A DNA stretch of 64,000 nt from Telopea speciosissima. Lineage: Eukaryota > Streptophyta > Magnoliopsida > Proteales > Proteaceae. Under the pieces are notes generated by a model. That model was not told the origin of the DNA. It made no database searches and worked only from the letters and a program-made list of their open reading frames with translations. Location: assembly GCF_018873765.1 (NCBI RefSeq), contig NC_057925.1, positions 45,353,010-45,417,009 on the forward strand, read 5' to 3'. A program made the translations under genes and the position numbers. Shown here one piece after another: positions 1 through 64,000 of the stretch (the first letter of the stretch is position 1; each line of letters opens with the position of its first letter).

Positions 1-290
1 AAGAAGTTCCATTAGCTTGTGTCACCTTAGAATCAATAATATTATGGTCCGAGTATACAATATCCACCATAACTGTATACGACCAGAAAAGAGCGAGGCC
101 CCTCGAGGCACCCTTCGCATCAACAGAAAAACAAGAATGCATACCAAGACGTCTACGAAGCTGCTCAATCCTTCTATTGCTACATTTTGTCTCAATCAAG
201 AAAATAATCACTGGTTTTTCTTCCTGGGAGAGATGGATCAGGGAGCGAATTATCGGGTTTCTCCCTAAGTCCTGACAATTCCAGCTTAAC
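1..290 (-). pseudogene. LINE (L1-type) ORF2 endonuclease domain, N-terminal part, runs off the window edge
   Basis: On the minus strand one frame from about 215 down to 1 reads as the start of a plant L1 ORF2 endonuclease. It has a PVIIFLIETK block, which corresponds to the conserved FLxETK motif with the catalytic glutamate, followed by RIEQLRRRLGMHS, LALFWSYTVMVDI and YSDHNIIDS. The EKPD stretch just before it (about 250-265) is in another frame, separated by a short insertion, so the domain is frameshifted. The family belongs to the AP-endonuclease-like EEP fold that nicks target DNA for target-primed reverse transcription. The partner ORF1 lies immediately upstream on the same strand (295-1898), as in intact plant L1 elements. 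Reverse transcriptase would lie left of base 1. The assignment comes from motif recognition, not a search. Confidence 0.8.
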
Positions 291-294
291 AACT

Positions 295-1898
295 TCATTG
301 GCTCCCGTGGGGCTGGATCTTCCCAGCTTCCACGGGTTCCAAACATAAAAAATGCTGTATCTCCTGCATATCATTACTACAAGCACTAACGTCACCTTGC
401 CCATCCAAAGTGGTGTCCAACCGAGGTCCTTTTTGCTTCTCTGGGCCTAACGTCGCTTCCCTGCCTTGTTCAGACTCCTGAGAATCTGAAACATCCATAA
501 AGTCCATAGCCGAGTCCAAAGATCCACTATCCATATGGGTTTGGGAGAGGGATGGGAAAGTGGGTCGGTCAAATGGGTAAGCACCAATGGGGGTGTTGGA
601 GAGATTATGGGGGGGAGGTGGAGGATACTGCGGGGGTTGGTTTCCATGAGTGGATGGTTGATTAAGAGAGATAGCGGAGAGATGGGGGAGTAATGTGGAA
701 AGCAAATTTGCCACATCAGGGTGCTGTAGAATGGGATTTATGGTCAAAAGCTGTGAAAAGTGGGTGAAAGAATTATTTCCTTGATTGGAAACCGAGATTG
801 CATGAGACGATGTCTGGGGAGATAAAATAGGGAGGTGTGGTAGTTGGGGATTTGTAACAACCAGTGGAGGATTGTCCGCACGCAAAATCATCGCCGCAGG
901 AGGTAGGCCAGATGATCCAGCTGACGTATCATGGATTCCCCGATCGAAGCTCAGGCCAGTCGTCGGAGAAGTCATACCGTTGAGAGACAGGGAGGGGGCA
1001 CCCTTGAGGAGTCTGGCATCTGGAGTTGGTGCTCTCAAACTTGGACCATATCGAAACGCAGGAAACTCTGAGCAATTGGCCGCTCTGAGACAACCATGTT
1101 TTGCACAGTGCTTCTGTTCAACATCAAATAATGTGACACACCTTTTGATCTCATGATCAAACAAACCACAGAAATAGCAGAAGTTAGGGAGTCTCTCATA
1201 TTTCACCATGATCGTAGTCTTGTTACTAGATCTGCGTTTGATAGTAACCGAGGGACGTAGTGGTTTAGTTATGTTGATCCTGACTCGTGAACGGACAAAC
1301 CATACCCTTGAGCCAAACTGAGAGCCTTGTACCAGCATCACCTGTGACGGGTTTCCAATCTTCGATGCCAACTGAGACGCAACCTCCAAACTAAATAGCT
1401 CTAATGGCACCTCTTGGATCTGCACCAAAACTCAGTGTACTGAAAATCCCACTCTTGTTCCATGTTCCATCGTTCCAAGATGAGGAGGTTTCCATTAACA
1501 GACCATGGCCCCTCCTCAACTACATTCGCAAGGTCCAACCTGTGTTGAAACTGAAAACGATAGCGATTCCCATGCATGGGAGTAACAGTGACAGGGAACC
1601 TCGGGTTCCAGGCATGCACTAAGGCTTCAGAGACAACTTGTCTCCTATACGGCTTGTAAAACACAATTTGCCCCTCGAGACATTGATCATCGTCGGCATT
1701 CAGTCGCTCTTCGATATCACCCTCCAAGGATAAAATATCATCATCCTCCTCTTCATCTATCGGCGGTACGAGGCGTGGATCCACATAAGGGTTCTCCGTG
1801 GATTGGTCAATTTCTTCAGGGCTCCTCTGAGAAGTATTCTGACCAGTAGCAAGTGCAGTAGAGCCAATCCGCAGAGATGTCGATGGGTTACCATCCAT
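295..1898 (-). pseudogene. LINE ORF1-like protein with DUF4283 and CCHC zinc knuckle, frameshifted
   Basis: Two overlapping minus-strand frames form one broken gene. The 5' part (ATG at 1898 to about 1428) has an acidic N-terminus (EEEDDDILSLEGDIEER), then a DUF4283-like domain ending in WSVNGNLLILERWN and WDFQYTEFW. A one-base shift near 1428 moves the reading to the second frame, which continues at VQIQEVPLELFS and carries a zinc knuckle CYFCGLFDHEIKRC (C-x2-C-x4-H-x4-C) followed by a long Pro/Ser-rich tail to the stop at 295. DUF4283 plus zf-CCHC_4 is the usual nucleic-acid-binding ORF1 of plant L1 LINEs, and ORF2 follows at once on the same strand. Because of the frameshift it cannot make full-length protein. 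An earlier GTG at 1940 is in frame but the ATG at 1898 is the credible start. Confidence 0.8.
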
Positions 1899-1937
1899 AC
1901 TGCCGGCAAACACAGTACTAGGGTTTACAGGGAGTAT

Positions 1938-1984
1938 CACGTACAGAGACAGAGAAAACTAAACACGTACAGAGACAGAGAAAA
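1938..1984. repeat. Two direct copies of a 21-bp unit at the LINE 5' end
   Basis: The unit CACGTACAGAGACAGAGAAAA occurs at 1938-1958 and again at 1964-1984 (period 26), just outside the first ATG of the LINE ORF1. Short tandem units are common in LINE 5' UTRs; a role here is not shown. Confidence 0.85.
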
Positions 1985-4700
1985 ATCTTTTGGTTGAAGT
2001 CTTAATGAAGTCTTGAGGAGGAGTGCTTTTTGAGTTTTAAAGTATCTTCCAAGCCTTATTGGGGATAGAGTTAATCTTTTGATAAGGATGTCAATTTAGG
2101 ACCAGAATTGAGAACCAGACCGGAACCAACCCAATAGAAATCAGAAGCAGCCCACCCATTAACTTATTGGTCTAATTATGGATTAGCTTTTCGAAACCGA
2201 TTATCTTATTGGTTCGAGCTGATTCTGGCCGATTCTCCCAACGGTTCCAAAACCGGTACCCCATTTAAAAACTATCGGAATGGAACCGCTAGACCCAATA
2301 TACATTGTGTAAAAACCTTAGATTTAGATTTTATTTATTTATTTATTTATTTTGGTTAGATTAAAAAAGAATAGTATCAGTTATGACTTAGTGCATATTA
2401 CAAAAGAGATTCAATCGGTTATGGAGTGTTGTTGATACATTGAAACCATGATCCAATAATTGTAATATACAAGATCCCATCTCCAATTCAACGACCATGA
2501 TTCAGCTGTCACCCATCCTTTGATCTATCTTCTACATATATTCTCTATACTTACATATATTTTTATCGCATATATATCTAAAACATTTATTCCTTATTTA
2601 CATTAATTTGGGATATTTGGTTATCTTTATGTTTATGAAGGAATATGTAACTATTTGGGTAATTGGGAAAAGATATTTTGTTATTTGTATGCTTAAGTAA
2701 GATTTTTTTTAAAAAAAAATTAGACACTATAATAATGTCTGAAACTGATGAGAAATTAGAATCGGCCAAGCCATCACTAAATAGTTCTATATCTTAAGTG
2801 TGGAACTGATTAGCTTATTGGTCTATTTCTAACCTTGACCCCTTAGGAGCGAAACCATTAAGGAACCAGACAGATTGCTTAAAATCGGATCAATTTATAG
2901 CCATATCTTGTAACATGATTGAGAATGAATAGATACAAGAGGTTCTCCCAATCGGTAAGCATATTTGACTGAGAAAATACCTTTTGGATTTGGACCCCCA
3001 ACAAAGCTTATCTTGAGCTCCCTCAGAATTCAATGCAATCTACAGGATGTCATTTCTCTCCTATTTGGTGAATAAACTCCCCAATTTAACTACATTCCAC
3101 TATCCAATGGGATTTATTAGATCAGCTACCCATATGTCTATACAATTTTATGCACACAATACCCTTCCAATGATTTACCCCCAAAAAAAAAAAAAAAAAC
3201 CCTTCCAATAAAGGAATTCCTAGATCCTCTCAAATTTGGACCCTCCACTCATTTTTAGTTACCCATAAGATCCATTTTTAAAGCAAATCTCTATCTTAAG
3301 AATGCTTCTTCAAGCCCATGATGGGCATGATCCTGTTACTGCTTCAAGAACATTTCCATTTGAAAAGTAAGGGCCCGCTTGATAACCTTCCTAGAAACTG
3401 CTTTTGATGTTTTCTCGTTTTGAGAAACGGAAAAACACCCTAAAAACCGCTTAATAAACCTGTTCCATTTTTTGAATCATAAATTGAAATTTATGGGCCA
3501 TAGAACACAATTGACGGAACATGTATTTGTTGTTTTTACATTTTTGAAAACAAGTGGACAAAAGTGTGCCTGATAATTTGACCTTATCGTTGGACACACT
3601 TCACTCAACACACACTACTCACTCGACGGTTTGGGAGAACTCTCCTTCAATTTTTGGAGTCAAGTCATGAGTGAGAGGATCAACAATCATGCTTGGTAGT
3701 CACCTAATGTGCTACACACAATTACTCAAATATAAAATAAACAATATCAATTCATATGTATTCTTGATGTTACATTAAACTACCAACATTAGATGCACAA
3801 AAAATATTATTCACATAAGTTCATTGAGTGTTGGTAAATCTGTCATCTTCGTGTCAAAAGGTAACTTTATTACTTGCAATAAAAATATCATTACTAGAAA
3901 ATACAAAAACGATTAACTCTCACTAATCTTCAGATAAATGTTACAGTAATTTTTTTTTGTTATATTCCTTTCTTTTGACCAAAACTGTTGACTTCAAGTT
4001 AATTATAACTTTGAGCAATATAGGAGGTTTACAGGAGATCAAACTAAGGCAAGAATAATTGAATAACATACCATACAAGAAAAGTATTAAATATTTTATC
4101 TCAATTTCAACTAACTTGTATGACATAATTAATGATTTACAATATAATTATAAATTTCATTCACATCATCATAAAAAATGGATGTAAACATCACAAAATC
4201 TATGTGAGTGATCTTTTCAGCCTATCATGAATAAGGAATCTTCTGTTTATAGGTATAATGAGTTCTTGTTCCTTAGCAGTCTCAATTAAAAGTGACACTT
4301 TTCTTGATGGCCATGTCAATAATGTATTTAATGACTATCAGACATAATCAATTTGACTCCTCCCACTTTTCATAAAGAACATTATCTTCAATGGAGCTAT
4401 CAGCCAATGGCTTGGGAGGTTCGTTAACTCTAAAATGATAAAATCCAGTCTTATTATAGCTATAGAAACATTAAAGAATTCATTTTTATACCCTAAAATG
4501 GAACCCTTAAAGATTTTGATGGAAGATAATTGGAAAGTCTAAATTGGTAAATATGATCACACAAAATTTACCAAAACATACAATATGCAAGAACTGGCGG
4601 TATATCAATACCCCAACAATATAATTAAAATTGATTAATTTGGACTTATTAATCAGATTTATCTCAATTTTATTTTCAGTAACTGTAGGAAAACAAAAAT
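1985..4700. other. Intergenic, no gene recognised
   Basis: AT-rich DNA. The stretch 2090-2290 is rich in degenerate GGAACC/AACCGG words and begins with TAAGGATGTCAA (2082-2093), which resembles an hAT-type end, but I found no matching right end. Around 3370-3600 a sequence beginning GGGCCCGCTTGATAACC resembles the TGCGTTTGGTAACG type of transposon terminus found at 18.4 kb. Poly-A runs occur at 2706-2719 and 3184-3200. None of the open frames here resembles a protein family I know. Confidence 0.5.
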
Positions 4701-4729
4701 TGGGTAAAAATCCGACGTCATCGGGGTCA

Positions 4730-4926
4730 CACTTGTGGTGGCAAGATCGCCCAACACGTAGTGGAATCTCTCATATGCATGACAAAATGCCTGAAACAAC
4801 ACCACTCTAAAGATTCCATCACCTGTGGTGGCAAGACAAGAACCTCCAAAGCTGTGAAGCCCAAAACGTCATCCTTACACCGTCAAGTGAAATCGACCAA
4901 ACGAAGACTCACTTGTGGTGGCAAGA
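4730..4926. repeat. Three copies of a 17-bp motif at exact 90-bp spacing
   Basis: CAC(T/C)TGTGGTGGCAAGA starts at 4730, 4820 and 4910. The sequence between the copies is not obviously repeated, so it is the motif and its spacing that are conserved. On the plus strand one frame reads TCGGK at copies two and three, 30 codons apart. It lies 5' of the LTR at 5276, on the internal side of that minus-strand element, so it may belong to the internal region of a retroelement. Confidence 0.75.
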
Positions 4927-5260
4927 GCACATCGTTCGTCATATGGTTTCCTTGATGACAATCCATCTGAATAGCCAATGATGATCTCACAATCTAAGTA
5001 ACTAGCACACTAAGTGGAACCATAATCACTTAAATCATGCGCCGGATTATTGATGGAATTATGTACTTCAAGCCGGTTATATGGTTCGACCAGTGAGACG
5101 ATGTAATTTAATTATGAACTTTATTCAGACTTTGGTTCATTTCGACTGATATGATTCAATTCAAGCTATGAAATAATAATTTTTTGTTTGATCGATTAGA
5201 TCCATTCACACATAATAACAAAACAATTAAAAATTATAGCGCCATTGATCAATCATGATC

Positions 5261-5274
5261 AAGCTCTGATACCA
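5261..5274 (-). promoter_or_regulatory. Retrotransposon primer-binding site (initiator tRNA-Met type)
   Basis: The minus strand reads TGGTATCAGAGCTT, the standard plant PBS complementary to the 3' end of initiator tRNA-Met. It sits one base from a CA dinucleotide that closes the LTR to its right (on the plus strand the LTR begins TG at 5276). Confidence 0.85.
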
Positions 5275-5275
5275 T

Positions 5276-5618
5276 TGAAAAAAATAATTCATGCAAAACA
5301 TTTATGGAGATTAATGAATATACAAATAAATCCAGGGGTGTGATTGGCGTACTTGGATCCATAGTTGTGGAAGCCGAAATCGAATACTTTCTCTACAATC
5401 CCCGTCGCACACGAACGTTGGTCTAGTCTCTCCTCTTCTACTTTTACTTTAGGTTTTCTTAGGGCGTTTACTTAATGGGCCAATGACAACTATTTATAGT
5501 GGTAAGGGTACGGACCAACCTTGCAAATAAATTAAGGTTTTCTTCCAGTTAAGGAAACAATACTTTAGGTCCACACATAGTAACTAGACTTATACCATTA
5601 AGGTAGCTCTCATCAACA
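5276..5618 (-). mobile_element. LTR of a minus-strand Ty1-copia-type element (5' LTR relic)
   Basis: The left boundary is fixed by the adjacent PBS. The right boundary is tentative: on the minus strand TGTTGATGAGAGC begins at 5618, giving TG...CA ends and about 343 bp. A TATA-like sequence, ACTATAAATAG, reads on the minus strand near 5488-5498, as expected for the LTR promoter. No gag or pol was recognised to the left, so the element is truncated or badly decayed. Confidence 0.6.
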
Positions 5619-8600
5619 CAACTAAACCGATTTTATGAAAATAAAATGGAACTATGCTAGCCCACCTTATAGAAATCTTACATTTTAGTCAAACACGGAA
5701 ATGGCTCCCTCCAATTTATTCTCATTCCTTTTTCTTTTCCTCTTAGGTTTTCTTAAAAGAAACCGATTGATATGCAACAATTTGGATCAGACATATCGGC
5801 AAATCCATGTGACAAATTCCAATATACAATGTGTACTCACCAGCTAAGGGACTTCACAAATAAATCAACTCAATTGACTAATTGTACACAAGTCCATGAC
5901 CTGTTGTCTACTGATGGTTACAGAACATACTTCTTAAATTTATAAAATACAATGATATAATTTAAAACCAATGTTCAGTCGTGACTTGAAGAATGGCCTG
6001 ACAAGCATATAGCACAAACTCTAAGAAGATCCTCACATTAAGATTGAGAAAAACATGTTGATCACAAGTTTTCACTAATTTAATAAAATAATAAGTAAAT
6101 GCCTTCTTCAGCTCCTCCAGTCTCTAAATGATCTGCGGATTAATAAGAGTTCCCTCTATGCAGAAATGGTATGCATCCAACACAGTTCTAATGGGGCTTT
6201 TATGGTAACATCAGTGCACATGCAGGTGAAAAAGAAGGCACCATTCCATATTTCAACAGCTCCAAAACAAGACACGAAGGGCAGAACAGGAGCTTTTTTA
6301 ATCAATCCTTGTCCCATCATCCAAAGAACTTCTTCTAATCAATCCTTGCCCCATCATCCAAGCTGAGCCTGCTTGTTTGGACTGAGAATGCAGTCCTTGC
6401 CTCATTATCAAATGATATGATGATGCATGAATCAACACCTGGTATAACTAATTATTAATAAACCTAAGATATATCAAGGAAAATGAGAAAAGAATATTAG
6501 GCTTTCTTTAATTGAATCATAAAAAAAATTGAAGGAGAGGGGGAGAGACAGAGATGACAAGACTGAATTTATAACATTGGATTTTTTTTCTCCTTACCAG
6601 TACAATGGAAAAAGCAAAGATGATGAGACTGATTCTTTTTAAAACCTAATGAGCTAGAAAAAGAGACATTAGGCATATATGAGAGAGAGAGAGAGTACCC
6701 AATCTTCGATTACAATAGAATTGTAAATTACCTAACATGACTCTAAGTCCCTCGTTGAAGCAGTAGGTATAGAAGGCAAGGAAGATTGGGAAGCAAATTG
6801 ATCAACATTGACCAGCACATAAAGCAACTATTTTGTGACAAGGCATACACTAATCGAGATTCAACAAAAATCCTTTCACTTTGGATCTGGATCTACAAGC
6901 TCAATAGAGGAATAGTTGCATCTAATCAAAGAGGTCACTTACAATTGATGTGATTAATAAAACAGAAAATAATAAGATGAAGATACAGCAGGCTAAATGG
7001 TCAGCACTAGTATTACAGAAGAAGGAAAACAACAAAACTATCCAACCTATCTACATTATTGGGTAAAGGCCAGATAAGCACTAGAGCACTATTCTAGGCT
7101 AATTGCTCCGTAGTGGAATATCTAGAACTAGGTCCTCCATATGACTGAGATTAGTAATGCTCTAATCTCCACTAGGTTATCAATCGCACCTACCGGACCT
7201 GAAAATGACAGAATGATGCCCAAAGCTTTCAAGTCCAACCTGCCCAATGTTTCCAGGGAAGTATTCATCAATATTAAGCTTCATAGACTGAACTTGAGTG
7301 ATCCAAGGCCTATGGTTCAGAGGACCATGAGAGGCACAATAGACAAGTTGGGAACAGAGAAGACAAATCCTATCTCAAATAGGACTTCTATAGGGCTAGG
7401 AAACTATTTCAAAAAAAGAGATATATCTCTCTGCGGATGAAAGCCAAGTATCCTAACTCAAAATAGATAAATGGAGCAAATATTGAAAAAGAAATCACAA
7501 CAATAAGCGACTCCTCTGATTTTGCCATTAATGGGCTTATAAATCATTTCCATTACAAAGAAAAGTAATAAAATAGAAGGCACAACTTACATATAATCCA
7601 ACTTAAAAAAAGAAAAAACCCATCGGCGACTCCTCTGATTTTGCCGGAGATGAAAAGGGCAAAAAAAGCAGGGGAAAGAGTGTGGGAGAGGCAGCAAACC
7701 CTAATACCTTCTTCGCAGCAGTTGATGGTGCTCCCGTGTAGTGAGGGAGAGGTCTTCAAAAGAGAGGGTGCTCCGCAAGTGAGGTCGTCAGAAGAGAGCT
7801 CTGCAAGTGAGGGTGCTCCGTCTCATGTTCTTGCGTCGACGTAAGAGTGCTCCAGATAGAGAGAGAGTTTGCTCACCCTCGACGTCTTCGCAGCATCAAG
7901 AAATGGCTTCTGGTTGTTGGTTGCCGTCTGCGGCGGCTTCTCCGGCAAGCGTTCGAGTGAAGACTAAGAACCTTCGTCGTGAGAGAAGAGAGAGGTTGAC
8001 CGGAAAGAGGCAAAGTTGGGGAGAGAAATAGGAGAGGGGTATTAGATTTTTTTTGGAATTTGGTTTTTCAAAAGTGGCCGTTGGATTGAAAATAACCACG
8101 TGTCGACCTCCCAGGAAGCACTTGAGGTGCAATGGGAGAGCACATATTGGAGGCGATAAAAATCCATACGTGTGCAACCAGGCTGGGATAGACTAACATG
8201 CAATCCTCAAGGCTCTCTGCCCACCAAGGCCTTGTTCAAAGTCAGGTTGGAATATCTTAGCCCAAGCCCGACCCTTCCAAAAAATAAGAAAAATTAAAAA
8301 AAATCCAAATATTTATATGTTAAATATATCATAATGTATAATAGAATTTAAATTATGAATACTCATGGACCTAATCTTGTATATATAATACCTATATTAA
8401 CATTTTTTTTTTTTGGTAAAGATATTAACATATGTATATATATTGCGTAAGGCCAGACTTGGCTCAATCCAATGCCTTCATCTAGGCCCAGCCCGACTCG
8501 ACTCAACCAGACTCCCTGGACCTGGAAATCCTAACCTGGCCCAGCCTACAAGATAAAAAGCCTAGTCTAGACTCTAGACCCTAAATGTTTTCGGTTGGCT

Positions 8601-9755
8601 TTAGGCGGGCTGAAGCTCTTTGGGCCACACTTGCACCGTTAGAATGCAAGTTATTTCATTTACCCACAAAAAAGAATGTAAGTTATTTCATATAAAGTTA
8701 GGCTTTGTCGATTTTGCATTCTCCGGCGATAAAAACAGCTATATATGACTTAGAATGCAACAAGTATATATGACTTTGGGTTGGGATATCTCTGCCTGAG
8801 GATTTCTCAACCTAGCGCTGCCCACAAGTTCGAAATCCCAGCCTAAGCCTAAGACAGAAAATGGCGTGTTCAGCTTTTCCGAGCCAAACTTGCACCAAAT
8901 GGTGGCAAATTTCTGCCCGGCCACCTAAAATGCCAATGCCTAAAACCATCCAAACTCATCCAATTGACAACAATGAACAGTTAATTGCCAAAGAAAAAGT
9001 AAACAATGAACAGTTATTCAGTTAAATCCAACAGCCTGATGTAGAATGGGTTGGATTTGGCGTAGAGTCATGGGCTTATGGGCCATTAAAACCCATCTCA
9101 GCCCTGCTTGCAACTGGCCAATTAACATGATTTTTTTTAGAGTTAAATACGCATACCCCTTAAAATGCACCCAATATTCCTCATGTCCCCCTATACACTA
9201 TTAAATCGACTAAGCATACTAATCCGACTAAAAAAACTGGTTAGATCAGACATTCTATATACGTTCTATAATATTTCTAGTGTATTTACACTATATGTAA
9301 GTTAATTATTATTATTTTAATTATTCCTCAAGTCACAATTTTGAACCTAGATTCCATGGCTGAAACCTAGCAGCATTTGATTTCTTTATTGGGTGATATA
9401 CCACTAAAAATTCAGTCTATAGATGGGTGACACGTGACATAGTCCAAGAAGCAATCCGCCAGCTCACAAAGCCCTGGGCTATGAATCAATAGCATACTAG
9501 CGGACAGAGTATAAAGCCTACACCTGACAGGGGTGTAGGGAAGACCAATCATTCGTCATTGGAAAATGGGGAACAGACTTGCATCGTCTTTATCCCGGAT
9601 ACGTTCGATGGCTTCTCTTGCATTGCCGGGAATGAGTGGTTTTGTTGCGGAATTGATAGTGTTTTTTGGAATATTTATTAGTCCAATATCTTTTTAATGG
9701 TAAAAATACTAATTAGTTTAGTAATGATAATTGTAATGATATTAACTCCTATTTT
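5619..9755. other. Intergenic, no gene recognised
   Basis: AT-rich sequence. A 20-bp word (GCGACTCCTCTGATTTTGCC) occurs twice, at about 7507 and 7626. A GC-richer block, 7640-8030, has open frames on both strands with charged, low-complexity translations (RRERRER-type), which I treat as leader-like or decayed sequence. From 8450 to 8640 and from 8780 to 8900 there are degenerate GGCCCAGCCCGAC-type blocks sharing the word GCCA(C/A)ACTTGCACC (about 8624 and 8882), which resemble decayed hAT-like repeats. Confidence 0.45.
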
Positions 9756-10250
9756 GAGATCGGGTCACATTATTATACGATGGCATTTAATGTGGGCATG
9801 TTCACGATGATCTTGCATCTGCTGAAAGGGCCGATCATCTCCTAAGAGTCCTATCGATCCATGCATTTAATGCTTCCATACTCAAGTCGATGCTTCTCAG
9901 ATCACAAATCACTAGCAATCCCATCATGTCAGATCAAACTACATCCTCCAATTTGCCTATAAATATAAGGTAGGGTTTTTTACAATTACCACCCCAAAAT
10001 CTTTCATATTTATTATTATCCTCCCAAAAATTTTGAAACAACTATTATCCTCCCTGTTGCATATTAATAACTAACTGGCCCCCACCGTTACAGACCTGTA
10101 ACGGCGGGGGTTAGTCGTGATAGTGTGCCGTTGTCACGGATTTTTAAGACCAAAATACCCTTTTTGGGGTGGTAATTGTAAAAACTCCCACCCCATCACC
10201 ACCGTCCCTTCTCCTCCTCCTCCTTCTCCTTCTTCTCCTTCTTCTTTGAG

Positions 10251-10332
10251 TTGCAGAGGCACCAAGCCAGTGTCAACGCCATCGCCTGGGCTCTGCACAG
10301 TTCTTGCTACATCTGCAAGACGGAGAAGACGT
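10251..10332 (+). pseudogene. Captured WD40 gene fragment (LWD/TTG1-like) in left TIR
   Basis: The plus frame from 10251 reads [20 protein letters not shown], which matches a well-conserved stretch of plant LWD1/TTG1-type WD-repeat proteins ([20 protein letters not shown] in typical members). In those proteins it is followed by a GDD-x-ALIWDL strand; here the similarity stops after CYIC. It is only about 27 codons with no start, so it is a fragment. It is the inner end of the left terminal arm and is mirrored in the right arm. I recognise the family; which WD40 gene was the donor cannot be decided. Confidence 0.75.
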
Positions 10333-11275
10333 TAGATCCAATCGATAATATTATTTGAAAGAAATATGTAGTCCAGACTCTCTCTCTCCTATCATCTCTG
10401 CTTCGGATTTTGCTTGTTTTCTTTTTGGCAAATGGCAAATTCGTGTTGCTACACTTATGCCTTTTTTTCGTATTTCTGACTATTTTCCAACACTTTGTTT
10501 TTCCCTGCTCCTTAAAGCATTAAAAAACAATGGGAGTAGAAGAAGAAGCAAAAAGAAAGAAGGAAGGCGGAGACTAAAACAGAGAAGAAGAATAGCAAGC
10601 GACTGACATTCAGAAAAAACAAAAGAAAAAAAAAAAGAAAGAAACAGAAGCAACATCATCAGCTGCATTGCAAAGACCTAGAGCTTTCAAATGGGTCTAA
10701 TGCCCACGACCAGACACCCGAAGGGCGGCGGTGATGGAGTCTCTACCAGATGGTCGATCTTAGGGATATTTCAAGTCCCAATTTTTCCCATCCCCAGAGA
10801 CAACCAAGGAACCCCCACCTGCAACTAAAAACCATCTCCTTGAAGCAATCCCATGTAAATCTCTTTCTTCTCCTTAATGCAAACCCACAGATAATCAATT
10901 TACAAAAATAAATAAATAAAGAACCACCCCTACAACCCAAAACCCATCTCCTTGAAGCACTCCCCTGTAAACTGATTCTCTCTGTTTTGATTTTTTTTTT
11001 TTTTTCTTCTCAAAACCCTCTTTTTTTAAGAAAGCTATTGTCTCCTCCCACCTCCGGCCTCCCTGTGTATTGTCGGTGGGAAGATGGAGTTTTTTGTTTT
11101 TTGAAAAGAAAAATGGAGTTTTTTGCATTTCTGTTTGGTTCCAAATCGGAAGAACCCAGAAAGCTGTTGTTCCAGATCCCAAAGATTCAAGGGTCTTCAG
11201 GTCGAGACAAATGACTGTAGAAAGAACCCAGAAGACAGTTGTTCCAGATCTCAGAAATTCAAGAAGAAACCTCAA

Positions 11276-11332
11276 AGAAGAACTGTGCGGAGCCCAGGGG
11301 ATGGCGTTGACGCTGGCTTGGTGCCTCTGCAA
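11276..11332 (-). pseudogene. Captured WD40 gene fragment, mirror copy in right TIR
   Basis: On the minus strand from about 11332 the frame reads [18 protein letters not shown], the inverted counterpart of the fragment at 10251. It keeps the ancestral Pro in WAPHSS that the left copy has lost, while it has Pro for Ala in NAIPW, so the two arms have diverged. The open frame continues to 10895, but that part is leader-like and low-complexity. Confidence 0.75.
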
Positions 11333-11646
11333 CTCAAAGAAGAAGGAGGAGGAGGAGGAGGAGGAGAAGAAGGGACGGTGGTGATGGGGTGGGCGTTTTT
11401 TACAATTACCACCCCAAAAAGGACATTTTGGTCCTAAAAATCCGTGACAACGGCACTCCTTTCACGACTAACCCCCGCCGTTACGGGTCAGTAAGCGGTG
11501 GGGAGTTAATTATTAGTATGCAACAGAGGGTAACAGTTGTTTCAAAGTTTTTGGGAGGATAATAAGTAGATATGAAAGATTTTGGGGTGATAATTGTAAA
11601 AAACCCTATAAGGTAAGGGTCTCAGGTAAAAGGTTTAGATTCAAAT

Positions 11647-12392
11647 TAGGGGTGTCAATGGGTCGGATTGGGCCGGGCCTGTCCTAAACCCTGATCCGAC
11701 CCTAGAGGCCTTGACCCTGACCTTGACCCTGATCGACCCTGCTAGAGTCAAGAAACTCTCAACACTGACCGACCCTGTCAAGTGTCCGGGCGAGTCAGGT
11801 TGGCCCCGATTTATGGCACCGTCCATGTGTCTTATCGAGACCATGTTTTTGTAACATAGGATCTCAACCTATGGGACAACTAATAAATATGTTGAAAAAA
11901 CCGACGTGTGTATAGACTCTCTCTCTACAATTGTAACAGTGTCCCCTCAATAGGCCTAGAAGCTTATAGTGGCTACAACTAAATAACAATCATGTTAGTG
12001 ACTCTTTTTATGGCCCTGATCAAAATAATAGATGATCTACTCTTTTTATAGGTTCCTACTTCATGATGACGACAAAGCTAGTAGTTATCTCTCTACAAGT
12101 CTCTTCTTTTTTTTTTTTTTTCCTATTTTTTTTGTTAAGAAAATACTTATATTAAGTATATATATATATATATATATATATATGTAATATTATATACTTA
12201 TAATTAATACAGGGTCAGGTCGGGCCGGGCTAGACCCATGATCTAAACCCTGACCCGACCCAACCTTGCCAGGGTCAGACTATAACTAAACCCAAACCCA
12301 CCCTCAGGGTTGAAAAATCAGGGTCGGGCCCGGGCCGGGCTCAGGTCAGGTTCGGGCGGGTTCTGGCCAGTTGGGCTTTATTGACACCCCTA
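11647..12392. mobile_element. Non-autonomous hAT-type element, 8-bp target duplication
   Basis: The 746-bp element starts TAGGGGTGTCAATGGGTCGG and ends TTGACACCCCTA. Perfect 8-bp duplications, ATTCAAAT, flank it at 11639-11646 and 12393-12400, as in hAT transposons. The two halves are rich in CCTGACCC/GGGTCAGG words in opposite orientation (11690-11810 versus 12210-12360). A (TA)n run lies at about 12157-12183. No transposase. Confidence 0.9.
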
Positions 12393-12660
12393 ATTCAAAT
12401 GGATCTGGACTCCATTTGACTACGGTTGATACATCCATATCTGAAACAACCTTCTTCCTCTCTTTTCTCACTCACCTCTAATCTTTCACTTTCGATAGGT
12501 TGCTCTGAAAATTGACTTAGGTGTCGGAGGATCCCATCAGAGCCAGCTCCAATCCCCCTCTTATGTTTACTCTCTTGGTTGCAGATCCATCCATTCCACG
12601 ACCGGTATCACCTTGCAGTTTTCATCCGCATTATTAGGCTTCAAAAATAGGTTCATTTCC

Positions 12661-13667
12661 AATTGAGCTTAGAACTATTAACTTGAACTAGCTAGGAACC
12701 AAAACAAAAGGGAACCGAAAAACCATTTAACCAGAAACCAGCACATTGTTTTTTTCAATTGGTTTGATTTGGAATATTGGAACAGTAACAAACAGTTTGG
12801 TTTCAAATTCTACCCTTATACCATGAATTGAATCAAACCAAACCGGTTAATTGGAACCAAATCAATCAACACTCTTTCATCCAACCATCAAAACCCATGG
12901 ATTAAAAAGATTCTCCCATCAAGGTTGGTGACAATTCAGCTACAAAATATATACTAGGCTCCACAATGTAAAGTTGTGGGACCCAGTGTATAGTAGCCTA
13001 CAACTCATTGCCTAACACTCCTTTACAAAGGATGACAGGTGTGTCTAAGGTCTAAACGGGCCGCTTAAAAATGCTACTGGTTTATAGGACAGCTAATATG
13101 AGGGACTATACTAATATGAATTTTTTACTTCTACCCCAAATAAAGGAAGATGAGTGGATTAAGTAACCAATCATTCAAACTATTTAAGAACATATGGTTA
13201 ATTCTCTAACTAACAAAGTTTCTCCACATTAATTAAGTGTATTTCAATAGCCTCTATTATCTATTCAAGAAAATGAATCTATAAAATGGATTTTTTTTTT
13301 CTTCTTCTTTAGGTGGATATAAAGGGAAGATTTTATACAGCTGTGAGTATATTACTGTCGGATTTTTCCATAATTGGATGAGTATGGTGGACTACTAGAA
13401 GGTTAATTAATTTAAAGAAAGTGATTCTTTTGGAACAAAAAAGGAAAACATAAAAGCGATCAGATACTCCATTCAGTTTACACTTCATATCCTTATCTTA
13501 AACACTCATCTAAAGAATAATAGTTATAAACACTAATTAAGCATTCAACATGGCATGCTCCCAAGCTACCCACATCTCTTTAGCTATAATGAAATGCTTT
13601 GTTAATTAAACTCAGTCTATAGATGATTTGGCAGGTTAATTATTAATAAGGGCCACATTCTTCCCAT
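12661..13667. other. Intergenic, no gene recognised
   Basis: It contains degenerate AACCGG/GGAACC-rich sequence (12670-12870) similar in style to 2090-2290, then AT-rich DNA. No open frame of note. Confidence 0.5.
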
Positions 13668-14106
13668 TAGGGGTGTCAATCGGTCGGTCCGGTTGGTTTC
13701 GGTCGGGCTTAATCGGTCCCCACCAATTTAAGGTCATGCACTGTTATCATATTGTTTAGTTAATCGGGCATCATAGGCTAGGCACGAACTCGTAATCAGG
13801 TCAAGTTAATGGGCTATAAACAATCTTTAAATGACCTAATTAGGCTATGAATGGTTGTAAACCGATCATAAATGAGTTGATCAAGCTATAAACAGGCTAT
13901 AAAAAGTCATTCATATATGGTCAATTATCAGTGTTAATAAGTCCAGGTCAGGTGTCCATCAGGTTACAACCAAGCATTATGATTCGAATAATAATCGATC
14001 TAGGCCTGACACCGAACCGTTTTATTAACTGATTGATTCGGTTTCGAGTTTTAATCGATCGATTCTGATTAGACCTATCAGTGTGGGCCAGCTTTTGACA
14101 CCCCTA
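13668..14106. mobile_element. Non-autonomous hAT-type element, second copy of the TAGGGGTGTCAA family
   Basis: A 439-bp element starting TAGGGGTGTCAATCGGTCGG and ending TTTTGACACCCCTA. Flanks CTTCCCAT (13660-13667) and CTTCCACC (14107-14114) agree at the first five of eight bases, a decayed target duplication. It has internal GGTCGG/CGGTT-rich sequence and no coding capacity. It ends about 320 bp upstream of the OVATE gene start. Confidence 0.8.
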
Positions 14107-14428
14107 CTTCCACCAAAACTACACAGCTGCAAGATTAAGAGACATGACACCTAATAAAGCTTTAAAAAAAGATGGGTCATCTCCCACAACATGATATCCC
14201 TAAGTAACTTAAATTAGTTAAGAAGCTCCCAACTGGGTTTAAGTATGGAGTTTAAATATTAGGGCTAAAACTTGTTTTAAAGAAGAAACATGATCAATGC
14301 CTAAAAGTAGGAACCAAACCTACTTTGCCAATTGTAAATAAATGATTAGTGTCAGATGGCTCTCTCCACGCACCCCCTCTTGCTTCTTCAAGGTGTATGT
14401 GATAATCTAAAGCTCCAAATAAACGAAG

Positions 14429-14890
14429 ATGCAGAGGAAGAATCAACCAAAGGGTTGTGGCACCTTCTGCTGCGGTTGTCGTCTTAGTATTTCGTCGTCG
14501 GAAGAGGCTGAAGGTTCTAATTCCGATAGATACGCGCCGCCGATGTCAAGTCTAGCACATGCCATGGTTCAGGAGAGACTAGATCAGATGATAAGAGAAA
14601 GAGAAGAGGCAAGAAATGAAAGAAGAAGAAACAAGGGAAGGAGAATTAATGAGGGTACCAAGTGCATTATAATGGTAGCCATGGACAAGTACTCTTATGA
14701 TCCTAGAGAAGATTTCAAGGAGTCCATGGTAGAGATGATTATAGCAAATCGGCTAGAAGAGCCAAAAGAACTCCGTTGCCTCTTGAACTGTTTTGTGTCC
14801 ATGAATGCAGAGGAGTATAGACAAATCATACTTGAAGTCTTCCATGAGGTTTGCAGTAACCTTTTCTTGTGTAGTAAATTACGGTTTTAG
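14429..14890 (+). CDS. OFP: OVATE family protein (short OFP), single exon
   Basis: The protein has 153 residues. OVATE family proteins are plant-specific transcriptional co-regulators that repress targets and bind TALE homeodomain and TRM proteins, acting in nucleus and cytoplasm on growth and organ shape. The C-terminal OVATE domain occupies about residues 80-146, with the characteristic strings AMDKYSYDPREDFKESM, EMIIANRL, LRCLLNCFVSMN and YRQIILEVFHEV. The N-terminus has a Cys-rich patch (CGTFCCGC), a Ser/Glu-rich stretch and a basic coiled region (REREEARNERRRNKGRR). The chosen ATG is the first in frame after upstream stops. OVATE genes are usually intronless, which fits. No neighbour is functionally linked; an hAT element lies 0.32 kb upstream and a fold-back element 0.3 kb downstream. 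The subgroup within the family cannot be fixed without a tree. Confidence 0.9.
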   Translation: MQRKNQPKGCGTFCCGCRLSISSSEEAEGSNSDRYAPPMSSLAHAMVQERLDQMIREREEARNERRRNKGRRINEGTKCIIMVAMDKYSYDPREDFKESMVEMIIANRLEEPKELRCLLNCFVSMNAEEYRQIILEVFHEVCSNLFLCSKLRF

Positions 14891-15188
14891 TGAAACCCCT
14901 TTGCAATTTCTGATAATTTGGTCTCCTTTTTCATAGGTTTTAGAATGTACAGATCTAGTTCTTGTTCAGTGATAATAACCCAAACTTCAAACAAGCAAAT
15001 TATTAGAGCTCTCATGGGCTGGGGTTGTGGTGGTTCAGGCCCTGGCCCAACCAATACTATATCTTGAGTCTCTAGACTCTAGCAAACCTCGACATGTGGC
15101 AGCTTGTTAATGTTCAAATTTCGGTGGTCATGATGTTTCCCATGGTGGAAAAATCCAATATTTGTATGCCACACTTTCTCCGGCCCTC

Positions 15189-15730
15189 AAGGATTAAGTT
15201 TTCCTCCACCCATAGAGGACGGTTCATCCACTGTCCTAGGATTCACAAACCCCTCCTAAGATTTCAGTATGTTCCAAAATACCCTCCCGATATCCTTTCC
15301 TACCCTCTCTTGGCCCCATGGTGAATGGGATCTCATTCACTGTGGGTGGAGGGAAATTCAGTCCTTTTCTCAACCCTATTTTCATTTGAACAAAATTGTT
15401 TAAATTTGACTTTTAGGAAAGTTGGATTGGGCTCAAACTTGGCAAATATGTGGGAGAAGGCAAAGCCTATGTCTCACTAAAGTTTGAGCCCAACTCAACT
15501 TTGTCATATGATATATTATACGATTGGTATTGTAGTTCGGTTGGATTATAGTTTTAATTGAGCATGTGTTAATAATAGGGTCGAGTTTTCCTCCACTCAC
15601 AGGGAATGGGATCGGGGTGGGAGAGGGCGGAAAAGGGTATTTTGAAACATACTAAAATATCAAGAGGGGTTTGTGAATCCTAGGATGGTGGGTGAGCCGC
15701 CCTCAATGGGTGGAGGAAAACTTAATCCTT
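15189..15730. mobile_element. Fold-back element (MITE-like), about 542 bp
   Basis: The ends AAGGATTAAGTTTTCCTCCA (15189) and its inverse at 15730 extend into arms of about 95 bp that include CCTAGGATTCACAAACCCCT in both orientations. A second pair of inner repeats (TTTTCCTCCACTCACAG at about 15588 and its inverse near 15341) makes it modular. No clear target duplication and no coding capacity. Confidence 0.8.
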
Positions 15731-18248
15731 AATATAATGCTTTGAAAATTGTTTGAGAAAAATCAGCTATAGTTCAACAACTTAACTCACAATTGAACCA
15801 TTGAAGAAATAAGTATATACCACGACATGGGTCATATGGAAATAGGTCAACCGGTCCAATAAAATTGGCATGAGCTTGTCCCATGGATTTCTCATCAACC
15901 CAATACAACTGGAATGATGAAATAAGTACTTCCTCTTGGAAAAACAATCCATTAGTCCTTAGAGAGTCTCAGTTAGCATCTAGGGCTACACTGACTATGC
16001 CATGATACATTATATTAGTTTCTTGTTGAAGGGTCTAATCCAAAACCTCAAGGCATTAAGTAGAGAAAACTCCTCAAATTTATAGGGGCACAAAGGATCA
16101 AAACAAACTGATGTTGGTTCTCTCTCTCATGGGCTGTTATCTGAAAATGGGCCTGCATGTTGGCCCTGACCCATCCTATTCCAATATTGCATTGCTTTTT
16201 ATCATTCATTGAATTTTGAGCATGGAATTGCCCACAGACTAGACTCAGGCTTGATGCTTCCAAGCTTCGGCTTTTGTCAATGCCTATCCATTTCCTTTTG
16301 TGGGCTGAGTTATTAAGAAGTTAACCTGAAATGAAAAGGGTGTTTCCTCTATTCAAACAAGTTTTACTATTCTTTTTGCAACCGACCTTGGCTAATTGAG
16401 GTCGTGCCTGAATCTGTCTCTAGAGACTAAAAGAAGGTGGTTGGATACTTGGATGTGGACAAATGCATGGTAAAGACTTCGGATGGTCAAGCACCTAACA
16501 AGTCCAATCTCATCCTATTCATGTATAAAGTATAAACTCGAATTATCCTTAGAAGGAAAACTTGATTAACTCGCTCATTAGGATAAACTTGCCCCATCAA
16601 CCAAACTGGGGTGAGAATCGGATTCAAAGGTAGGTGTTTAAGCATGTGACACAGTTCCAACTATCCTTCCTTCTTTGCTATTTATGTCTAATCTATATAA
16701 TATATATTCTCTACTAGCGTGCGTTGGGTTCCATAATTATTTTAAGGCATCAGGTTGAAGAGCAGACGAGAATATGAGTAACAGAAATCCCACTTTGCCA
16801 TGGGCTGATCTGATGGGCACCACCACCCAAACAAGGATGGAAAGTTTACCTAAAGCCACTAGATTTGTTTTTTGTAAAAATCCCACTAGACATTCTATAT
16901 ATACAGTATCAAAGATGCCAATAGTAATGCCATTGCTAGCTTAATTTAAGTCATTAATGGTGTTCTACCAAAAAAAAAAAAAAGTCATTAATGGTGGAAG
17001 GCAAATGGATGAAGGCCCTTGCTTGATTGGTACCACAGCCAAAAAAAATGTGGAGTCTGTAACGCTTGACCTTTGTTTATTTAATTTTATTTGTCCATTG
17101 GAATAAATCTTTTGTAGTTTTTTTACGGAGTTTCACTAATATCTACACCCACATTGAAGAGGGAATCTTCACAGCTAAGGACATATGACCTTTGTAGATT
17201 AGTATGGGAAAAGATATTTTCAATTCTTACGATAGAAAATGGAAATTTAATAATAACATAAAAGTTCAATCACAAAATCACATCATCAGTGAAAATGAGA
17301 TTTGTCTACTCAAAGGTTGAAGGAAAATTGAGGATATATTTGATATGTCTTCTCATAATAGATTCTGGATCTAAAATAAATTATACCACTCGATTCTTCT
17401 CTTTTTTTTCTATTTGCTTCAGAATGTGTTTTAGAGTTAGAATCTATTCTAAAAATGCATATCATATACAACCTTAGTCATTTTTTAGAACAGTGTCAAT
17501 GACTATGCTCATTGAACGGTCGTTGTCACAAGTTTATTCAATTCTATGGCCCAAAAGGTTAAGTCAATAAAATACCAAAAATGTTTATATTAAGGCGAAT
17601 TATTATTCTCATAAAGATTTGTTATTTTTCCAAATGCTACAAGACATCTATTCCAGCATGTGGACAGATGATATGCCATTCTGACCATTGGATAGAGAGG
17701 TCATATTGTAAATTAGTCATGTATCAAATTTCAATCTATTTCAATCAAATACCCCTTTTTATATTCTCATACATCCTATGTATGTCTATGCATGTATATC
17801 GATACTATAAACATTACTATGCACTCTCCTGACTTTGTGTGGGAACTAGCAATTTAAATTAAAAAAATATAAAACAAAACAACTCAGATTTATCTTGTGA
17901 TTTTTAGAAACACCATTTTCTATTGTCACATGAATAATTAAACTAAATTTTTTTTTTAAAAAAAGGTATCAATTTGTAGGTTTTAAGTATCCTTCCACAT
18001 CAATAGATACTAACCGATATGATACAGTACTGATACGATTCTTAAAAAATTGTTATAATTAATAGATATAAAAAACTTCACCATTTATATATAATCAATT
18101 ATGATATGATATGATATGACATGTCTCTAAATCATCCTTTCATTTTGACACTTGATATTGATACTTTAAACCGTTATCATTTTATCAATGCTACTAGCGT
18201 CTACACTTTTGAGTCATCGTATTGATTTGCGTGCAAGTGAGGTTAAAG
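15731..18248. other. Intergenic, no gene recognised
   Basis: AT-rich. At about 16951-16995 a 14-bp word (AGTCATTAATGGTG) is duplicated around a short insert ending in A15, as if a tiny A-tailed insertion occurred. From 17990 to 18140 there are GATAC/ATGATATG repeats. The open frames at 17289-17832 have no recognisable domains. Confidence 0.5.
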
Positions 18249-18785
18249 TAAATAGAAGGTTAACTACCTTACACCTAACCTATATTTACTAAAACTATCC
18301 TTCTTTTCTAAAGCTACATTGCTTTTAAACTTTTACATCTCCTTCTACCCTCATGTTTTTAAATACCCAAATTATCTTTTTTTTTTCACTAGAAATGACT
18401 GCGTTTGGTAACGGTCTAAACAAAGAATGCCCATTCTTGATTAGAAACGTTCTTTTGCGTTCTTAGTCTAGAACGGCGTTCTTAGACCGAAAATGATCGT
18501 TTGGTAACGTTCTCAAGAATGCTGTTCAAAACGAAAATGGTGTTTGGTAAAATCTGTTCTTTTCTATTTGATATTAATTAAAATAATGTCATTTCTTTGT
18601 CAATTATACCACAAAAAGACTTGTAAAATCTTTTTCTCTTACCAACCTTAGCATAAAATTAAAATATCTCATTAACATAACCAAAGTAAGTATAAAAGAT
18701 GCCAAATTTCAAAGATGCCATTAAAATTAGGTTCTTGAGTGGATTAGTGGCATAACTAACTATGCTATGAACAGTTGAATAAAGA

Positions 18786-18863
18786 GAGCCTTGGTGGACT
18801 CAAACCATCATCCCTTGGAACATGCTCATGTTCCAAGTGCGCTACCAATTTGAGCTAAAGGCC
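18786..18863 (-). repeat. tRNA-derived relic (SINE head or tRNA pseudogene)
   Basis: On the minus strand the sequence has a 7-bp acceptor-like stem (GGGCCTT with AAGGCTC, one G-T pair), an A-box-like TAGCTCAAATTGGTAGCGCA and a B-box-like GGTTTGAGTCC. Instead of a normal 17-nt anticodon arm it has CTTGGAACATG-AG-CATGTTCCAAG, an 11-bp palindrome with a 2-nt loop. A functional tRNA is therefore excluded; the internal pol III promoter boxes suggest SINE or tRNA-pseudogene origin. Confidence 0.55.
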
Positions 18864-21091
18864 CATCAAGTTGTCAATGAATTAACACAACAGATTAAAC
18901 CAAATTATATTCTCCATTCTTTTGGATTCTAGAAAACTAGGAGATTCCATAGACTGAATGATCTTAACTAACTAAAGCACTTGGCTATTTTGGACATGAG
19001 AAGTAAAGAAATTTTTTGTTTTTCAAAGAAAAGGCAATTAGTACAAACAGAAAAATGGTGGTGCCAATGCCAAAACCTTTTGAAATTGGTCCCTAAGCGA
19101 TAACATAGATGGGCCCTGCTCTTACCTGCCATTCATTGCTTCCCTTCTCAGTAATTTCTTTGTCTTCCCAATCCCCTTTCTCCTATGTGAGTGGCAAAAG
19201 TAAAGGAATAAAAGGTATGGATATGAAAGTTGAATCAACTTATAATTTAAAGGGCAATCATATGATAGTCCCCCTAGGGTACCAAGATTAGAAATCAAAG
19301 TTCAAGTTTGAACCATTCTCCCCTGTCATACCAGATCAATATCATCCAATCAAGTCCTCGGCTGAAGATCACATCTCATGATCAATATCTAATTAAAATC
19401 GACTGTTTCAAATTCTCTTGGATGGTTTTCACAGTGTGATTTGGAAACCAGATTTAAAAATAAATTTAATAACGGCAAATCAAAGTTTCGAGATATGGTC
19501 CAAAAGCTGGTCGAAGGTCAATTATATGGAGAAGAATGGTTTCCCAAATTTTGGCTCAAATCGATGGACGATCTGAAGTAAATAGTATAGGAATCGATCG
19601 ATTTCTTGTTTGGGAGATATCACCAGTTTACTTTGCTGGTTGTGTCCATATGCGATTCTGCCTATTGGATTGGAATTTGAACTTTCCTTAGGGTTGCCTT
19701 GACCAAAACTTGCATGGTGTTTTTGTAGTCATAAAGAGAAAAGGAAGTTGATAAGGACTTTGTTTATCAACATACTGTTTCCTAACCAGACAGTAACACC
19801 ACTTTTATATAGATTTCATTCAACTTTAGACCTATTTTTCCATCATGCAGAATATACCATCAGGTGAAACACCAACACTCAACCATAAATTATATGCTAC
19901 GATGTACCTACGATGATACCAAAGTAACCAAACGAAGCCCATCCCACCTACAAATTTCCTTTTATTGTTTCTGCAACTAGAATTGATTTCGCAGCCCCCT
20001 GTAGTGCATCTTGTTCTTCTCATTGATTCTATAGGTCATAATATTATTTCCTACATTCAGGTTCAAATCCGTTGGCCTGCTTTAGCTCCTGCATATAGAC
20101 AAAAAACTGTCCATACGACTGTTTGTTTCAATAGTTCTTGCTTGAATTTCAATCTTGTTTATCTATCTTGAGTTGTACAATCACTGTACAATCACTGAGA
20201 AGAGAAGATGGGAAGAGAGTTGGATGATAGATGGTGTGTATATCATACCAGCCTTCATGTTTTTATATTTAGAAAGTCAAATAAGAGTTACAAAGGAAAT
20301 AGGACTCTAACACCTCTTACCTAGCTAAGCCTAGAACCTAATTACAATAGGAAACTGAAATATAACTATGATAGGAAAGAGAAACAATATAACAATTAAA
20401 TCCCAAATTACTTAGCTAAGACTACCCTCCCATGTATGTATCTTTAACAGGCTCCATTGAATGCCCAGCCCTTTTGGGCCCATAAATGGACTCATGGATG
20501 ACCCACAATTTTCAGTTCTAACAAGACTCCCCCTCTTTTGTCTTTTATCTTCTGCTCTAGATTATGGAAGCTTTAATAACATAGCAAACTGTGCTTCATT
20601 GGCTCATTATTTGTTATTCCTTTTACCATATATAGTTCTGATATCTAATCCCGATTCATTCTTCCCTCTCTCTCTCTCATTTTTTCCCCCTTCATTTTTT
20701 TTTTTTTTTAATACCAATTACATCATAAACTACTCACAGAATAATGTAAATACAACCAACATCTCCATCTATCAGAAACTCTATAGATCCTAAGCTAATG
20801 AACTACTAAAGTTGTCATTTTACGCACTTCTGACTACGATCTAGTACCTTGAAGCATTCTGATCTCTATCATTTAGTGAATAAAAGTGGTATAAAAACAC
20901 TTCAAACGATTAGAAAGTAGTTCCTAGTTGCCTAACACCATCTTCAGAATATTCACTTCAATACCCAAAGCAAGTTAATCAAAAGAAGGAGAAAAAAATA
21001 TCAAATTAACCAAATCAAACAATACATGGAAACAAAAAAATGGTGAGGAAAATTAGAGAAAATAAAAATATGGAGGTAAAGCAATATTTAC

Positions 21092-21234
21092 TTGGCAGTT
21101 ATCACATTTAGGGAGCTTGTTGGAGAGGCACTGAAGAAGAAGCCTCTGATGTTCGCTTGCAAGCTTGTTTGCTTCATGAACTTCAATGTCAAAGTTGTCG
21201 GTGCCTTCTCACACACATCACATTGGATTTTCAT
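21092..21234 (-). pseudogene. Damaged first exon of a B-box zinc-finger (BBX) gene, transposon-borne
   Basis: The minus strand from ATG at 21234 reads MKIQCDVCEKAPTT, the conserved N-terminus of plant B-box proteins. After about 42 missing bases and a frameshift, a second frame reads EVHEANKLASEHQRLLLQ and then LSNKLPKCDNCQ, the second half of B-box 1 in STO/BBX20-25-type proteins, ending at a GT donor (21091-21090). The lost part includes the central Cys residues (the usual ICCADEAALC region), so no zinc-binding box can form. Sequence to its right (21240-21900) looks like 5' leader/promoter. The second B-box exon was not found to the left. It lies inside the nested transposon at 18393-22408, so it is probably a captured gene piece. 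Confidence 0.8.
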
Positions 21235-21972
21235 CCTCTTCCTTTTAGTCTTCTTTTTTTTTTTTCTGATAATTTTTTCTTCTATTTCTCAACTCTTAAA
21301 ATCTGTAGAAGAGTTCTTGGAGCTACCCAGATAGACTATTTTCAATAATCTTTCAAACACACACAGAGGTTCCCGAGAAACTCTGCAGAAAGGGGAAAAA
21401 GAGACTTGAGTAAAGCGAGAACAGATAGAGAAGTGGGTTTTGACAACTCTTTGAGCTATGAAATGGTTGAGTCTCAAAAGATTCATATAAGGCTGAGAAA
21501 ACCCAAAAGAATGGAAAGAGGGAACAAAAAAAAAAACTCCGAAGATGTGAAGAAATAAAGAAGCAGAGAAAGACTGAGAAGAGAGAAAAGAAGGAAGGAA
21601 GGAAGATGGGAATACGTGTAAGAAGAAAGACGTGTGGACAGTAAAGTGGTTGGTTAAGAATCACAGAATGCAATAGGAGATAATGTTTGATTCTCATAAT
21701 AATCAAGAAGCTTCGGTGCGATCTCCTCCTAAATTCACATGGCGACAAGCGCACGGCTTCAAAATTCATATTCCATAATCTCAAATCATACCAAAAAATC
21801 CCTAAAATTACAGATCATACAAAATTCCCAAATCACACCAAAAAATTCCTAAAATCCTATACCTTTTCGGCTGAATCCTTCCAAGTATAGGGTTGGTGAT
21901 CCAATTCCTGAGACACAATGACACACAAAAACCCCCATCAACCGCTGATTTTCGCACAACAGGGACGACCTA

Positions 21973-21973
21973 G

Positions 21974-22021
<48 letters not shown>

Positions 22022-22113
22022 AGAGAGGGAGAGAGAGAGACAGAGAGAGCCAGACAGAGAGATTGAGAGAGGGAGAGAGGGAGAGAGAGAGACAGAGAGA
22101 GGAAGCGAGAGAG
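21973..22113. repeat. (GA)n microsatellite with interruptions
   Basis: About 140 bp of GA repeats interrupted by short GATTGAGAG and GACAGAGAG variants. The open frames across it translate to Leu/Ser repeats and are artefacts of the repeat. Confidence 0.9.
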
Positions 22114-22572
22114 AGATGAGATCATGGTTACCTTGACCGCGTAGTTGCATGTACCTTCTCTTCCTCTGTTCCTTCTATTCCCTTCTCTTCCCCCAAGGAG
22201 GCTGTTGGCTTCTTTTCTCGAAATCACGGGATTTCACGTTATCGTGATGTAATTGTCGTTCTTGTTCTTTAGGTGATGAAAACCTCCGGTTCGTTCTAAA
22301 AGAACGAAAAAATGAACCGTAAAGCCAAACACTTTTTCATGTTTTTTTGTTCTTTTTAAACAAAAGAATTGTTCAGAACGCTGTTCTAAACGTTACCAAA
22401 CACACTCTTAGTAACCTACTAATCTATTTAACCTACCATTGTTCTTCTACTTTTTACTATTTTTTGTCATTAAAATGGTAAAAAATGAAAGCACCCACCC
22501 GCTTCTTCTTTCTCCTTTTTTTTACCCCATTTTTTTTTTCTTCAATTTTTTATTTAATTAATTTTTTAAAGA

Positions 22573-22659
22573 GTGTCAATCTGTTCCATGGTTTTAGTGC
22601 ATGGTATCGGGTGCTTTGAAGAGAGTCGATCTATTCCATGGTTTTAGTGCACGGTATCG
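22573..22659. repeat. Tandem duplication of a 48-bp unit
   Basis: GAG(T/A)GTC(A/G)ATCT(G/A)TTCCATGG... is followed by TTTTAGTGC(A/G)(T/C)GGTATCG. Copies start at about 22573 and 22621, in the central part of the outer Mutator-like element. Confidence 0.75.
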
Positions 22660-23188
22660 AAATGGGTATCGGTAACTTGCAAAATCGATACGATACTGAT
22701 ACGGTATCGGCCTGGATCGACTGTGTCGAACAAAATTACCCCTGAATCTCCATAAAAAATGAGTTTCTGACCATTTTACCTCTTGTTTGTGCCGTGATAC
22801 GGTATCAATGACTAGCAAAATTGGTACGTATTTTGTTCAAAGAAGACCGATGAGGCTGAAATGTTGAATACATAATTAATTAAAAAGAAAAATTGAAGAA
22901 AAAAAACGAAGTAAAAAATGGGAGAGAGAAGAAGCGGGTGAGTGCTTCCAATTTTTACTATTTTAATGACAAAAATAGTAAAAAAATAGAAGAAGAATGA
23001 TAGGTTAAATAGATTAGCAGGTTACTAGGTGAAAAGGAAGGGCAATCTGGGTATTTAAAAACATGAGGGTAGAAGGAAATGTAGAAATTTAAAAGCAGGG
23101 TAGTTTTAGAAAAGAAGTTTAAAATAGGGTAGTTTTAGTAAATATAGGCTAAGTATAGGGTAGTGAAAGTAATTGCCCCTAAATAGAA

Positions 23189-23477
23189 TTGACAATGAAA
23201 TTGATCTCCATCGATATTGATCCCGATCTACCCAAAGTGATCAGGAATCAATCGAAATCGATCTAAACCTTAAAAATCCAGTATGAATCAACCAATTCGA
23301 ATAGACCAAAAACTCTGATGATTCCTCGAACCATGCATGAAATTGATAGTGAATTTTCTGGTATCAAATACCAACTTTCACACCACTTACGCCTTACACG
23401 CAATAAATACTAACTTCTAAGAAGTGTGTGGCCCTCTTGGATGGGATCCCCTTTCTAAGGCCCTTCCGTGAGAAATT
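23189..23477. other. Intergenic, ATCGAT-rich degenerate repeat
   Basis: Contains GATCGATAT/TCGAAATCGATC words similar to those at 24460-24650 and 25280-25345. No gene. Confidence 0.4.
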
Positions 23478-23632
23478 TTTATCCTCTCAATTTGCCTGCC
23501 CGTACTTGACATCAAGTACATCTAATAGAGGGAGGTGGACCCCACCTCGGGTAGGGGTAGGATAGTCATTTCCTACCCCCTCTGTTAGATGTTCTTGACG
23601 TCAAGTATGGACAGGCAAATTGAGAGGATAAA
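23478..23632. mobile_element. Fold-back MITE, 155 bp
   Basis: Nearly perfect inverted arms of about 54 bp begin TTTATCCTCTCAATTTGCCT and are separated by about 45 bp of loop. Mismatches are few (for example CCCGTACTTGACATCAAG versus TCCATACTTGACGTCAAG). No target duplication could be fixed. Confidence 0.85.
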
Positions 23633-23849
23633 GATTGTTTTGTGGGTCCCTTGTATGGCCGCAAATCCGCAATGTTTATGTTTGTTGTGCGTAATTGTGC
23701 GCAAGTTGGCATGGCTCATGTTGGCTGCATGGGCATAGTGGGTACTTGGGAGCCCTTTCTTTTCCTCTTCCATGCGAATTTGGCATGTTATGCTTCGTAT
23801 GTCCCTTGTGATCCTTATCCATTTAACAACTAACAACTGGTAAACCAGC

Positions 23850-24025
23850 AACTGCAAAGCCCAGTTGGTGACCCGTGGTGCGCTTCATGCCCATGCTCAC
23901 CAAGAGTTCTCGAGTTCGAGTCTCTTGACTGGTATCTTATCCCTTCCTCGGTTTATTCCCCCTTCCCCCTCTCCCCTCCCCTTTCTATCAAATATATATG
24001 TAAAGCTCCCATTTACCAAAAAACC
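23850..24025 (+). mobile_element. tRNA-derived SINE-like sequence
   Basis: A-box-like AGCCCAGTTGG (23858) and B-box-like GAGTTCGAGTCTC (about 23910), then a pyrimidine-rich body (CCCCCTTCCCCCTCTCCCC) and an A-rich end near 24025, give a SINE layout. No target duplication was confirmed. Confidence 0.55.
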
Positions 24026-25700
24026 TAACAACTGATAATATATATTTATTATTAATAATTTTAATATATATATATATATTTATTATTTTTCTTCTTTAGT
24101 AAAAAATTTTGTTCTTTAAATTTAAAAAAAAAAATGAAAATCAGAATCAGAAAAACTTATTTTGATTAGTCTCCTATAGGACCTTGAAAACTCTGTCAAA
24201 GACTAGATACAATGACACATCCAAAACTCTTATCGAATAAAGAACCAACCTAATTTTGCCAACTGCCAAAAAGCGAATAAAAGAAAAGTGGACCCTACTC
24301 ACCTTCAAACCCGTCCAAAGTTTCATTTCAATCTGAAAGTATATTATTAAAGGGCGTCTCCAATTCTACAGTACTGCTTGTAAGATAAAGTGTGTTCACA
24401 TTCGCTTTAAAGGGGTTCTTCTTTTAGAAATATTTCTTTCAAACCCTTGCACGGGTCAAGGAATCGATATCGGATTGATTGTATCGGTTGATTTTTATTG
24501 ATACAGATAAAGATTGATACCAATTCTTAATCAATACAAAACCAACCAAGGATAAAAATGTAAATTGAATTGATTTTTATGAAACTTTCGAGATAAAACT
24601 GTTTGATACGGGTTGTTCAAGATCAATATCGGCCAAGACGATACCAATTACTAGAACCCTGATCCCAAGTTATATTTACCCGACCAAAACTATTTTTCTT
24701 TTTCTGATTCTCTTAATAGAATAAAGGGAAGAAGAACTCTATGGGGGTGATACCAGCTGCACCCAAACAAAGAGAGGGCCAAATGATCAACCCACCGCCA
24801 TGAGTTGCAAATATGATATCCATACAGATGCTTCTGTGTGTGCTCCCTAATATATACAAGAATTACTCTCCAATAGACAAATGACACGTTTTGGGAGCCC
24901 AAGTTCAAAACCCTATGAACAATCCCACTTGTGATCAGTTCAAGAACGCAAGGACACCGTTAAGGCCAGGATTCCCTGGATTAATCAACAACTAAGTCCT
25001 CCACATGGCCACTCAACTTGAAACTCCTCACGACACCAGTTGCAAGATGGTTAGACGGTTCCCATTCACGAAGGGTGCGTTTGACATAAGCCAAGACCAC
25101 TTAGACTTGAGAGTTACGTGGACTCAAAACAATCCTCCTTGGACATATAAATATGGCTGCAATAACCCCAAGACATAAAAGCGAATTCATTCTATTGTTC
25201 TTTCGATCTTAGTTCCTCGGTACCTTTCTCTTGTTTCTCTGGTGTGCAATTTTCATCCCTTCTAGAATTTTTTAGAAAGAAAACAGGGATAATTCAAACC
25301 GATACAGATCGACACGGATCAATTCAAATCAGTATCGGTCGGTGTGTGACTGGTGACAACGATAGAAAGAAGAGAGAGAGAGAGAGAACGCCTCACTTGA
25401 GGAGATTAAAATCCGAGAGAGAGAGGATGCTGGCGGGAAACATCTACAGATCCCGAGAAGAATTTAATGACGTGGTCGTCAACGTGTCCCTAAACGAGAA
25501 GCATTACGTAATCAAGCCTTAGTAAGCCTTACAATCGAAGGAAACCATTCCACCAATTCAACTAAAACATAATTTTCATACAGTAATGCAATTATGCTAA
25601 TAAGCAAAGTAAACAGAGAGAGAGAGAGAGAGAGGGACGATCCTAAACTGTGAGTTATATAATCTTCGAATTTCGAACTGGACACGGATGAACTCTCGAA
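24026..25700. other. Intergenic, with a possible LTR promoter fragment
   Basis: An (AT)n tract lies at 24064-24080. Around 25010-25250 a stretch with ATATAAATATGG (25145-25156) followed by a CT-rich leader resembles a retroelement LTR, but no ends or PBS could be fixed. (GA)n occurs at 25370-25386 and 25615-25634. No coding region recognised. Confidence 0.4.
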
Positions 25701-25710
25701 AGAACGGCTC

Positions 25711-25733
25711 TCTCTCTCTCTCTCTCTCTCTCA
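25711..25733 (+). promoter_or_regulatory. (CT)n tract in the likely 5' leader of the membrane-protein gene
   Basis: A run of about eleven CT units lies 255 bp upstream of the start codon at 25988. CT-rich tracts are common just downstream of plant core promoters and in 5' leaders, so transcription probably starts near here; no convincing TATA box was seen. Confidence 0.4.
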
Positions 25734-25987
25734 GCTTTAAGACTCAACTGCTTCTCTGTTATCTCTGGGGTTTCAGAATTTCGATTTCTGCATTGGTATT
25801 TGCGTGCGTGCAGTAACGACTAACGAGGTCATCCATCTTTTGTGCTCCTCGTCCCATCACCGCCGTGGACGTTTCCCTTGGGAACTCCTCACGAGCATTT
25901 TGCACACTCAAACGCGTTTATGGTGATTGCTCCTCCACCTCTTTCTCCCCTTCTTCGGTTGTTCCACTTCCTCCCTCATGGTATTTC

Positions 25988-28900
25988 ATGGATCAAAGTT
26001 TCAGGTTCTCTTCCCCCCCCCCCCTCCCTCCCCCGATTTCTTCTTCCTTCCCCTTACAGTTTCATTTGCTTCTTAAATTCAGCTTGTGTTCGAAATTCTC
26101 TAATTGCTGTGTTTTGGGTCGACTTTGCAGCAGTTTCTGGATTTCGCATTTGTACTCTGCTCTTCTAACAGAGCTTAGAGTAGGATACCACCGATGGGGA
26201 CAAACGGAAACGGCCAATGTTCCTTCCCTCTAACAAGTTTACAAATTGGGTAGGCTTTCTTCCTTCCATTTGGTGCATTTGTCGAGCAATTGATTTTGTC
26301 TATTCAAAACTGTTTCAATTCATCGGGGGGTCTGAATTTGTGCGTTCATGCTGCAGCTACATTAATCAGTTTAATATGATTTCATTCAAATCGATTTTAT
26401 ATGCCTTTTCTTCTTCTCTTTTCAACTTGTACAGTTGTACTGAACTCAACGACATCCCAAAGCATTAGATTCTTAAGATAGATTTGAAATTATATATCTC
26501 TACATTGAGTTTGGATACTGTTACTGAACTAATATAGTATCATATGCTGGGTGAGTGTGTTTTTGCTGAGTGCCAATTCCAATAAGAGCTGAACCATGTA
26601 GAATCTTAAGGTTTTCCTGGGGAAGGTTATCTTTCTCAAGACAAGGATGTGAAAGATTGATGATTACGGATGTCCCAAGGTTCTATGTTGCCCGTGTGTT
26701 CGTTTGTTGTCCATACATGATCTTTGAGAGTGACACAGGTCAATTGTTCTTTCTAGGCTAAGTGTCCCCATTCTTAATTCCTTGGCAACATTGATGTTGA
26801 ACCTATTTCTTTGATTTCAAAATAACTCACATCGCTTGGATCAATCAATCAAACCATGTTACTTAAAGAATATCCTTCTTTTCAGAAAGAAATATCCTTG
26901 TTATTTGCTACCAAATGTTCCACAATGTGTAGAGCTGTTCTTTTGACGATAGAATCTCAGAAGTGTAGTATTGGTCCACAATCCACATAATCTAAAGTGT
27001 ATGCTGAAGGTTTACATGGATGAGTAGTGGAATTCTATTTTCTCAACTTTCACTGAATTTTTATTTTGACTACATGTTTCTTGAAGAAACTTAGGAAGAA
27101 GTTTGCTGCTGTTGTGGGTGATTCTCTCATACCTTATACCTTTTTTTTTACTTTTTTTTGGGATCAGTTTTCATACCTTATACTTTGTTATTACTGATGA
27201 GTAGGAAAATCACAAGGTGTTAGTATTTTGAAAAAAAAAAAGGAATGCAGTTGTCATTTTACAGGTTGATTGCCACTTAATGTACCAGGGTTCATTTACA
27301 AATGTATTATAACAATGTTGGATGATTTTAAGTTTATTGGTATTCTCTTAGGGGATAAAGCTGATTGGAGGACAAGGATCATGTAGCCAACCCCATTTAG
27401 TTGGGATAAGGCTTAGTAGTTGTTGGTATTATCTTAGGGGATTTAACTGAACACAACAATCTCCACCAGCGATAAACAGGTCTAAACAGATTTATTTAGA
27501 TGGTTCATTGTTATAAATCCACTTTAAACTGTCAAGTTTATCATCTAACAGCCATAATGGTTATTTGGGAAGAATACAGCAATTATAGCATGGTTCTTAC
27601 TCCAAATGCATCCCCTCCCCCGAAAGAAGGAAAATTTCTTAGCCTCACATAAAAAACAAAGCATGATCTCTCTCTCTCTCTCATATAAGACTCCATACAC
27701 TATATGTTTGACACATATCAAAGGTAGACCATAGTACTTTGGTCTTTGAGTGGCCCTAGATTTTAATTTTGGAGTAATATCTGTGGTTTTTGAGATTATT
27801 GATTGTATTATGCCCTTAGAAATAGCTATTATAATCTTCTGAATTGTGTATTTCATTTGTGCAACTTATTCTGTTCTCAATCACAGTAGCCTGTCACAAA
27901 AGGGAATGAATTAAGCTTCATTTACTCACACGTAATGCTTTTTTTTTACATTGATATTTAGCTGAACTAATGCTTCCACTATGAACAATTACACCTTGCT
28001 TTTGTGCTTTTGTACTACAGGGACTTACAGTCCTATCTTTCACATCTTAGCCTTTTTCTTCCCCCTGAGACAAAAAAAATCTACATATTGGTGGACAACC
28101 AACCATGGAAAAACTTGGATTCACGGGTTGCACACCTGTGGCAATTGATGGTTACCAAGGTTGGAACAAATACCTTCATGTATGAAATTTCAGTTGACTT
28201 CTATGTTGATACAAACATGACTTTTTTCCTCTCTTTCTTGTGGTATAAAAGACTTATAAGTGGTGTAATATATATTTCTCTACAGTCCAGATTGTCCCCA
28301 TTTGCAAACACTAGAGTGCGACGAGAGAGAAAGGATCTTGGAAAGACGGTTGATTTGAAGAATGGTTCCAGTTCCTACTCGAGTAAAGCAAATAAATTTG
28401 AGAGATGGTTCCAATTGATCGAGGCAGCAACATTGTCACAGAAGAACTCTTTGCTGCCTGTGAAAAAACTGAAGAATTCTTTGCTCTCAAGCCATGACTT
28501 GTGTCGGACCCTGCATGGATTTATTGTATTTGAGGTTGCATGGGCTGATGTCCGTGGTATTAACTATTTGAATGAGCTTCAGGTACTGTATGTGTGTGTG
28601 TGCTTAATGCACCCTCTCTTTTTGTTTTTCTGTAGCTACTGTTGGCCATAATAGATTCTGTATCCAATCGCAGACAGATACATCAATGGCAATAGAGGCT
28701 AAATTGATGAAACGGTGGGAGTTTGATAGTATACAAAAAGCTACAGCATCAGTTTCTGCGTGGTTCTCTGGGACACAATCTGAACAGAACCTCTTGAAGG
28801 AATATCTCAGTTCCATCATTGGTACTCCTTTGTACTCCCATACTACTTGATTTAGTTAAAGTGAAGGCACAACAGGAAATGAATTCGTCGGGTCATTGTC

Positions 28901-31900
28901 CTTTCTACCCTTCTCTGCATCGGTTGTCACCCTTGCCACCCCCACCAGTCATATAAAACACAAATGACAATGTAGCACAAAGAATTCATGGGCCCAAATA
29001 GTTGCTTTTCAATTTTTATTTTGAAGGGCATGTAAAATTAGAAAGCTTGATTTCGAGATTTTGTCTTGAAATTTAGTAGAAGTCTATTTATGACATGTCA
29101 ATGATTTTTGTCCTGGTAGACAATTGAACAATCCTTATTCATATACTAACAGCTAATTAGTTTTTACTAGTAATTGACACAATATACTATAGCATCAAAC
29201 AATATTTATAGGTAGTAGATATTAGAGGGTATTAATTATTTTCTCTGAAGAATTAATAAGTGTTAAGACATTATTACCATATTAAGGTATTCATATTGGA
29301 GGGCTAGCTATAGATAATTTCCTTAAAAGTCCTCTTCGGTCCACTCCGTCAAATGGTGAGTTCTAGGCCCTTGCATGTATCCCATAAGAGCAGGGGCAGG
29401 ATGTACTGTTTCCATCACCTGACCTGACTTAGTCATTCTTGGTTTAATCATTGATTTCTTTTGACTAATGCAGTTTGGAAACCTTACAGGAGAGGTGTTT
29501 TATGATACTCAAGAATATTTATCAATGATCGACCCTACTGATGGTGGTGACAATATTTGTATTGACATTGGGTGCGGTGAAGACGAATGCCCTGGTGACC
29601 TTGGTGGCAATTTTAACGTATACCCTGCAAATTCTGAATACAGAATGCTCACATATGACACAGCTCCGCCACCTACTGGCCTATACAAGAGAAGAAAAAT
29701 AACAAACTACAATAGTGCTTGTGGGGACGTTGATGCATTTTCTGAGAAAACTCACTCTGAAATTGGTAGCACACCAAAACATAAGGGTACTTCAATTTCT
29801 GCCAGTAGTGATAGTGAAATTGCAGTTGAAGCTACCCAGTACAGGAATGTCTTGATTTTGTTCAAGTTCAATGACCCTTATCTTCCATTTATATTGAGGC
29901 CCATCATAATGTCTGATCTGCGATTACTTACGTTGGTGGAGTCGAGGCTTCCCTCTTGGGTTATTTTTCTTCAGTCATATCCAGTATTTTGCCATCTCTA
30001 TCGTCCATGGATGTGTCCTCTAGCAAGAGCTCTGTATGTGCTGATTTCAATTGTCACAGTGCTTATAGGGTTTTATGACCTGTATAAAAATGTCCCGCTT
30101 CTGAAGGCTACTGCATCACGATTGTGTGGGCCCCTTGTTGACTGGATGGAAACTTGGGAGATGATTTCACGGATTAAGTACTTAGGGACTATGCTATTCC
30201 TACATAATTTTGAGAAAGCTATTAAATGGTTTTTAATGATTACTCGGGCTATTAGATCATTTCTTTCAGTTCTGACACAACCAATGGCTGGGCCTCTTGT
30301 TGATCTTTTTGGTTTCCTTCTCCCCATCTGGAATCTATGTCTCCAAGTAGTAGGAAGCTTTTGTTCGGTTATGTGGGTTTCAATTAGGTCTTCTTGCAGC
30401 TTAGTGGTGGACCTTGTGGAAATCTTATTCTTTCCAGTGCAGTCGATCCTTTCTTTCATATGGATCATAGGTATGAAATCAGCTGAGTTTGTTTTATTTG
30501 CCAGCCAAACTTTTATTGTCGTATTGTATTGACACTATCATTTGTTGATTTTTATTTTGTCACAGGCTCCTCCATTCTGTACCCAATATTTTGGGTCATC
30601 TCGGAAGTACTTTACACACCTATCCGCCTGGTTCTTTCGATTGGAAGTTCTGTATCTTTTGTCTATTCCGCTGTATATGATTTTGTGGAAGATATTTGTC
30701 TGTCCATCAGTAGTATATTTCAGTTTGCATCGGCTTCTGAGGCAACGATGAGCACATATGAAGTTTCCATGTGGCGTTCACTTTGGAATGATCTTTTCTC
30801 CCAGGTATTTAAGAATTCTATATGACCTTGCACTAATATTATTGAGTTGCATTCCATAGTTGTACTTATCAAATTAACTTTTCTTCTTCCTTGCAGGTTT
30901 TCCGTGCTCTTCGAAGCATAGTAAATGGCTTTGTTGCCTTCTTTGCAACCTGCAATAGGCACCGCTTAAGGTATGTTCTAGCCGTATATATTTCCTTTTT
31001 TCCCCCTTTCTTATCCATATTACTCTATGTTTTCTTGTAAAATGTTGATGACATCTTCCATAAAACAAGGTGTTATATTACACCTGATGTGCCATACCTG
31101 GATAAGATATAGATGAGATAACAAAAGCAAGAATTCTGCTCTACGACTTTAAGGTAAAGGACTTGGACTGAAACCAGGTTTATATGACAGTTATCAACTA
31201 AATATGTATTTGGAGAATGATTGATAGATGTACCTGGCTGTCACTTGCAATCAAATTTTCTGAAAACGTATTATATAAAAATCAAATGAAGCATTACAGT
31301 GAGACATTTAAGATCTCTAACAATAGAGCTAGGATACATTGTTGAGTTAATCACACCAATAGGTGTTCCCTAAAAAATGCGAGGGAAGGATTGCTGTCAA
31401 CATAACCTGCTTTAGTAAGATTTGTATGGTTTGTACATATCTACCAGCTTACAGCTCAAGTCTCTCGCTGAGAACAGTGGCAATGAGTTCATAATAGTTG
31501 TCTTGGCTTCCCCTAAGCCCCACCTAGGCCTCGGCTACAACTTGGCTGTAGCCTTGGTTACCAAGGCCTTGCTTTAGGCATCATCATCTTAGTCACCTAT
31601 GCCAGGTTTCGACCTAGGCGAATGCTATTTTAGGTTTTAGTTTCTTCTTCTTTTTTTTTTTCTTTTTGTTTTCAACTCATGTATGGTTTTATGCTTTTAT
31701 GGTGCACCTTATTGCAGCTTATGATGTCTTAAGGGGGGTTAAAATTAACAAATTAATATAGTTATGTCCTAAAATCATGGTAATTAGAAAAACACACACT
31801 GTCTTGATCATTTATTGCATGTTTCAAAAGAATGTTGTATTGTCATTGTATGATTGGTGAAGGCTTAATGTCTCCCCTTTTGTTCATAGTGTATATTAGC

Positions 31901-33787
31901 TCTAAGTATACTAAATGTTAACATAACTTGGTTAGAATATAAGTAAACAATAAGTCTAATGAGATAACCTGAAAGGTCCTAAACTAAACTTGCTTTATGC
32001 ATGCCTTAACCAATAAGGCCTTGCCTATGTGGTGCCTTTGGCCCGTAGACCCCAAGGCTCCCAGCCAGAACCTTGGCTCACCTTGGACCTCGAAGACCAT
32101 GATGAGTTCAATTGTTGCCTGAAGGTCAACCATGTCAATTGGAGTGATTGTGTGCTAATTCATAGGGGTGGATGAATCACATCCTTACAGTTTTATACAG
32201 TGTATTTCCAGTACATCAATGAAAATTTGGCAAGACATTGACGTCCTTAGACTCTTTGATAGCTGGATTGAAGTGCTTCACTTTTGTAGCCTCTGTGGTT
32301 CAACTAATTGACATTCAAAACAACTTTTGCTCTTGCCTATGCTAAAGCTTTACAAAGAATGTCAAAGAGGGTGTCAGCATACATTACTAATGCTATTGCT
32401 CACCAACCTGAAGAGAGAGAGAGAGAGAGGTGGGGGGGGCGGAGGGAAGAATAATGGATTAGAGTATGGAAAGATCTGAAAGGAATTGTATTGAGAAAAT
32501 ATATATTTTTCTTTCGTCCAGGGCCTATGGAAAAGTGACATGGTACAGATTTAGAGGAGCTAGAAGAACAAGGGCCAGTCCAGAAATGACTTTGGAGAGA
32601 AGCGAGAAATAGAGTTGAATGGCATATCAGGATTTGTGTGGCCTACCCCATTTCCCAAACACAATACTAATGAAGGGAATTTTAGTAAAATATCATCAAT
32701 AGTTAAGCTGGACTAACACCATTGTTGCTTGGGGCACCAAACACAATGTATATAATGTTGGGAACTCTGACCTAAGATACCCAAAAGGCAAGCAATCTTA
32801 GGTGTTATTTACCCATCTAATGAATTCTGTTTCTTTAAATGAGGCAGCCTTTAGTTATAAGTGTGAGTTCTGACATGGAATCTTCTCCATTTATATGAGA
32901 CCACCACTACCTGGGCATCAACCGGTGGCAGAACCTAATATTTCCAATTTAACAGGGTTCTTATTCATTTCACATTGATCGATTCTCCTTTAAAAAAAAA
33001 GAAGATAAGATCTAGAATTTTGGAAATGTTATTTGGAATTTTATTGGAAATGTTCTGAAACTTAAAACCATTTTTTAATTACAAAATGATGAACATCAAG
33101 ACATCTCATATCCTATCATTCCTTTTACCTTTTTTTGTTCTACTAATGTTTTGGAGTTGGATATTTGTTGGTCCTGACACGTTTCTTCACCTCCCCCCCC
33201 CCCCCCAAATCTTAATGAACACCACTAACGACATTCTTATATGTGCTTTTGTGCAGTATCTATAACCATATGCTGGAATTTCACCGGCAATTATCTTGCC
33301 TATCCCACAGATCAAGGACCCAGGACTCCAGTCATTGTAGACAGAAATTTGGAGCTCAGGATTTGGTAAGTTCTTGAATCATTGCCACAAAAACAAACAA
33401 ATGTCAAACCTCGAATGCCCACTTTCCATTTTTCTCACATTTGTTGTCAAGCAAAAGAAATTCATCATGTTGTATCCTCTGGTACTAGCTATTATATGGA
33501 GACATAATTATCTATTTGTGCTTAGCTAGCTACAATTATTTGATGTTATGAATCTGGAGTCTCATTTATCTTTTGGTTGATTTCTTTGGTTTTGACTGAC
33601 AGTTGGGTGCAAGGAACAGCCATGTCAAGTAAGTCCAAAACTCAGTTTTGAGTTCCAGTAGGAAGTAATTTTTAACTGTGGTTGAAATCCAAGAATCTAT
33701 TTGAACTGCAGACACTCCCAGCAGACAATAGAAAAAGCACGGATGAGACTACCGCTGAGGGACATACAGGTCAATGACAGATATTAG
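25988..33787 (+). CDS. Conserved plant membrane protein of unknown function, ten exons, 701 residues
   Basis: The exon model is 25988-26004, 28021-28159, 28286-28582, 28674-28821, 29490-30470, 30566-30804, 30897-30970, 33257-33365, 33603-33628 and 33712-33787. All junctions are GT-AG and all phases join, giving 702 codons including TAG. The first exon encodes only MDQSF plus a split Arg. The N-terminal half is soluble (ILVDNQPW, AHLWQLMVTKSRLSPFANTR, FIVFEVAWADVRGINYLNEL, AKLMKRWEFDSIQKA). The C-terminal half is strongly hydrophobic: about 381-399, 470-499, 504-528 and 529-570 can span membranes. The tail is basic. I recognise the sequence as a conserved land-plant family annotated only as uncharacterised, with no known reaction. 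The short first exon and its start are the least certain part; the phase fit (AG plus G) supports it. Intron 7 (2.3 kb) contains a transposon. The exon 4 to 5 acceptor is taken at 29489, not at the earlier AG at 29473, because only this keeps frame. Confidence 0.85.
27373..27426 (+). mobile_element. Au-SINE/RTE-type 3' end fragment in intron 1
   Basis: ATGTAGCCAACCCCATTTAG followed by TTGGGATAAGGCTTAGTAGT and TGTTGG matches the 3' end known from plant Au SINEs and RTE LINEs, normally GTAGCCGACCCCATTTAG-TTGGGATAAGGCTT with a TTG-rich tail. Only this 3' part is recognisable. It lies in the first intron of the gene at 25988. Confidence 0.7.
31492..32101. mobile_element. hAT-type non-autonomous element in intron 7 of the membrane-protein gene
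   Basis: ATGAGTTCA occurs at 31483-31491 and 32102-32110. The 610 bp between have CCTAGGC/GCCTTGG-rich ends in opposite orientation (CCACCTAGGCCTCGGC on the left; CCTTGGACCTCGAAG on the right), a composition typical of a common plant hAT-related repeat. An 8-bp duplication (TGAGTTCA) with one further shared base fits hAT. The terminal repeats themselves are weakly matched, so the superfamily is tentative. Confidence 0.65.
32411..32448. repeat. (GA)n and G-run microsatellite in intron 7
   Basis: Nine GA units followed by GGTGGGGGGGGCGG. Another C-run of 14 lies at 33193-33206 just upstream of exon 8. Confidence 0.8.
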
Positions 33788-34282
33788 AATTGCATATTTG
33801 CCTCTCATCTGAGCCACAGATCTTGGTAGAACTCCATTCAGTTTGTAGTTTCTATTCATTATCCATTCTTTTCACAGTCAACTCTTCTCAGCCTTTCCTG
33901 ATGTAAATATTCATAAGAAAGCATGTGAAGTGCCCCCAATCCTCTTTTTTTTTTGTTTTTCTTCCCTCCTGCAGTCCCATCATTGTAATTATGTCAGCCA
34001 TCAAATTCTTATGTAAGTTTCCATTATAGTAATGTTGATCTTCAAATGTGATTTTTCTGTCAGCTGGTTGGTCTTCAGAGGTCCTGTTGTTGAAAGGTTT
34101 GTCATCGTTAGTTGAGAATTGAGCCATATCTCTCAGATTATAGAATCGAAATATATCCAACAAAGGAATAATAAAGTAGGGGGGGCCTATGTACCACTTC
34201 ATAACTGCCCAACATTTTGCTTTAGGCCTCGAAGGCCTCTAAATGGAATGAATAAAATAAATTTTAAAAAAAAAAAAAGCAT
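33788..34282. other. 3' flank of the membrane-protein gene
   Basis: Probable 3' UTR and downstream DNA. AATGAATAAAATAAA at about 34241-34255 could act as a polyadenylation signal about 460 bp after the stop. A following A13 run (34266-34278) adjoins the RTE LINE end. No gene. Confidence 0.4.
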
Positions 34283-34522
34283 CACATCATCACAATCCAA
34301 CTAAATGGGGTTGACCGCCTGGATCTTTGATCTTCAATTAATACTATTTGAGGTTATACTAAGAACAAGGTCTAAGCTAAGCCTGTCTTTCTGCAGCAGT
34401 TCTTCTAATGTTATCTTAGGCATGTCTTTGGTTCTTTTGATTCCTTCAATAAGGATTAGGTCACTCCTTTGAATTAGGGTATCTGAAAGCCTTTGTTGAG
34501 CATGACTGTAGACATTGAATTT
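34283..34522 (-). mobile_element. 3' end of an RTE-type LINE (end of reverse-transcriptase ORF)
   Basis: The minus-strand frame reads SDLILIEGIKRTKDMPKITL, then EELLQKDRLSLDLV and, after the end of the open frame, RSKIQAVNPI. This corresponds to the C-terminus of plant RTE LINE polyproteins (R-RGRPKKTLEEVIRKDL followed by W-RIHVADP), just before the PTKLG-like 3' end (CCATTTAGTTGG inverted at 34298-34309). It is 5'-truncated at 34523, where an LTR begins. The same 3' word appears in intron 1 (27373). Confidence 0.7.
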
Positions 34523-35725
34523 TGTCACCCCCCGGCGATGATGACAACAGGACACGGACAAACATCAGTATCTCTCTCAAGAAGGACTCTTGTCCCTACA
34601 TCTAAATCAAATCACCCTAACATCCCTAAAATGACTTATAAGACCCTTTTACCAAATGCTGAAGGAGGTACTGCTCACCTTCCCCAACCACGGTGGTCCT
34701 GTTTCGACCAAAAAATGGTCCATTTGGACCTAACAAGTGAAATGAGGGGGACCATACTGTCCACGGTGCCGTAGACAGTGTCCCACGGCCTCGTGGAGGT
34801 CCCCCACGACAAGGGTGTACGGAGCCATGGCGCCGCAGGGGTTTTCAACGTCAATCTGCTGATGTCACCCACAGTGCCATGGAGAAGTCCCCCACGGTGC
34901 CGTGGAGGACTTCTTTGGCCCAAGCTGTGGGGCACCCTCCCCTATAAATAGGAGGGTCCCCCTCCCTCCAAAACACAGTTTTTTCGGGCAAAGGGACCCT
35001 CCCAGCTCATTTTTTTATCCCTTTTTTTTTCCCAATTCTCTCCCTCTTCAGCGTCTGTTGGAGCAAGACTCCAAAGGCATGGGTAGATTCTTCGATTACC
35101 CACTCGAGTAAAGAGCGGTTCTTGTCCCGCAACTTCGTTATCCCGTCAGTGTATGGATAACGAAAAATCCCCTTCGCAGTTGTTATTCTGTCTGCATACA
35201 GATAACGAGAATCCCTTATATAGCCGTTGCTCTGCCAGAAGTGAGTGACGAAACCCATCTCATATAGTCCTTACTCTGTCCGACAAGAGAGAGGCAAGCC
35301 GATCGTCTGTCTCCACCTGAGCCGTGGGACATCGCATATTTCGTATTTGGTGCATTTTCATTTATTTCTTGTATTTCTTGACAGGTATCTGTCTCTCTCC
35401 TTCTTATTATTTTTGGAGTAATGTAGACAATTAAAATAATTTGCTTTAGTGTACATAGTAAATGATTTCTTATTTGTCATGATTAGTACATCATAACCTA
35501 GCCTTGCATGTTAGTATATGATATATTATTAAGGGAGAATATTCGAAAATAAGCATCTAGTAAAAAGACCGGTTTATTCGAGCGAGGTGGGTGCCTAACA
35601 CTTTCCCACTCTCGTAACCTGACTACTTATCCTGAATCTCTGACCAAACCATATGAAATCTCGTAGCCCTTTCCGCTAACCCCGGATGGGGCTACACCCA
35701 TTGGGTCCTAGGCCCTAATCCTAGA
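34523..35725 (+). mobile_element. LTR of a Tat/Ogre-like gypsy element (5' LTR)
   Basis: It starts TGTCACCCCCCGGCG at 34523, has a TATA box CCTATAAATAGGAGG (34942-34956) and a CT-rich leader. Between 35575 and 35720 it has the string GAGCGAGGTGGGTGCCTAAC, CTCTCGTAACCTGACTAC and CTCTGACCAAACC, which I know from the region before the PBS of Tat/Ogre-type plant elements. The exact 3' boundary is uncertain and part of this block may be leader. No gag-pol follows; the internal part is missing or unrecognisable. The LTR interrupts the RTE LINE to its left. Confidence 0.6.
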
Positions 35726-35735
35726 TGGTGACTCC
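35726..35735 (+). promoter_or_regulatory. Putative primer-binding site (tRNA-Arg type)
   Basis: TGGTGACTCC resembles TGGCGACTCC, the PBS of Tat/Ogre elements complementary to a tRNA-Arg 3' end, with one substitution. Confidence 0.5.
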
Positions 35736-35739
35736 ATTT

Positions 35740-37175
35740 CTTTATGAAGTATGATCCCAATCCCCATGATGATATGTCGGAACGATACACCGTTATTCAT
35801 CAAAGCTAATCTTTGTCGCCATAAGGCTGAGGAACCCTCGTCCCGAGAACCACGGTACTTACAATGACCATACCACCTCAAACGACTCTAACTAAGTTTT
35901 TCATGTATCGGAGCTATTTCCAACCCAACTCTAATGTATTCCTTATTTTATACTGAAAAATTGAATCGAACTGTTTACACCAAAACCGTGAAACCTTTTA
36001 ATATATGTTTCGCTTTTGGTTTCAAATTTGAGACAATTTAGTTGAACAGTTTAAGTAAACCATTTAAATCGTATGTTAAACAGTTTAAGAATAAACAATC
36101 ATGGTAAGAATAAATAAATCCCATTAATAAATTAAGAGACATTCAAACCTTTTGAATAAAATATTAGCACATGGAAACAACTATAACCTTACAATTATTA
36201 AAAGAAAACATACAATTTTTGGTGGGAGGAATAAAAAATTGTAAGAAAACCATCTCTTTCCATAATCACATGGAATAATAGAAACTTTATTATATCTGAA
36301 TGCGTAGTGGAAATAATCGATTCGGATTTTTTTTCATATCCCATGAATACCAAACCATACAAGATTAACCACAAAAGAGTTAGTTAGATTTGCTAATCTA
36401 AAGAGTTTCAAGTGTTGCTCTTCCTCCAGGTAGTGGTTCTTCCTCCAACAAGCACACAAAGAAGGATGTTTATGAACCTTTTTTGGTGCAACCTAAGTTC
36501 TCCAAGTCAATGCAAAAATCTCTTCAAAACTTAAAAAAATACTAGGGTTTTGAACAAACCTTAACTCTCAAAAGCAAGAGAGCAAGAAGAAACAAGAGAG
36601 AGAAAGAGAGCCAGGAGAGTTAGGCCAGGGGAGGGGAGCCAGGCTTAGTCGTTCGTGGCTCCCTCGCATAGGCGTTTCTTTTATACGTGGGGAACTAATT
36701 GTGGTCCCCCACTGCTTGTGAAAGTCTATGACCCTCTCTCCTCCAAAATGTTTGACTTGAATCGCAACGTCCAATTCTAGTGCACGTCTAATTGGTGAAA
36801 AAGCAAAATCTTAAAGGAAAATAATTATTTATTTTAATTTCAATGGATAATTAAAGTTGTTGCACCCATGGAAGAAAAAATCGACTGAAACCTGTCGAAA
36901 CCACCGAGTTAACTCGGTTTCACAGGTTTCTGAGACGAGTTGAAGGGGGATTTTATAAAATCCCTCGATTCGACTGGGCTTCGATGGTTTCGACTAGTTT
37001 CGACCATATTTCGGTGGTTTCGACACATATGCCCATCGAAACTAGGGAAAACTTGGCTCAAACTAAGACAAATAGTATTTATGCAAACTAGACAGACATG
37101 TTATGTCTAATATCATTTAAGTAAAATGTATTTCATTTACTTAAGATATTATTCATAAATAAGCAAATACCCTCT
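35740..37175. other. Intergenic, LTR-like and TTTCGA-rich sequence
   Basis: From 36280 to 36700, AAGAG/GAGAGAAAGAGAGCCAGG sequence with TTTTATACGTGGGG resembles a minus-strand LTR promoter and leader, but ends and PBS were not found. From 36880 to 37060 there are many GGTTTCGA/TCGAAACC words; similar words recur at 38460-38580, on the other side of the hAT element at 37184. Confidence 0.4.
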
Positions 37176-37183
37176 ATTTGAAT

Positions 37184-37879
37184 TAGGGTGTCAACGTCGG
37201 TTGTCTCTCGGCCTAGACGGCCTCATCAGTGTTAAGGTGTTCGGGCTTGCATTGGCGGACAATGTTTAATTTTGGTCGGTCGGTGTGGTCTTTAATCGGG
37301 CATCCTTAGGTCTTAAACGGGCCTCGGTCGGCTAGTGACCTATTTAACTCTAAACGGGCACTAAACGGTACTAAGCAAATAATGTCCTCCTAGCATTGCT
37401 CAAATTTAAATATTACAAATGCAATAAAATGCACAACTGCGCCTTGAACACGAGCGTAAATACCAATGCCTGGGTTCATTCACTTGTTAGATTATGGTAG
37501 AAGTTAATTAAAGAAGCCACCTTAATTCCAAATGTAATCCTTATTAGATTATAAGATCCCATCATAAAACAAACCCTATGAGGAAACGTGTTAGATTGAA
37601 TCCACAAACAATTACTCAAAGACTGAAATTTTGATTTCGAGACTAAATAGAAAAAAGAAAAAAAGAGGTGGAATTTGGAAGGTTAATTAGGGTTAATGGT
37701 TTTTTTTTGGTAAATAATTAAGGTTAATGGTTACTTAGTCATTTAGGACGGTTAGGTTACCTAGGTCGTTAGGGAGTTGGAAGTTGGAACGTTTGCGTTT
37801 GGGTCTTTTCTCTTTTGGCCGTTTGACCATGATTGTGCCTTGGGGTTGGGGGTAGAATAGGTAATAATTAACACCCCTA
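37184..37879. mobile_element. Non-autonomous hAT-type element, third copy of the TAGGG(G)TGTCAA family
   Basis: A 696-bp element with ends TAGGGTGTCAACG and TTAACACCCCTA and perfect 8-bp duplications ATTTGAAT at 37176-37183 and 37880-37887. Internal GGTCGG words (37195-37370) are like those in the copies at 11647 and 13668. A short frame on the minus strand (37735-37935) crosses the end of the element and is not a gene. Confidence 0.9.
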
Positions 37880-38153
37880 ATTTGAATCCAATAAAAATAG
37901 TTAAAAAATAAAATTTCAAAAGAAAAAAAAGTCAACCCCCCAGTTCAAGAACAACAATTGGATTTTCGACGATAAGTGCAATTTTCAACTTTCTAATATT
38001 GGGTTTTTTTTTCTAAAATCTAAAATTTTCATAAATCTTAATATGGTAAAACATTGCTAAAAACCAAAAGTGCAGTAAAATATTCATTTGTTTTGATTCC
38101 AAAAAAATATTTTCATTCAAAGCAATTTTGACAACATTGGCGCACACCAAATT

Positions 38154-38311
38154 AAGTTTGACCGGTACATAACTCCTTCAATATAAATCAGATTTAAGCA
38201 ATCTTGGACTTGTTGAAAAGCTATCAAAACAAGACTTTCTAACGAATCCAATGTTGTTTAAATCTATTCATATTGAAGGAGTTATGTACCGGTTAAACCT
38301 TTTTCGATACC
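38154..38311. repeat. Imperfect inverted repeat, arms about 42 bp
   Basis: GTTTGACCGGTACATAACTC followed by CTTCAATATAAATCAGATTT is mirrored by AAATCTATTCATATTGAAGG and AGTTATGTACCGGTTAAAC, with about 75 bp between. No coding potential. Confidence 0.8.
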
Positions 38312-38319
38312 ATGTCCAA

Positions 38320-40952
38320 GAACAATATACAGTATCAAACTTGGATCAAAACCACAAGAAATATTTTTAGTGTTCTCTATATGAAACCAATGCACGGATT
38401 GGATGTAAAATGTCAAAAATAGGCAACACAATAAGAATTAGGGCAAAAAAACAATTTCTGGGCTTCGAAACCAAGATTCGAGTTAGTCTGGAGAAAGTCC
38501 TAGGTTTCGACCGAGATATGGTCGAAATCGAGACGAACTCGATTTCTGGCTGATCGAAACCTATTCGAAACCCGAGTTTTAAAACCTTGGTTACATCATA
38601 TCTATTAAATAAAATAAATTAATTATTTTATTAACAAATCATTTTCAAAATGAATAATTACATAATAACAATTATATACCAATCCTCCACTAATCAACAT
38701 CATCATTATGGAATCTAGGGCACACATGTCAATATTACCAAATCCTATTCCATAGTACATGTCTATATCAAAGTGTCTGTGTACGTGATTGGAATTGCAA
38801 AATTGGATTTAAATATTTTGAATCATATATATAATTAAAATTTAATTTTATGTAAATAAATTTTGCAAACCATTTCTAAAATAGTACAAGATCCCGATTC
38901 TCAGCTGACTATTCATAGACAATCTCTCTTTCTTGATGTTCCCCAATCGGGCACTGAAAACCTTATTGAGCGACTCTTTCACTCACAAAACGCTTACCCA
39001 CAGCCAACATATAGAATTTGGACCATAGGACTTTCGTCATTGATATACTAAAGTACGCGTTCATATTTTGTAGTGACAAGCCCGATCAAGTATAGGGGTT
39101 CAGTGATTATGTCTATCCCTTACCTACAACTGATAATAATACATGCAAAAATCGACATGATAAGATTCTTTGCCAACACGCACATGTGTATGCACACACT
39201 ACCACTGTATAATGAAATATTGCAATTTTTTTTCTTAAGATAATGAAAATTTACACGATTATTTTATTGATCATTGATCTGCTTTCTACATTTCAGCCAT
39301 TAAATCCATGTTGTTGTGACCCCATTATCTCCTCCCCTCTCTCTTGCTGCTCTTCGTCGCAACTCACCAGTGCTTTTCATCTATCTCCACTCTCTCCTCT
39401 CCGCTTTCTCCCCCTCTTTACCCGTCCACTCTCGACCCTACCCCAACCCCTCCCTCGCCGCCCTATCTCTTTTCTCCACCCCACCCCTGTTTCATGAAAC
39501 GTCGTTTTCCAATATAAAGACTCCGGAGGCCCGGCCTGCAAGTGGACATTATCATACTGACACTCCAATTTGAGAAATTCCACATTTAATCTTGTCAGAG
39601 TCCCCTGATCTTTAAAGAGATGAGGAGAAGAAAAAAGTACAAAATCAAAAGCATTTCTTCCCAAAGGTTGTCGTTTCTTCTATTCTTTTCCTGCCTGCTT
39701 TCTGTCAGGAAAGATATTCGAAATTGCTTGTCATTTATGTTTATATGACTTTGAAAAGATATATCCCAATTGGAGATTTCCTGTGTCCCAAGAAAAGAAA
39801 ATTGAATGATTCTACTGCTCTGTTTGTTTCGGTTTTAAATTTAACCTGAAAATTTCCTTCAAACAATTTCTCATGTAAAATTTTAACATTTCTCTTAATG
39901 TTTCGAATTTCGGGGATTTAAGATAGTCAGCCAGTATCACCGTTGCCATGAGATAAGCATAACTGCTAAACAAAAAATGCAAATATGCCACTGATCCGCT
40001 GGCTGCTAATGAGTAGGAACTACACAGATGCCAGGTCTTGAATTCCTGTGAAGAGGGAAGAGGGGGGGGGGGGAGGAGGAGATGACCAGCAGTAGGGATA
40101 GGGAAGAAAGAGGGGGGTGTAGTGGGGGTAAAGAGAATGGGATTGCAAATTGACAGATTTAAAGGCTAAAATGCAGAGATGGAGATCCAACAATCAATAA
40201 AATGTTAGCTTATACAATTCTATTACACAGTGCTAGTATGTAAATCCCCCCTCCCTAATAAATAATACAACCAAATCTGAAATTTCCTTTAAAATTTAAA
40301 CCATTCATGGATGAACCGAAGGAAACAATAATAAGCTCTTCTCATCTTTCACTCATAAACCAAAACCTTCTCATGGTCATAGGTCAGGGTGCATCATCCC
40401 CAAAAGCCAGGTAAAGGAATTAATGTGAGACATTTCAAATAGATGATCCCTCCGAGTCATAACTCATAAGGGGCTTAAAACCATGGCATCATGAAAACAT
40501 GGTATCACATATGTTCCAATCTATAGTGATTCTTAAATCCTCGCTTGCCTCCATATAGCTACGGGGCAGAGAGAGCATCTCAACGATATCTGCTATGCCA
40601 CATGAGTACAGGAGAATGGAGATGCTTTCTCAAGCCCAAAGATCATTGAAGACATAAAAGCAAGAGACCCGGACTCACTCGGACCTCAGTCGTTACAAAA
40701 TCACAGACAACAAATATGAGTATCCACAGAACAGCAAACAAAAGCTGCACCATATGGTGGCATCACATATCATGCTGTAGGGATTTAGAAATTTCCTTAC
40801 TAGTATGAGCAGGTTCTAGTCTGAGACATTAGGCAGCACCAGAGTCCAACAGATGATACTTAATACAAGATATTGCCCATGCTACAATTCCAGGAAATTG
40901 AAGTACCTGAATTTTAATTCCTTCTACAGAAAAAATCTACCCATCCCTTTAT
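38320..40952. other. Intergenic and 3' flank of the SUMO gene
   Basis: AT-rich, with CT-rich blocks at 39310-39490 and a G13 run near 40060. Open frames at 39243-39664 are low-complexity Ser/Pro/Leu or Arg-rich and overlap on both strands, which argues against coding. The SUMO 3' UTR probably lies in the right few hundred bases. Confidence 0.5.
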
Positions 40953-43584
40953 CTAGGCAGTTGCACCACCTGTCTGGTGCAGCATTGCGTCAATCTCATC
41001 CCCATCTTCCATCTCAAGCTGCAATGAAGAAGGTAGAGTTAGAGCTTTGGTCTTTGACATGTATGGACTGATCATTAAACCCCCTATTGATGAAACAAGA
41101 AAAAGCAAAGCAAGAATGCAGGAGCAATAGAGAGACCTCATCAGGAGTCTGTTCTCCTCGGAGACGACGGCCATCAAACAAAAATGCAATTGAGTTGAGC
41201 TCCACAGATTGTCGATCACAGTATGCATTCATGAGCTTCCGCAGCTGAGTGCTTCTCTTGATCCTAAAGAACACTTCATTTCCATCCTAAAAGCAGAAAC
41301 AGCAAAATCAACAGATGTTAAGTGTGTTGCCAAACTGCATCAGTGTCTGTCGCAGAGCAGTGACAACAAACCATTTGAAAACCCTCAGTAACAATACTGG
41401 AAATAAAACCGAGTTCTAAAATAGTATAGTGAGAATTCTAATGACCAAGAATAGGATTATGAATAAAGGACATTCTGGCAGGAGCATTTCATATTATAGA
41501 CTTAGTACTAATAAGCAGGAAGAGTCACTGCTGACTCAAGGCTTGATGAAATAGCAATTGAAATCAAAATGTCAAGCAGAACAATCGAGAATATCATCCA
41601 GGAAGGGTCTGGTTAAGTTGGTTACCGGTTGATGTGTACATGAAACCAGAACAGATTCAAACTGAGTAGTCAAGCTGAATCAAGATTTGCCAATACCCAT
41701 ATATGTTTTACTGTGCTTAATTGCCAGAACTCACCAGCTTACAAGAACAAAGATGTTCATTTATTCTATCAGCAATACAATACTTGCTGCAGACTCTATC
41801 TTAATAACAAAAAGCATGAAAAATCATTGGAGAAGTGTGCATGAGTGTACATTGGCATTACAGCTATGATATCAAACAAGTGTGCACAAGGATCAACAGA
41901 ACCAGCAGAAATGGTGAATGAACCCCAGTTTTTGTGGAATATTCAAATTTGAACTTTGGGCCAGGCTATCGGATATTTCAGACAACTGATCACAGAGCCG
42001 GAAAATCCACAGCCCCTGTGCATCAGATCCACAGTCTACAAATGCAACCTAACAAAGATAACCAGAATAACATATAGTACCACTATACAGTGCCATGATA
42101 ACTTACTAGAGTAATGGTTTACACAACCACACTACACACAATCAATATTCATATTGGATTATGATGAACATGTAACAGTGACTCCCCACCTCAGAATCAA
42201 CTTAATAACACATAGGGAAAGCTAATCTCTGACAAAATCCTCTCAAACAAAGAGCTATTTATATAAAATAATAGCACTCAATATCCTGGAATGCATTTTT
42301 AAGTCTGAAATCACTATTCAAAGAAAGAGAAAAGTGAGGAACTAAAAGAAAATTTAAATACTGAAAATAATTGGAAGAAAAACCACACTTCTTATCCAAC
42401 TTTAAAAAATTTAGCCTCAATCACAAAATTGTTTTATCTATTAGCATCTCAAGGCCTAAAACCATCTCCTACCCACTCATTTCTATGGTTACCCACGGGG
42501 TTCTAGGAATATCAATTTGATTCCAAAACTACCAACGCCCCATGATGATGGGAATGGAGACCACATTACTAATATGACAACACATGTGAGGGATGCTCCA
42601 AGATGAAAAATAATCAAATGTTCCCCCTCCAAAAAACATGACTGAAACTTAATCACTTATCTAATCTGCAAATACTATACAAAAAGATCCTCTCAGCATG
42701 TGCTAATTAGGATTTTGGATTCCGTGTTTCCCATTTTTAACAACGTTTGTACTGCAGTATACACACACAAACTCTTTAACAATAGACATTATTCTATCTC
42801 TTTTCTTCTCCTATATCATATTCCACCTTGAAAATTATCAGTGCATACTCCACCACTGTTTCAGACTGAGAGACTCAAATCACGTGTTCCAACTAGAAGG
42901 CCATGAGAGCATATAATAGGTCATGTAGGATTTACAGTTTTCGGACATAACTGGCATTAATCCCAGAAACTTCACATCCTCGAGTAAAAGCCAAATCAAT
43001 TTCAAGTAAAAAAAAAATCAAGCAGGAATGACACCATCAGTTACTGGGTTTTCCCCTTCACAGTAAAACATAACATCATTCAAAACACAAGCATACAGTG
43101 CATTAGGTTAAAAAATTAGCACATTACAGAACTTTGAAGTTTGCAAAATAAAAAAAGGAAGAATCTAAACAAGTGAATGATCATAATCCGATCATAGAAG
43201 TAGATGAAATACTCTTGACAAATGATAATTATGAGCAAAACGGAGCCTACATATCCAAATTACATAACCACAAGGAGTTCTGAAGCACCAGTAAACTCCA
43301 GAAATACGTGCAGTCAAACCGAGAAACCCTAAAACTGAACTATCTAAGTAAAAGGTCTGTTAATGGAACCAAATACATGTCGAAGAACGCAGAGGATCGA
43401 AGTAACGGAAACAAGGAATCAAAAAACAGCGCCAAAGATGAACCCTAGTGGAACGAATCGAGAAGGTAAAGCGAAAAGCATAAGAGAAAGAGGATCAAAC
43501 CTGACCCTTGACCTTGAGATTGATGTGAGCCACCGACTGATCGGTGGGCTTCTTGTCTTCCTCTTGGTTCGTTACAGCCGACAT
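40953..43584 (-). CDS. SUMO: SUMO (small ubiquitin-related modifier), three exons, 99 residues
   Basis: Exons on the minus strand are 43584-43501 (28 codons), 41286-41137 (50 codons) and 41018-40953 (21 codons plus TAG). All introns are GT-AG in phase 0. SUMO is conjugated to target lysines by the SAE1/2-SCE1 pathway, mostly in the nucleus. The protein has a flexible N-tail ([16 protein letters not shown]), the ubiquitin fold ([58 protein letters not shown]) and the C-terminus HQTGG followed by ATA, so a ULP protease must expose the diglycine. Length is normal for plant SUMO1/2. Intron 1 is 2.2 kb. A CT-rich leader (43585-43620) precedes the start. The sequence looks functional with no odd residues in the fold. 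Confidence 0.96.
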
Positions 43585-43767
43585 TCTCTCTCCCTCTCTC
43601 TCGTTGTCTCTCTCTCCGCTATTCGCAGGTAACGACGCGAGACGATGAGGCTTCGCCTTCCCTTTCTCCGCTGCAAACTCACGCAACCGCAAGGACACTG
43701 CGTACAGTGTTTTCTTCGTCGCTGTTTCCTTCGTTTTCTTCACCCAATTGTACTTTTTTGTAATAAA

Positions 43768-43951
43768 CTTCAGGGAAGCAGTTTTCTGTACGAGAGTGTG
43801 GCTTACGCCAGCATTCCCATGTGTCAATCTCTTTCTTCCTTAAAATAAAGGGGTAGAGATGTCTTGTCACATGGGGGGAGAAGAGAGATAGACTCATGGG
43901 AGTGCTGGTGTAGGCCACACTCCTGGACAGAGATCTTTTTCCCTAAACGTC
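43768..43951. mobile_element. Fold-back MITE just upstream of the SUMO gene
   Basis: The left arm, about 43768-43842 (GAGTGTGGCTTACGCCAGCA, TTCCCATGTGTCAATCTC), is mirrored by about 43875-43951 (GACTCATGGGAGTGCTGGTG, TAGGCCACACTCC). Arms are about 75 bp with roughly 80% identity and a loop of about 33 bp. It begins about 185 bp upstream of the SUMO start codon, inside the likely promoter. Confidence 0.8.
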
Positions 43952-44228
43952 AACCAATAAAAAGAACTTTTGTTTTTGTACCAATACAAGCACAGAAGGG
44001 TATCAAGTTCCTCAAGTCTCAATTCTTCAAGGAAAATGTAAAGAGGCGAAAAATAAATCAACGGCTCAGATTGCTTGGATGAATTGAAAGGGCCTCTCGG
44101 GCAGAGAGATCAAGAGAGAAAAGCACACAAAAAATCCGGAAAATCCAGATCCCATTGACCCGCAGCCTCAAGTCAATACGGAATTAATTTTTAATTGAAA
44201 CAAAGTATTATTTTCATTTTTTGGAAAA

Positions 44229-44396
44229 GGAACGCCACCCGGTTGTGCGTTTGGGTGTGTACCTGCGTCAGACACACATGGGCGCAAAATGACCAACCCA
44301 ACCCCATAGAAAAACAATGTTGTAGTGGTGTACTGGACATTTCATGTTTGGTTGTGTATGGATGCAAGTACACCCAAACACACGATCCGGGGTAAG
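44229..44396. repeat. Short inverted-repeat element (MITE-like)
   Basis: CCGGTTGTGCGTTTGGGTGTGTACCTGC on the left is mirrored by GCAAGTACACCCAAACACACGATCCGG on the right, with arms of about 28 bp around a 110-bp centre. No coding potential. Confidence 0.75.
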
Positions 44397-44651
44397 TTCT
44401 TTCTTCTTTTTTTTTAAGGGTTTTTTACAAATGTCTCCCTAAAAATACTCATTTGTCTAAATGCATCCTTACAACTTTTCTAATTGCAAATTTTCCCCTA
44501 CTTTCAAAATAGTGTAGCATTTTGGTCCAATCCGTTAGTTTGGAAGGTTAGATGTTAGTTTCAGGGAATCTAATGACCAAAATGCCCTTGTGACAAAAAC
44601 CCACAAAAATTAAAGAGTAAAATGATCAAATCGCCCTCATCTTTCCCAAAT

Positions 44652-45127
44652 CGTTTAGGATTTGAAACTGAAAATCAAACCTTAAACCATTTGGGGAAGA
44701 TGAACCCTAAAATCAAGATTTTCCAATGCTAGATCCTTTGAGAAGCGCAAAATCACAGAGAGGTCCACAGAGATCTCCATCCCTTGCCTAAAAAGCTCGT
44801 TCTCATAGCATCCTTGGTAGGAAGAAATGAGAGAAGGTGGCACAAAATAGCATCTGGTAGATCACTGAAGTCCACATCCTTACTGGTTCTTTGGAGCTTC
44901 CTTTGTCCTCCTCCACTATTATCTTCCATATTGGTCTTTCCTCTGCTTGATTTGTCTAACACAAGAAAACACCAGAATTGTCAACTAAAAAAACAAAAAC
45001 ATAATCCACACACAGAATCTCTGTGATTTTGCGCTTCTCAGAGGACCTGGCATTGGAAAATCTTGATTTTAGGGTTCATCTTCCGCAAATGGTTTAGGGT
45101 TTGATTTTCAGTTGCAAACCCTAAACA
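44652..45127. repeat. Inverted repeat (arms about 109 bp) enclosing an F-box fragment
   Basis: The left arm 44652-44760 and right arm 45019-45127 are inverted copies at about 88-90% identity, sharing AAATCAAGATTTTCCAATG, GAAGATGAACCCTAAAATC and AGAAGCGCAAAATCACAGAG. The 258-bp centre holds the start of an F-box gene on the minus strand. It could be a small gene-capturing transposon or a local inverted duplication; outer ends and target duplication were not found. Confidence 0.8.
44753..44929 (-). pseudogene. F-box protein fragment (F-box/LRR or FBD type)
   Basis: From ATG at 44929, 58 codons encode a Gly-rich start (MEDNSGGGQRKL) and an F-box core: DFSDLPDAILCHLLSFLPTK, DAMRTSFLGKGWRSLWTSL. 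This is the pattern of plant F-box/FBD/LRR proteins, whose F-box binds SKP1 in SCF ubiquitin ligases. A TGA ends the frame inside the left inverted-repeat arm, where similarity to the family also stops, so LRR and FBD parts are absent. The usual SKRWR motif reads GKGWR here. It is a truncated fragment, not a working gene. Confidence 0.8.
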
Positions 45128-45586
45128 ATTTTGCGCTTCTCAGTGATCCCATGTGTTTCTAATTATACAGTTGCACCTCCTGAGTTCCCATTCCATTAGT
45201 TAGGTGTTACGGTTTTGGTTAAATTTGTCCTCAAATGACTAATATACCCCTTTCAGGGTGTGAGCTTACCATTTTGCCCATATGGCATCCCTAATACCGT
45301 AATGAAGGCGTTTTTTCATATTTACCCTCATTTGTTGGATCGATCATGACAGTATAATGATCCAAGATTAAGAACCATGATTCTGAGATGCTATAACTAA
45401 TTTATTTTGTGAATTTGTCCTTTGGAGATAAGCATATCTATGTTAGACCGTATAAAGATACTTCTGCCAATTTATAAATAGGAAAACATAAATTTACATA
45501 CGGGAGAGCGTTCTCGGATTTTAAATCTATCGAATATTAGGCAGAGTTGCAATGAGGTTCCTAATAATGATGCATAACATACTCCG
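45128..45586. other. Intergenic, no gene recognised
   Basis: AT-rich DNA between the F-box inverted repeat and a copia LTR. The word TTTTGCGCTTCTCAG from the right arm is repeated at 45129-45143. Confidence 0.5.
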
Positions 45587-45803
45587 TGTTAGGGTTTAGG
45601 GTTTAAGCACAAGGTTGCTTAAAGCATTACACCCTCAGTATCTAGTTTGGAATACCCAGACTGCTGCCTCCAGCTAGTATTTATAGGGAACTAGGGTTTA
45701 GGTCAGATGGATTAATTACAAGATTGCCCCTCACAGTCTGAGTATTAATACAAGTATGATTATATTAGATCATATGAAAGGATATTACATAAATACCCTT
45801 ACA
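45587..45803 (-). mobile_element. 3' LTR of a minus-strand Ty1-copia element
   Basis: On the minus strand it begins TGTAAGGGTATTTATG right after a purine-rich tract (AAGAGGAGAT, 45806-45815, the polypurine tract) and ends CCCTAACA, giving inverted ends TGTWAGGG. It has a TATA box (CCTATAAATAC near 45676-45686 on the minus strand). The length of 217 bp suits a short copia LTR. The 5' LTR is not in the window, so identity between LTRs cannot be used. Confidence 0.65.
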
Positions 45804-46662
45804 ATCTCCTCTTATGTTCTACATATATCCACCACACATATATAGAAACCATTGTTCAATCAATAATTGAATCAATATAAATTGAATATCAATAATCCAA
45901 TAAATCAAAAAAGTAATAAGTAAATTTCAAGAAATAAAACTAGAGTTTTAGGTCAAAACTAAACCCAACAATAAATCTGAAGTTCCACATGCAAGTGGCT
46001 AAACCAAAAGAAATAATCAAAAAGAAAAGTTCTTGCAATCCATGTGACTTTACTCATCAAGTAAGTCATCCTCATCGAGATCCAAGTTCAACCGTTCTCC
46101 TCCATCTTCGTCATTCTCTGTAATTTGTCAAATATGAATTTCATAAGATAATATGATTCAATCATTTGTACAATAGTATCTAGTTCAACAATAAGAACTT
46201 AGTACATTCCATATATGGCTGAAGGTAAATAAAAAATAATAAGTATCATCAAGTTTCTTTACAAGAACTCGATCATATATAGTCTCTATCATAAGGACCA
46301 TACCATATTTCCATTTGGAATACTGTGTTCGTCATATCAGTCATAGATTTATATTGTATCATCAAATTTGGAATGGTACACCATACTATGAAAGACATGT
46401 CATCAAATTTGGAATGACATACAGACTTGCACAATATCATTGAAACATATCAGACATTTTTCATATTCCTTTGTGGAATAACAAAGTAAGAAAAGTTCAC
46501 ATGAAGAATTTGCTACACCATCAAATTTGGAATGGTTTCACAAACCCTCATACTTAGTAACCTAACTAAGTTATCTAAAACATGTAAACTATCTCGAATG
46601 CTTTCCAAGGCTAGATGAGATTCGAATAATTCAAAATAATACTGAATTAGGTTAAGACTTGA
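45804..46662 (-). other. 3' untranslated region of the minus-strand copia element
   Basis: Lies between the RNase H stop and the LTR. It includes the polypurine tract next to the LTR and three copies of CATCAAATTTGGAATG (46360, 46401, 46519). No open frame. Confidence 0.6.
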
Positions 46663-48214
46663 CTAAATAGTCTTTAACCCCATCTTCCCCGTAGTTTTGA
46701 ATGTTCGATCTTTGTTCAATCCCTTTATAAGGGTATCTGCCGTATTATCCTTCGATCTCACATCAATCAAAGTGATAATCCCTTGTTCTGTTCTATAATT
46801 CAGCATGGCCTGTTTCAGCCTGATGTGTCTCCTCTTACCATTAAAGAGTGAGTTATTCACAATCGTCTTTGTTGCTTGATTATCATAGAATATAGATATG
46901 GAGTTTAACTTAAAACTCTTCAATGGAATATCCATGATCAGATCCTTCATCCACTCTACTTCATCTTCTGCAGAGGCTAGAGCATAAAGTTTTGATTCCA
47001 TAGATGACAGAGCAATACAAGTCTGTCTCTTGGACTTCCATGCTACAGCTGCTCCTCCTAATGTAAATACATAATCACTAGTGGATCTGCTGTCTCCCAA
47101 ATCTGAGCACCAAGATGCATCAGAATATCCTTCCAAAGTTGGAGGATGTCCAGTATAACATAGAGCATAACCTAGAGTACCCTTAAGGTATGTCATCAGC
47201 CTCGTTAGGGCATCCCAATGCTCTTTTCTAAGATTACTAGTGAAACGACTCAGCATGCCTACCTTAAAGGCTATATCTGGCCTAGTGTAATTCATTGCAT
47301 ACATGAGACTACCAATCAGTCTAGAATATTCTAACTGATTCACGGTGTCGCCTGTGTTAGGTTTCAACCGTTTGTTATAGTCATAGGGTGTCTCAATCAG
47401 TTTACACTCACTGTATCCCCAACTAGAAAGTAGCCTCTCAATGTAATGAGACTGACTAAGGGTGATCCCTTACTCGTCGAAGCTTACTCTCATTCCAAGA
47501 ACGGTGTCTACCACACCAAGATCTTTCATGTCGAATTCTTTAGACAATGTTTTTTTAATGTCACTCACTACAGAGAGATCAGAACCTAGAATCAACATGT
47601 CATCTACATACAAGCAAATAATCGCGACTTTGTTTGACTCAAACCAAAAGTAAAGGTACTTATCCGAGTCGCTAGTCCAAAAACCAAGGCTCTTTACTAT
47701 CTTTTCAAATTTCTCATGCCACAATTTAGGTGCTTGTTTAAGACCATAGAGAGATTTTTTTAATTTACAAACTCTTTTTTCAGAACCTTCCATGACAAAC
47801 CCTTCAGGTTGGTTCATGTAGATTTCTTCTATTAGGTCTCCATTAAGGAAAGCTATTTTTACATCCATTTGATGCACAACATAGTGCTTAATAGATGCTA
47901 TGGCAAGAAGAATCCTTATCGTTGCCAAATGGCAGACCGGGGAGTAGATGTCAAAATAATCTATCCCTCTCACCTGGGTATAGCCCTTAGCTACTAACCG
48001 TGCTTTATACCTGGCTATAGACCCATCTGGATTAAGTTTCTTCTTCAATACTCACTTACACCCTATTGTCTTAGTCCCTTTAGGCAGATCAACAAGGTGT
48101 CAGGTCTCATTTTGCATTAAGGAGCTCATTTCCTCATCAATGGCTTCTTTTCATAGCAGTGAGTCCCTAGATCTCATCGCTTTCTTATAGGTGGATGGAT
48201 CAACCTCTAAATGG
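46663..48214 (-). pseudogene. Ty1-copia pol: reverse transcriptase and RNase H, with stop codons, 5'-truncated
   Basis: A single minus-strand frame runs from 48214 to 46663. It contains RT motifs (RYKARLVAKGYTQ, DIYSPVCHLATIRILLAIA, QMDVKIAFLNGDL, SLYGLKQAPKLWHEKF, ICLYVDDMLILG with the catalytic YVDD) and RNase H (LEGYSDASWCSD, AVAWKSKRQTCIALSSMESK, FYDNQATKTIVNNSLFNGKRRHI). Four in-frame stops occur: TAA after VSFDE at 47467-47469, and three TGA codons at positions where copia proteins have Trp (LLxKEAI, NETxHL, GCKxVL) between 48040 and 48150. The 5' part (integrase, gag) is missing because the SIRE-like LTR inserted at 48215. Not functional. Confidence 0.92.
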
Positions 48215-49617
48215 TGTTGGAAAATACATTTCTCCATAAACTGATTTTGATGATAACAAACATTAAGATTAATACTAATATTCTATTCTTTAAGCAAGCT
48301 TCATAGTCAGACGTTGGAAGCATCAAGCATCCAGGAAAGACTTGATCAACGGAGCTCACAACAGAAGAGTTAAGGAAAAGAAGAAATTTAAAGATTGAAG
48401 AACATCTTCTAAAGGAAGCCAAGAATTAATAAGACAAAGACTCTCCAAGAAGATTCAAGTGCATTAGAACACATTTCTTTACATGTGCATATCACATTGC
48501 ATTCACATGTAAGAGACCCTAGGAGGAACTCATTCCCATGCCCTAGACTCAAGAAACATGGCCATTAAAGTGTTGGACAAAAACCTATGAAGTACCAAGC
48601 AAGCTGGACCAAAAATCCCCTTGACAGATAATAAAAAATAGGACAACTGTCTGTCGGTCGACCTACAGACTCTGTCGATCGACCTACAGAATATAAAAAA
48701 CACACACCTATTTTCAGTAGCCTGTCGGTTGCAACCGACAGAACTATAGGTCGACCGACACTTGTAGGTCGATCCATAGGTCGACCGACAATCGACCGAC
48801 AGCCCCAAACTTGGCCTTAACGACTAGTTTTTCAACGGCTAGTTTTCTATGGTCGATCGACAACCTTTATAGGTCGACCGACAGTCTAAAAATATGACTG
48901 TTTTATAACCGTTGGAGAACAAACAAACTCCAACTTTTGGCTTTATAAAACACATCCAAACAAGAAACAAAACACATCTTTTAATAGAAAAAGTGCATAG
49001 TATATTTGCAAAAGTACAAAAGTGAAAATTTATCATTGAGCTAAATTATTCAATTCAAGCTCTTCAAAGAGATCTTACAAAGCTCTTAACTCTCCACTCT
49101 CTCCAACTCATGCCATCAAGGAGAATCATCTAGGAGACTCAAGGTGCATCACTCTCATTCATATCATTGAGCACCATCACTCAAAGGGTAAAAGTATCAC
49201 TATTCTTTGATAGGTATTTATACCAAACTTCTATTGTATTTATTTGTTTATGCTTTTGACTTGATAAAGCATTGTTGTATTAATCTAGACCGTACTTAGA
49301 TTAGTACAAGGACCCTCTCATCCTTAAGAGATTGAAAGGATACTCTTATCCTGGAACTAAGATTGTAAGGATCCTCTTGTCCTGTTAAAAAGAGTTGTAA
49401 ATGTGTCATTTCCCCACCTATTGTATTGAAAGAAAAATACTAGTGGAATTCTCTCAAGGTTGAGAGGAGTGGACGTAGGCTAAGTTAGCCGAACCACTAT
49501 AAATCTTGTGCCTCATTTACTCTTGCTTTTTATATTTAATATAAGTGTGCAACTAATCGAAAAAGAGGCAAAATCTACTAGTGGTAGCCTATTCACCCCC
49601 CTCTAGGTTACCCAACA
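48215..49617 (+). mobile_element. 5' LTR of a SIRE-like Ty1-copia element, 1403 bp
   Basis: Begins TGTTGGAAAATACATT and ends GGTTACCCAACA, so the ends TGTTGG/CCAACA are inverted repeats. It is followed at once by a PBS. It is inserted in the pol frame of the minus-strand copia element; AATGG (48210-48214) would be the 5-bp target duplication, but the 3' LTR is not in the window. U3 contains a cluster of GTCGGTCGACC-type palindromes (separate entry). Confidence 0.88.
48647..48888. repeat. Cluster of GTCGGTCGACC palindromic motifs in the LTR
   Basis: About nine copies of TGTCGGTCGACCTA-like words in both orientations lie within 240 bp (about 48652, 48672, 48722, 48749, 48766, 48777, 48791, 48853, 48871), many containing the palindrome GGTCGACC and several ending in CGACAG. 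They could be binding sites in the LTR enhancer. Confidence 0.8.
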
Positions 49618-49619
49618 AT

Positions 49620-49631
49620 TGGTATCAGAGT
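49620..49631 (+). promoter_or_regulatory. Primer-binding site (initiator tRNA-Met type)
   Basis: TTGGTATCAGAGTGGGA starts at 49619, two bases after the LTR; TGGTATCAGAG matches the complement of initiator tRNA-Met. Confidence 0.9.
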
Positions 49632-49684
49632 GGGAGCTCAAAACTAAGACCATATTTATCTTTATATTGTGCTAAAAATGATCC

Positions 49685-51514
49685 ATGGCATCATCATCTT
49701 CTACACACAAAATTGAGGGGCTCAACACTTCTAGGCCACCATACTTTGATGGTGAAGGATTTGCCTATTGGAAGTGTAGATTTAAAAATTATGTGTGTGC
49801 TCATGATATTGATGTATGGACTGTGATTGAGGAAGGTCCCTTCCAAATCACAAAAGAAGTTGGAAAAAAAATTATACCTAAGGAGAAATCAGAATGGACA
49901 CCATCGGATAAAACACACATACAACAAAACTACAAAACTATTGCATTCCTACAATGTGCTCTTAGTGAAAAGAAATTCAATAGAACTAGTATGTGTAACA
50001 CGGCTAAAGAGATGTTTGATACTCTTGTGGTTACCTATGAAGAAACATCACAAGTTAAACAACTCAAAATTGACAAGCTTATTCATAAATATGAATTGTT
50101 TAAAATGTTTGATAATGAAAGTATTTCTAACATGTTTACTAGGTTTACTAATATTATTTACAAGTTGAAAAGCTTAGGAAAGGAATACACCAAAGCGGAG
50201 AATGTAAGGAAGATCTTGAGATCACTACCCTTCAAATGGAGACCAATGGTGACCGCCATCAAACAAGCAAAAGATCTAGAGGTCCTACACATGGATGAAT
50301 TGATGGGTACTCTACAAACCCATGAAGTTGAACTCCTTGAAGATGATAAAGTCATAGAAGTAAAAGAACCAAGGAGAAAGTCCATCGCACTCAAGACCTC
50401 TTGTGAATCCGAAGAAGAAGAAAGCGATGAAGAAGATGTAGAGAAAGAAATCTCTCTAATCACAAGGAAATTTCAAAAATTCCTAAGAAAGAGAGGAGGA
50501 AGATTCTACAAAGGACAACCATCAAAAGAAATCAAAGGTAAAACATACACAAAGGAAAAACCTTTCAATACTAACAAGGACATTGTGTGTTATAAATGTA
50601 GAAAGCCCGGACACTTCAAAACCGAGTGCCCCAAGCTAAAAGGAAAGGAAAGTAGAAAGAAAAAGGCTTGCACCGCCGAGATATCATGGGATTCAAGTGA
50701 TAGTGAAGAAGAAAATAATGAATCCGATGAAGAGACCGTCAACTTAGCACTAATGGCTCACAACAATGATGATGACGAGGTAAACTCTCCCTATCATAGC
50801 TCCTTATCGGTTTGCAATGATGATTTAGAATATGAAGAACTTCAAGAGGCCTTTAAAGAACTTTATAATGTAAGTCTCCAAGATGAAGCTTCTAAAAAGG
50901 CCTTAGAAAAAGAAGTAGCCAATCTTCTACACAAAATTGATGAGTTGACTTCACATGCACACAATCTAGAAGAAGAAAATAAGAATCTAACCTCCACATT
51001 GCACACCTTTACTAAGGGTCAAAAGACCTTAGATACATTATTAGGAAACCCACAAAAGGGACCTCAAAATAAAGAAGGTCTAGGCTATGATGGTAAAAGA
51101 TCACATCAAGCCAAAGGAAAGGAAAAGATGAGAACTCCAAAATAGAGAAAATCAAACCAAGGCCAAACCTTACATCCCATTGTATGTGAAAAATATCATT
51201 TACCCGGGCATGAAACTTGCATCGGTGCCTATATTGATGGTAAGGTGATATATAAAGAATCGGATACAAAAAGAAAGCATCATGCATTCTACTATACTTC
51301 TCAAAAGAGGACTGACAAACCTCAAAGAGAATTTGTGCCCCAAAGGCCACAAAAGCAATATCCCAAGCCTAAGCCATTTCAACCATATAGGCAAAATACT
51401 TCATATATGCCATATGCACCCCAAAGACCTCAAAATCACTATAGACCAAACACATACACTAGGCCCCATGATCACCAAAGGGCCTATATCAACAATAAGT
51501 CTTACACATCGTAA
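49685..51514 (+). pseudogene. SIRE-like copia gag (capsid and nucleocapsid)
   Basis: An open frame of 486 codons from ATG 49685 to TAG 51143-51145. The N-terminal region (PPYFDGEGFAYWKCRFKNYV) and KLIHKYELFKMFDNESISNM are the UBN2-type gag capsid. The nucleocapsid knuckle CYKCRKPGHFKTEC (C-x2-C-x4-H-x4-C) lies near residue 302, followed by acidic and coiled-coil stretches (YEELQEAFKELYNVSLQDEA). The same frame continues after the TAG to 51514 with a degenerate second knuckle (CEKYHLPGHETC) and a Pro/Gln/Tyr-rich region, so the TAG is probably a mutation and not the original gag end. Capsid sequence itself looks well preserved. Confidence 0.9.
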
Positions 51515-54354
51515 AATTACTATGTTCCATATAGACACTATGAATTTCAAGGACCAAGAAGAACCCAAAGATCATTTGGACATAAAAAACCTACATCTAT
51601 CACACCTATAACACAAAATCAAAATTCTAGAAGAGCTTGGATACCTAAGGGTATGATCAATCCTAACCTCAATGGACCTATGAGATTATGGGGACTAACA
51701 TATAATTGATTGCTTTCGTAGGTATGCTTGAAGAGCAAGGAAGCAATTGAATGGTATATTGATAGTAGATGCTCCAAGCATATGACGGCTAACCCCAATC
51801 TATTCACCAAGCTAAACAAGTACAATGGAGGAATGGTGATATTTGGGGACAATAGCAAAGGAAAAATCATTGGCATCGGTGAAATCACCATTGAAGGTAC
51901 AATCATATCCAATGTACGCCTAGTTGACAATTTAAAGTATAATTTGCTTAGTGTGAGTCAACTATGTAAGATAGGATATAGTGTCATTTTCAAAACCTCT
52001 CATTGCTTAGTGAAAAATTCAAATAATAAGACTATCTTGAAAGGAATTAGGAAAAATAATATCTATATTTGCTTATTGGATGAAGCTAATTCTAGTAATA
52101 CATGTCTTATGTCAAATGATGTTGATCCCTACCTATGGCATAGTAAATTACGACATGTTAATGTAAAAGTGATTAAGACCATCGCATCTAAGAATTTAGT
52201 TAGAAACTTACCCAAACTCAAATTTGAAAAAGACCATGTATGTGATGTTTGTCAAAGAGAAAAACAAACCAAGGTATCTCATAAATCTAAAAATGAAGTG
52301 TCTACCACTAGACCCTTAGAATTACTACACTTGGATTTGTTTGGACCTATTACTACACCTAGCCTAGGCGGTTCAAGATACACTTTTGTAATAGTTGATG
52401 ATTTCTCTCGCTTCACATGGACTCTATTTTTAAAACATAAAGATGAAGCCTTTGATGAATTTGCATCTCTATGTAAGAGAATACAAAACCAAAAGGGATA
52501 TCTCATAACAACCATTAGAAGTGATCATGGAGGAGAATTTGACAATCTCAACCAATTTGGGAGTTATTGCAATGAACAAGGCATAACCCATAACTTTTTC
52601 GCTCCTAGAACACCTCAATCCAATGGGGTGGTTGAAAGAAAGAATAGATCACTCTAAGATACCGCTAGAATAATGATAAATGAATACTCTCTTCCAAAAT
52701 ATTTTTGGGCCGAAGCGGTCAATACGGCTTGCTATGTGTTAAATCGTGTGTTAATTAGACCTATATTACTCAAAACACCCTATGAACTCTATCATAATAA
52801 ACTACCTAAAGTTGATTACTTTAAAGTGTTTAGGTGTATATGCTATATATTGAATACTAAGGATAACTTAGGAAAATTTGATGCTAAAGCTGATGATGGC
52901 ATTTTTCTTGGATACTCTTCAAATAGTCGAGCCTATAGAGTCTTCAATAAGAAAAGCTTGATTATTGAAGAATCAATGAATATAAAATTTGATGAATCTC
53001 TTCCTAAAGATAGACACAAACCATTGGTTGACGATGATGATACATTTGTTGAGATTAGGGAGAGCATAGAAAATTTCTCTCTAAGAGAACCCGAAGACCA
53101 ACCAAAGAATCTATCCAAAGAGGTTAGACCTTGGAAAGACCATCCCTTGGATCATGTCATTGGAGACTTAGACAAAGAAATCCAAACTAGATCTAAAACT
53201 CAAGACATTTGCAATAATATTGCCTTCATATCCAAAATTGAACCTAAAAACATAAAAGAAGCATTGGAAGATAGTGATTGGATAATAGCTATGCAAGAAG
53301 AGCTCCATCAATTTGAAAGAAACAATGTTTGGGAGCTTGTCCCAAAACCCAAAAATCATTCTATTATAGGAGTCAAATGGGTGTTTAGAAACAAACTTGA
53401 TGAAGATGGATCAATTATTAGAAACAAAGTTAGATTAGTTGCCAAAGGATATAATCAATAAGAAATGATAGATTTTGATGAACCTATGCACCGGTAGCAA
53501 GACTAGAATCTATTAGAATGCTACTTGCTTTTGCATGTCATAAAAATTTTAAGCTGTACCAAATGGATGTCAAAAGTGTTTTTTTAAATGGTTTTATCAT
53601 GGAGAAAGTATATGTTACACAACCTCCTGGATTTGAGGATACAAAATATTCGGATCATGTCTTCAAACTTAACAAAGCTCTCTATGGACTCAAACAAGCT
53701 CCTAGAGCTTGGTATGAGAGATTGAGTGAATTCCTAATCCAAAGTGGATTTCAAATGGGTAAGGTTGATATAACTTTATTTGTGAAACATAAAGGAAAAG
53801 ACTCTATTATTGTGCAAATATATGTTGATGATATTATATTTGGATCCACCAATGAAAATCTTTGTGTTGAATTTAGCAAATGCATGAGTGATGAATTTGA
53901 AATGAGTTTGATGGGTGAACTAAATTTTTTCTTAGGACTTCAAATTAAGCAAACCAAAAATGGAATCTTTATATGTCAAACTAAATACACTAAAGAACTT
54001 CTTAAGAAATTTGATTTTGATGGACAAAAGTCATCTAGCACCCCCATGAGTACCTCTCTAAAGCTATCTAAAGATGAGAAAGGTACTCCCATAGACCCTA
54101 CACGCTATAGAGGCATGATTGGTAGCCTTCTATATCTCACCGCTAGTAGGCCAGACATCATGTTTAGTGTGTGTGCTTGTGCTAGATTCCAAGCCAACCC
54201 AATGCAATCCCACTTTAGTGCCGTTAAAAGGATCTTTAAATATCTTAAAGGTACTACAAATGTAGGATTATGGTACCCAATGAACCAAAATTTTGATTTA
54301 ATAAGCTTTTCGGATGCCGACTTTGTAGGGTGCCATCTTGATCGCAAGAGTACA
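51515..54354 (+). pseudogene. SIRE-like copia pol (protease, integrase, RT, part of RNase H), interrupted
   Basis: The frame is the same as gag up to about 53460. Protease has WYIDSRCSKHM, where the catalytic DSG is DSR. The integrase zinc-finger HHCC (WHSKLRHVNVK, CDVCQREKQTK) and the DDE core (LHLDLFGP, RSDHGGEF, NGVVERKN) are visible. RT starts at KWVFRNKLDEDGSI and, after a stop and a one-base deletion near 53485, continues in another frame with ALYGLKQAPRAWYERL and QIYVDDIIFGS. RNase H begins (LISFSDADFVGC) and is cut after DRKST by a CACTA transposon. In-frame stops lie at 51512, 51707, 51719, 52655 (Gln to TAA in NRSLQDT) and 53459. The element is dead; its 3' end and 3' LTR are not in the window. 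Confidence 0.92.
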
Positions 54355-54367
54355 CACTACAAGAAAT

Positions 54368-54670
54368 TGGGTCTACGATGGCGTTTTTAAACGCCGCTAT
54401 AGATCCCAAAAACGCCGCTGTATCATTCAACGACGTTTCTACTTTGTGCCGTAGAAACTCGGCGAAGGTACCGCCGTTTTGTACAACGGCGTTTTTGAGA
54501 GTGATCTGTATGTGCCTTTACGCGGCGTTTAATAAACGCCGTGGAAAATTTCCTACAACGACGTTTTAAAAGTGCCGAGGTAGGCACTGAATTTCTAATT
54601 GTTGCGACGTTTGTAGCAAATGCCGGGGCTTAACACTAAAACGACGTTTATAAAAGCGCCGCTGTAGGCA
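54368..54670. repeat. CACTA subterminal repeat region
   Basis: At least ten short GC-rich words (AACGCCGCT, AACGGCGTTT, ACGCGGCGTTT, AACGACGTTT, GCGCCGCTGTAGG) stand out against AT-rich surroundings. In En/Spm elements such repeats bind the TNPA protein. Confidence 0.8.
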
Positions 54671-54867
54671 ATAATATTGAGGCATTTGTTTCAAATATAA
54701 TAGATTCATTTTGCCACCTATTTCATATATAATGCATTCATCCATATTAATCTTTTCGACCACTTGTTTCATATAGAACACATAAATCCCACAAAATAAT
54801 GATTTTACTAATGCCAAGATATATTGAACTATGTAAAATATCCATTAAACATAAAATAAAAACAGAG

Positions 54868-55032
54868 TCTAAAGTACTAAGGTTCCGATACTACAAAAAG
54901 ACAAGATCCCCTCCTACACGAATCCATAGTTCTAAGGTTCCAATACTACAAAAAGATAAAAGATCCCCTCCTACACAAAATCCATAGTACTAAGGTTCGA
55001 CATCGCAAAAGACCACAAAGAGACCCCTTCTA
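54868..55032. repeat. Tandem repeat, unit about 60 bp, 2.5 copies
   Basis: TACTAAGGTTCC(G/A)ATACTACAAAAAGA is followed by AGATCCCCTCCTACAC and A-rich ATCCATAGT. Copies start at about 54876, 54930 and 54987; the last is shorter and more diverged. Confidence 0.75.
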
Positions 55033-55789
55033 TACAAAATTCATAACCCAATTAGCAAGTAAAATAATATTAGTTCATGGATCTCTGAAGCCACCAAAGT
55101 TATACTCCCAAAGTGAGGAAACCAAGCCCAAAAGTGAAATTCCAAGACCGAACACCATCTCCATCCTACACAAAACCATCAAATAGCAATATAAACTAAT
55201 TAGTAAGACTCAAGGTGACAAGAGGTATGCACAAGTACCAATAACAAAGTAAACAAAAATTATAGGGACAGATAAACAATCCAATCAACCATCCTTCACT
55301 GGCTTGTATAAATAAAACCTCTTCACAGATCTTCACACTCAAGCCCACACTCAAAGCCTTGAATTGTGCAACTTTCCTAGATGTTCTTAATCGGATAATT
55401 AAAGCTTGTCTCAAGGAGAAGTAAGCATTAAAAAGTAGCATTACTTCCTACGAAACCTTGGAATTGCTTACATAGAGACAAGAATCATGCTTCAATCGGA
55501 AAATGTGAGAATACCCAAATGCCTAGCGATTTTAGATTCAATGAAAATCAAGGAAATAAATGCATTTACATACACATGCACACAAATACTGAAATACACA
55601 GAGAAAGATGAACCGGAGGTCCAAAAAACAAATCTAACACAGATCATACAATTTCAACCATCTTCTATCTTCTCGATCCTCTAATGCTATCAACAAGATC
55701 TGGATTTTACAACACAACAATTACCTGAATTCCAACACGCCTATGGTCTCTTCATGCATGCGGTTTATATTACTTCCCAAGAATGTCAA
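55033..55789. other. No gene recognised (inside the CACTA element)
   Basis: AT-rich; short frames without domains. Confidence 0.5.
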
Positions 55790-57540
55790 AATTGTGTTAA
55801 CATAGCAAGTAAAGATATCACACAACGTTGTCCCAATCAAACAGTGCAATAGTATGGTATGATTTATGCATGTTAAGGTACTCGATCAGTTCATCTTCTC
55901 AACTCTGCAAGAAAATCCAACTTGGTATTTGTGGAATGTGAATAATGTGTCAAACCCAGTTCAATTTAATCAGACTTTGGCAAATTTAATGAATGACCTT
56001 GTGAACCAAGTCTGTCTTTGGTTCTTCCACTCGAATGTTTGCTGGGCGTGAATTATACAAACAACTTTGAGAAGACTCATGGGTTAATTCAGTGTACTCC
56101 GATATATCTCGAATGACGCAATAGATGCTTAGTTGAAGTCGTTGCTCATATCCCAAATTGTTGCAATGCAAAGCAATGTGGGAGAGTTCTCATGCCCAAC
56201 TCGTAATTTGAGGTTTGGGCTCAATGATCCTTTCTATGAATCAATAGCTGCTCCAACACCTCCATCACCTCCTTCAACTCCTCCTCCTCTTTTCTCGCCT
56301 CCACCGGCAAACAGTATAGTAACACAGGGTATGTTATGCTTTTAGGAGCTCTAGTTAATACTGATTGAAGTTTCATTTTATTTTTTACTTCTAATTTTTT
56401 TCTAGTAGAAGCAAGATTGACCCCCTCCCCTCAAACACACACCATTGAACTTCAAGACTGTCTATTTTTTATGTGTATTCATGCATCATTTGCTATTAAT
56501 CCTTTTAAAACCAATCAATTGGATCACACATTAAAAGAAAGATTTTGGTTTTTATAGGGAAAGGAAAAATTGCCGACTATTGTCATTATTATTGTCGTTG
56601 TGGCAATATGGCAGCTTATTCTTGTTTCTACCCTATTTATATGGTTTTGTATGAGGAAGCCAAAGAGTGAAATTGATGGTGAGCAACCGTATTTTAAATC
56701 TTTCTCTATCTTTTATATTTTATTTAGGTGTCAATGTATACGAAATTTTGTATGTAGGAAATTAAAACATTTATAATGGATTGATTTCATTATATTCTTT
56801 TGATTGTGCGAGGAATCAAGAGGAGCGTGTAGGGAAAAACAAATTATTAGGCAAACATTAATTTCCCTTGGAAAATCTCTTGGGTGGAACATATTGTCTT
56901 CAAGTCCCTAGAGAACTAGTTTGAATCCAAAGAAAGAAAGCTTTGGCCAGCTATGCTCACTATACAAAATTGTCCGCATGTTTTCATCAAAGCATTTCTA
57001 TTTGGGAAGTATTGGTTGATTTTTTTTTTTCGGGGTTGGTTGTTAAGGTGTGGCTGATATCAATGTGGCATAATCCTTGCAATTTGACTTTAATACAATA
57101 AGAGCTGCCACGTGACAACTTCTCCGATATGAATAAGCTTGGACAAGGTGGATTCGGTGCTGTCTACAAGCTAATGATCCATTACTATGATACAAGCATG
57201 CAACAAAATCTTAACATATACAGTTTAAAGTTGCATTCTGAATTCTTAAAGGTGGTTTTAAATCAGTCTATACAAGTCCACTCTTTTGAGAGGATCCTCT
57301 AACACAAATAGTATACAAGGTAAGCTTTTGAATGGACAAGAAGTTGTTGTGAATAGGCTATCTAGAGATTCTGGACAAGGTGAACTAGAATTTAAGAATG
57401 AGGTGGTGTTAGTGGCCAAGTTGCAGCACAGAATCTTGTACGACTCCTTGGCTTCAGCTTAAAAGGAGAAGAAAAGCTCCTGATCTATGAATTCTTGCCA
57501 AATGCAAGCCTCGATCACTTCATAGTTGGTTAGACTCTAT
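55790..57540 (+). pseudogene. Cysteine-rich receptor-like kinase (CRK) fragment, frameshifted and truncated
   Basis: The pieces are in order. First is a second DUF26 (Gnk2) domain, 55790-56215 (NCVNIASKDITQRCPNQ, IFSTLQENPTWYLWNVNN, NQTLANLMNDLVNQ), with several frameshifts. Next is a Pro-rich linker APTPPSPPSTPPPLFSPP (56250-56305), then an intron. A transmembrane exon follows (56558-56680, VIIIVVVAIWQLILVSTLFI, then stop-transfer RKPK). After another intron, kinase subdomain I (NKLGQGGFGAVYK, 57132-57170) is followed, across a CRK-type intron, by subdomains II-V ([38 protein letters not shown], to about 57530). The ATP-anchoring Lys is Asn (VNRLS for VKRLS). The catalytic loop and the rest are absent. 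CRKs are plasma-membrane receptors in stress and defence signalling. Retained introns show a DNA-level copy, not retroposition. Lying inside the CACTA element, it may be captured. Confidence 0.85.
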
Positions 57541-58621
57541 CTCTGCTTCCCTTTCAAGTGTATTTCTTTCTGTTTTTTTTGAAGTTCTTTGAAAAATATC
57601 TTGTATTTTTTCGATGCAAAGAAGATACCCCTTAAGATGTCTGGCTGGAGAAGAGTACCTTTGATTTTACAAAAGATTATCACTACAGAACCTGTGAGAT
57701 CTGTATTTTAAAGACACTACTGCATCAGTAGGAAGACACAAAAAAACATCTCATCAGATGATAGTAACCATCTGGTTCAAAATTCAATTTGCCTGAAGCT
57801 GATAGTCTTATGAGATGAACCAGATTCCAGGATTTCATATAAACAAGCTGATTTTTGGTACCTAATCTAATCAATTTAGTATTCAGCATTAATGCATAGC
57901 CAATTGCAAAAAAAAAAAATGAAATAGCAATTGTAACTTATAATTTAGGCCCAACTAATATCTTTGGAAGAAGAGAGAGAAAAAGGACAACAATATTCCT
58001 CAAGAACAGCAAGAAAAAGAATAACACATGCAAGTTTGACTATTTCTAAGAAATGTTCCAAATTAAAGACCTAATCTATCATCAAATAGAGCTTTCACTA
58101 CAATACAATTACTTATGGTTGCAGGAATATGAATACTGAATTGCCATTAGTCTAAGGTTTCTTGGAAGAATTGATCTTTGGATACTATGTTATCAAGGAT
58201 TTAAATTGTGGAAAGTGTTGAGGTATAACATACAAGAGAAAAAGAATGCAAGGTGAAAACATATTTAGCTCACTATTTAGGCAAATTGGCTTATGCCGTG
58301 CCGGGGTTTGGGGTTTGTTTTCACATGCGCTTGTTGTTCAAAGTTGGGGTTTGTTAAAGAGTAGGAAGCAGATTAAAGAGTAGGAAGAAGACTGTCAAAA
58401 GAACCCAAATCAAACTCAAAACTAATCCATTCAACAGTTCAAATGAAACTCAAATCTTGAAAGTAATCGAAAGCATACCTGTACAGATAGACGGACAAAA
58501 AAAGCCAACTAATGCAATGGCCTCAATTATCATTGCTCAAATGAATGGGTAAGTAAAATCACTATGTATAGTACTTCGGATAAAAATTAAAATAAAAAAC
58601 CAACAAAATTTCATAATTTTA
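57541..58621. other. No gene recognised (between the CRK fragment and CACTA exons)
   Basis: AT-rich DNA with an A11 run at 57909-57919. No kinase catalytic-loop exon (HRDLK) was found here on either strand. Confidence 0.5.
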
Positions 58622-59126
58622 TTACTTACATAAGTGAGTAGAACTTTCCGAACTACTTCTACCCCGAAGTATTTGGGATAGATCAGCTACAACACGTTTC
58701 AAATCAGCAATTTCTTCCTTCATCATTGCAAATTCTCTTTGTCTTTCTTCTTTCTCCCGTCTCTCCTCAATATTTCTTTGTGTAAGGCCAAGAGTACTCG
58801 GCTTTACGCCTAGGCCGCACCGCGCACTCGGCCCGGAGGATCAACGCCAAATGCTTCCACAAAAGATCGTTTTGGACAACACTGCTCTCTCATTTCGGGG
58901 TAGTTCTTCCAATTTCTCTTCAAACTTATCCTATAAACCAATGTATAACAGGTTAACAACGGACATTCCAATAGATACCCAAGAATATGCATAAATTTTA
59001 TAAACATTATTAACCTTGACAAATACTTACTATGATATCTCTTGTCGCCTGATTTATGTAACTGCCATCTCTCCTTTGGTGGGTTTTCTTAAACACCTGC
59101 ACTCTAGACTGCATAAAAGAGTCCAT
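58622..59126 (-). pseudogene. CACTA (Ptta/En/Spm) plant transposase C-terminal exons, frameshifted
   Basis: Exon 59126-59031 reads MDSFMQSRVQVFKKTHQRRD, then GSYINQATRDII, and ends at a GT donor; this matches the conserved V/LF-x-x-TH-x-x-DG-x-(Y/W) segment of the plant Ptta/En/Spm family. The next exon starts at 58930 with DKFEEKLEELP, then a shift to EAFGVDPPGRVRG, a second shift to GLGVKPSTLGLTQRNIEE, and a coiled coil (RREKEERQREFAMMKEEIAD) ending in TAA at 58622-58624. These proteins act with TNPD in CACTA transposition. Two frameshifts make it non-functional. It supports the CACTA call for 54355 onward. Confidence 0.82.
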
Positions 59127-61690
59127 TCTGGCATCACTATTTCATGCTTCTATATGCATAAACACTATTTTTTTTTTTTTACATATATGCCCATCAAATG
59201 TGCTAGTTGTACTCTTTCCCTCTCTCTGTCTCTCTGTCTCTCTCTCTCTCTCTCATATTCTCCCTAGCTCTCACTGTCTCTGTGTGGATATTTCTTTGAA
59301 GATTGATCCAATTTGTTTCCCATTTTGTCTCAGGAAGTGGATCAGCACCCTTTAATCAGCACCCTACAATCGAAAAGGTATGGATCAACACCCTTTGATA
59401 CATCTTTTGTCTTAGGTTAATATTATATCTCGGATCTCGAAACTGAAAACGATAAGTGCTCTTTCGTATGTAGTTTGGTTGCATAAATTGCTTGAATGGG
59501 TTTCCTCTTTTTTTTTCAATGAACTCATGGTAGAGAGTGGAGATTGTTTCAAGAGATTTTTGGGGAAAATTTGATTGCATAAATTCTCAAGCTAGCGTTC
59601 TTTCTTGTGTTGTGTTCTCTGTTCTGTTAATTGAAGGCTGTTTCCCCATCAAGTTAATCGCTGCCAAACCACTGCTATTACGCAAGAAGACCTCCATCTC
59701 GTGCCGCTGAGTTCAAGCTCGAACTCCGACTTTCACCCACTCGAGCCCCGCTATAACCTGGGGTTTTTCTGCAGAAATCGATCCTCTATTGGTGTCTCTC
59801 CTAAGTTCTATTTTGTACAAGATTTTGGGGTTTTATGCCACCCTTTAAGAGGGCTGCTCAAACTCAGTCTTGGCTCCTTTTGCCCACTACTGCTGCTACT
59901 TCTATTATTCTGCTGTGGGTATCAAACGTTTTCTCTATTCAGCCCTATTTTTCAGATTTTGGTTGATTACTTCTTCTAATTAAATCTTAGTCTGTTCTTC
60001 CTAAGTTTCCTAATAATGTTTAAATGAGTTTAAAAGGGAGGGTTGATCTGTTTAGCCTTTTTCAGCCTTGGGGTGGGTTTGCATTTTGAGTGAAAGAGTG
60101 AGAGAGTGAAGACATCATGAATATACTGGTGATCCATTATAATTGTTATACAATATAATACAATATATTGCTTCCAGATTTCTGTAAGCATTCTCAAATT
60201 TGGTGGTTTTAAAACTTGGGCTAAAGCTTTTGACTAGTGAATAAGGACTAGATCATAGTAGATGGAGCTGTTCTTACTTACGTAGTCTCAATGTAAACCT
60301 AATAAACCTGCAATAAACTCTAAGTCATTCAATTCTCAGGTAACTTTTGCTACAATAAACTCTATTTATTTATTTCCCCTTCCTGTTTTGTTGGTGAGAG
60401 TAGACACTCTTCTCAATACTGTGTAATCTTTTCTTTTGTTTTATAATATTTCTCTTCTCATAAAAAAAACAAAAAAAAACTTTGAATAGGAAACAATGTG
60501 ACATCGTTTTCTCTCTTGCCCATTCTCAAAGAGACTCTAGGTAGCAGGACCTCTATGTCTTATAACTGAGCACCTAAGAGACTCTTCCCTCCTGAACCTT
60601 TTATCCAATTTGCTTTTCTCCAACCAGACCACCATTGAGGATTAAAAATTCTTCTTATCTATCTTTTCCATTACATGCTATTTCATATGACTGGCTAAAA
60701 ACCAATGCAATGACCCCACTCACCTTATGCATAACATCTAGAGATGGATATCTAACCTCAGGGCTGCAATCTCATAACCCTACCCCATTACCATGCCTAA
60801 TAAAACCCAATAAACCATCCCTGAGGAGATGGATATCTACCCTCAGGCGCAATCTCATAACATCCAAAGATGGATATCCGACTGTTTCTACAACTTGAAA
60901 CAGTCGATTTTAATAAGATATTTATCATGAGATGTGATCTTCACCCGAAGGACTTGATTGGATGATATAGGTCGGTATGACAGGGAGATACAAATGATTG
61001 GGATTAGGGAAGACAAAGAAATTAATGAGAAAAGAAGCAATGAATGGCGGTAAGAGCAGGGCCCTGTTTTTTCATTTTTTAAATCAAGGTGCTCTCCATT
61101 ACGGAAGCGTACATCCAATAACTGTCCTTTTCATTTTTGTCTCTTTTTCTTTTCCTTCATGTTCCTCTAATTGAGAGGAGACTCAAGAACTAGTCTCGAT
61201 AGGGAGAGGCTTTGCAATAAATATGAAAGATCCCACACATTGATAAGCTATTGTGCCAACAAACTAATTCAAAACACCCAAATATCCTAGTGGGTAGCAT
61301 CAATTTCGACATTTTTCAAAAAATACAAATGCACCAAACTGTCTACCCAAAAACCGATACACTTAAATGATTTATAACTTAAAAAAATATCTTATCGTAA
61401 GCTTTGGCATAGATCTGTAGGAAAAGGGATGGTGGGCGGAAGCAAATCAATTGTATAGAATTTTAATGCAGGAAATATGTAAGGTCAAGGAGGTTCTACT
61501 CCTCTAAAAGGGATGGTGCGGAGGAGCACAATTTAATCATTTCATCTCGCAATTGAATCCTTCTTCATCGTTTCGATCACCTCAAAGAAACCCATTCATC
61601 CGCTTCTTCCTACCAGGAGCTTCAAATCAAGAATACCATGAAGCGCCCACCATGGATCGTTACAAAATAAGACCTTCCAAGGACTAATGC
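59127..61690. other. No gene recognised
   Basis: A (TC)n tract lies at 59216-59256. A short direct repeat ATCAGCACCCT(T/A) occurs near 59341-59372. The frame 59701-59979 has a hydrophobic Leu-rich tail but no known domain. The block GATGGATATCTA(A/C)CCTCAGG with GCAATCTCATAAC is repeated at about 60742 and 60828. The CACTA right end was sought here and not found. Confidence 0.45.
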
Positions 61691-62576
61691 AACTACTTGA
61701 ACTTCAAAGCAAGACAAGTAATTCCTCTTCTTCTGCAATGTACGCGCCAATCTCTTCAATCTCAGCTTTTTTTCAATAGCAGCATCAATAATAGCAACAA
61801 TGTCAACAATAACACGATCAATTGTCCTCTTCGGTTACTAATTCCCGACAGTTCAATGGAAATCGGTGGAGAAGGAAATTCCCTCTTTTCTTCTAACCTA
61901 ATGGATGATCACATTGGGTCAAGTGTCTCTTCTCTTTACAACAATTCAGTACAAACTGAAGTTGTTATTCCTCAAATGTCTCGCAATAGCTTTGCTTCAA
62001 AAAGCTGCTCAAACGGGTTCAAAAGAAAGCAGTGGAAGTGGTTCTTTGCTTAGAGGTTTTGGCGTTCTTCATTAAGTGGTCCTAAATCGAAGTCTCACTT
62101 GACGCCTAATTTTAGGGCTAATTTTGGAGGTGGTGGGGGTGAAACATTGTCACAGATGGAAAATGAAAATCATGTCCAAAATCTAATGAATTCTCTAGCA
62201 AATGGTGGCTCCTCCATTTTTGGAGGTGCTTCAGGAGGAATCCCTACCTTTAGAGTGAATTGTAATAGTGGTGGACATGAACAATAGACCAATTTTGGTG
62301 GATTCAATACAAACAGAATGTCATTGGAACAACAACACCATCAGAATACCAATTTTGGAAACATGGAAGAACCCAAGTTGCATCAAAATCTTACAGTGAG
62401 TCTTGGAGGATCTGATAGGTTAACAAGAGACTTCTTAGGTGTTGGAGGGATGGTAAGGAGCATGGGAGGTGGGTTATCACAAAGAGAACAACATGGTATT
62501 GATATCAGTTCCCTGGATCCAGAAATGAAGTCGGCTTCTGGTCGATCCTTTGGAGGCGGCGCTAATCATCTTTAGT
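61690..62576 (+). pseudogene. IDD (INDETERMINATE-domain) zinc-finger protein, C-terminal exon, broken
   Basis: Three frames together give the C-terminal region of an IDD transcription factor. It has a Gln/Asn-rich stretch with stops (61750-61850), then SSVSSLYNNSV and PQMS. After a one-base shift near 61983 comes AIALLQKAAQTGSKESSGSG (the MSATALLQKAAQMG motif of the family), and after another shift near 62075 comes TPNFRANFGGGGGETL. A TAG at 62285-62287 interrupts before the last segment LTRDFLGVGGMVRSMGGGLS, QREQHGIDISSLDPEMKSAS. TR/LDFLG motifs bind co-repressors and SCR/DELLA partners in working IDDs. The zinc-finger exons were not found upstream. It is a dead copy, possibly transposon-carried. 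Confidence 0.82.
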
Positions 62577-63221
62577 AAAGATGATCTTGGCAGATAGAAA
62601 GAAAAAAAAAAATTTAGGTAAGTGACTCAAAAACGTAGTCAATTTGCTTTGGGGAAGGGGAGAAACTGTGATGTTTTTGCTTAATAATAGTACTCTCAAA
62701 GTACATGTGCTTATAAGTTCTTCCCTTTATACCTCTTTCTGTGAGTAGCTGTTTTGATTATAGATGGTGATGAACTGAGAATAGTTACTTTTATTTTCTT
62801 CTCTATCCTTTTTGTTCTTCTCTTTTTCTGGCTAAACCTAGAAAGGAGAGTAACTCAACAGAAATAGAAATTTCCTTCATGTTGAGTTCATCTCAAGTAT
62901 ATAATGCAGATGCGGTTAGCTTCATTAATTTGGCTTGATCATACACATTTGTTGGGCTATTCAAGCACTCTTAATCTCTTATTGTGGAATTTCATAATGT
63001 GGGTGGGTATTAATCTCTAGTCGTACGCCATTGTTTGTATACAAGGGATGCCATTATTTGTTTTCTATATCTTCTTCGACACTCCCATTACAGCACACCG
63101 AGATAGAGAGAGAGAGAGAGATATTCCTTCATGCACCTTCAAAGGTGGAAAAGAAAAAAAAAAAAAAAAACAGAAATCTTGGGTGGTTTCTTCAATTTCC
63201 TCTTTAAAAAAAGAAAGTGTC
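62577..63221. other. No gene recognised
   Basis: Likely 3' flank of the IDD copy, with (GA)n at 63102-63121 and an A18 run near 63153-63170. The short frame at 63048-63287 crosses these simple repeats and is not coding. Confidence 0.5.
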
Positions 63222-63229
63222 CTACCTGT

Positions 63230-63570
63230 TAGGGATGTAAACGGATCGGATTCGGATCGGATACGGATCAGATGTGATCGGATGTAACCCGGACCTTCGT
63301 CCCCCTAGCGGATACAATTCACTCTCAATCCATATCTCTTAGATCATGATTCTCTTTTCATCATATTCTAGAACTTATTTAATCTTCAAAAACCCTTGAA
63401 ATCATTATTTACTTAATTTTTTATTATTAAGTATTCGGATTTTTTTTCGGACGGATTTTAATCGGAGTATTCGGATTATTTTCCGGATATCTCTAAACGA
63501 ATACGGATGCCCCTAAACGAATACGGATGCGAATTCGGATTCGGATTTCGGTTATCCATTTACATCCCTA
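63230..63570. mobile_element. Short hAT-type non-autonomous element, 341 bp, perfect 8-bp duplication
   Basis: Ends TAGGGATGTAAACGGATCGG and ATTTACATCCCTA, with target duplication CTACCTGT at 63222-63229 and 63571-63578. It is internally rich in CGGATTCGGAT/ATACGGATGC words. It is related in end structure to the TAGGGGTGTCAA elements but with ATGTAAA in place of GTGTCAA. Confidence 0.92.
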
Positions 63571-63578
63571 CTACCTGT

Positions 63579-64000
63579 TACCTAATAGTAAAGAATATAA
63601 AAATGGTGAATTTGAATTCTATGGGATTGGGTTGGGTTGACACTTCTCCTATTGTCTTTCTACGTTGACTCCTATTCACTAGAATAGCATCTCTCCACTC
63701 CACTCTTCTCCTCTCCCCTCCTCCACCTTTAACCATCCTTTTATGTTTTATAAGTTTTACCCATCTCTTTAACTGCTCTATTTTATATTGATTGCTTGCT
63801 GAAATGTCAACATCTTCTCTTGGGTTCTCCATCTTTCTCCTCCTCTCCTTTTTCGTGAATTGACTCAATCATTGACAGAGAAGTTAGTGGCGGTCGATCT
63901 CGACTCTATCCATAGTCCATATGACCATACCCAGTGAGTATTAGTACTGTAGTCGATATATCAACACCCCACAGGCCATAAAGCTCATGCCCTCAAAGCG
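63579..64000. other. No gene recognised at the right edge
   Basis: The minus-strand frame 63868-63578 (96 codons, Lys/Arg-rich N-terminus) has no family resemblance I know. Left as unassigned. Confidence 0.4.

Follow-up and report, generated by a model that had tools for sequence, protein, structure and literature searches.

Probable single capture of a WD40 gene segment by a MULE lineage, with proposed interior replacement and copying of the gene stump into both terminal inverted repeats

The element at positions 9973-11606 of the window (the whole 64,000-nucleotide stretch of DNA analyzed, G000:C10:45353010-45417009) is probably a copy from a non-autonomous MULE lineage that took up DNA once from the locus of an LWD-type (clock-type) WD40 gene on contig C3, had its interior replaced, and gained the remaining gene stump in its second arm by copying. 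A fixed outer junction, a known donor, and surviving intermediates together provide a natural pedigree of this capture. The pedigree suggests that the terminal inverted repeat (TIR) and the stump adjoining it behave as a persistent unit around a replaceable interior. More broadly, the lineage shows that host coding DNA can join a mobile terminal repeat.

The original prediction placed here a Pack-MULE, a kind of element reportedly described by Jiang et al. in 2004, with a perfect 9-bp duplication, and this description holds: the target site duplication TATAAGGTA is exact on both sides (left copy 9964-9972, right copy 11607-11615, neither assigned a strand) by direct reading and by a program check, the TIRs are long, and the gene piece has an identifiable parent. 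The 5' arm begins with 275 bp of outer TIR (9973-10247, plus strand), the inner end of which is a CTT-rich tract, and continues into a 70-bp stump of the LWD-type gene (10248-10317, plus strand) that corresponds to G000:C3:565502-565571 at 94% identity. A dispersed repeat termed D2 occupies the interior (10320-11272, plus strand, limits approximate). It is followed by a 58-bp stump in inverted orientation (11278-11335, minus strand), equivalent to C3:565502-565559 at 97% identity, and by 271 bp of outer TIR in the 3' arm (11336-11606, minus strand). The arms measure 333 bp (9973-10305) and 329 bp (11278-11606), in good agreement with the roughly 330 bp anticipated. Outer TIRs of the two arms are 90% identical over 271 columns, and the stumps agree at 55 of 58 positions, their common part being the first 58 bp of the 5' stump. 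Each stump, with the gene sequence GAGTTGCAGAGGCACCAAGCCAG, encodes (E)...(A/P)WA(L/P)HSS and lies innermost in its arm. Only one stop-to-stop frame of at least 150 aa overlaps the element, a 188-aa antisense frame spanning TIR, stump, and repeat; judged from frames of that size, the element carries no transposase of its own, and TIR length together with duplication length assigns it to the MULE superfamily as a non-autonomous member.

A second TIR with at least 100 bp of similarity inside the first, as in Tandem-TIR MULE types 1 and 2 (PMC3310237), was not found in the window element; what is repeated within the arms is no more than a terminal motif of about 23-31 bp, in inverted orientation. 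Inverted copies of the terminal 23-mer lie at 10166-10188 (minus strand, two mismatches) in the 5' arm and at 11393-11415 in the 3' arm, about 190-216 bp from the element end, so placed that each arm could fold on itself much like a small MITE. The 23-mer matches four places in the window, two of them the element ends, where none is expected. This arrangement of the terminal motif at the inner side of each arm is what would be seen if two inverted, MITE-like units of about 216 bp with their own inverted ends flanked a host segment and moved jointly. Such a composite is nonetheless improbable, because the gene stump lies outside the 216-bp unit and is still common to the tagged arms, because two elements free of LWD sequence but bearing the same TIR (L072 and L073) have like arms of the same length (274-290 bp), and because clear duplications flank the element as a whole.

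The donor was sought in an 823-Mb plant assembly of 1287 contigs. A protein search returned 41 places, comprising 37 arms, two LWD-type genes, and two more distant WD40 genes. Both LWD-type genes have open frames, of 352 codons on C3 (L042) and 349 codons for the paralog on C8. Over 70 nt, the 5' stump is 94.3% identical to the C3 gene (E 4.6e-26) and 90.0% identical to the C8 paralog; over 58 nt, the 3' stump is 96.6% identical to the C3 gene (E 2.9e-22) and 91.4% identical to the paralog. Identity of the stumps to one of the distant WD40 genes is 73-75%. These values bear out the prediction that the same WD40 piece lies innermost in both arms, and likewise that a donor can be told from family background (94-97% for the C3 gene, 90-91% for the C8 paralog, 73-75% for another WD40 gene). 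A majority sequence of the stumps differs from the C3 gene at a single one of 56 positions, where the C8 paralog shares the stump base. On sequence grounds, the C3 LWD-type WD40 gene, with its intact frame, is identified as the donor of the stumps. The first captured base falls at codon 268 of its open frame, and Pfam recognizes WD40 repeats in the protein, which appears to resemble LWD/AN11-type rather than TTG1-type regulators. Of the LWD/TTG1-type donor originally proposed, then, the LWD type appears to fit and the TTG1 type does not. Similarly, the claim that a host exon entered the TIR is correct in that coding sequence lies inside the TIR, but what entered is not a whole exon; it is a portion of the final 258 bp in a gene that has one long open frame.

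By protein search and DNA pattern combined, at least 37 tagged arms in 24 elements were counted. A 27-mer across the junction, allowing up to three mismatches, has 38 matches in the genome, namely the 37 arms and the C3 gene itself, against none for the reversed control; this census reaches arms detectable by the protein search or within three mismatches, and further-diverged arms would escape it. The junction, ...CTTT directly followed by GAGTTGCAG, falls at one and the same base, barring substitutions, in 36 arms (23 elements) and in L008. The stump is present in both arms in 13 of the 24 tagged elements. Target site duplications were evaluated in 22 tagged elements (L008 was outside this set), tolerating end shifts of a few bases: 14 have perfect duplications of 9-10 bp, two have perfect 8-bp duplications, three match at 8 of 9 positions, and three show none that is clear, with cases in poly-A/T being weak. 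By eye, no target duplication was seen for the hybrid element hybC2. Besides L072 and L073, many further places with this TIR and without the LWD tag are among the matches listed. Because a single TIR-to-gene junction is common to the 37 tagged arms, one capture is the favored reading. Had each arm captured the gene piece on its own, a piece in each arm with unlike inner ends (70 and 58 bp) would be accounted for, but two such independent captures are very improbable indeed in light of the common outer junction, the existence of one-arm and intermediate forms, and the single stump-majority difference in 56 from the C3 gene, at the position where the base is that of the C8 paralog.

The remnants fall into four classes and a hybrid (donor coordinates are those of C3). 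Class S1 (n = 5, L063-L067) carries the gene in one arm, with 244-400 bp of LWD sequence running from 565502 to 565745-565901, after which the match jumps to 567257-567348 and continues to 568270 in four of five copies; that of L063 ends at 567857. Breakpoints in L063 and L065 are unlike those of the other three, and none of the five retains the whole captured block intact. Since S1 is collinear with the C3 locus, it is read as a single capture of about 2.77 kb from which internal parts have been deleted. Class S2 (n = 5; L013, L014, L017, L061, L062) likewise has the stump in one arm, reduced to 100 bp (565502-565601), followed by about 93 bp of a locus on C2 (P, mapped in L014) and then by a stretch of about 1 kb from a gene at C8:59.03 Mb (Y). 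In class S3 (n = 5; L015, L060, L074, L027, L020) both arms hold 56 bp of LWD sequence and then run inverted from 566561 downwards, for 101-104 bp in one arm and 40-43 bp in the other; one arm of L060 has an internal deletion and only 38 bp of its stump aligned. The S3 interior combines P (mapped in L015) with a PC-esterase gene fragment (PF13839), the best genomic match of which is at C10:61.29 Mb (Z). Class S4, the window type (n = 8: the window element, L002-L007, and L008), has stumps of 70 and 58 bp around D2; seven copies are complete, and L008 is truncated with one arm visible. The hybrid, hybC2, has arms with 56 bp and 100 bp of LWD sequence. Its 56-bp arm passes, in inverted orientation, into 566561-566280, which lies within the captured block; its 100-bp arm joins P as the S2 arms do and includes more of the P locus. 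The junction of LWD with P is found in all five S2 copies and hybC2, and that of LWD with 566561 in all ten S3 arms and hybC2; secondary junctions common to different classes link the classes. Remnant lengths vary on the inner side only, a pattern consistent with a fixed TIR side and an interior that was lost and replaced.

Read across these classes, the cargo appears to have been replaced several times while TIR and stump were retained. Cargo in S2 and S3 matches its likely donors at 94-98% (Y, C8:59.03 Mb) and 92-94% (Z, C10:61.29 Mb), respectively, and the actual donor of the S3 cargo may have been lost. For the non-coding block of S1, the K2P distance to the donor is 0.047-0.059. Sorted by divergence from their donors, the S1, S2, and S3 captures do not follow the order proposed for them. 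The D2 interior is 81-82% identical to three stand-alone copies on C8, C4, and C5; the genome contains no close D2 donor (best match 82%), and the TIR of the MULE family has no match in the three stand-alone copies. Of the expectation that the gene would be cargo as well as terminal repeat, the stumps in the TIR stand, and the interior is an unrelated dispersed repeat rather than LWD sequence. The stand-alone D2 copies (L009 1299-2822, L010 1124-2345, L011 1129-2631) are mutually 79-85% identical and have units that recur within them. Near their ends lies a short inverted motif of the GTTAAACGCAAC type, and D2 is perhaps another DNA transposon.

Two other histories of the cargo were considered and rejected. 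RNA-mediated capture of the S2 cargo, with intron loss, was suggested by a 381-bp gap relative to the C8:59.03 Mb donor that resembled an intron, but the donor frame continues through the gap and the ends of the gap share AGT, which identifies it as an internal deletion. Joint capture of LWD and D2 from C8, where the LWD paralog has a D2 copy about 3.8 kb away, was likewise rejected, because the stumps fit C3 better (94-97% versus 90-91%) and D2 is only 82% similar and dispersed.

The proposed mechanism would begin with capture, most likely as one piece, of the block of about 2.77 kb at C3:565502-568270, consisting of the last 258 bp of coding sequence and downstream DNA. Breaks inside the element after capture would have been filled with new DNA, through either template switching or end joining, and such repair would swap the interior and spare the TIR side, so that the TIR and a shrinking gene stump persisted. 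With homologous arms in inverted orientation, one arm could then be repaired from the other or from a sister element, placing TIR and stump on the second end, where host coding DNA would then extend the TIR. The longer ends would still have transposed, giving rise to copies with their own target duplications. The stump would accordingly have reached the second arm through arm-to-arm copying, presumably in template-switching repair between inverted arms or sister elements, with end joining also possible; the junctions that could be read have 0-3 bp in common, and some contain a few bases of unexplained origin. Given that the two arms share an inverted stump of 58 bp in S4 and of 56 plus about 40 bp in S3, either at least two rounds of arm copying took place, or one round followed by separate trimming. 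In a tree of 55 arms built from the outer TIR only, the 37 arms of S2, S3, S4, and the hybrid group together (99/96), as do the ten S3 arms (97/94), while S1 arms and arms of LWD-free elements fall outside the S2/S3/S4/hybrid group; 5 of the 52 inner branches are starred and the bootstrap was not settled. Because stump-free S2 arms sit within that group, the tree is silent on which arm served as template. The inner TIR of LWD-free elements (CCTCTGCAAC) and the first stump bases share a 10-bp inverted match, the orientation of which is unsuited to simple priming.

It might tentatively be proposed, as a generalization somewhat short of probable, that such events work as a ratchet by which MULE TIRs grow inward: turnover of cargo leaves a host stump, repair of one arm copies TIR and stump across, and the long TIRs of plant MULEs would in part be fossil host sequence. 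In this lineage the process would have occurred at least twice, the inner ends of S3 and S4 being different, and the enlarged TIR would have kept moving with new gene fragments.

That captured DNA can enter extended MULE TIRs is already in print (Ferguson & Jiang 2012, PMC3310237 section 4.2, citing Hanada 2009 and Lisch 2002); the new part is the stepwise pedigree. The present elements are like Pack-MULEs and extended-TIR MULEs in being non-autonomous, with long TIRs, a 9-bp duplication, and a captured gene fragment. They differ from the case as stated in PMC3310237 in that the donor, one-arm precursors, a hybrid, and two both-arm classes coexist and the steps are readable. According to the available portion of PMC3276141, maize Mu1 keeps 41 bp of a fragment likely captured in Mu2, and maize Mu13, like the present family, carries WD40 gene pieces, two in number, from different stretches and in the interior of an element with a TIR of 223 bp; in contrast to the present family, that portion places no captured piece of Mu2, Mu1, or Mu13 in both TIRs. 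Tandem-TIR MULEs such as tomato PM-ZIBP (PMC3310237) similarly combine a change of TIR architecture with an amplified Pack-MULE family, although in those elements an entire TIR is duplicated in tandem and in the present family host coding DNA extends the TIR. Pack-TIRs in animals, for which gap-filling and fork-switching (FoSTeST) models have been put forward, also draw captured DNA from microhomology-guided template switching; they differ in being animal elements, and the part of PMC8277862 consulted describes no series of stumps in TIRs. Pack-MULE cargo acquisition is called unresolved in PMC3310237 (section 4.2) and in the abstract of PMC8277862. A comparable stepwise series was found neither in the titles and abstract openings listed from the open-licence literature nor in passages of PMC4858842 and PMC8903248 or the abstract of PMC9168764.

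Maize Mu killer, as described in the available part of PMC3440606, resembles the window element in being an inverted duplication with Mu TIR sequence and a proposed hairpin RNA; it silences MuDR, whereas the hairpin predicted here would carry a host gene piece. The lineage is a concrete case in which to ask whether TIR hairpins send small RNAs back on a donor gene. The fold predicted for a full-length transcript of the window element is strong: 313 of the 333 bases of the 5' arm, among them 57 of the 58 stump bases, are paired with the other arm. Identity to the C3 gene is unbroken over 23 nt in the 5' stump and 36 nt in the 3' stump, and such stretches reach 38 nt elsewhere among the S3 and S4 copies. 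With each class compared to its own consensus (the S1 interior from four of five copies), C-to-T changes per GC site amount to 0.028-0.087 in TIRs versus 0.010-0.023 in interiors, an excess as would be expected of methylated repeats, though transversions are also raised. In S1 (L063-L067), the TIR is 75-84% identical between copies versus 96% for the LWD coding piece, again with a C-to-T excess and raised transversions in the TIR; methylation decay, TIR exchange between elements, or both may have made TIRs more divergent than the captured DNA adjoining them.

These features would suit a hairpin kept for regulation, with paired stumps maintained and a transcript giving rise to small RNAs that target either the LWD-type gene or the TIR family, and an effect of such a transcript on the donor gene is possible. 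That the stumps are kept for this purpose is nevertheless rather unlikely. C-to-T changes per stump average 1.19 in both-arm and 0.70 in one-arm classes, a difference that is not significant by permutation (p = 0.09; 36 of 37 stumps, the 3' stump of L060 with its internal deletion dropped and L008 counted in a both-arm class). The stumps of S2-S4 are no more alike between copies than the interior, and transversions are raised in the TIR as well. A roleless stump, left over from old cargo and present in both arms as a by-product of repair, is the probable state of affairs: stump similarity in S2-S4 is 94-95%, between or near that of the TIR (89-95%) and of the interior (96-98%), and many untagged TIR places are among the matches listed. 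The frequency of both-arm forms among tagged elements might hint at better mobility, but is no strong counterpoint. Passive retention of this kind is compatible with the single-capture explanation and is taken as the default for stump function.

Finally, the remainder of the window contains several other coding regions. An OVATE-family protein gene (14426-14887, plus strand; PF04844, E 3.7e-21) is located some 2.8 kb away from the element. Two coding regions of copia-type retrotransposons, each spread over several frames, occupy 46663-48051 (minus strand), recognized by eye, and 49682-54390 (plus strand), in which Pfam identifies gag and integrase parts. A frame at 295-1431 (minus strand) encodes a CCHC_4 zinc knuckle (PF14392) and perhaps derives from a LINE-type element; a neighboring frame reaches 1958.
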